The notes under the pieces: model-generated
The model's input: only the letters and a program-made list of their open reading frames with translations
Databases searched by the model: none
Told to the model about the DNA's origin: nothing
Translations under genes and position numbers: made by a program
DNA from: a virus
IMG/VR virus record: IMGVR_UViG_3300030099_003332
Coordinates: 35,540 to 61,945 of that record
Length of the DNA stretch: 26,406 nucleotides
Strand: one strand, 5' to 3'
Shown: in pieces, positions 1-26,406 of the stretch
Position numbering within the stretch: position 1 is the stretch's first letter
How the letters are laid out: each line of letters begins with the position of its first letter

Positions 1-1276
1 AGTGTTTGTCTTGGTAATTACCGTATATTACTCTATTACCACTAACAGATTGCGCTAAAGCTTTTACTGGTGTAATATCAGAAACTCTCGTTGTTTGGTT
101 AGCTGGTAAAGTTTTAATTGGTTTTTCACTTTTATAGACGTAATTCAAATTACCATCACTATCTATTAGCTTTGTAGGTGTTTTAGCTAAATCTACAGCG
201 TCTATAACTTTTACAACTTTTACAGCGTTAGAATTAGATTCTTTATAAAGTATTTCTATTTGTTTTACTTTAAACTCATCAACGATGTTATCCCACCCTC
301 TTAAACCTAATGGATTAACTGGATCTATACCGTTTGTTATTGGTGGTATTTTAATACCTACCTGAGTAACTTTGTTTTGCATAAACGAGACTTCAGTAGA
401 TCTATAAGTGGAAGATAAATTATCTTTGTCAATAACTTTAGTAACGCCATCACCTCTTCTTATAAAATAACCATCTTCCTGTGGTATAAAAGCTATTTGA
501 CTAAACGGTGCTATCAATGAATATTCATTATCGTCAAACTTTAATCTATAACTAAACCTAATAAACTTGTCTTCTAAAAAATCTTCATCACCATCCCAAT
601 TAGGTACTTTAGTTGGATTTGCTGTAGTACCATCAGGTAAAAATTCCCTAACAGTATCTAGCATTGTACTAATATTACTTGTAGTAGTAACAAATTGAAT
701 AGGTAAGAAAGGAGCGTACTTTGCAACAGATATATGTTCTTCAGTGTAATAGTAACTTGGATCATTTATTGCCGTAGTAACATTTATTTTTCTAGGTTGA
801 TTTCTATTGTCGGTCCAAAATAATTGATCTTCTATAAGATCTATACCGTATATTTGGTGCGTTCTAGAAAAGTTTAAGAAAGGACCTTCAACTATCACAG
901 ATCCAGTATCAGTGCTAATATTATAAACACAGATATAACATTTAATATGGTCATTAGTCGGTGTACCTTGTATCTTTACAGCATGGTTACTTAGCTTGTC
1001 TGCAGAAGTATCTGTATAGTTAGTTAACATAGCAAATATACGATTGTTATCAACATCCATATATTTACCTATAATATCTAGACCACACTCATCACTTAAA
1101 CCGAAATCACTAAGTAAAACGTTACCTAAAACATTTTCTAATGATCCAACATCTTCACCTTCAGACTTACTTACGTTAACGTTCTGAGCATCTCTATATT
1201 CACCGTTAGGTAATATCCTCGCATCTAAGTCTTTATTCATTTTAGACTTGAGGAAATTATTTTTAACTTCTGGCAT
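1..1276 (-). CDS. Tail stabilisation (P22 gp10-like) protein, 3' end outside window
   Basis: The first 425 residues are present and the reading frame runs off the left edge. The start ATG at 1276 overlaps the stop of the upstream ring-protein gene as TAATG. Residues 16-36 (MNKDLDARILPNGEYRDAQ and following) resemble the conserved N-terminus of phage tail stabilisation/hub proteins of the P22 gp10 type, in which a beta-propeller-like body plugs the portal channel. The body is rich in beta-strand-like segments with many Asn, Asp and Tyr, and shows no membrane segment or enzyme motif. Its place directly after two ring/adaptor genes fits head completion and tail attachment. The family call comes from a remembered N-terminal pattern plus context, so it is moderate; it could be another large tail or structural protein. 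Confidence 0.6.
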   Translation of the reverse strand, partial: MPEVKNNFLKSKMNKDLDARILPNGEYRDAQNVNVSKSEGEDVGSLENVLGNVLLSDFGLSDECGLDIIGKYMDVDNNRIFAMLTNYTDTSADKLSNHAVKIQGTPTNDHIKCYICVYNISTDTGSVIVEGPFLNFSRTHQIYGIDLIEDQLFWTDNRNQPRKINVTTAINDPSYYYTEEHISVAKYAPFLPIQFVTTTSNISTMLDTVREFLPDGTTANPTKVPNWDGDEDFLEDKFIRFSYRLKFDDNEYSLIAPFSQIAFIPQEDGYFIRRGDGVTKVIDKDNLSSTYRSTEVSFMQNKVTQVGIKIPPITNGIDPVNPLGLRGWDNIVDEFKVKQIEILYKESNSNAVKVVKVIDAVDLAKTPTKLIDSDGNLNYVYKSEKPIKTLPANQTTRVSDITPVKALAQSVSGNRVIYGNYQDKH

Positions 1277-2394
1277 TAGTGTTTAATTATTTTAGATTTA
1301 TTTCTGAATACTTGTGCTATTTCCTCTATCTTAATATTAGATAATCTAATCTTAGCGTTTCTAAGTGCAGCTCTTCTGTCTCTTTTAAATCTTTGTACTA
1401 TATATTCAGGTATGTTTATTCTAGTTGAAAGTATAGCATGAGCTATATGCATGTACATAGCTTGCTCTGCAAACTTAGGTATTTTCATATCTTCATCTAC
1501 GGCTAAACCATCTGATATATATTCAAGTATAATTAGCTTACCAGCAAGATCACTGCTAAAAGACATTTTACCAAGTCTTTCGTTTATAGTAAATTTACCA
1601 TTTATCTGAGCTTCTTCTGGCTGCAGCCCATATCTTTGCCCAAAGTTCCATTGACCTTCTGGTAATCTATAATCATCAAAATCACTATATAACGTATTGT
1701 CTTGAGCTTGCCATCTTTCTTCAGTTAGTGATTGTTGTGCTTCTAAATTTTCTTCTAGGTTGTCTTGTGTAGGTATACCTTCACTATCTTGTATAGGTAA
1801 TTCTGTAGGATTAGATGTTACTCTAGTTGGATATATAATATGCTTAGCTCCAACAGAGTCAACCCAAGAACACTTAACATAATTAACGTAATCTTGTGGT
1901 ATAACCACAGATAAACTTGGTGGTATAGTTAATTCTTGAGATTTAATGCTTTTTAGTGTATCGTAACTAAACTCTTGTAATCCACGCTTAGCGTGAAACA
2001 TAACATCTGTTCTTTTAGCGTCAGGTATTAATTTATCTTTACCTATATAAGCAACAATAAAGTTATTGATAATATCGTGTAAAGATATATACTCATAACT
2101 TCCATAATTATTGTTTATTGCAGGTTGGTTTAATTGTACAACGACTATACTATTAGCATTAACAATGATTGATATATTAACTATATTTTCACCGTTTAAA
2201 CTGTAATCACTAGGATTAAGTAGTACGTTATCAACTGTTACAGAGTAGTTAGTATTACTTACATTAGCTACAGTATCTAAAAGTGTAGTATTAAAATCAC
2301 TACAATCAAAGTCTTGAAATGGTGCTGTAAATTGAGCAACAAAACTTTTTTGTCCTGAATAGTATTGAGCGTTTGATTCTGTTAGTAGTGCCAT
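1276..2394 (-). CDS. Ring/adaptor (head-tail connector, P22 gp4-like) protein
   Basis: A 372-aa protein. Residues ~101-195 form the recognisable block (YISLHDIINNFIVAYIG, then KRTDVMFHAKRGLQEFSYDT, then IPQDYVNYVKCSWVD), which I associate with the ring or tail-tubular proteins stacked under the portal in crAss-like and related podoviruses. Residues 1-95 look like a separate all-beta domain (QFTAPF, YSVTVDN, then a Val/Ile-rich strand) reminiscent of N-terminal tail-attachment domains of T7-type fibres. This may be a fusion. The gene starts 3 nt after the stop of the second ring gene and overlaps the stabilisation gene by 1 nt, so the three are probably made together. It should sit in the virion neck. 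The structural role is well supported; the exact ring position is not. Confidence 0.7.
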   Translation of the reverse strand: MALLTESNAQYYSGQKSFVAQFTAPFQDFDCSDFNTTLLDTVANVSNTNYSVTVDNVLLNPSDYSLNGENIVNISIIVNANSIVVVQLNQPAINNNYGSYEYISLHDIINNFIVAYIGKDKLIPDAKRTDVMFHAKRGLQEFSYDTLKSIKSQELTIPPSLSVVIPQDYVNYVKCSWVDSVGAKHIIYPTRVTSNPTELPIQDSEGIPTQDNLEENLEAQQSLTEERWQAQDNTLYSDFDDYRLPEGQWNFGQRYGLQPEEAQINGKFTINERLGKMSFSSDLAGKLIILEYISDGLAVDEDMKIPKFAEQAMYMHIAHAILSTRINIPEYIVQRFKRDRRAALRNAKIRLSNIKIEEIAQVFRNKSKIIKH

Positions 2395-2397
2395 TTA

Positions 2398-3141
2398 TTA
2401 AGAGTTTTCTTGTGCTGTTTCTTGTTGATCCATGCCAGCAGCTGTTTGAACTACCTGCGGATCACGTATTATTACACCACTGTACATTAATATTTTTATA
2501 ACAAGTTCAGTTTGTTCTGTTTCATGTAGTTCAAAATCTTGAGATCCACTAGCTGGGAAAGGGCCAGTATGTGGGAGAGGTGGTACACCATTACCATCCC
2601 AAAGATATCCACCAGTAGCGTTATCTATGTAATAAGCCCAAACAACATCTTTAGGTTTTCTAAGATAAGTAAACGTAATATCACTAAGCTGTGGTGAAGT
2701 AGTTATCACCCCATTAGTTAAAGTGTATAATGGATATTTAGATGTAGGAGCTGTTAACGGAGAGTTGTTAACATATAATAGATCGTTAGGTTGCACTTTT
2801 TGCACTTCAGTATTATTATTATATATAACTGTACCTAACTTATAAAATTCGTTACCCGTTGGGTTTATTGTTGTCGTGATATTGACTGGGCTAGTAGCTG
2901 TTGGTGATGTTTCTTTGAATATGGCAATTTTTTCATCCACGTTTTTATACCTATCGCTATACTCAGACTCGTTGTCAGGTATACGATATTGCTTATTTTC
3001 ATATTGAAAATAGTTTTCAAATATTTCTAACTGTACTTGTGTAGCTAATTTATTAAACTCAGCAGGTGTTATATAACCTCTTTGCTCTTTGTTTAATATT
3101 AGCAATACGGTCTTATATACATCGTCTACGCTTATTGCCAT
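2398..3141 (-). CDS. Second ring/neck structural protein
   Basis: A 247-aa protein. The N-terminus (VDDVYKTVLLILNKEQRGYI, then TPAEFNKLATQVQLEIFENY, then an R-P-N-SEYSDRYK stretch and EKIA at residues ~70-75) matches a pattern I recall from neck proteins of crAss-like and marine Bacteroidota phages. A helical N-terminal half is followed by a beta-rich C-terminal half. It lies between a strong terminator on its upstream side (3153-3182) and the other ring gene, 3 nt away, downstream. That makes it the first gene of the neck group after a transcriptional break. No enzyme motifs are visible. I am fairly confident of a structural neck role and less so of the precise fold. Confidence 0.65.
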   Translation of the reverse strand: MAISVDDVYKTVLLILNKEQRGYITPAEFNKLATQVQLEIFENYFQYENKQYRIPDNESEYSDRYKNVDEKIAIFKETSPTATSPVNITTTINPTGNEFYKLGTVIYNNNTEVQKVQPNDLLYVNNSPLTAPTSKYPLYTLTNGVITTSPQLSDITFTYLRKPKDVVWAYYIDNATGGYLWDGNGVPPLPHTGPFPASGSQDFELHETEQTELVIKILMYSGVIIRDPQVVQTAAGMDQQETAQENS

Positions 3142-3152
3142 AATAATAGTTT

Positions 3153-3182
3153 AAAAAAAAAGGCGGCGTAATTGCCGCCTTA
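3153..3182 (-). terminator. Intrinsic terminator
   Basis: On the minus strand an 8-bp perfect stem (AAGGCGGC with GCCGCCTT) encloses the 6-nt loop AATTAC and is followed at once by nine T. It lies between the 258-aa gene and the second ring gene, in a very AT-rich setting where such a GC-rich stem stands out. It should end or attenuate leftward transcription before the neck genes. Confidence 0.9.
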
Positions 3183-3196
3183 TATATAGTTACATA

Positions 3197-3973
3197 TTAT
3201 TTGAGCTTTTTCTGTATAGACTTGAAAACTTCTACACCTTCATCTGTCTTGAAGAAAGCTGCCATTGCTGAGAATGGATTTTCATCAAACGGTATAGTCA
3301 TTAACTTTTTACCATTACTTGCCCAATTAAATGTTCTTTGATCTGGTGATAACTTTATAATATTTGCTTCAGTAGCTACGATTGCTAAGTTTCTTAACTC
3401 AACATTTTCATCATTAGCTAATTCCAAGAATAAACCTGGATTTCTTTTAGCAAATATCACTAAATCTCTTTTTAGTTCCTTAGAACTTAAATCTCCGACT
3501 TTAGTACCAACCTCAACTCTTAGTATTGCTTCAGCTTGATCAACATCCATATTCATAGCTGCGTTCATAGCGTCAGCTTCTAAATATAACCAATCAAGTT
3601 CATCTGTAGCTTCAACTACCTCATCTCTTTCCCTATATAGTTTATTTCTATTTGGATGATATAGTGATAATAATTTTTGGAGTTGAATATTTGACTTAGG
3701 TACAAATAAAGTACCATCTTGAAATACTATACGACCAAGAGTTACTGATCCGTCTTGCTCGTCAACAAATGGAGATTTTTGATTTGTTGCGTATCTAAGT
3801 TCTCTGTTATAACCTTTTTCTTCATCAAAATAAAGTAAAGGCTTTCTAGATGAATGCCTAGATGATATAGTAAATGTTAATGGAGATTTTCCATTAATTA
3901 GATAGTAATATCTATCTTTGTACTCCCAAGTATCTTTTTTTACTTTAGGAGATTTTGTTTTTGTTTCTTCCAT
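3197..3973 (-). CDS. Conserved hypothetical, likely virion-associated
   Basis: A 258-aa protein starting MEETKTKSPKVKKDTWEYKD. I chose the ATG at 3973 because the in-frame ATG at 4009 lies inside the stem of the preceding terminator and would add a 12-residue hydrophobic stretch unlike the rest. The protein is charged and soluble. Residues ~60-125 are Tyr/Leu-rich beta-like segments (RELRYATNQKSPFVDEQDG, then LGRIVFQDGTLFVPKSN), and residues ~125-210 look helical. I recognise the pattern as one conserved in marine phage structural modules but know no function. Flanking terminators on both sides give it its own transcription segment between the capsid and neck genes. A head-completion or internal head protein is possible. 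Confidence 0.6.
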   Translation of the reverse strand: MEETKTKSPKVKKDTWEYKDRYYYLINGKSPLTFTISSRHSSRKPLLYFDEEKGYNRELRYATNQKSPFVDEQDGSVTLGRIVFQDGTLFVPKSNIQLQKLLSLYHPNRNKLYRERDEVVEATDELDWLYLEADAMNAAMNMDVDQAEAILRVEVGTKVGDLSSKELKRDLVIFAKRNPGLFLELANDENVELRNLAIVATEANIIKLSPDQRTFNWASNGKKLMTIPFDENPFSAMAAFFKTDEGVEVFKSIQKKLK

Positions 3974-3992
3974 GATATAATATAATATAATT

Positions 3993-4023
3993 AAAAAATA
4001 AGACCCCACCGAAGTGGGATCTT
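3993..4023 (-). terminator. Intrinsic terminator with UUCG loop
   Basis: On the minus strand a 10-bp stem (AAGATCCCAC with GTGGGGTCTT, one T-G wobble) is closed by a TTCG tetraloop and followed by ATTTTTT. This is a textbook rho-independent terminator. It follows the stop of the 89-aa gene and precedes the 258-aa gene. Confidence 0.92.
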
Positions 4024-4035
4024 AAGTAGTTTTTA

Positions 4036-4305
4036 TTAACCTACTGATGTGGCTAATTGGCTCAAGTCTTCTGGATAAATACCAGGTCCAGACGCACCAT
4101 TTATGATATCAATAGCAGCTATAATTTTGTCAACATCTGCTTGAACAAAATCTGAAGCACCAGCAATATTTGAAGTATCACCACCTCCTATATACGCCAC
4201 CTCGATGCGATCACCCTCTTCTAGGCTTACCAACTTAACCGATTTAACGTTGTCAGCAGATACTAAATCATAACCACTAGCTTTTTTTATTTTAACGTAT
4301 CCCAT
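4036..4305 (-). CDS. Small protein after the capsid gene
   Basis: An 89-aa protein (MGYVKIKKASGYDLVSADNV...). The N-terminal half is beta-rich (VKSVKLVSLEEGDRIEVAYI), followed by a Gly/Ser/Asn loop (GGGDTSN) and a helical C-terminal half (DFVQADVDKIIAAIDIIN). It lies 66 nt after the capsid gene with a terminator in the gap, and a second terminator follows it. Small genes in this place often encode capsid decoration or cement proteins, but nothing in the sequence proves that here. No promoter is evident between the upstream terminator and its start (only ~24 nt), so expression probably depends on read-through. Confidence 0.6.
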   Translation of the reverse strand: MGYVKIKKASGYDLVSADNVKSVKLVSLEEGDRIEVAYIGGGDTSNIAGASDFVQADVDKIIAAIDIINGASGPGIYPEDLSQLATSVG

Positions 4306-4329
4306 AATTTCTTATTTTTAAAGATTTAT

Positions 4330-4358
4330 AAAAAGCAGGGTAGCGAACCACCCTGCTA
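4330..4358 (-). terminator. Intrinsic terminator with UUCG loop after the capsid gene
   Basis: On the minus strand AGCAGGGT pairs perfectly with ACCCTGCT, extended by two weaker pairs to a TTCG tetraloop and followed by TTTTTATA. It starts 13 nt past the stop codon of the major capsid gene. It likely defines the 3' end of abundant capsid mRNA and protects it from decay. Confidence 0.92.
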
Positions 4359-4370
4359 AATTAGTTATTA

Positions 4371-5828
4371 TTAAGGAGAAGGTAATACAGTTGACTTGAA
4401 CAATACGAAGTTGTTAGCCGCTTGTACACATAAACATCTTTCAGATAAGAAATGTACTTCCATAGCATCAAGATCAGAAGTGTATGCACCACCAACAGAA
4501 CCAGTGATCCAAGACTTCATTCTTCTATCATCTGCTTGAGAAGCTCTATATCTTACGTGTAAGAAAGGACGCCTAATGTTTGAACCAAGAATTTGATCGT
4601 AAACAGTTGAAGTTCCAGCAGGAACTAAAACACCATCAATATCCTCAGTTAAACCTCTTGTAGAAGCATCGTTAAGATATTTCCAATCAGTTTTGTAGAA
4701 GTCATAAGAACCTCTTCTAAAACCAGAGAAACCAAAGTTTAACGCCATTTCAGCTTCGTTATCGAATAAACCGTAAGAAGCAGCTTGAGCAGAGGCATAA
4801 CCTCCACCTGCCATAGCACCAATCATATCGTCAAAATCAAGAGCTGTTCTTCTTGATAAAAATAACATGTTTTCTTCTATAGCACCTTGCTTGTCCAAAT
4901 GTTTAAGGATATCGTCAAAGTCAGCCATTGAACCAGAACCACCTGGAGCAGCAGCACCAGCGAAATCGTTATAAACGTTTCCTCTGTTTTCAATAGCAGC
5001 AAACATACCTTCAGAACCTTCAATATTAGCACCTGTTAAAGCAGCGTTAGTAGCTCTTTCAGACTCAACCATTGCCATTTCCAAATAATCTTCAAATCTC
5101 AATCTAGTTTCAGATTCAGCTTTTAAGTACCAGAAATAACCAGTTGTACCATCTTCAGTTGCAACCTCAACCCAACCAATTTGAGCAGCATCAGAACCAG
5201 ATACTTCGTATTTGTCTTTGATGATAATTGGTTTGTTGTTATATTGAGTAAACTCAGGTTCAATAGCACCATTCATACCGTTAGTACCTTTAGCAAACTC
5301 AGAACCGTAAACAAATAGTTTAACAGCTTCTGTAGCACCAAAACCAGCAGCAACTAAATCAGTTGATGTATAAGGTTCAACACTAAAAGTAATAGCAGCA
5401 CCTGTTAACGCTGAAGTATCTACGTCAACAAAACATGGTACACTTAATATTCCATTAGAAACCAAAATAGTTTGGTTTTGTCTAATAGCTAAAGTAGAAG
5501 TACCAGTACCACCTGGTATATTAACCGTGATGTCAGCACCAGCGTTAGCTACAGCACAATCGTCATAAGCAACGTGTAATCTATTTTGTTCAGACCAAAC
5601 AACTTGATCAGATGTCATTGGCATTTCAGCACCAACCATTCTTAAGAAAGCAGATACAGTTCTGTTACCATATCTTTCAACCTCAGCTTCATAAAGCTCA
5701 GGTAAATATTGCTGCGCAAAGTTTCCACCAGCAGCATCCGTAAAACTTAAATAGTTAGACGTTAAGGCTACCTGACTTTGAGCAGGAGCGAGAGACGCGG
5801 GAAAAGACCCACCATTTACAAAACCCAT
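4371..5828 (-). CDS. Major capsid protein (HK97-fold, crAss-like type)
   Basis: A 485-aa protein, close to the usual length of crAss-like capsid proteins. Residues ~40-85 (FAQQYLPELYEAEVERYGNR, then TVSAFLRMVGAEMPMTSDQV, then VWSEQNRLHVAYDD) form the block I associate with that capsid family: a helix that would match the HK97 N-arm, then the start of the E-loop. The middle carries Ala/Gly/Ser-rich strands (residues 95-160), and the C-terminal part is mixed alpha/beta with a strongly charged RYRASQADDRRMKSW segment. The preceding gene is a charged scaffold-like protein 11 nt away, and a strong terminator follows, both typical of a capsid gene. Codon use is somewhat more GC-rich than its neighbours, as expected for a highly expressed gene. 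It could be a client of the encoded chaperonin. Confidence 0.85.
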   Translation of the reverse strand: MGFVNGGSFPASLAPAQSQVALTSNYLSFTDAAGGNFAQQYLPELYEAEVERYGNRTVSAFLRMVGAEMPMTSDQVVWSEQNRLHVAYDDCAVANAGADITVNIPGGTGTSTLAIRQNQTILVSNGILSVPCFVDVDTSALTGAAITFSVEPYTSTDLVAAGFGATEAVKLFVYGSEFAKGTNGMNGAIEPEFTQYNNKPIIIKDKYEVSGSDAAQIGWVEVATEDGTTGYFWYLKAESETRLRFEDYLEMAMVESERATNAALTGANIEGSEGMFAAIENRGNVYNDFAGAAAPGGSGSMADFDDILKHLDKQGAIEENMLFLSRRTALDFDDMIGAMAGGGYASAQAASYGLFDNEAEMALNFGFSGFRRGSYDFYKTDWKYLNDASTRGLTEDIDGVLVPAGTSTVYDQILGSNIRRPFLHVRYRASQADDRRMKSWITGSVGGAYTSDLDAMEVHFLSERCLCVQAANNFVLFKSTVLPSP

Positions 5829-5839
5829 AATTTATGTTT

Positions 5840-7027
5840 TTATTTTGATTTTTTAATTCTTAGTTTTAATGAGTCACTATCTACACCGCTTATTGCTTTT
5901 ACTTTTAAACCATTAATATAAACATCACCAGTAGACGTAACTCTTGGCTCATTACTTATATTTTTAGATTTAGCAGCTATATCTTTAGTGGCATCGGCTT
6001 TGCCTTGCTCATAAAAATGTCTAGCTATTGTATCAGCGTTGCGAGCAGCATAAAGAGCTTTATGATAACCTTGATGATCGTTTATTCTACCATCTTCATT
6101 TAAGAACCTCTTAACGAAATTATTGATATCACTTTGAACATCTGCGACTTCACCTGGATTTTGTACGCTATATCTAAATTTCTTTTCACCTAAATTAAAA
6201 TCAAAACCTTTGAATTCGTTTGTAAAAAAGTTTTTAGTTTTAGCTTTAAAATCCTCATGATTTTGTTTAGCTCTTTGTTGATCCTCATTATACCTATTGA
6301 AAAAGTCCATTGCTTTTTGTTGTTCTTGAGTAGTACCAGGTCGAGATTTAATCTCTTGATAATACTTACCTTTAAGATCTTCTAAAAAGTTTTTGGCTTT
6401 TGCAACTTCTTCTTTATACGCAAGCTTTTTCTTACGTATAACTTTTTCATCATCATAATCCTCGTCAAATTCAAAGTTATCTTCCATGATAAATTTGATT
6501 TCGTCAGCATCAAGATGAGGTTTAGTATTCTTATAATACTCTGTTAGTAACGCATCATCACTCACATTAGAGTAATCAGCATTTAGTCGAATATAATCTT
6601 CAATAGTACCTCCAGTTTCATTCATAAAGTTTACTAAACTTTCTACATTCTCTGGTAAATTTAATTGTGGATTATTTTCAATATCTTTATTTATGTTTTC
6701 AAGAGCTGATGTTTCACTAACATCTTGTTCTTTAATCTCTTGTATTACATCTATTTCTTCTTTTTTACCCTCTTCGGTAGGTTTTTCTTGTTCGTTGTGT
6801 GTTTCTCCCACTTCTTGCAATTCCATTTCGCCCTCTTTCCCTGTCTCTTCGCTTTGCTCATTAGACTGTAACACAACTTTCGTTGTTGTTGGCTCTTGAA
6901 CGGCATCTTCTTCTTTTTTAGATAAATCTACCTTTGTAACCTGTTTTGTTTTATTGGTTAACTTTTTAGGTTTCTTTTTGATTTTTAAACTTTCAGACTT
7001 ATTGTCTACTGCTTTTTCTTCTGACAT
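5840..7027 (-). CDS. Putative scaffolding / prohead core protein
   Basis: A 395-aa, highly charged protein. Residues 1-45 are Lys-rich. Residues 45-120 are extremely acidic and look disordered, with many Glu and few hydrophobics. Residues ~125-200 contain a short helical unit (VESLVNFMNETGGTIEDYIR), then an acidic stretch (EDNFEFDEDYDDEKV). Residues ~200-270 are a predicted coiled coil rich in Lys, Glu and Gln. Such composition plus its position between portal and capsid protein is the standard signature of a scaffolding protein that directs prohead assembly and is then lost. No protease motif is visible in it. The role is inferred from position and composition rather than from a recognised domain. 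Confidence 0.65.
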   Translation of the reverse strand: MSEEKAVDNKSESLKIKKKPKKLTNKTKQVTKVDLSKKEEDAVQEPTTTKVVLQSNEQSEETGKEGEMELQEVGETHNEQEKPTEEGKKEEIDVIQEIKEQDVSETSALENINKDIENNPQLNLPENVESLVNFMNETGGTIEDYIRLNADYSNVSDDALLTEYYKNTKPHLDADEIKFIMEDNFEFDEDYDDEKVIRKKKLAYKEEVAKAKNFLEDLKGKYYQEIKSRPGTTQEQQKAMDFFNRYNEDQQRAKQNHEDFKAKTKNFFTNEFKGFDFNLGEKKFRYSVQNPGEVADVQSDINNFVKRFLNEDGRINDHQGYHKALYAARNADTIARHFYEQGKADATKDIAAKSKNISNEPRVTSTGDVYINGLKVKAISGVDSDSLKLRIKKSK

Positions 7028-7051
7028 AATATAATATTATAAAATTAATGA

Positions 7052-9460
7052 TTAAATACCAAAGCTATCTAGATCAATCATTGTTTGATCGTCACTAAAG
7101 TTCTTTGGTGGTAATTTATTGTTTCTTTGGTCTATCAACTCACTTTGTTGAGTTGCTTGTATTTTGGTTCTTTCGTCTTTTCTATTTTCTTTTTCTTTTT
7201 CAAAACTAGCTTTAGCTTCACTTTCTACTTTAGCTAAATCCATTTTGTATTTATACTCTAGCTCTAGCAACTGCTTTTTAATATCTGCCTCTTGTTGCAT
7301 TCTTTGTATTTCAAACTGAGACTTACCTTGTTCTATTTGCAATGTTGTTTGAGCTATAGCTTCTTGTTTTTGAACTTCATTCATAGCCGCTCTTTCAGCT
7401 TGTTCAGCATTAGCTTGAGCTTGTGCTTGTATATTTGCTTGTTGGGCTTGTTGATCTTGTTCTAATTTTTTCTTTCTTCTTTTCTTTAATACTTGATTAG
7501 CTAATTTTAAGTTTTTAACTTCTCTTACATCTATAGCATCTTCTAAGTATATTTGCCCGCTTTGTAAAGCTATTTGTATATTCTGTTCTATTAATTGTTT
7601 TTCTTCATCATCAGGTTCCAACTCTAAGAATATACCAAAGTCATGTAAATTTAAAGTAGTTAACTCATCTAATGTATGTACATTAAATCTTGATATACTA
7701 GACTGTATTGATTCTCTTAATGTTGGGAAAGCTAAACAATCAGCTATTCTTAACGCTATATTCTCGCAAGTTCTTAATGTAAGATATAAACTACTTTGCA
7801 GCACATGTTTAGTTGCTGTGTTAGAATTAGCAGCTGCTATTTTTTGTAATCCAACTAAAGAATCAGGATCAGGCATACTACCATCTCTGGCTTCATTTAA
7901 ACCAGTAACATCTCTCATCATTTGTAGATAATACTGATAAGTTTGTATTAGTGATTGTATTTTAGCACCACCACTAGAAGTTTGCATTTCTTGTATTGGT
8001 ACCTTACCATGGTTCATGTCGCCATCTTGAGTCATTGATCTACCAATTATACTACCAGTTTGAAAATACATGTTTAACGCTTCTGCTGGATTATAATTAG
8101 TACCATTGCCAAGATCAACTTCTGCTAAACCATCTGCGTCAAGATAAACACCATCAGGTACCATTCTTGATAATACTTGTTGTAGTTTTAAATGAGTTAT
8201 TTGTATCATATCAGCAAAACTCATCATTCTACCTACAAGAGATTCTATTCTACCTTTGTACATTCTTGGCGCACAAAGATTGTAGTTCATATTAACTTTA
8301 ACACTATTAGCAAAAGGTCTAGTCATATTTTCAGACATCTTCCACTCTAACATGTTATCAAAACCTAATATCTTTGCTCCCGTATATAATACCTCGATAG
8401 ATCTGTCTATCTTTTTAAACCCATCTGCTTCAGGTGGATTAAATGTATCTTGTTTTTCTAATGCTTTTTCTAAACCGTAAGGTGTTTGTTTTATTTTCCA
8501 CGTTTGATTAGTATATGTTTTATATTCAAAAAATAAAACTTGCACAGTGTTTTCACTATCTCTACCATTCCAGTTTCTAGTATAGTTTGTATTACCAGGA
8601 TATTTTTGTATTACCTCTATTTCAGCCGGTGTTAAGTGTGGAAACCTTTTAACTAACTCTGGTATTGTTATTGATTTAACTTCACCAACGTAATACATAT
8701 CCTCGAAGTTTGGATCTTCAGTATATGACCAAACTAAATTTGCTGGATCTACGTATTCAACTCTTATACCTTCTGCTTTGTTAAAACAAGTTTTAACTGC
8801 GCCTATACCTAACACAGTTAAGTCATAATTAACTCTACGCTTTACTAAATCAAACCTGTTTCTGTCTAATATATCTGTAATAACTTCTTCTTCTGCAACT
8901 TCTATAGCTTGTTTATAATCAAGTTGCATGTGTACTGAAAGCTCTTCTTCTGTTAATGGAGCATTCTCAGGATCTGGCACGTCAGATATATCTATACCCA
9001 TTTGCTGTTGTACAGCTTGATAATACTGTTTTTGTATTATATTTCTATGTAAGATTTCTGCGTAATCTGTTCTCTTCTTTAGTGACACTGGATCTTGAGC
9101 ATAAGCTTTTATATCATATACTCTATCAGACATACCATTGACAACTATGTCTACAAATTTTGGTATAACTGGAACTGGCTTCCAGTCTAAATTTAAGTAA
9201 GATAAATCACCATTTATAGATAACTCATCTTTATACTTTTTTATTGATTGCTCACCTCTAGCATATAACCTTCTTTGATGAAAGTCGTTATAGTAAGTTG
9301 AAAACCTACTACCATATCTATTATATGCTCCATTGTTATTGTTACCAAACCACTCGTACTCTATAGCTTGTCCAACTAATTTACCATACTCTAATGTTTG
9401 TTTCTCTGCATCTGGTACCACCTGATCAGGAAATGAACTGTTTGAATTAGTATAAATCAT
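7052..9460 (-). CDS. Portal protein
   Basis: An 802-aa protein. It should form the dodecameric ring at the capsid vertex through which DNA enters and leaves. Residues ~88-113 (YLNLDWKPVPVIPKFVDIVV then NGMSDR) are the pattern I recognise from crAss-like portals. Later come VEYVDPANLVWSYTEDPNFE near residue 240 and a helical core. The last ~140 residues are Gln/Ala/Glu/Lys-rich and almost certainly a long coiled-coil or barrel extension, followed by an acidic tail ending DLDSFGI. TerL lies directly upstream with the stop and start adjacent, and the scaffold gene follows, the usual packaging-head order. Length fits the crAss-like portals and is longer than typical siphovirus portals. Confidence 0.85.
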   Translation of the reverse strand: MIYTNSNSSFPDQVVPDAEKQTLEYGKLVGQAIEYEWFGNNNNGAYNRYGSRFSTYYNDFHQRRLYARGEQSIKKYKDELSINGDLSYLNLDWKPVPVIPKFVDIVVNGMSDRVYDIKAYAQDPVSLKKRTDYAEILHRNIIQKQYYQAVQQQMGIDISDVPDPENAPLTEEELSVHMQLDYKQAIEVAEEEVITDILDRNRFDLVKRRVNYDLTVLGIGAVKTCFNKAEGIRVEYVDPANLVWSYTEDPNFEDMYYVGEVKSITIPELVKRFPHLTPAEIEVIQKYPGNTNYTRNWNGRDSENTVQVLFFEYKTYTNQTWKIKQTPYGLEKALEKQDTFNPPEADGFKKIDRSIEVLYTGAKILGFDNMLEWKMSENMTRPFANSVKVNMNYNLCAPRMYKGRIESLVGRMMSFADMIQITHLKLQQVLSRMVPDGVYLDADGLAEVDLGNGTNYNPAEALNMYFQTGSIIGRSMTQDGDMNHGKVPIQEMQTSSGGAKIQSLIQTYQYYLQMMRDVTGLNEARDGSMPDPDSLVGLQKIAAANSNTATKHVLQSSLYLTLRTCENIALRIADCLAFPTLRESIQSSISRFNVHTLDELTTLNLHDFGIFLELEPDDEEKQLIEQNIQIALQSGQIYLEDAIDVREVKNLKLANQVLKKRRKKKLEQDQQAQQANIQAQAQANAEQAERAAMNEVQKQEAIAQTTLQIEQGKSQFEIQRMQQEADIKKQLLELEYKYKMDLAKVESEAKASFEKEKENRKDERTKIQATQQSELIDQRNNKLPPKNFSDDQTMIDLDSFGI

Positions 9461-11686
9461 TTATTCTATTATTTTTGATATATCTCCCTTATTATTATAT
9501 TTTTTAATACCTAAGTTTATAGTTTTAATTGTTCTATCAGCTACAGGTTTATATAAGTTCCTATTACAAGCCATTATCGCTAAACCAGAACTAATACTAG
9601 CATCGTGCTTAGTTCTGTTGTTTATGTTAAACTTAGCCCAGTCTTCTAGCGTTTTTTGAAAATACATATTACCATAAGTATTAGTTAAAAACCCAACATG
9701 GTTTTCTATATATGACTCTATGGCAGCAGCGTGAGCTTGCTTGATATCTTCACTTGAGTTTGGTATACCACCTATTTCTTTTTCTGCTACAGATAACTTG
9801 TTCCAAATTTTATCTGGTCTGTTCATTGAGAAACCTCTATAACCTCTACGTTTTAGATAATAAAGCAATCTTGGTTTATTGTTTTCAGCTAATATAGGCA
9901 TACCATAAAAATGCAAGGCCATTAAAACATCTTCAAAAAACATTTCAGCTGTCTGAGGTCTAGCTATATATTCTAAAAAGAATTGACTTGGTGGAGCATC
10001 TTCCATTGTGAATTTAGTTAAACCGTGTAAAGCTCCATTAGAACCTCTACCATCCACAGTTCCAGATATATCGTAACTATCACAACCAAAAGCTCCAATA
10101 TGCTCATTACCAGGATATCTACCACCGTTTTTTAGTATCACTCGATTTTGTAAGTTTTTAGGTGGAACCCAAGAAACTAAAAATCTACCATCGTTGCTTG
10201 GGTGAAATAAAACACGCGTGTCTTTTATACCGTTATCCCACTGAAATGATCCTCTTGTTATATTAGCAAGATTATTTACTTCGTCGTTATAATCTATTTG
10301 CTCATATATTTTTACAAGATTAAATAGACTTTCTTTTGTTTCGTCTCTAAATGCATGGTTTTCAGTTCTAGGAAATTGTCTAAAAAACTCATTCAAACCA
10401 TCTTGATCATTTTTTAAACCTTCAGCTTCATTATCCCAATATTCTATTACACCGATCTTTATAGGTAATTCATCTATACCCATTACAGGTTTTTTAGGTG
10501 TATCAAATACAGGCCAACCATACATATCTATATAACCTTCATAATTCCATTCCATTGGAATAAACAAAGAGTATAATCCAGATTTTGTTTGACCATTTCT
10601 GTTTCTGTTAGTAACGTCGGAATTATAGTATATATCTTTAAAGTTTTGACCACCTTTATCTAAAGCGTTAGATGTTGAACCCATCATACACTTACCTATA
10701 ATTCTTCTACCTAATCTTAAACAAGTTTTAGTTACCTTCCAGTTGTTCTTAATATTGTCAGGTCTCTCCCACTTACCACTTTCATCGTGAGCTAATAGTC
10801 TTAATTTCTCACCATCATAACTGTTGTCTCCAGTATTCTTCCAGTCTATCGTAGTATCGAGTCCATCAAGTTCTTCAAGTTGCTCTCCAGTGTCGAGTTT
10901 TCTTCTGGTGAGTTTCGAAGCTGGAACTCTGTATGCCAGTTCTGTTTTAGGGCGATCCATACCATCTTGTATGGGCTTAAAGAAAAACGGATAATTAATT
11001 GATATGGGTACGACCTTATCAGTAAACATCTTTTTTGCATCTGCCCCTGTTTTGGATAGCACGCCAAATCTAGAATCGCTTGACATTGTCGCTTGGTTAA
11101 CGAGCTCTGCTGAAGCCATGAAGGAAAATCCTGAGCGTCGATTTTTAAGATAACACATCCCATAACATCTGTCGTCTGCTTTACAGGCTTCCCAAAAGTA
11201 GAAAAATAACTTATTTGATTCTCTATAGTCAGGTGCTCCAACATCAATTTTTGACCATTGCAAATACATGTAGTGAGTACCAGTGATATAGTTAGGAACA
11301 CCGTTATTATAATACCAATAACCTTGCTCCCTACGGTTAAATTCTTCATTTATATAATCAAACCATTTCTCTTTAAAATCTATAGGATATTGATCCCATT
11401 CTAATGTACTCTTTATTCTTGAGAGTTCTTTTGGGTATTCTTCTTTTTCCCAATATTGTTCCTCCTTCTTTTCGCTTCGTTTATGCGGTTCATTGACTGC
11501 TGGTAAAGCGATGCGGAGATTCTGTATTTCAATGATCTGTCCAATTTGACCTGTTTTACTTATAACAATAAAATCATAATCCTCATTATATCCGTACTCC
11601 CACTTTTTATACCTGTTGTTCTTTTTTAATATTTTAGGATTAACAACATCTTCTATTATTTTGTATAGTGTCTGCTGGTAATTCAT
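9461..11686 (-). CDS. terL: Terminase large subunit (packaging ATPase-nuclease)
   Basis: A 741-aa protein. The N-terminal ATPase shows a P-loop-like motif at 181-188 (KNRRSGFS) in place of a canonical GxxxxGK[ST], and a Walker B-like LLAHDES at 298-303 with D301 and E302. A coupling-type motif MGSTSN follows at 335-340. The C-terminal RNase H-like nuclease half has plausible metal-binding acids in GCDSYD (D536), LAEN (E601) and KHDASIS (D695). Together these define a motor that cuts concatemers and pumps DNA into the prohead through the portal encoded next. The start overlaps the stop of the 92-aa gene as ATGA, suggesting coupled translation. Length matches crAss-like terminases. Assignment is strong from motifs and context; the acidic-residue assignment is by eye. 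Confidence 0.85.
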   Translation of the reverse strand: MNYQQTLYKIIEDVVNPKILKKNNRYKKWEYGYNEDYDFIVISKTGQIGQIIEIQNLRIALPAVNEPHKRSEKKEEQYWEKEEYPKELSRIKSTLEWDQYPIDFKEKWFDYINEEFNRREQGYWYYNNGVPNYITGTHYMYLQWSKIDVGAPDYRESNKLFFYFWEACKADDRCYGMCYLKNRRSGFSFMASAELVNQATMSSDSRFGVLSKTGADAKKMFTDKVVPISINYPFFFKPIQDGMDRPKTELAYRVPASKLTRRKLDTGEQLEELDGLDTTIDWKNTGDNSYDGEKLRLLAHDESGKWERPDNIKNNWKVTKTCLRLGRRIIGKCMMGSTSNALDKGGQNFKDIYYNSDVTNRNRNGQTKSGLYSLFIPMEWNYEGYIDMYGWPVFDTPKKPVMGIDELPIKIGVIEYWDNEAEGLKNDQDGLNEFFRQFPRTENHAFRDETKESLFNLVKIYEQIDYNDEVNNLANITRGSFQWDNGIKDTRVLFHPSNDGRFLVSWVPPKNLQNRVILKNGGRYPGNEHIGAFGCDSYDISGTVDGRGSNGALHGLTKFTMEDAPPSQFFLEYIARPQTAEMFFEDVLMALHFYGMPILAENNKPRLLYYLKRRGYRGFSMNRPDKIWNKLSVAEKEIGGIPNSSEDIKQAHAAAIESYIENHVGFLTNTYGNMYFQKTLEDWAKFNINNRTKHDASISSGLAIMACNRNLYKPVADRTIKTINLGIKKYNNKGDISKIIE

Positions 11687-11961
11687 TTAGATCTTTTTTC
11701 TGGAGATATAGAAAACGACTTTTTCGGTTTATCATCTTCCTTAGTTTTACCATTAAGTATGGCTTCCTCTTCTTCTATCCTATTAAGTATTTCAAGTGCG
11801 TCGAATATTGCTAGCTTTTTTGTGGCTGCTGCATTTTTTAATCTATCAGCTGACACGTCGTCTTGCGTGTCTACTATAGGTTCTTTTGCAACTTTAATTA
11901 ACTCATCAACTGCTACTTGCCCAGCTTGGATTATATTCTTCTTCGTCTTCTTTATATCCAT
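11683..11961 (-). CDS. Small helical protein before TerL; possible small terminase
   Basis: A 92-aa protein. Residues ~8-30 (KNIIQAGQVAVDELIKVAKE) and ~40-72 (ADRLKNAAATKKLAIFDALE, ILNRIEEEEAIL) are amphipathic helices; the tail is Lys/Ser-rich. It sits directly upstream of terL with an ATGA overlap, where small terminase subunits usually lie, but no clear helix-turn-helix is visible. The first 56 nt overlap the 3' end of the tandem-GroES-like gene in another frame. I recall similar small proteins beside marine phage terminases without a proven function, so small terminase is an inference from position. Confidence 0.6.
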   Translation of the reverse strand: MDIKKTKKNIIQAGQVAVDELIKVAKEPIVDTQDDVSADRLKNAAATKKLAIFDALEILNRIEEEEAILNGKTKEDDKPKKSFSISPEKRSK

Positions 11962-12511
11962 GGTTTATTACAATATCATTTGATTTCATACAATACAATC
12001 GTTCTTCATTTATTAAAAACTCAAACTCACTGTCCGGTCTAAATGTAACGATTGATCCTTTTGTTATTCCCTGATCCTCTAAGAAACTATTAGGATATTT
12101 CATAACACCAATAAGGGGTTTTTCCTTTTGTGTTCTTAGATGATGTTTATTTGCTAAAGGTTTAACAAAACAATAGTTTAAATTAGGTTTATATTGGTTA
12201 TTTTTTTTATACAAATATATTTGATCTACACTACAAAAGTATTTATCATCTTCAAAATACTGAGAGCTATTTTTTTCAACACCTTTAACGTCGTACCATC
12301 TTCTAAAAATATTATGATGTACGATTACTTCATCACCTTCTTTTATATCAGTGTTAAATGCAATTGGTACACTTAATACTTTAGCTCTTTTACTTATAAA
12401 TCTAAATTCTTCTATATTTGTATTTACAATTAATTTCTTATCACCAACTATAACTTCATTTTCATATCTTTCGTTAAGTGGTGTTATTATAAAGTTATAA
12501 ATAGATTTCAT
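11906..12511 (-). CDS. Tandem (double-domain) GroES-like co-chaperonin homologue
   Basis: A 201-aa protein that reads as two GroES-like halves. Half one (~1-101) has FIITPLNERYENEVIVGDKK, a variable segment, AKVLSVPIAF, then IKEGDEVIVHHNIF and the ending FCSVDQIYLY. These match GroES 'RPL.DRV.V', 'G.VLAVG', 'GD.V.F' and the final 'DI.A' strand. Half two (~112-184) has NYCFVKPLANK, KPLIGVMKYPNS, then GITKGSIVTFRPDSEFEFLI and ERLYCMKSNDIVI, the same order again. Double-GroES proteins are known from chloroplast Cpn20, and phage co-chaperonins such as T4 gp31 support capsid folding. The gene lies between small structural genes and terminase, not beside groEL. The C-terminus (DEEEYNPSWASSS) is acidic and beyond the fold. 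The call is from pattern comparison by eye; a structure prediction would settle it. Confidence 0.6.
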   Translation of the reverse strand: MKSIYNFIITPLNERYENEVIVGDKKLIVNTNIEEFRFISKRAKVLSVPIAFNTDIKEGDEVIVHHNIFRRWYDVKGVEKNSSQYFEDDKYFCSVDQIYLYKKNNQYKPNLNYCFVKPLANKHHLRTQKEKPLIGVMKYPNSFLEDQGITKGSIVTFRPDSEFEFLINEERLYCMKSNDIVINHGYKEDEEEYNPSWASSS

Positions 12512-12738
12512 TAGTATTCTAAATCATACTCTACAGCTATAGCCATATTAGAGTTAAATTTCTTCCAAGGTATTACCTCGTCTTGTTTTTGTATATATAT
12601 TAAATATTCTCCATCTCTGTCAGTGCTTATAATATCACAAATAGTATGACCACCATAAACCTGTTGCCCAACAGAGTAATGCATTGCATCGTTTTTATAA
12701 TCTGATCCAATACTTATTTTCCTGATTACATTAGACAT
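12511..12738 (-). CDS. Hypothetical small beta-rich protein
   Basis: A 75-aa protein (MSNVIRKISIGSDYKNDAMH...). It alternates short strands (YSVGQQVYGGHTICDII, GEYLIYIQK) with turns and ends in an acidic AVEYDLEY. Size and strand pattern suggest a single small beta barrel. I do not recognise a family with a known function, although the pattern looks familiar from marine phage structural modules. The stop overlaps the tandem-GroES start as TAATG, and its start overlaps the upstream coiled-coil gene by 8 nt, so these three are translated from one message. Confidence 0.6.
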   Translation of the reverse strand: MSNVIRKISIGSDYKNDAMHYSVGQQVYGGHTICDIISTDRDGEYLIYIQKQDEVIPWKKFNSNMAIAVEYDLEY

Positions 12739-12973
12739 TTTCTTCTACTTTTTCTTCTACAGGTGTATATGTGCCATCTTCAACATTTATATTGATAGCA
12801 CCATATTCTTCTTCTAAAGCTTTCCTCATTTCAGCATCTCTTTCATTAATAGTTTTAATCTTATGAAGTAACGCATGTTTCTGAGATTCTATGTAACCTA
12901 TAGTATTTAATGTTTCATTTAATTCCGCTTGAATTTGTTTAATTTCGTTTAATTGTTCTTCTTTAATTTTCAT
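12731..12973 (-). CDS. Small coiled-coil protein
   Basis: An 80-aa protein. Residues 2-57 form an uninterrupted charged helix with heptad-like hydrophobic spacing (EEQLNEIKQIQAELNETLNT, IGYIESQKHALLHKI), followed by a short strand-forming tail (YGAININVEDGTYTPVEE). Small coiled-coil proteins of this kind are common between fibre and terminase genes in marine phages; their function is not known to me. It overlaps the next gene by 8 nt. Confidence 0.6.
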   Translation of the reverse strand: MKIKEEQLNEIKQIQAELNETLNTIGYIESQKHALLHKIKTINERDAEMRKALEEEYGAININVEDGTYTPVEEKVEENV

Positions 12974-12990
12974 TTGATTTTATTTAATTA

Positions 12991-13179
12991 TTATTTACCT
13001 AAAAATAGACCTTCAACGAAAGTTCCTATACCTACGAAAAACGTTCCCAAAGCCGCCCAAAACTTTTTTTCCAAAGATCTTATTCTTTTTTCTTGATCGT
13101 TTGTTTTTTCCATTACGTTTTTTAGCTCGGTTTTTATTTCTATTTGACCTTGTATTAATTTGTCTATTTTTTCTTCCAT
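12991..13179 (-). CDS. Coiled coil plus C-terminal membrane segment; XhlA/holin-like
   Basis: A 62-aa protein. Residues 1-39 are a charged coiled coil (MEEKIDKLIQGQIEIKTELK, NVMEKTNDQEKRIRSLE). Residues ~41-60 are a hydrophobic, Gly/Phe-rich membrane segment (FWAALGTFFVGIGTFVEGLF), ending LGK. This layout matches small XhlA-type accessory lysis proteins, which have a cytoplasmic coiled coil and one transmembrane helix. It is not adjacent to the other lysis-like genes at 14763-16140, so a role in lysis is tentative; a membrane anchor for another phage protein is equally possible. Confidence 0.6.
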   Translation of the reverse strand: MEEKIDKLIQGQIEIKTELKNVMEKTNDQEKRIRSLEKKFWAALGTFFVGIGTFVEGLFLGK

Positions 13180-13186
13180 AGCTTAC

Positions 13187-13441
13187 TCATTCTACTGGTA
13201 CTTGTTCACTCCATTCAGCAGTGTCCATTATCTGCAATATTTCAGTATAGTTGTAAGTGCCAACAGGTACAACAGAACCATCAGTAATAAAACTTGGTTT
13301 TGTATTCCACTTAATTACAAACTGAGTTTGTGCAATATTTTTTCTTAATGTATCTGCATTAGTTTCACCTATCTGCGAAAAGTCAATTAAATCAATATCA
13401 CTTATATTAATAATTGCATATACTAAACTTATTCTTTTCAT
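13187..13441 (-). CDS. Hypothetical protein beside fibre genes
   Basis: An 84-aa protein (MKRISLVYAIINISDIDLID...). An N-terminal strand-like half is followed by a segment with VIKWNTKPSFITDGSVVPVG and a C-terminal helix (YTEILQIMDTAEWSEQV). No membrane segment or catalytic motif is visible. It follows the LamG-like gene by 12 nt and precedes the coiled-coil membrane protein by 7 nt. It may be a fibre assembly or tail accessory protein, but this is only from position. Confidence 0.55.
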   Translation of the reverse strand: MKRISLVYAIINISDIDLIDFSQIGETNADTLRKNIAQTQFVIKWNTKPSFITDGSVVPVGTYNYTEILQIMDTAEWSEQVPVE

Positions 13442-13453
13442 CTTTTTAAATTT

Positions 13454-14248
13454 CTACGGTACATCTTCTACAATATCTCCAGCCTCCATATTAGTCATAG
13501 TGCCATTGTTACCTCCACTTCCATTGTCTGTAAGAGTTGGAAAAGTATCACCATCGCCGTTACGATACCACGCTACTGGCGAAAGGCTTGTAAGGTCTGA
13601 AGGCGTTCCACTATTGTAAATGGAATTAATTTCATCTGTAGCAAGAACTTTATCAAACGCTGAAACTTCATCAATATTTCCTGGAAAATAAGTTGCACTA
13701 ACTAAATTGTAAGGAGCTACATAATTAGATAAAACACCAATAGTATGAAGCCCTTTAGTTGCATATCCTCCAGTAGTGCGCATTACAGCGGTTACTTCAG
13801 GTGTAGTGTTTCCATCTACATAAATATTAACAGTGTAGTATGTTGTTGATGCATCATATTCATAAGTGTATGCTATGTGATGCCATTGATTGTCGCTTAT
13901 ATCAGTAGTGCCTTCACCACCTCCAGAAAGACTTCCAATAATTCGAACCTTGTACTGAGTATTAAACCCCCATACTCTAAGATGGACTGTTTGGTCTAAA
14001 GGCGTAACTGAAGTTGAAACGCTTACTGGATGCCTTCTTGTATAATTTGAACCCGTCATAGGAGCCATTTTTACCCAATAAGATACAGAAAAATTATCTA
14101 ACAAGTTTTGTGGGAAATCTACAATTCCTACATCTACATATTCATCTACACCATCCATTAATAAACTCTTGGTATTAGAGAATACGCCACCACCACCACC
14201 ACCGGCTTGATTTATTCTAGAATATGTTGTGTTTTTTAAGATAATCAT
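13454..14248 (-). CDS. LamG/concanavalin-like surface protein (fibre or decoration)
   Basis: A 264-aa protein. Residues 1-15 are a short leader, residues 16-21 are six consecutive Gly, and residues ~25-220 form a laminin G/concanavalin A-like jelly roll. Diagnostic pieces are KSLLMDGVDEYVDVG, FSVSYWVKM, the DNQWHHIAYTYEYD strand, IYVDGNTTPEV and FPGNIDEVSAFDKVLATDEI followed by a YNSGTP turn. LamG domains typically bind carbohydrate. The remaining residues (~220-264) are Gly/Asn-rich. Its location among fibre-like genes suggests a virion surface protein contacting host polysaccharide. Domain recognition is strong; the position on the virion is unknown. Confidence 0.75.
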   Translation of the reverse strand: MIILKNTTYSRINQAGGGGGGVFSNTKSLLMDGVDEYVDVGIVDFPQNLLDNFSVSYWVKMAPMTGSNYTRRHPVSVSTSVTPLDQTVHLRVWGFNTQYKVRIIGSLSGGGEGTTDISDNQWHHIAYTYEYDASTTYYTVNIYVDGNTTPEVTAVMRTTGGYATKGLHTIGVLSNYVAPYNLVSATYFPGNIDEVSAFDKVLATDEINSIYNSGTPSDLTSLSPVAWYRNGDGDTFPTLTDNGSGGNNGTMTNMEAGDIVEDVP

Positions 14249-14251
14249 ATC

Positions 14252-14758
14252 TTAATATAATGCTAAAATTTCTGAAGCGGTGGTGTTGCTAGTCACGCTA
14301 GTGACAAGTACAGGTAAAAAAGATCCCGCAGTAACACCTTTAAACATTGCTGTGTTACCACTTTCCATGACAACTTCAACATCAGACCCACCAGATATAT
14401 CACCTACGTATAAGCAAACACCTCTATTTTCTGTGCCAGGTATATCTATACTTGTAACTGTTATTCTAAATGAAGATCCAGTTCCACCGGTAAAAGAAAG
14501 AACATCTCCAACACTATAAGTACCGCCAGGATTTGTTATTGTTATTGCCGATACACTACCGCTAGTTACAGCATCTATTGTAGCAGTTAAAGCCGGAGTT
14601 CCTGTCGTTGCTGTTAGCGTAGATCCTACATCTGCTGGGTCATAACCAAATCCATCAACTGTTATTTCAAATTTATTAACAGCTCCAATAACAATTGGCC
14701 TAGCGTCATGAGCAAAAACCCTAACTTCATCAGCTTGTCTAATTTGAGTACCTCTCAT
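14252..14758 (-). CDS. Beta-repeat surface protein (head fibre/decoration-like)
   Basis: A 168-aa protein rich in Gly, Thr, Ser and Val. The middle contains repeated 'G-G/F-x-Y-x-x-G-D' units (DGFGYDPADVGSTLTAT, then NPGGTYSVGDVLSFTGGTG) with alternating beta strands, as seen in phage fibre and capsid decoration proteins. Residues 1-30 are a more conserved-looking N-terminal unit (RGTQIRQADEVRVFAHDARP). It ends 4 nt before the LamG gene and starts 4 nt after the holin-like gene. No enzyme motif is visible. A trimeric head fibre or tail decoration is likely, but not proven. Confidence 0.6.
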   Translation of the reverse strand: MRGTQIRQADEVRVFAHDARPIVIGAVNKFEITVDGFGYDPADVGSTLTATTGTPALTATIDAVTSGSVSAITITNPGGTYSVGDVLSFTGGTGSSFRITVTSIDIPGTENRGVCLYVGDISGGSDVEVVMESGNTAMFKGVTAGSFLPVLVTSVTSNTTASEILALY

Positions 14759-14762
14759 TTTA

Positions 14763-15233
14763 TTATTTTTTATCTTTATTTATAAATACTTTTTCAGCTC
14801 CTCTAGAACCAAAATAAGCTACATATACTGTAACTAATAATGTTTGTAAAAGATCTATCCAAGCTTCTTTCATATCAAAAACCATTTGCATAGAATCTAA
14901 AACGATGTACAAAGTCATACATACTGTTAAATAGATCAATGCTAATGGTCTAGTGTTTTTTGATAACCACGAATCGGATTTCATGTCATACTCCCATCTT
15001 TCAGATACACTTTGCATTTCAGCAAGATCCATATCTAAAAGTTTCATAGCTGTTTCTTTATCAGCCGGAGTCATTTCTTTATCTGTGGTAATTAAGTTTT
15101 TTACAACGCCATATACCCCACTATCAGGTAATATATCTCCAATACCATGCAAGATTTTGGGAGCTTTCTCTTTCAAGAAAACCCCCACTTTAGTTTCTTT
15201 AAACTTCTTTCTTTGTTTCTTTTCCCGTGGCAT
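14763..15233 (-). CDS. Holin-like membrane protein (3TM/GTA-type)
   Basis: A 156-aa protein. The N-terminal ~90 residues are basic and soluble (MPREKKQRKKFKETKVGVFL). Residues ~77-95 contain SERWEYDMKSDSWLSKN, the motif that precedes the membrane part in 3TM holins of the gene-transfer-agent release type. Two clear membrane helices follow, ~95-114 (TRPLALIYLTVCMTLYIVL) and ~124-142 (AWIDLLQTLLVTVYVAYFG), then the SRGAEK end motif. It would form lesions in the cytoplasmic membrane for lysis. The neighbouring two-TM protein and the L,D-transpeptidase-like protein support a lysis cassette. The start overlaps the stop of the 52-aa gene as TAATG. Confidence 0.75.
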   Translation of the reverse strand: MPREKKQRKKFKETKVGVFLKEKAPKILHGIGDILPDSGVYGVVKNLITTDKEMTPADKETAMKLLDMDLAEMQSVSERWEYDMKSDSWLSKNTRPLALIYLTVCMTLYIVLDSMQMVFDMKEAWIDLLQTLLVTVYVAYFGSRGAEKVFINKDKK

Positions 15234-15391
15234 TACTTACCTCTTGCGGCTTTCATAAACATCATTATAGCTATACCAATTGCAATACCACCATACATGT
15301 CTAATTTTTCCATTAATAGTAATCCACCAGCTAAACCAGCCATAGCTGATCCAACTAAAGGCGAAGTCATAACTTTTTTAATCTTATCCAT
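15233..15391 (-). CDS. Small two-helix membrane protein, lysis-cluster member
   Basis: A 52-aa protein with two hydrophobic segments, residues ~9-25 (SPLVGSAMAGLAGGLLL) and ~32-47 (MYGGIAIGIAIMMFMK), between short basic ends (MDKIKK and KAARGK). It is Gly- and Ala-rich, as in small holins or anti-holins. The gene overlaps the 205-aa gene by 8 nt and its stop overlaps the holin-like start by 1 nt. Such packing and codon structure indicate a real gene. Whether it acts as holin, anti-holin or partner of the 3TM-type holin cannot be told from sequence. Confidence 0.65.
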   Translation of the reverse strand: MDKIKKVMTSPLVGSAMAGLAGGLLLMEKLDMYGGIAIGIAIMMFMKAARGK

Positions 15392-16001
15392 TGTATAAAT
15401 CGTTTTCGTTAATCAAAGTATAGGTAAATTTATTACCCCATATCTCAGCTGCTTTATTTGCGATCTCCATGTGAATTTCATATTCATTAGGATCTTGTAT
15501 TACTTGACAACCAGCTGAATTTTTGTCAACATCATCTAATTCTTTATAAGCAGAAGCTCTGTGTAGGTTTATTCCGAACATACCTGTTTGCTCTGTTCCT
15601 TCTAGCATATCGTATTCAGTGTCTTTATCATCATCACGATATACAGTAACAGGACCTAATCTCTGGCAGATTGCTTCGTACTTTCCATTATGCAAGTCTA
15701 TCTCATAAACTCCTTTGTATTGCCCTTCTTTTAATATAGCGCAACCTTTACTGTTCATTGGATTTTCTAACCAATATAAACCAGGTAGAGTAGTACATTG
15801 CATTTTGTATATATTCCATTGTCCTTCATACTTCCAGAATACACACATTAAGTCGTTAAATTTATTTGTTGTAGGTTCAGCAGCTCTTATACCAACTATA
15901 TTTAAGTTGTATGGTTTAGTATCGTTTTTAAATACATCAAAACCTCTACTTTCTACAGCTTGAATTACATTTAGTACGTTTACATCAATCATCTTTTGCA
16001 T
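15384..16001 (-). CDS. L,D-transpeptidase-like cell-wall enzyme, putative endolysin
   Basis: A 205-aa protein. The central part carries ENPMNSKGCAILKEGQYKG (residues ~80-97) and a second block with TGMFGINLHRAS at 139-150 and NSAGCQV at 161-167. H147 followed by S162-x-G-C165 fits the catalytic His/Ser-x-G-C arrangement of YkuD-type L,D-transpeptidases, with spacing near the family norm. I recall phage proteins of this layout annotated as peptidoglycan hydrolases. Adjacent holin-like genes support a role in host lysis. The first codon could also be the ATG at 15992 (MIDVN), three codons further in; both overlap or abut the upstream gene. Function is inferred from the motif and context. Confidence 0.6.
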   Translation of the reverse strand: MQKMIDVNVLNVIQAVESRGFDVFKNDTKPYNLNIVGIRAAEPTTNKFNDLMCVFWKYEGQWNIYKMQCTTLPGLYWLENPMNSKGCAILKEGQYKGVYEIDLHNGKYEAICQRLGPVTVYRDDDKDTEYDMLEGTEQTGMFGINLHRASAYKELDDVDKNSAGCQVIQDPNEYEIHMEIANKAAEIWGNKFTYTLINENDLYNG

Positions 16002-16140
16002 CCTTTTTCCATTTGTACATAGTATAACCTATAGCAGCTGCTAGTAATGCTATTCTCAACAAATCTCCTATATCTGCTAATGATAAAGTAAAAGCTGTTA
16101 TATTTAACGAATATAATTTAAGATCAGTTAAGGACCACAT
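15985..16140 (-). CDS. Small one-TM protein at head of lysis cluster
   Basis: A 51-aa protein (MWSLTDLKLYSLNITAFTLS...). Residues ~10-22 are moderately hydrophobic, and ~28-42 (LRIALLAAAIGYTMY) form a clear membrane helix followed by a basic tail KWKKDAKDD. It starts at the A of the upstream stop (TGATG) and overlaps the next gene by 17 nt. Size and topology suit a small spanin- or holin-type protein. No lipobox or export signal is visible, so the precise lysis role is open. Confidence 0.6.
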   Translation of the reverse strand: MWSLTDLKLYSLNITAFTLSLADIGDLLRIALLAAAIGYTMYKWKKDAKDD

Positions 16141-16307
16141 CACTTATTAGCGTTTAATACAGCGTTACCTTTATAAGGCACATTATCTATTTTTAAAGAA
16201 GTTTTAATCATCATATTTTTAGACGTCATTCTTCTAGTACCTAAATGTCCACATCCGCATTCTTTTTTTACTCCAGCGGGTTTTTGAGCTTCTCCGTAAC
16301 TTGGCAT
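16140..16307 (-). CDS. Small Cys-containing protein
   Basis: A 55-aa protein (MPSYGEAQKPAGVKKECGCG...). A C-G-C-G-H cluster at residues 17-21 may bind metal, followed by a strand-rich basic C-terminal half (RRMTSKNMMIKTSLKIDNVP). Its stop codon overlaps the start of the 51-aa membrane protein as TGATG, and its start lies 3 nt past the stop of the 107-aa gene. No known family recognised. The tight coupling on both sides is the main argument that it is a real gene. Confidence 0.6.
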   Translation of the reverse strand: MPSYGEAQKPAGVKKECGCGHLGTRRMTSKNMMIKTSLKIDNVPYKGNAVLNANK

Positions 16308-16309
16308 AA

Positions 16310-16633
16310 TTATATAGTTTGTTGAGTTAAATCTTGTGTTGGATCTTCATCAGTGGGAAGATTCATGGCTATTTTGTTCATATTAGCATTGTAGTTAGTA
16401 TCATTAACTACACTGCCTTGTATTGGATTTAATGTTTTAACTGGACCGTTACTAACTTTATTTACGGCTAAGTTGTCTAACTTTTCATTTATCATATCTA
16501 ATTTTTGATCTTGAGTTTCACCAGTTATATTGTCTACTACACCTCTAATTCTACCACCTAATCCTTGGCCCTTAGCGTCTTTAAATCCTTCAACTGCTTT
16601 ACCAACGTTCATTATACTATTAAATAGACCCAT
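16310..16633 (-). CDS. Hypothetical small protein, possibly virion-associated
   Basis: A 107-aa protein. Residues 1-35 (MGLFNSIMNVGKAVEGFKDA, KGQGLGGRIRGVV) form an amphipathic, Gly-rich helix pair of the sort seen in phage DNA-ejection or membrane-interacting proteins. Residues 35-60 are a charged helix (QDQKLDMINEKLDNLAV), and the rest is Asn/Thr/Pro-rich and probably disordered. It overlaps the winged-helix gene by 14 nt. I do not know a function. Confidence 0.55.
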   Translation of the reverse strand: MGLFNSIMNVGKAVEGFKDAKGQGLGGRIRGVVDNITGETQDQKLDMINEKLDNLAVNKVSNGPVKTLNPIQGSVVNDTNYNANMNKIAMNLPTDEDPTQDLTQQTI

Positions 16634-17081
16634 AACTTATTCTTTTATCTTTATTAACATTTTCTATAGACTTAGCTAATACTTTATCTGTATAACTAGA
16701 TCTTTTCATTATTTTATTTGCTTGAGTAGAAGTTGGTATTTCTTCTTCACCTAACATAATACGGTACATTCTACTTATTAGCTGTTTGCACTTAAATGAA
16801 ACTTTATACATATTGTACTTTTGAGTGGTTCTGTTCCTTGTTCTCCAAACAACTATCCAACCCTCTTTTAGTAACTTGTTCCAGCGCCTGTTATCCCAGC
16901 TGTAAGAATAAGTACCGGTTTTAAAATCTTGTTTTGAAAAAAATTCTAAAGCATCTAAATATATTAATAGCTCTAAGTCTGCATCATTAAGATTACAGGT
17001 CTTGCAAGCCCATTTACGTATTATACGATAATGTTTTAATAGATTTAATTCTTTTAGATCAGATGAGGTTAATTTTCTCAT
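16620..17081 (-). CDS. Winged-helix DNA-binding protein, putative regulator
   Basis: A 153-aa basic protein. Residues ~14-96 look like a winged helix-turn-helix: helices around LLKHYRIIRKWACK and DADLELLIYLDALEFF, a recognition-helix candidate at 61-74 (SWDNRRWNKLLKEG) and a beta wing at 75-96 (WIVVWRTRN, then QKYNMYKVSF). C26-x2-C29 could be incidental. The C-terminal half is helical and basic (CKQLISRMYRIMLGEEEIP). MarR-like phage proteins share this layout. It may control late transcription, for example at the repeats near 21815, but that target is speculation. It overlaps the 107-aa gene, so it is cotranscribed with the lysis genes. Confidence 0.6.
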   Translation of the reverse strand: MRKLTSSDLKELNLLKHYRIIRKWACKTCNLNDADLELLIYLDALEFFSKQDFKTGTYSYSWDNRRWNKLLKEGWIVVWRTRNRTTQKYNMYKVSFKCKQLISRMYRIMLGEEEIPTSTQANKIMKRSSYTDKVLAKSIENVNKDKRISYGSI

Positions 17082-17094
17082 TAATACCCTCTTC

Positions 17095-18024
17095 TTATTT
17101 ATTTTTTTTCATCATGGCTTTAGCATATTGCCTAGCGTTTTTAACTTTACCATATCCAGAAACTCCAGCAGGTTTATTCTTTTTAGCTTTATATTCTTTT
17201 TTATAAGACTTAAAAGAATTATCTGCTAGTTTATCAGCTTTTTTCTTTTTTCTATTTTCTTTCTTAGCTATTTTGTCAGCTTGTTTAACTTGTTTTTTAA
17301 TGTCAACATCTAAGTTTTCAGTTCTTAAAGAAGGTGTAGCACTAGACAATTGTTTAGCTTCTCTTATTTTTACTTCTCTTCCTACATTTTGCTTTTGTGT
17401 AGAAGTAGTAGGTCTATAAATAATGGCTCTATCTCTCGTTTTACCGTATGTACCTTCTATATTTTCAATTATGTTACCACCTGTATCTTTGTGAATACTA
17501 ACACCATTTTTTGCTTTAGGAATCGCTCCTGATCCTTGAACCATAAGTTGTCCATCTTTTTTAAAATTTTTTAACTCACTCTTTGTCATGGTATACCCAT
17601 CTCCAGGTGAGCCATCTTTTTGGGAGTATACATCAAATTGATCACTAACACCGTCTTTAACATAGCTGTGGCCGGTGCGTGATATTTCAACTCCACCTGC
17701 GTCTTTCCATCTTTGCTCTGCTTTACTATATTGATTAGATATACCAGTACCACCTCTTGCTTTAGAGACATTTGATTTCATACTAGCAATTCTGCTCTCA
17801 GCAAATGAACCAGCTGGGCCTGCTCCTAAACTAAAGTTACTACCAAAACCACCTGTCTTCATTGGTCCAGTTCCTGAACTCAAAGCATTAACAGTGTTTT
17901 TTATACTAGCGTTTTTAGCATCTTCTCTACCTTTCTTAATGCCTTCTTCTTTTATAGCATCTAAACCTTCTTGGTCTTCTATTGGTCCACCCATGGGAGT
18001 TTTAAAACCTTTTGCAAAATTCAT
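17095..18024 (-). CDS. Lys/Gly-rich low-complexity protein, likely internal virion protein
   Basis: A 309-aa protein. The N-terminal 100 residues are Gly/Ser/Ala-rich (SSGTGPMKTGGFGSNFSLG). The middle (100-215) is mixed, and residues ~235-309 are extremely Lys-rich (KQADKIAKKENRKKKKADKL). The composition suits a DNA-binding or ejected head protein, or an intrinsically disordered linker. No enzyme motif is visible. Its start lies 10 nt after the GroES stop. No membrane segments. It is unlike the neighbouring globular proteins and I recognise no family. Confidence 0.6.
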   Translation of the reverse strand: MNFAKGFKTPMGGPIEDQEGLDAIKEEGIKKGREDAKNASIKNTVNALSSGTGPMKTGGFGSNFSLGAGPAGSFAESRIASMKSNVSKARGGTGISNQYSKAEQRWKDAGGVEISRTGHSYVKDGVSDQFDVYSQKDGSPGDGYTMTKSELKNFKKDGQLMVQGSGAIPKAKNGVSIHKDTGGNIIENIEGTYGKTRDRAIIYRPTTSTQKQNVGREVKIREAKQLSSATPSLRTENLDVDIKKQVKQADKIAKKENRKKKKADKLADNSFKSYKKEYKAKKNKPAGVSGYGKVKNARQYAKAMMKKNK

Positions 18025-18034
18025 AATTATTTTT

Positions 18035-18295
18035 TTAAATGACTATTACTACATCGTGTTCTTTTATCACGGTGTATGTCTTATCTTTTATTTCTATTTT
18101 AAAACCAGCATGTCGATCGTAGTATATATCATCTTCATTACTTACACCAACAACGTCAGTTCCTGTTTGTATAACTTTACCTTTACGGTATCTTATATCT
18201 TCTCTTTGTGTTTCGGCTAGCAACAAACCTCCCTTTGTTGTCTTGCCGTTTTCTTTTATAGCTTCTATTACTATATTCTTACCTATTGCTTTCAT
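18035..18295 (-). CDS. groES: GroES co-chaperonin homologue
   Basis: An 86-aa protein, slightly shorter than cellular GroES (~95 aa). MKAIGKNIVIEAIKENG corresponds to the N-terminal strand. TTKGGLLLAETQREDIRYRK then spans the mobile loop, whose GGLLL equals the GGIVL that contacts GroEL. GKVIQTGTDVVG equals 'G.V.AVG', the DIYYDRHAGFKIEI segment equals the 'GD.V.F....G' region, and HDVVIVI is the terminal strand. It would cap the GroEL ring encoded immediately upstream, whose last 17 nt it overlaps. The gene order groEL then groES is the reverse of the usual bacterial operon. Identification is confident from the motif series. Confidence 0.85.
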   Translation of the reverse strand: MKAIGKNIVIEAIKENGKTTKGGLLLAETQREDIRYRKGKVIQTGTDVVGVSNEDDIYYDRHAGFKIEIKDKTYTVIKEHDVVIVI

Positions 18296-19835
18296 CTGCC
18301 CTTAGATTATTAATTACACAATCAGTGGACAAAATCGTAGTTGCTACAGAAGCCGCATTCCTAAGAGCACTCTTCGTAACTAAGAGTGGATCTATAATAC
18401 CAGATTTTACCATATTTACTATTTTTCCTGTAACCACGTTTAATCCTTTACCTTTACCTGGCATATCTGTATATTCTATACCAGCATTTTCAAGGATAGT
18501 TTTGTAGGGTGCTTTAATTGCATTTAACAGTATTTCTTCACCTATTGACTTTGGCTTAACTGTGTTCGATGCGTTTAATAAAGCTATACCACCTCCTGGC
18601 ACTATACCCTCTTTTATCGCGGCTTTTGTAGCGCAAATAGCATCTTCAACTCTATCTTTCTTTTCTTTTAACTCAACTTCTGAATTAGCTCCTACTTTAA
18701 CAATAGCAACCTTAGCAGATAATCTAGCTAGTCTTTTTTCTAATCTATTTATTACGTTAGGATTGCTTTCTTTAGCGATATCCTTTTTAATAGTTTGAAT
18801 CAGTTTGTTTGCTTCCTCTGGTATACTTTCTACCTGCAATATAGTCTCTTGTGCCGATGTTATTGATCTGAGGCATTCACCTAATTGTTCAGGTTGAATT
18901 AAATCCATATCATCTCCTAGATCTTCATTTATAAGAGTAGCACCGGTTAATAAAGCTAAGTCAGTTAATATAGTCTTTTTGTTTATTCCGTACGTTGGAG
19001 CGTCAACTACATTTACCTTTATATTACCTTTAATTTTATTCATAGCCAACGCGTTCAACACTTGTGAATCTACATCAGCTATAATCAGTAGAGGTTTATT
19101 GTTTTTAATAACATACTCTAATACACCTTGTATTTTTCTAACGTTCTCTATTTTATTTTCTACAATTAGTATTAAAGGATTTTTAAGTTCAGCTGTACCT
19201 TTCTCCTGATTAGTTATAAAATTCTGGTTTTTTAAACCTTTGTCATATTGTATACCCTCTATATTTTCCACTTTAGTTTCTGGTAATTCATGAGTCTCCA
19301 TTATAACAACACCAGTTTCATCTACTTTTTTAAAAGCTTCACTTATTATTTTCCCAAGTTCTTTATCGTTATTTGCTGATATTGTTGCCACTTGTTCTAT
19401 AACATCACCACTTACTTTTGATGAAGTTTTTTCTAAGTATTCAACAACTTTTTCTACAGCTGAATTAATACCTTCTTTTATATTTCTAGACCCATGCATA
19501 TCTAAATGCTTGTATGCTTCTTTTATTATAGCATGGGATAAAACTGTAGCTGTAGTTGTACCATCGCCAGCTTCACGTACAGTTTTTCTAGCTGCTTCTT
19601 TTAGTAGTTTAGATCCCATGTTTTCCACTGGATCTAACAGTATTACTGAATCGGCTACAGTTACACCATCTTTGGTTATAACTGGGTTACCGGTGTTATC
19701 TTCTAGTATTACACACTTGCCGCTAGCCCCTAAAGTGGAGCTAACAGCTTTAGTGAGTTTTTGTATTCCATTGAATACTTTTTCTTGAGCATCTGAACCA
19801 AAGTTCAAGTGCTTAACAATTAAGTCATTTTGCAT
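18279..19835 (-). CDS. groEL: GroEL-type chaperonin
   Basis: A 518-aa protein, slightly shorter than E. coli GroEL (548). All three domains are present. The equatorial ATP site shows TLGASGKCVILED at 34-46, ITKDGVTVA at 53-61 (D56), GDGTTTATVLSHAI at 90-103 (D91), VEDAICATKAAIKEGIVPGG at 396-415 (D398, the hydrolytic Asp) and DPLLVTKSALRNAAS at 482-496. The apical domain (~190-375) keeps KPLLIIADVD and the strand pattern but has KNQNFITN where cellular GroEL has SPYFINK, so substrate- or GroES-contact residues differ. There is no C-terminal Gly-Gly-Met tail; it ends NLRADESNR. ATP-driven folding of phage structural proteins is the expected role. The gene lies 23 nt after a 96-aa unknown. Confidence 0.95.
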   Translation of the reverse strand: MQNDLIVKHLNFGSDAQEKVFNGIQKLTKAVSSTLGASGKCVILEDNTGNPVITKDGVTVADSVILLDPVENMGSKLLKEAARKTVREAGDGTTTATVLSHAIIKEAYKHLDMHGSRNIKEGINSAVEKVVEYLEKTSSKVSGDVIEQVATISANNDKELGKIISEAFKKVDETGVVIMETHELPETKVENIEGIQYDKGLKNQNFITNQEKGTAELKNPLILIVENKIENVRKIQGVLEYVIKNNKPLLIIADVDSQVLNALAMNKIKGNIKVNVVDAPTYGINKKTILTDLALLTGATLINEDLGDDMDLIQPEQLGECLRSITSAQETILQVESIPEEANKLIQTIKKDIAKESNPNVINRLEKRLARLSAKVAIVKVGANSEVELKEKKDRVEDAICATKAAIKEGIVPGGGIALLNASNTVKPKSIGEEILLNAIKAPYKTILENAGIEYTDMPGKGKGLNVVTGKIVNMVKSGIIDPLLVTKSALRNAASVATTILSTDCVINNLRADESNR

Positions 19836-19858
19836 TTAATTAAATTTAATTGATTTGT

Positions 19859-20149
19859 TTATTTGAAAGTTTTTACTACTTTTGGTCCGTTGGAAAATTC
19901 TACTTTCTTAGCATAATGCTCTATTGATCCATCAATTGCAGCTTCTGCTCCTGTTATAGTTTCTCTTCTGGTAACATCGATCCACTTTCCTTCATTGTCG
20001 ATGTCTTCGTATTCGGTTTGATAGAATCCATTTGGTAATTGTACTATTCTCCAGTTAGCTTTATCTGCTAAATGTTTCCATAGGTTAATGGTTCTTTCGC
20101 TTAATTGTGGTTGACTATTCCACGATCTAGTCTTCATATAAAACGTCAT
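19859..20149 (-). CDS. Hypothetical protein upstream of groEL
   Basis: A 96-aa protein (MTFYMKTRSWNSQPQLSERT...). A helix at ~15-32 (LSERTINLWKHLADKANW) is followed by strands (RIVQLPNGFYQTEYED) and a second alpha/beta unit (DVTRRETITGAEAAIDGSIE). The alternative start at Met5 (MKTRSW, 20137) is possible. It appears to be a compact alpha/beta protein. I recall similar small proteins in marine phage genomes but no function. It precedes groEL by 23 nt, and a paired-hairpin leader lies upstream of its own start. Confidence 0.6.
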   Translation of the reverse strand: MTFYMKTRSWNSQPQLSERTINLWKHLADKANWRIVQLPNGFYQTEYEDIDNEGKWIDVTRRETITGAEAAIDGSIEHYAKKVEFSNGPKVVKTFK

Positions 20150-20177
20150 AGTATTTGGTTTTATGTTTTATTGGTTT

Positions 20178-20206
20178 GCCTTTCGGCTGGTTGCCACTAC
20201 TTGTGG
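20178..20206 (-). other. Two small hairpins in the leader of the 96-aa gene
   Basis: Reading leftward, CCAC-AAGTA-GTGG is followed a few bases later by GCC-GAAA-GGC, a GNRA-type tetraloop. The sequence between them (CAACCA) partly repeats nearby bases. Both stems are short and no T-run follows, so this is not an intrinsic terminator. It could be an RNA-structure element in the 71-nt gap between the fibre gene and the 96-aa gene, but short stems arise easily by chance. Confidence 0.3.
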
Positions 20207-20220
20207 TTAATATTTTTTAA

Positions 20221-20985
20221 TTATGATACATCAACTGATAGCCATCCTGATCCATTATTCAACCACATTTGATTAGTATCATCATCATATACAAGCATTC
20301 CTTTAACATTTCCATAAGTGCTAGAAAGAGTATTTCTTTGAGCGGTACTCATTACAGGTAATTTAAAAGCTTTAGTAGTTGATTGCACATCTAATATAGC
20401 TCCTGCGTTTGGTGACGCAGTACCTATACCAACATTATCCGAAGTAGCATTTACATGTAGTACGTTAGTATCTACGGTTAAATTTCCACTGGCTGTTAAT
20501 GTAGTAAAAGTTCCTGCTTGAGGAGTAACTGATCCTACAATGCCATCTAATGTTGAGGCAACTAAATTTGTAAATGTACCAGCAGCGTCTGTAGTAGCTC
20601 CTATAACCGTGCCATCAATACTACCACCATTAATATCTGCTGTGGTAACTGTACCTAAATCCGCTATAGTATTACCAGTGTTTGTCCAATCACCGCTAAT
20701 ACTAGATAAAGACAATACGCCTAACGTAGTAGTGCCTGTCACATCTAAAGTAGTGCTTATTGTTTGAGCACCTGTTAAAGTTATATTACCTGTTAAAACT
20801 ATATTATTTGTAGCTGAATTACCAGCGGCTAATACTTCTGCTAATGTATTGTCTGGATCTAAATCAGCTATAGCTTGAGTTGTTATATTTTTTGTGTTGT
20901 TGTTGTTATTAACGTCAGATATAACAATTAACTCGTCACCTTGTAATGGTGATGGACCACTGGGGTATGTATATATTATTGCCAT
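20221..20985 (-). CDS. Fibre-like beta-repeat structural protein
   Basis: A 254-aa Thr/Ser/Gly/Asn-rich protein. The N-terminal unit (GDELIVISDVNNNNNTKNIT, then TQAIADL) resembles attachment regions of phage fibres. Residues ~50-170 contain repeated beta turns with 'GT(F)TxLxAS' and 'GSIDGTVIGATTDAAGTFTN' units, typical of a trimeric beta-helical fibre. VGIGTASPNAGAILDV at ~190 marks the switch to a compact C-terminal head with KAFKLPVMSTAQRNTLSS and GMLVYDDDTNQMWLNNGSGW, a motif I recall from fibre tips and head proteins of Bacteroidota phages. Probable receptor-binding or decoration role; the exact virion position is unknown. Confidence 0.7.
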   Translation of the reverse strand: MAIIYTYPSGPSPLQGDELIVISDVNNNNNTKNITTQAIADLDPDNTLAEVLAAGNSATNNIVLTGNITLTGAQTISTTLDVTGTTTLGVLSLSSISGDWTNTGNTIADLGTVTTADINGGSIDGTVIGATTDAAGTFTNLVASTLDGIVGSVTPQAGTFTTLTASGNLTVDTNVLHVNATSDNVGIGTASPNAGAILDVQSTTKAFKLPVMSTAQRNTLSSTYGNVKGMLVYDDDTNQMWLNNGSGWLSVDVS

Positions 20986-21010
20986 TTTCTATAATAATTT
21001 ATAAGTTGTA

Positions 21011-21514
21011 TTAATTACCGTAAGCACTGCAACCGTGTGGTCCACAAGAACCAGTTGGTTGTGGATCCGGATCTCCATACAAAAACTTTTTTAATTTGTT
21101 TTTAAAGTTCGCGCCAGTTTTCTTTTGTCTATACTTATCTTTGTTTCCAAAAGCTTTGTTAAAAGCATAACTTTGAAACGGAGGCTTGTTATCCGATTTT
21201 TGATATTTACCAAGCTTGTGTCTCTTAGCGTATCTATCAATTTTCTTTTCTTCTGAAGTAAGCTTTTTGTTAGAGTCTATAGATTCGTTATATATCTCAC
21301 CATCTTTGTAAAGCTTTTTACTTTTGCTTTTTACTTCTAAATTAACAGTATTATTTGTTCTATTAGTTTCTTTTTGTTTAAACGCCTCTCCAAGTGACAT
21401 TGGTGTTCCTGTATTACAGGGCGGATTTGGACAATCGCTTTTATTATAAGTAGATCTACTACCCATCGCGTTAGCAACATCCTTTAAGTCTTCTGATTTT
21501 TGCTTATAAGCCAT
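21011..21514 (-). CDS. MAYKQKSEDL-family protein 2, Lys-rich
   Basis: A 167-aa, very Lys-rich protein. Its first ten residues are identical to those of the 81-aa protein encoded just upstream. The rest is low complexity: Cys28 and Cys33 (DCPNPPCNTG), a basic middle (KSKSKKLYKDGEIYNESIDS, then KRHKLGKYQKS), and a Gly/Cys-rich C-terminus (GSCGPHGCSAYGN; C157, C162). Four Cys could bind metal in a paired arrangement. It looks like an intrinsically disordered or internal virion protein, with no recognised function. It starts 11 nt after the stop of the 81-aa gene. Confidence 0.6.
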   Translation of the reverse strand: MAYKQKSEDLKDVANAMGSRSTYNKSDCPNPPCNTGTPMSLGEAFKQKETNRTNNTVNLEVKSKSKKLYKDGEIYNESIDSNKKLTSEEKKIDRYAKRHKLGKYQKSDNKPPFQSYAFNKAFGNKDKYRQKKTGANFKNKLKKFLYGDPDPQPTGSCGPHGCSAYGN

Positions 21515-21525
21515 ATCTCTACTAA

Positions 21526-21771
21526 TTATTCTGTATATGGATTTACTTTTGACGTTTGTTTCCCTGTGGATTTGTCTAAGTCTATTTCAATCTCTGGAAG
21601 TTTAAACTTTTGTTGTACTTCGGATTTATGCGCCATTTCAGCTAACTCTTCGTCACTTATTTTACCGGTAGTGTCACCACCTGGTGGTAGTATTTCTCTG
21701 TCATAAGCGCTTTTACCTCTCATTTCACGCGCAATGTTACTTAAATCCTCTGATTTTTGCTTATAAGCCAT
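21526..21771 (-). CDS. MAYKQKSEDL-family protein 1, first gene of the leftward operon
   Basis: An 81-aa protein (MAYKQKSEDLSNIAREMRGK...). After the shared N-terminus come a short Gly/Pro loop (LPPGGDTTG), a charged helix (DEELAEMAHKSEVQQKF) and a beta/acidic segment (KLPEIEIDLDKS). It is the promoter-proximal gene of the leftward block. The shared N-terminus with its neighbour, also near-identical in DNA, points to duplication or gene conversion, or to a conserved targeting tag. No function recognised. Confidence 0.6.
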   Translation of the reverse strand: MAYKQKSEDLSNIAREMRGKSAYDREILPPGGDTTGKISDEELAEMAHKSEVQQKFKLPEIEIDLDKSTGKQTSKVNPYTE

Positions 21772-21801
21772 AATATTTTGTTTTAATGTTTTTCTATTTT
21801 G

Positions 21802-21839
21802 TGTACATGTTATCTATTTACATGCAATTTAGTAAATTT
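21802..21839 (-). promoter_or_regulatory. Possible diverged leftward copy of the bipartite promoter motif
   Basis: On the minus strand an ACTAAAT block is followed 9 nt past its 14-nt box by AGATAACATG, resembling the two boxes of the rightward motif. Matches are about 8/14 and 9/13, and the spacer is one base shorter than the fixed 10. It sits 31 nt upstream of the 81-aa start and overlaps the direct repeats, which is a sensible place, but the match is weak. Confidence 0.25.
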
Positions 21840-21850
21840 ACCTGCAAATT
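21815..21850. repeat. Two 16-bp direct repeats spaced exactly 20 bp (operator-like)
   Basis: TATTTACATGCAATTT at 21815-21830 and AATTTACCTGCAAATT at 21835-21850 match at 13 of 16 positions, with a 20-bp period, about two helical turns. They lie in the divergent control region just upstream of the leftward operon, a usual place for a repressor or activator site. The binding protein is unknown; the winged-helix protein at 16620-17081 is one untested candidate. Confidence 0.45.
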
Positions 21851-21863
21851 TTTCCGCTAAAAC

Positions 21864-21907
21864 ATGACAATAGGCCCTTACTTTTATATATATGAGGCTA
21901 ATGTCAC
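21864..21907. other. Conserved stem-loop element, copy 1
   Basis: TGACAATAGG at the left and CTAATGTCA at the right form an imperfect stem (TGACA/TGTCA plus AGCC-type pairs with a bulge). The ~20-nt loop contains TTACTTTTATA. T-runs lie on the right (21910-21915) and A-rich sequence on the left, so it could terminate transcription in the rightward direction. It matches copy 2 at 22948-22994 in both stem and loop. Confidence 0.55.
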
Positions 21908-22183
21908 ACTTTTTTAAAAAAATTGTTAGATATTGAGGAGTACTGCGTTCCCCCCTCCCCTCGACCACACTTTTCCCCACGGAAACGCGTTTCATTTTAC
22001 CGGGGCCCCGATCTTTTTACATTTTCCTTCCATCGTTTTGGCGTTTTCCATACCCTTCGGTAGATCTTTTCGCGTTTACCCTACTATCTTCCCACTCTCC
22101 ATTTCATTTCCTTTCTACAAAGTAAACACGATCCTTCAATGATAATATATATGTTACTAAATTATAAATTAAACACATACACT
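21908..22183. promoter_or_regulatory. Divergent control region with palindromes and C/T-rich strand bias
   Basis: No convincing gene lies here. From ~21945 to 22135 the plus strand is rich in C and T, poor in G and clearly more GC-rich than its surroundings, with a CCCCCCTCCCC run at 21950-21960. Two perfect palindromes occur close together: GAAACGCGTTTC at 21982-21993 and CGGGGCCCCG at 22001-22010. The minus strand carries several G-runs that could stack. The segment separates the leftward from the rightward gene block and contains promoter copy 1. A replication origin, packaging site or non-coding RNA are all possible; none is proven. Confidence 0.45.
22116..22152 (+). promoter_or_regulatory. 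Bipartite promoter motif, copy 1
   Basis: TACAAAGTAAACAC, then 10 nt, then TGATAATATATAT. This is the first of seven copies of a rigid two-box element. It lies 31 nt upstream of the 39-aa membrane protein start at 22184. Its left box differs from the consensus (TACAAACTAAATAC) at two positions. Confidence 0.65.
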
Positions 22184-22303
22184 ATGAAAAAACAAACAAT
22201 TGAGATCTTAATCTTTACTACACTAACTGTATCATTCCTAATCTTCTCTGCAATCTGCACTTACTATGCATGGTCTACATCTGCTCACATACCAATGTGG
22301 TAA
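22184..22303 (+). CDS. Small one-TM membrane protein
   Basis: A 39-aa protein. A basic MKKQT start is followed by a membrane helix at residues ~6-30 (IEILIFTTLTVSFLIFSAIC) and a short tail ending HIPMW. An in-frame ATG at 22151 would extend it by 11 residues, but that codon lies inside promoter copy 1, so I prefer 22184. First gene of the rightward block. Possibly a membrane-acting early protein; function unknown. Confidence 0.5.
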   Translation: MKKQTIEILIFTTLTVSFLIFSAICTYYAWSTSAHIPMW

Positions 22304-22318
22304 GATCGATCTTTATTT

Positions 22319-22355
22319 TACAGATTAAATACAACTAATAACTGATAATATATAT
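22319..22355 (+). promoter_or_regulatory. Bipartite promoter motif, copy 2
   Basis: TACAGATTAAATAC, 10 nt, TGATAATATATAT. Directly after it begins a ~98-nt stretch without G or C (from 22345) leading to the start of the 63-aa gene at 22441. The 10-nt spacer is identical to that of copy 3 (AACTAATAAC). Confidence 0.7.
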
Positions 22356-22442
22356 ATAATTTAAATAAATAAAAAAAATAAAATAAATTATAAAATAATA
22401 AATAATAAAATAAATAAATATTAATTAAAAATAAATAATTAT
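22345..22442. repeat. 98-nt stretch composed only of A and T
   Basis: There is no G or C between the G at 22344 and the G of the start codon at 22443. The plus strand is A-rich, with repeated AAATAAAT units. It overlaps the right box of promoter copy 2 and forms the leader of the 63-aa gene. Such a tract melts easily and could serve as a DNA-unwinding element or a translation-enhancing leader. Confidence 0.8.
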
Positions 22443-22632
22443 GTATAAAACAAAACAAATTTCTAATAAAAAATTAAAATTAAATAATAAAACTTTAATT
22501 GGTTTCAAATATCATGATGTTTATAATAATAAACAACTCTTCAAATTAATTGAATATTCAACTCAAATAAATGGTTTAATATATTATAATATTAATGATC
22601 TACCTAAATCTATTATAAACTTTATTAAATAA
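22441..22632 (+). CDS. Hypothetical Lys/Asn/Ile-rich protein
   Basis: A 63-aa protein (MYKTKQISNKKLKLNNKTLI...). Its codons are the most AT-rich in the window, so its Lys, Asn and Ile content partly reflects base composition. Short strand-like segments (TLIGFKYHDVYNN, LIYYNINDLP) suggest a small alpha/beta fold. It is flanked by promoter copies 2 and 3, giving it its own transcription unit. No function recognised; moderately sure it is a real gene. Confidence 0.45.
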   Translation: MYKTKQISNKKLKLNNKTLIGFKYHDVYNNKQLFKLIEYSTQINGLIYYNINDLPKSIINFIK

Positions 22633-22640
22633 TTAAAAAA

Positions 22641-22677
22641 TACAAACTAAATACAACTAATAACTGATAATATATAT
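22641..22677 (+). promoter_or_regulatory. Bipartite promoter motif, copy 3
   Basis: TACAAACTAAATAC, 10 nt, TGATAATATATAT: both boxes match the consensus exactly. It begins 8 nt after the stop of the 63-aa gene and lies 30 nt upstream of the 73-aa gene start. Confidence 0.75.
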
Positions 22678-22707
22678 AAATAAATTAATAACTTAAAATT
22701 ACAAATT

Positions 22708-22929
22708 ATGTCTAAATTAACTAAAATTACAAAAAACAGATTTATTATTTCTAACTCTTTAATGGGTAAAAACTTACTAATAAGTTTTACAAACAAAAAA
22801 GGTGAGACTTATACATACAATCATGATGAAGTGTTTGCACTCAATCAAGATAGACTAATGAGTATGAATTGTTATGTGAAATATGGAAATTATACTAACT
22901 CAAATAAAATACCTACCTGGGCAAAATAA
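22708..22929 (+). CDS. Small conserved protein, paralogue of the 103-aa protein
   Basis: A 73-aa protein (MSKLTKITKNRFIISNSLMG...). It aligns along nearly its whole length with residues ~5-70 of the protein at 24339-24650. Shared positions include K-x-RF, L-x-G, F-x-NKKG, Y-x-HD, then C-x-x-KY, YT and N-x-IP. It lacks that protein's acidic C-terminal tail. The two must derive from duplication. Its fold is probably a small beta-rich domain; no known function. Promoter copy 3 drives it and a conserved hairpin follows. Confidence 0.65.
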   Translation: MSKLTKITKNRFIISNSLMGKNLLISFTNKKGETYTYNHDEVFALNQDRLMSMNCYVKYGNYTNSNKIPTWAK

Positions 22930-22947
22930 CAGGTATGTATTAAAAAT

Positions 22948-22994
22948 GTGACAATAGGGTGTTACTCTTATACTAATTAAGGGTCTAATGTCAC
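22948..22994. terminator. Conserved stem-loop element, copy 2 (bidirectional terminator-like)
   Basis: GTGACAATAG at the left pairs with CTAATGTCAC at the right (one mismatch), followed by CTTTTT (22995-23000); on the other strand CACATTTTTA follows. It could stop transcription in both directions. It matches the element at 21864-21907 in stem and in the loop block TTACTCTTATA, more than a plain terminator needs. It follows the 73-aa gene by 18 nt. Confidence 0.6.
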
Positions 22995-23018
22995 CTTTTT
23001 ACTCTGTTTTATTTCTGT

Positions 23019-23062
23019 TAGAAATAGAGAAGTGGAGTGGTATACTCTACTACTATTTTCTA
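23019..23062 (+). other. Long imperfect hairpin in leader region
   Basis: TAGAAATAG, then AGA, AGTGGAGT, loop GGTAT, ACTCTACT, A, CTATTTTCTA. This is an inner 8-bp stem (one G-T wobble) and an outer ~9-bp stem with small bulges. It lies between the conserved stem-loop and promoter copy 4 in a 214-nt gap without a gene. There is no T-run, so it could be an RNA-stability or regulatory structure. Confidence 0.4.
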
Positions 23063-23086
23063 CTAACTAATAAAACTACACCTTTT

Positions 23087-23123
23087 TACAAACTAAATAC
23101 AACTAAATATTGATAATATAAAT
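23087..23123 (+). promoter_or_regulatory. Bipartite promoter motif, copy 4
   Basis: TACAAACTAAATAC (exact left box), 10 nt, TGATAATATAAAT (one change). It lies 20 nt upstream of the 50-aa gene start at 23144. Confidence 0.72.
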
Positions 23124-23143
23124 ATAACTTAAAAATAAATATT

Positions 23144-23296
23144 ATGAATCAAGAATTTAAAATTAAAATTATTGAGTACATACAAGAAAATGTAGGTACT
23201 TACAATGAAGATCTATGTGAAGATAAATATATGGAAGATGTACTAGATCTTGTTTATGAAGAATTAAAAGATGAATTAATTACCAAACAACAGTAA
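23144..23296 (+). CDS. Hypothetical acidic 50-aa protein
   Basis: MNQEFKIKIIEYIQENVGTY, then NEDLCEDKYMEDVLDLVYEE and a LKDEL helix. A strongly acidic, helical small protein. It starts 20 nt after promoter copy 4 and is followed 3 nt later by another 50-aa gene, so the two are cotranscribed. No recognised family. Its acidity would suit a DNA-mimic or enzyme-inhibitor protein, but that is speculation. Confidence 0.55.
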   Translation: MNQEFKIKIIEYIQENVGTYNEDLCEDKYMEDVLDLVYEELKDELITKQQ

Positions 23297-23299
23297 AAT

Positions 23300-23452
23300 A
23301 TGGAAAAAGAAATTACTATAAAAATAGATGAAGATAATGATATCTATGAGTTAACAGTGAATGGTGAAATATATACACTTGACAATGTTTATGAAAGTGA
23401 ATATGGAGATCTTTGGGATGAGTTAAACATGAGTATTGAAATTACAAACTAA
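23300..23452 (+). CDS. Hypothetical acidic 50-aa protein
   Basis: MEKEITIKIDEDNDIYELTV, then NGEIYTLDNVYESEYGDLWD. Acidic, with beta-strand-like repeats of hydrophobic and acidic residues. Its last codons (ITN stop) lie inside the left box of promoter copy 5, so coding sequence and promoter are shared. It begins 3 nt after the stop of the previous 50-aa gene. Function unknown. Confidence 0.55.
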   Translation: MEKEITIKIDEDNDIYELTVNGEIYTLDNVYESEYGDLWDELNMSIEITN

Positions 23453-23479
23453 ATACTGATGAGTGAAGATAATATATAT
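23443..23479 (+). promoter_or_regulatory. Bipartite promoter motif, copy 5
   Basis: TACAAACTAAATAC, 10 nt, AGATAATATATAT. The left box contains the stop codon of the preceding gene. The next gene starts at 23502, 22 nt after the right box. Confidence 0.7.
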
Positions 23480-23501
23480 GTAAATATTAAAAATTAAACT
23501 T

Positions 23502-23771
23502 ATGACTTATACTGAACACTATTTAACTAATTTATTAAAAAAACTTGAACAACCTTATTTGGTATTTAATGACAAACTATTTATAATACCTACTAGTTCA
23601 CCTATGTTTGAACTACTACCTGGTGAAGTATGTAGACATATTGAGTTTAAAATACCTGGTAAAGAATATTTTGAAAATTACACATTTTTAATACTCGATG
23701 TAAATACTTATAAAATAGATCCAGTGAAAGATACTTATGAATATATTAAAGAAAATGAAGATAAAATCTAA
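23502..23771 (+). CDS. Hypothetical 89-aa protein
   Basis: MTYTEHYLTNLLKKLEQPYL begins with an amphipathic helix. It is followed by beta-like segments (VFNDKLFIIPTSSPMFELLP, then CRHIEFKIPG and YFENYTFLILDV) and an acidic helical end. The mixed alpha/beta pattern suggests a globular domain. It follows promoter copy 5 and precedes the 38-aa basic gene by 4 nt. No known family recognised. Confidence 0.6.
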   Translation: MTYTEHYLTNLLKKLEQPYLVFNDKLFIIPTSSPMFELLPGEVCRHIEFKIPGKEYFENYTFLILDVNTYKIDPVKDTYEYIKENEDKI

Positions 23772-23775
23772 AATT

Positions 23776-23892
23776 ATGAAAACAATAGTAGTAACTCAAA
23801 GAGAAATTCAAGAGGCGATGAAAAGAAGTGTGTTTAGGAACAAGAAAAAATACACTAGAAAAGATAAACATAAAAATAGGAGATATGAGTGA
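23776..23892 (+). CDS. Small very basic protein
   Basis: A 38-aa protein (MKTIVVTQREIQEAMKRSVF then RNKKKYTRKDKHKNRRYE). The C-terminal half is Lys/Arg-rich and could bind nucleic acid. The stop overlaps the next start (ATGAGTGA, 8-nt overlap), indicating coupled translation, and an AGGAG inside this gene could serve as a ribosome site for the next. Function unknown. Confidence 0.5.
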   Translation: MKTIVVTQREIQEAMKRSVFRNKKKYTRKDKHKNRRYE

Positions 23893-24052
23893 TGAGAAGT
23901 ATGATCTACATGTCGAGGCAGTAGAATTAATGAAAAAATTAGATAAAAAATATAATAGAGAAACTATTATGTCACTTGATGAATACTTCTGTGAGTATGA
24001 ATTTACTGATGAAGAATATGATGAGATATATAGTTTATTAAAAAGATTTTAA
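23885..24052 (+). CDS. Hypothetical acidic 55-aa protein
   Basis: MSDEKYDLHVEAVELMKKLD, then KKYNRETIMSLDEYFCEYEF and DEEYDEIYSLLKRF. I use the ATG at 23885, which has AGGAG four bases upstream and overlaps the preceding stop, rather than the GTG at 23828 in the same frame, which would duplicate the coding space of the 38-aa gene. Acidic and helical. Unknown function; pairs with the basic gene before it. Confidence 0.55.
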   Translation: MSDEKYDLHVEAVELMKKLDKKYNRETIMSLDEYFCEYEFTDEEYDEIYSLLKRF

Positions 24053-24062
24053 AATGAATATT

Positions 24063-24099
24063 TACAATCTAAATACGAAAAGTGAATGATAATATATAT
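24063..24099 (+). promoter_or_regulatory. Bipartite promoter motif, copy 6 (abuts a start codon)
   Basis: TACAATCTAAATAC, 10 nt, TGATAATATATAT. The next base begins the ATG of the 75-aa gene at 24100, with no leader. A transcript starting at or just after the right box would be leaderless. Confidence 0.7.
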
Positions 24100-24327
24100 A
24101 TGAAAAGTTACAAAAAATATAATATAAAATTTGCTTTATCAATAGCAAAATGGAACAACTTATTTTTATATAAAGATAATTTATATGAAAGATTATATAA
24201 TCACCCTTATCAAGAACAATATAGAGTGTTTATTGGTAATGACTATGATTATATTGAAGATCAAGAATTAATAGAAGAATTAAACAACTACCCACTTTGG
24301 GAGTTTAAAAGTATGAATAATAATTAA
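24100..24327 (+). CDS. Hypothetical aromatic-rich 75-aa protein
   Basis: MKSYKKYNIKFALSIAKWNN begins with a basic amphipathic stretch. A Tyr/Asn/Asp-rich body follows (NLYERLYNHPYQEQYRVFIG) and an acidic C-terminal helix (DQELIEELNNYPLWEF). I chose the ATG at 24100, directly after promoter copy 6. An in-frame GTG at 24082 lies inside the promoter and is unlikely. It is followed 11 nt later by the 103-aa gene. Unknown function; possibly leaderless. Confidence 0.55.
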   Translation: MKSYKKYNIKFALSIAKWNNLFLYKDNLYERLYNHPYQEQYRVFIGNDYDYIEDQELIEELNNYPLWEFKSMNNN

Positions 24328-24338
24328 AATCTAATAAA

Positions 24339-24650
24339 ATGGAAACATTAAAAAGTAAAAGGTTCGTCCTAAGAAAGACCTTAATAGGACAAGGAGTTGT
24401 AGTGGAATTTGAGAACAAAAAAGGTGATTCTATAAAGTATGATCACGATGCAGCGTTCTCAGTGATGGAACCAATTCTTAACGAGTTACCTTGTTGGGAA
24501 AAGTACAAGTCGTACACCGCGACTAACAACATACCAAAAGTGTTGAGAGACACCGCTGCGGTAGTTGAAGTAATTCTAAATACTAATGATCAGGTTGAAG
24601 AAACTGAAGAAGTAACTGAAACTGAAGAAGTTGAAGAATTTGCTGTATAA
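24339..24650 (+). CDS. Small conserved protein with acidic tail, paralogue of the 73-aa protein
   Basis: A 103-aa protein. Residues ~5-70 align with the 73-aa protein at 22708-22929 (shared RF, L-x-G, F-x-NKKG, Y-x-HD, C-x-x-KY, YT, N-x-IP). Residues ~84-103 are an added acidic tail of repeated Glu-Thr/Glu-Val units (VEETEEVTETEEVEEFAV). Codons here are less AT-biased than those of the 73-aa copy, so this may be the more highly expressed copy or of different age. Probably a small beta domain; unknown role. Confidence 0.65.
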   Translation: METLKSKRFVLRKTLIGQGVVVEFENKKGDSIKYDHDAAFSVMEPILNELPCWEKYKSYTATNNIPKVLRDTAAVVEVILNTNDQVEETEEVTETEEVEEFAV

Positions 24651-24659
24651 GCTGAGATA

Positions 24660-24722
24660 ATGAGAAAATACACATCTCGAGTGGGTTGTAACCACTCCTC
24701 AGTTCTAAAATATAAAATATGA
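24660..24722 (+). CDS. Possible 20-aa leader peptide
   Basis: MRKYTSRVGCNHSSVLKYKI. It starts 9 nt after the stop of the 103-aa gene and ends in an ATGA overlap with the next gene start at 24719. It fills the gap exactly. A stem of GAGTGG with CCACTC at 24679-24697 lies inside it. It may be a short coupling peptide, but an ORF this small can arise by chance. Confidence 0.2.
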   Translation: MRKYTSRVGCNHSSVLKYKI

Positions 24723-24871
24723 AAAATTACACAGAAAAAACCATTTCAGTGTCTAAAAATGGTAAAATGAAACAAGTGGTTAGACACACTGTAGTTAAAC
24801 GAGTTAAAAACCGTAAAGGTGAGCCTTGTGTGTTCTCACAAACTTTACACTTAAAAAATAAAGAAAAATGA
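24719..24871 (+). CDS. Hypothetical basic 50-aa protein
   Basis: MKNYTEKTISVSKNGKMKQV, then VRHTVVKRVKNRKGEPCVFS and QTLHLKNKEK. A basic, beta-strand-like small protein with alternating Val/Thr and Lys/Arg, possibly nucleic-acid binding. The stop overlaps the next start as ATGA. No recognised family. Confidence 0.55.
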   Translation: MKNYTEKTISVSKNGKMKQVVRHTVVKRVKNRKGEPCVFSQTLHLKNKEK

Positions 24872-25119
24872 GTGACAAGTTTAATGTAAAAATGACAGTA
24901 GTATTATCAGAGATACCTGTTAAAGTTGATGTAGATGTAGATAAAGTGATCTGGTTAAACGGTGGGGATCTTGAAAGATCTATTGCACTGCAGATCGCTT
25001 TACATGAAAAATACCCTACAGCAATGGAAATCGCAGAAAACAACAACGAAAGGTATCAACGAGTTAGTTATATAGATCCAGAAACTATAAAAGTATATGA
25101 TGATGGTTTCTTATTGTAA
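24868..25119 (+). CDS. Hypothetical 83-aa protein
   Basis: MSDKFNVKMTVVLSEIPVKV with Val-rich strands, then DVDVDKVIWLNGGDLERSIA and a helix LQIALHEKYPTAMEIAENNN, ending IDPETIKVYDDGFLL. Alternating strand and helix suggest a small alpha/beta domain. It is translationally coupled to the upstream basic protein and followed 2 nt later by promoter copy 7. Unknown function. Confidence 0.6.
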   Translation: MSDKFNVKMTVVLSEIPVKVDVDVDKVIWLNGGDLERSIALQIALHEKYPTAMEIAENNNERYQRVSYIDPETIKVYDDGFLL

Positions 25120-25121
25120 TT

Positions 25122-25158
25122 TACAAACTAAATACGATTAGTAAATGATAATATATAT
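25122..25158 (+). promoter_or_regulatory. Bipartite promoter motif, copy 7
   Basis: TACAAACTAAATAC, 10 nt, TGATAATATATAT: both boxes match the consensus exactly. It begins 2 nt after the preceding stop codon and lies 12 nt upstream of the zinc-ribbon gene at 25171, leaving a very short leader. Confidence 0.75.
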
Positions 25159-25170
25159 AAATTAAATATT

Positions 25171-25380
25171 ATGAAATGTAAATGCGGAGATATTATACCT
25201 CAAGGTAGGTTAGATTTAGGTTACAAAGTTTGTGTTAACTGCTCAACTGTACAGCGTTACGGTTGTGCACCAGTTATTAATCACAAAACAGGTAACAGTA
25301 TACAAATATTGTCAAGCGAAGATGCTGCAGCAATAGCTAAATTAACTCGCCGTAAAGGTTACGGTACAATGTTAAAATAA
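25171..25380 (+). CDS. Small zinc-ribbon-like protein
   Basis: A 69-aa protein. MKCKCGDIIPQGRLDLGYKV then CVNCS gives C3-x-C5 and C21-x2-C24, a compact zinc-ribbon arrangement with an intervening Gly-rich beta hairpin. The rest (APVINHKTGNSIQILSSEDA, then AAIAKLTRRKGYGTMLK) is a strand-helix unit with a basic end. Such small zinc proteins in phages often bind nucleic acid or host RNA polymerase, but a specific role is not evident. First gene after promoter copy 7. Confidence 0.65.
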   Translation: MKCKCGDIIPQGRLDLGYKVCVNCSTVQRYGCAPVINHKTGNSIQILSSEDAAAIAKLTRRKGYGTMLK

Positions 25381-25386
25381 TTAAAC

Positions 25387-25539
25387 ATGAGAATAACAGA
25401 TAAAAATACAGGTGAAGACTTTACAAGATTAGTTATTGATCTATTTGAAATGAAGATCACCTCAGAAGAATTTAATGAAATTATAAAAAAACGAAATAAT
25501 GGCAAAAGTAAAAACAAAAGCAAAGAAAACAACAAGTAG
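25387..25539 (+). CDS. Hypothetical 50-aa protein with Lys/Asn-rich tail
   Basis: MRITDKNTGEDFTRLVIDLF, then EMKITSEEFNEIIKKRNNGK and a Lys/Asn/Ser tail. An N-terminal acidic helical unit ends in a basic tail that overlaps the start of the next gene by 41 nt in another frame. The tail may exist only because of that overlap. Starts 6 nt after the zinc-ribbon stop. Unknown function. Confidence 0.5.
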   Translation: MRITDKNTGEDFTRLVIDLFEMKITSEEFNEIIKKRNNGKSKNKSKENNK

Positions 25540-25663
25540 TAAACTATTATATGGACTATGGTTATTGTATGCAATAGCAATGACAGGTGCGTTCTTATAT
25601 GGTTTTATTTCAGTAATTTACGCTTTGATCTTTGATCAAGCTCACTTATTTAAAGCATTTTAA
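25499..25663 (+). CDS. Small membrane protein, 54 aa
   Basis: A basic N-terminus (MAKVKTKAKKTTSSK) precedes a hydrophobic region at ~16-45 (LLYGLWLLYAIAMTGAFLYG then FISVIYALIF), long enough for one or two membrane helices with a Gly break, ending DQAHLFKAF. Its first 41 nt overlap the preceding gene. A membrane-targeted early protein such as a superinfection-exclusion factor is possible but unproven. Confidence 0.55.
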   Translation: MAKVKTKAKKTTSSKLLYGLWLLYAIAMTGAFLYGFISVIYALIFDQAHLFKAF

Positions 25664-25664
25664 T

Positions 25665-25811
25665 ATGAAAGCAAATCACGAAGAACTGGAAACTATATTT
25701 CTAGGTTTTAAAATATTAGTTAAAAAGCACCCTAATGATGCAGATCTAGGTGCTGAAGTAAGAAAAATTATAAAATTAGCAATGAAAAATGAGCGAACCT
25801 TTAGAACATAA
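25665..25811 (+). CDS. Hypothetical 48-aa helical protein
   Basis: MKANHEELETIFLGFKILVK, then KHPNDADLGAEVRKIIKLAM and KNERTFRT. Amphipathic helices; the pattern is that of a small helical bundle subunit. It starts 1 nt after the stop of the membrane protein and its last 23 nt overlap the next gene. Unknown function. Confidence 0.5.
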   Translation: MKANHEELETIFLGFKILVKKHPNDADLGAEVRKIIKLAMKNERTFRT

Positions 25812-26115
25812 ATATGTAACAAGCGATTACATGGAGATGACTATAGCTTTAGGTGACAATAATGACCACAAAGGTTATTTTGACAACTGGTTATATATGG
25901 TGATCGGTGTATATCACAAGCAAGAATCGCCTTATGGTTGGACTAAAAGAAAGTTAAATCACAAACCTTTTGGTTTCGAACGTAAAGATTTTAAGCAATG
26001 TGAAGATATACGACTATACATAGAAACTGCTGTAAAACATGTTTATAATAATTTTCCTGAAGAGGAAATTGAAGAGTTCTATAATAGAGTAATTGCAGCA
26101 ATATCTTGGATATGA
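25789..26115 (+). CDS. Hypothetical 108-aa protein
   Basis: MSEPLEHKYVTSDYMEMTIA begins a beta-rich half (GDNNDHKGYFDNWLYMVIGV) with many aromatics, followed by FGFERKDFKQCEDIRLYIET and a helical C-terminus (FYNRVIAAISWI). An alpha/beta domain of unknown family. It ends in an ATGA overlap with the last gene. The most convincing globular protein of the rightward block by size, but I do not recognise it. Confidence 0.6.
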   Translation: MSEPLEHKYVTSDYMEMTIALGDNNDHKGYFDNWLYMVIGVYHKQESPYGWTKRKLNHKPFGFERKDFKQCEDIRLYIETAVKHVYNNFPEEEIEEFYNRVIAAISWI

Positions 26116-26406
26116 AAAAGAGAACATTAAACGAGTATAGGCAAACTAAAGAGTATTATGTACATAAAGAAAATAAAAACAAAGATCAATTTGTTGAAGA
26201 TTTAGTACAAAGCAGGATCGAGCAATCTATAGATGTAGTAACTGAAGATGTAAGAGATGACTTATTTGAATTAATACATGAAGCTATGCTTGATTTTGGT
26301 TTAATAGATTTTGAAGAAAATGGAGATATTACAGAAGATGTAAATAATAATTTCCATACAATATACATAGGTGTATTATTTAAATTAATAACGGAACAAT
26401 TGAAAT
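26112..26406 (+). CDS. Hypothetical acidic protein, 3' end outside window
   Basis: At least 98 aa; the frame is open to the right edge. MKKRTLNEYRQTKEYYVHKE is a basic start, followed by an acidic helical body (FVEDLVQSRIEQSIDVVTED, then LFELIHEAMLDFGLIDFEEN). It overlaps the preceding stop as ATGA, so it is translationally coupled. Unknown function. Confidence 0.55.
   Translation, partial: MKKRTLNEYRQTKEYYVHKENKNKDQFVEDLVQSRIEQSIDVVTEDVRDDLFELIHEAMLDFGLIDFEENGDITEDVNNNFHTIYIGVLFKLITEQLK

Follow-up and report, generated by a model that had tools for sequence, protein, structure and literature searches.

A widespread, probable early promoter class with a rigidly spaced left box in crAss-related podoviruses

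A short two-box sequence is repeated ahead of a series of genes in an uncultured virus, which raises two questions: does it act as a promoter, and if so, which protein reads it? The stretch analysed here, referred to as the window, is 26,406 nucleotides long and lies at the right-hand end of a virus record of 61,945 bp (G000:C1:35540-61945). An earlier note on this DNA had described seven copies of the sequence, all on one strand, each just before a rightward gene and each with the same gap between its boxes, and had proposed a phage RNA polymerase, a phage sigma factor or activator, or a modified host polymerase as the reader.

The repeated element and its genome

The description of the element held throughout. 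All seven copies were recovered at the positions given in Table 1, each with zero to two mismatches and all on the plus strand, and the gap, with the boxes as originally defined, was exactly 10 nt in 7/7. Each copy is followed by a rightward open reading frame (ORF). One hundred dinucleotide shuffles, which served as the chance expectation for the seven copies, yielded no motif match. The search of the rest of the 61,945-bp record revealed two further copies (G000:1778 and G000:3996), both on the plus strand, and none was found on the minus strand of the record. The copy at G000:1778, outside the window, has its start codon in the same position as copy 6 and would likewise give a leaderless mRNA.

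Table 1. Features of the window, with inferred transcription starts (+1, motif position 38) and leader lengths counted from there, and the main left-box classes of the clade.
Feature	Coordinates in window	Strand	Inferred +1	Leader (nt)	Details
Palindrome	21863..21908	.			45-49 bp, TGTGACANTAGGCC-type arms; between late and early blocks; probable operator
Promoter copy 1	22116..22152	+	22153	31	ORF ATG 22184
Promoter copy 2	22319..22355	+	22356	85	ORF 22441-22632; AT-rich leader
Promoter copy 3	22641..22677	+		30	Exact consensus; ORF 22708-22929
Palindrome, second copy	22947..22995	.			Between early genes
Promoter copy 4	23087..23123	+		20	ORF 23144-23296
Promoter copy 5	23443..23479	+		22	ORF 23502-23771
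Promoter copy 6	24063..24099	+	24100	0	ATG 24100 at inferred +1; predicted leaderless mRNA
Promoter copy 7	25122..25158	+		12	Exact consensus; ORF 25171-25380
Left-box class A					TACAAACTAAATACGA
Left-box class B					CACGGACTT
Left-box class C					AAAAAGGTTGACACGA
Left-box class D					TATAAGTTTGACACGA

The record, G000, is a crAss-related podovirus. Virion proteins of G000, the terminase and portal among them, find their matches in families from podoviruses of Flavobacterium, Cellulophaga and Tenacibaculum, and one virion protein matches crAss_MUZ_C. Judged by terminase, the closest GenBank entry is MW202828, at 63.5% identity. Its named relatives comprise elemovirus, Pachyviridae and Pervagoviridae, and blastn against GenBank phages recovered no relatives at the DNA level. 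The hosts of the clade are presumed to be Bacteroidota. Virion and late genes occupy a long block on the minus strand, and a search of that strand revealed no repeated motif; the plus strand carries a block of small AT-rich genes. The plus-strand block begins at the motif cluster and continues into genes for a ligase, a helix-turn-helix (HTH) protein, a sigma factor, ERF, a nuclease, a primase-helicase, thymidylate synthase and ribonucleotide reductase. We call these genes early on the grounds of their content and position. The gene order, together with relatives that carry the motif cluster and the sigma gene on one contig, suggests that the left and right ends of the linear record are connected.

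Spacing, start codons and the predicted transcription start

An exact-pattern scan of IMG/VR recovered at least 118 stretches, and the 181 distinct copies among the matches listed give the consensus TACAAACTAAATACGA-N8-(G/A)GATAATATA..T(A/G), whose conserved part is somewhat longer than the originally defined boxes. When left boxes were modelled per locus, the spacing was identical in 952 of 957 box pairs. The downstream genes keep a register with the element as well: among 695 sites with a downstream ORF, 153 (22%) had their first ATG precisely on motif position 38, whereas 2 had it one base before, 1 had it one base after and 16 had it two bases beyond. Of the 181 copies among the matches listed, 180 have a purine at position 38. 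Transcription beginning at position 38 appears to be the best explanation of this register. With +1 placed there, GATAAT (motif positions 26-31) spans -12 to -7, the geometry of sigma70-type promoters, with A at -11 and T at -7, and the locking of ATG to the putative start predicts that many of the mRNAs are leaderless. In one set of loci, GATATT replaces GATAAT. In the window, the left box of copy 5 contains the TAA with which the ORF upstream of it (23300-23452) stops.

The left box, about 16 bp long, spans -37 to -22 and, judged by its sequence, is not a host element. A TTGACA-like -35 located 16-18 bp upstream of the -10 is absent, and the main class has ACAAACT at positions 2-8. The left box had also been described as neither sigma-70 -35 nor the Bacteroidota -33/-7 pattern, and rightly so: neither box matches the TTG and TAnnTTTG elements of Bacteroidota sigmaA, and TTG-N-TAnnTTTG shows no enrichment on the early strand in these phages. 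The resemblance to Bacteroidota sigmaA promoters is limited to a two-part structure and the presumed host phylum. The early strand of a sister elemovirus, which has no sigma gene, carries the sigmaA type instead, with nine TTTG-N-TAnnTTTG promoters against 1.75 expected.

Repeated, rigidly spaced, AT-rich sequences limited to one genome block might also be replication iterons, recombination sites or RNA elements. We regard such a role as highly improbable here, since the sites lie in sense orientation before genes with ATG locked to position 38, the leaders vary from 0 to over 80 nt, and an Rfam search returned no match to the element.

Distribution and left-box classes among relatives

The search for relatives, carried out outward from the sigma gene, collected 224 IMG/VR loci. 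These contained 1,052 motif sites in sense, that is, in the direction of the early genes, and 13 in antisense. At least three sites were present in 110 of the 113 loci with at least 9 kb of upstream sequence. Of the three remaining loci, L469 and L479 have 5-6 sites in which the left box is CACGGACTT and the distance to GATAAT is unchanged, and L270 has a few looser sites. No site was found in L290 and L291, which have shorter upstream DNA. A collection of cellular genomes held just ten matching stretches, several of them evidently many-copy phage contigs, and the motif is missing from six named relatives, which also lack the sigma gene by family profile. Overall, the element very probably represents a real and widespread class of early promoters, as predicted from its strand bias, its place before early genes and the ATG register. 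The earlier proposal that the copies are promoters gains from these regularities, and their use by the phage stands as a prediction from sequence. We found no description of this promoter class in the open-access papers searched.

Across these genomes the right box is nearly constant, and the left box varies genome-wide in classes, at constant spacing. Classes beyond the four in Table 1 also occur.

Which protein reads the element

The plus-strand block encodes a 252-aa protein (G000:6670-7428) that contains sigma region 2 followed by region 4. It matches PHROG_351 (E=4e-15) and PDB SigA chains, and sigma chains top the list in a fold search with its model, whose domain arrangement is of low confidence (pTM 0.47); Pfam Sigma70_r2 alone stays under its cut-off. 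We conclude that it is a divergent but genuine sigma factor. The start of its gene overlaps the end of the gene for a protein of 211 aa, which has an HTH at its C-terminus and no recognised fold in the remainder, and for which a fold search gave no confident match. The sigma gene is present in 34 of 41 motif-bearing records and in 20/20 of those of at least 55 kb, in all of which it overlaps the HTH gene. The six named relatives have no sigma by family profile and no convincing HTH homologue. One of them, Gundel_1, matches PHROG_351 over a short stretch only. The HTH protein co-occurs with the motif as well as the sigma does, and the co-occurrence of sigma and motif may reflect nothing but shared ancestry.

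Of the candidate readers named earlier, the phage sigma factor is the one favoured by gene content, since such a gene is present both here and in the motif-bearing relatives, and by the sigma70-type geometry of the right box. We consider it reasonably probable that the 37-bp element is the early promoter of the clade, with its start at position 38, and is read by the host RNA polymerase (RNAP) core together with one or more phage sigma-family proteins. These proteins would direct the host core to the element; a sigma70-family factor would melt the GATAAT located at -12 to -7, and the left box, with its rigid spacing, would substitute for a -35 element. The prime suspect is the 252-aa sigma of the HTH-sigma operon. 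With its gene placed downstream of the promoters, this sigma would, once made, boost its own expression. The first round of transcription might depend on basal host activity or on a factor brought in by the virion; were newly made sigma the only reader, this round would be unexplained, which counts against our favoured reading. SPO1 gp28-type systems, in which host RNAP with a phage sigma reads phage promoters, offer a close parallel in two respects, a phage-encoded sigma70-family factor and a shared two-box promoter, unlike the host consensus, at many genes. The present element differs in its far longer left box, its nearly invariant spacing and its frequent start on the ATG, and sigma binding to it would be presumed by analogy.

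In a first sample, regional distance tests had sigma region 2.4 tracking the right box and region 4.2 the left box, but with 98 loci control proteins performed equally well, so these tests were not used as proof. Residue-level co-variation between sigma and motif was rejected as proof too, as it did not rise above control proteins. The class-C loci L503 and L504 carry the recognition helix of class-A L246, which implies that region 4.2 alone does not decide the left box, and class-B genomes retain the 252-aa sigma despite their different left box. An ECF sigma was discarded as the reader of the class-B box: it was present in three class-B loci only and missing in class-B G052/L479 and in L276.

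The protein whose distances best track the left box is the giant virion protein, of 3,810 aa in G000 (0.60, against 0.08 for the sigma and 0.11 for the HTH protein, in a comparison of 34 protein families over 16 whole records, G000 and 15 others). The signal comes chiefly from class B, without which it falls to 0.33 and rank 8. We defined a 550-aa region of the class-B giant on four class-B records (G051-G054), choosing it as common to class-B giants and rare in others. It was present in 6 of 50 records (these four, G066 and G067) and was not found in the other 44, the left-box class of non-B records being assigned by hand and the records being related by descent. For these reasons the Fisher value of the association exaggerates its strength, and we set it aside. 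In G066 (L276), which has two CACGGA sites, the class-B site was seen before the giant was inspected, and G067 (L269) was counted by its giant region alone. Class B coincided with one type of giant among the 50 records. In G053, the early genes are closest to class A or D and the portal and giant are those of class B.

These patterns suggest another reader: a sigma-like domain of the giant, packaged in the virion, would bind host RNAP and read the left box at time zero, and the 252-aa sigma would act later or on the right box only. Such a factor would account for the first round of transcription, provided that the giant is ejected with the DNA, which is an assumption. Among PHROGs, the 550-aa region best matches an RNA polymerase sigma factor, at E=0.0023, and a class-A counterpart in G063 weakly matches Pfam Sigma70_r2 (E=0.0067). 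However, Pfam matches occur in some copies only (E=0.069 and 0.0067), one class-B copy having a weak Sigma70_r2 match that the other class-B copies scanned lack; all resemblance lies below curated cut-offs, and a profile comparison (hhalign) of the region with the 252-aa sigma was not significant. Moreover, class-A giants are alike only at the C-terminus, yet the class-A left box is constant, and G057 (class D) and G000 (class A) have the relevant giant region in common and differ in left box. We hold a packaged sigma to be unlikely on this evidence, and the fuller proposal, in which acquiring a new virion module forces a change of left box in all early promoters of a genome, to be slightly more doubtful still.

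Less probable again is an arrangement in which host sigma and host RNAP use the right box and a phage activator, such as the sigma-coupled HTH protein or another early protein, binds the left. A long, changeable left box beside a constant -10 recalls activator-dependent promoters such as the T4 MotA middle promoters, in which an activator-bound box replaces the -35 and which share a conserved -10 with a non-canonical upstream box; here the spacing is fixed clade-wide, the upstream box changes genome-wide, and the activator is only hypothetical. The HTH protein, co-conserved with the motif and without a convincing homologue in the named relatives, would be one candidate. On the other hand, GATAAT differs from the Bacteroidota -7 element, host genomes contain hardly any copies of the motif, and the distances of the HTH protein do not follow the left box. 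This protein also has a likely target of its own: across 212 loci, a palindrome of 45-49 bp overlaps the start of its gene in 167, and 97 of 126 loci carry another copy at a median of 6.9 kb upstream. The palindrome probably either serves the HTH protein as an operator or forms a hairpin across the start codon.

The phage RNA polymerase put forward in the earlier note fared worse. crAss-like phages are known for virion RNAPs, N4 and the crAss-like phage phi14:2 among the phages that have them, and rigid box spacing would suit a polymerase of unrecognised kind; the parallel extends to early-gene transcription in related phages and to a giant protein ending the virion block. Nevertheless, the giant and the other large proteins tested gave no family match to T7-, N4- or crAss-type RNAPs and lacked a catalytic signature, and the layout relative to +1 is sigma70-like rather than a hairpin. 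A Pfam scan of G000 for T7-type enzymes carries no weight here, its control genomes having given no match. We therefore judge this reader very unlikely.

Host core enzyme steered by phage sigma-family protein(s) is the reading that we carry forward. It suggests, as far as promoter sequences can indicate, that these phages swap the unusual promoter of their hosts for a sigma70-like one of their own, and that their early mRNAs are often leaderless. For an abundant, uncultured marine phage clade, sequence comparison provides a promoter map, in which the early promoters are assigned a predicted +1 and are accompanied by a dedicated sigma gene and a candidate operator. The coordinated switch of every left box within a genome constitutes a natural experiment on the protein that reads the promoter.

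The palindrome and the late/early junction

A conserved palindrome of 45-49 bp with TGTGACANTAGGCC-type arms lies at the junction of the late and early blocks and at the start codon of the operon in which the HTH protein gene overlaps the sigma factor gene. Among related loci, 167 of 212 carry it at the HTH start. The composition of the junction itself (window 21930-22110) is odd, with C runs on the plus strand, GGGGCCCC and a pyrimidine-rich stretch, and differs from that of the remainder of the 34% GC window.

Features located in the phage studied (G000), related phages and contigs filed as cellular
Feature	Location	Strand	Remarks
Palindrome	window 21863-21908
Palindrome	window 22947-22995
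Palindrome	G000:6016-6060
ECF-type sigma factor	L469:7985-8506		early region
ECF-type sigma factor	L474:7994-8515		early region
ECF-type sigma factor	L273:7847-8437		early region
Giant protein	G000:17805-29234	-	3,810 aa; end of virion block; outside window
Motif, single copy	L370:3474-3507	-	upstream of 204-aa gene, offset 0; integrase gene nearby
Motif, single copy	L371:5332-5365	+	upstream of ORF at contig end
Motif, single copy	L374:323-356	+	upstream of TerB-domain gene
Motif, full consensus	L372:3098-3131	-	contig filed as Prochlorococcus

Variation among related phages

Three phages of left-box class B, and only these, encode an ECF-type sigma factor as their second sigma factor, with Pfam Sigma70_r2 and r4 both above cut-off. 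In one related locus (L278), the right box reads GATATT, not GATAAT, at all 10 sites. Two early ORFs of the window (22708-22929 and 24339-24650) look alike (K.RF..R.SL.G....F.NKKG), and ORFs of this type also adjoin the motif in several related loci. The giant protein of G000 contains a zeta-toxin/polynucleotide-kinase-like NTPase domain; the giants of its relatives are mosaic, the common portion being mainly C-terminal.

The motif in contigs filed as cellular

Single motif copies were found in three loci (L370, L371 and L374) with the appearance of chromosomal DNA from marine Flavobacteriales bacteria. The genes behind these copies could be phage-derived, or could be turned on by infection. 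The gene downstream of the motif in the contig filed as Prochlorococcus shares 38% identity with a G000 early gene, and the assembly containing this contig yielded no match to the G000-type terminase. This promoter and its gene seem to have been transferred as a unit.
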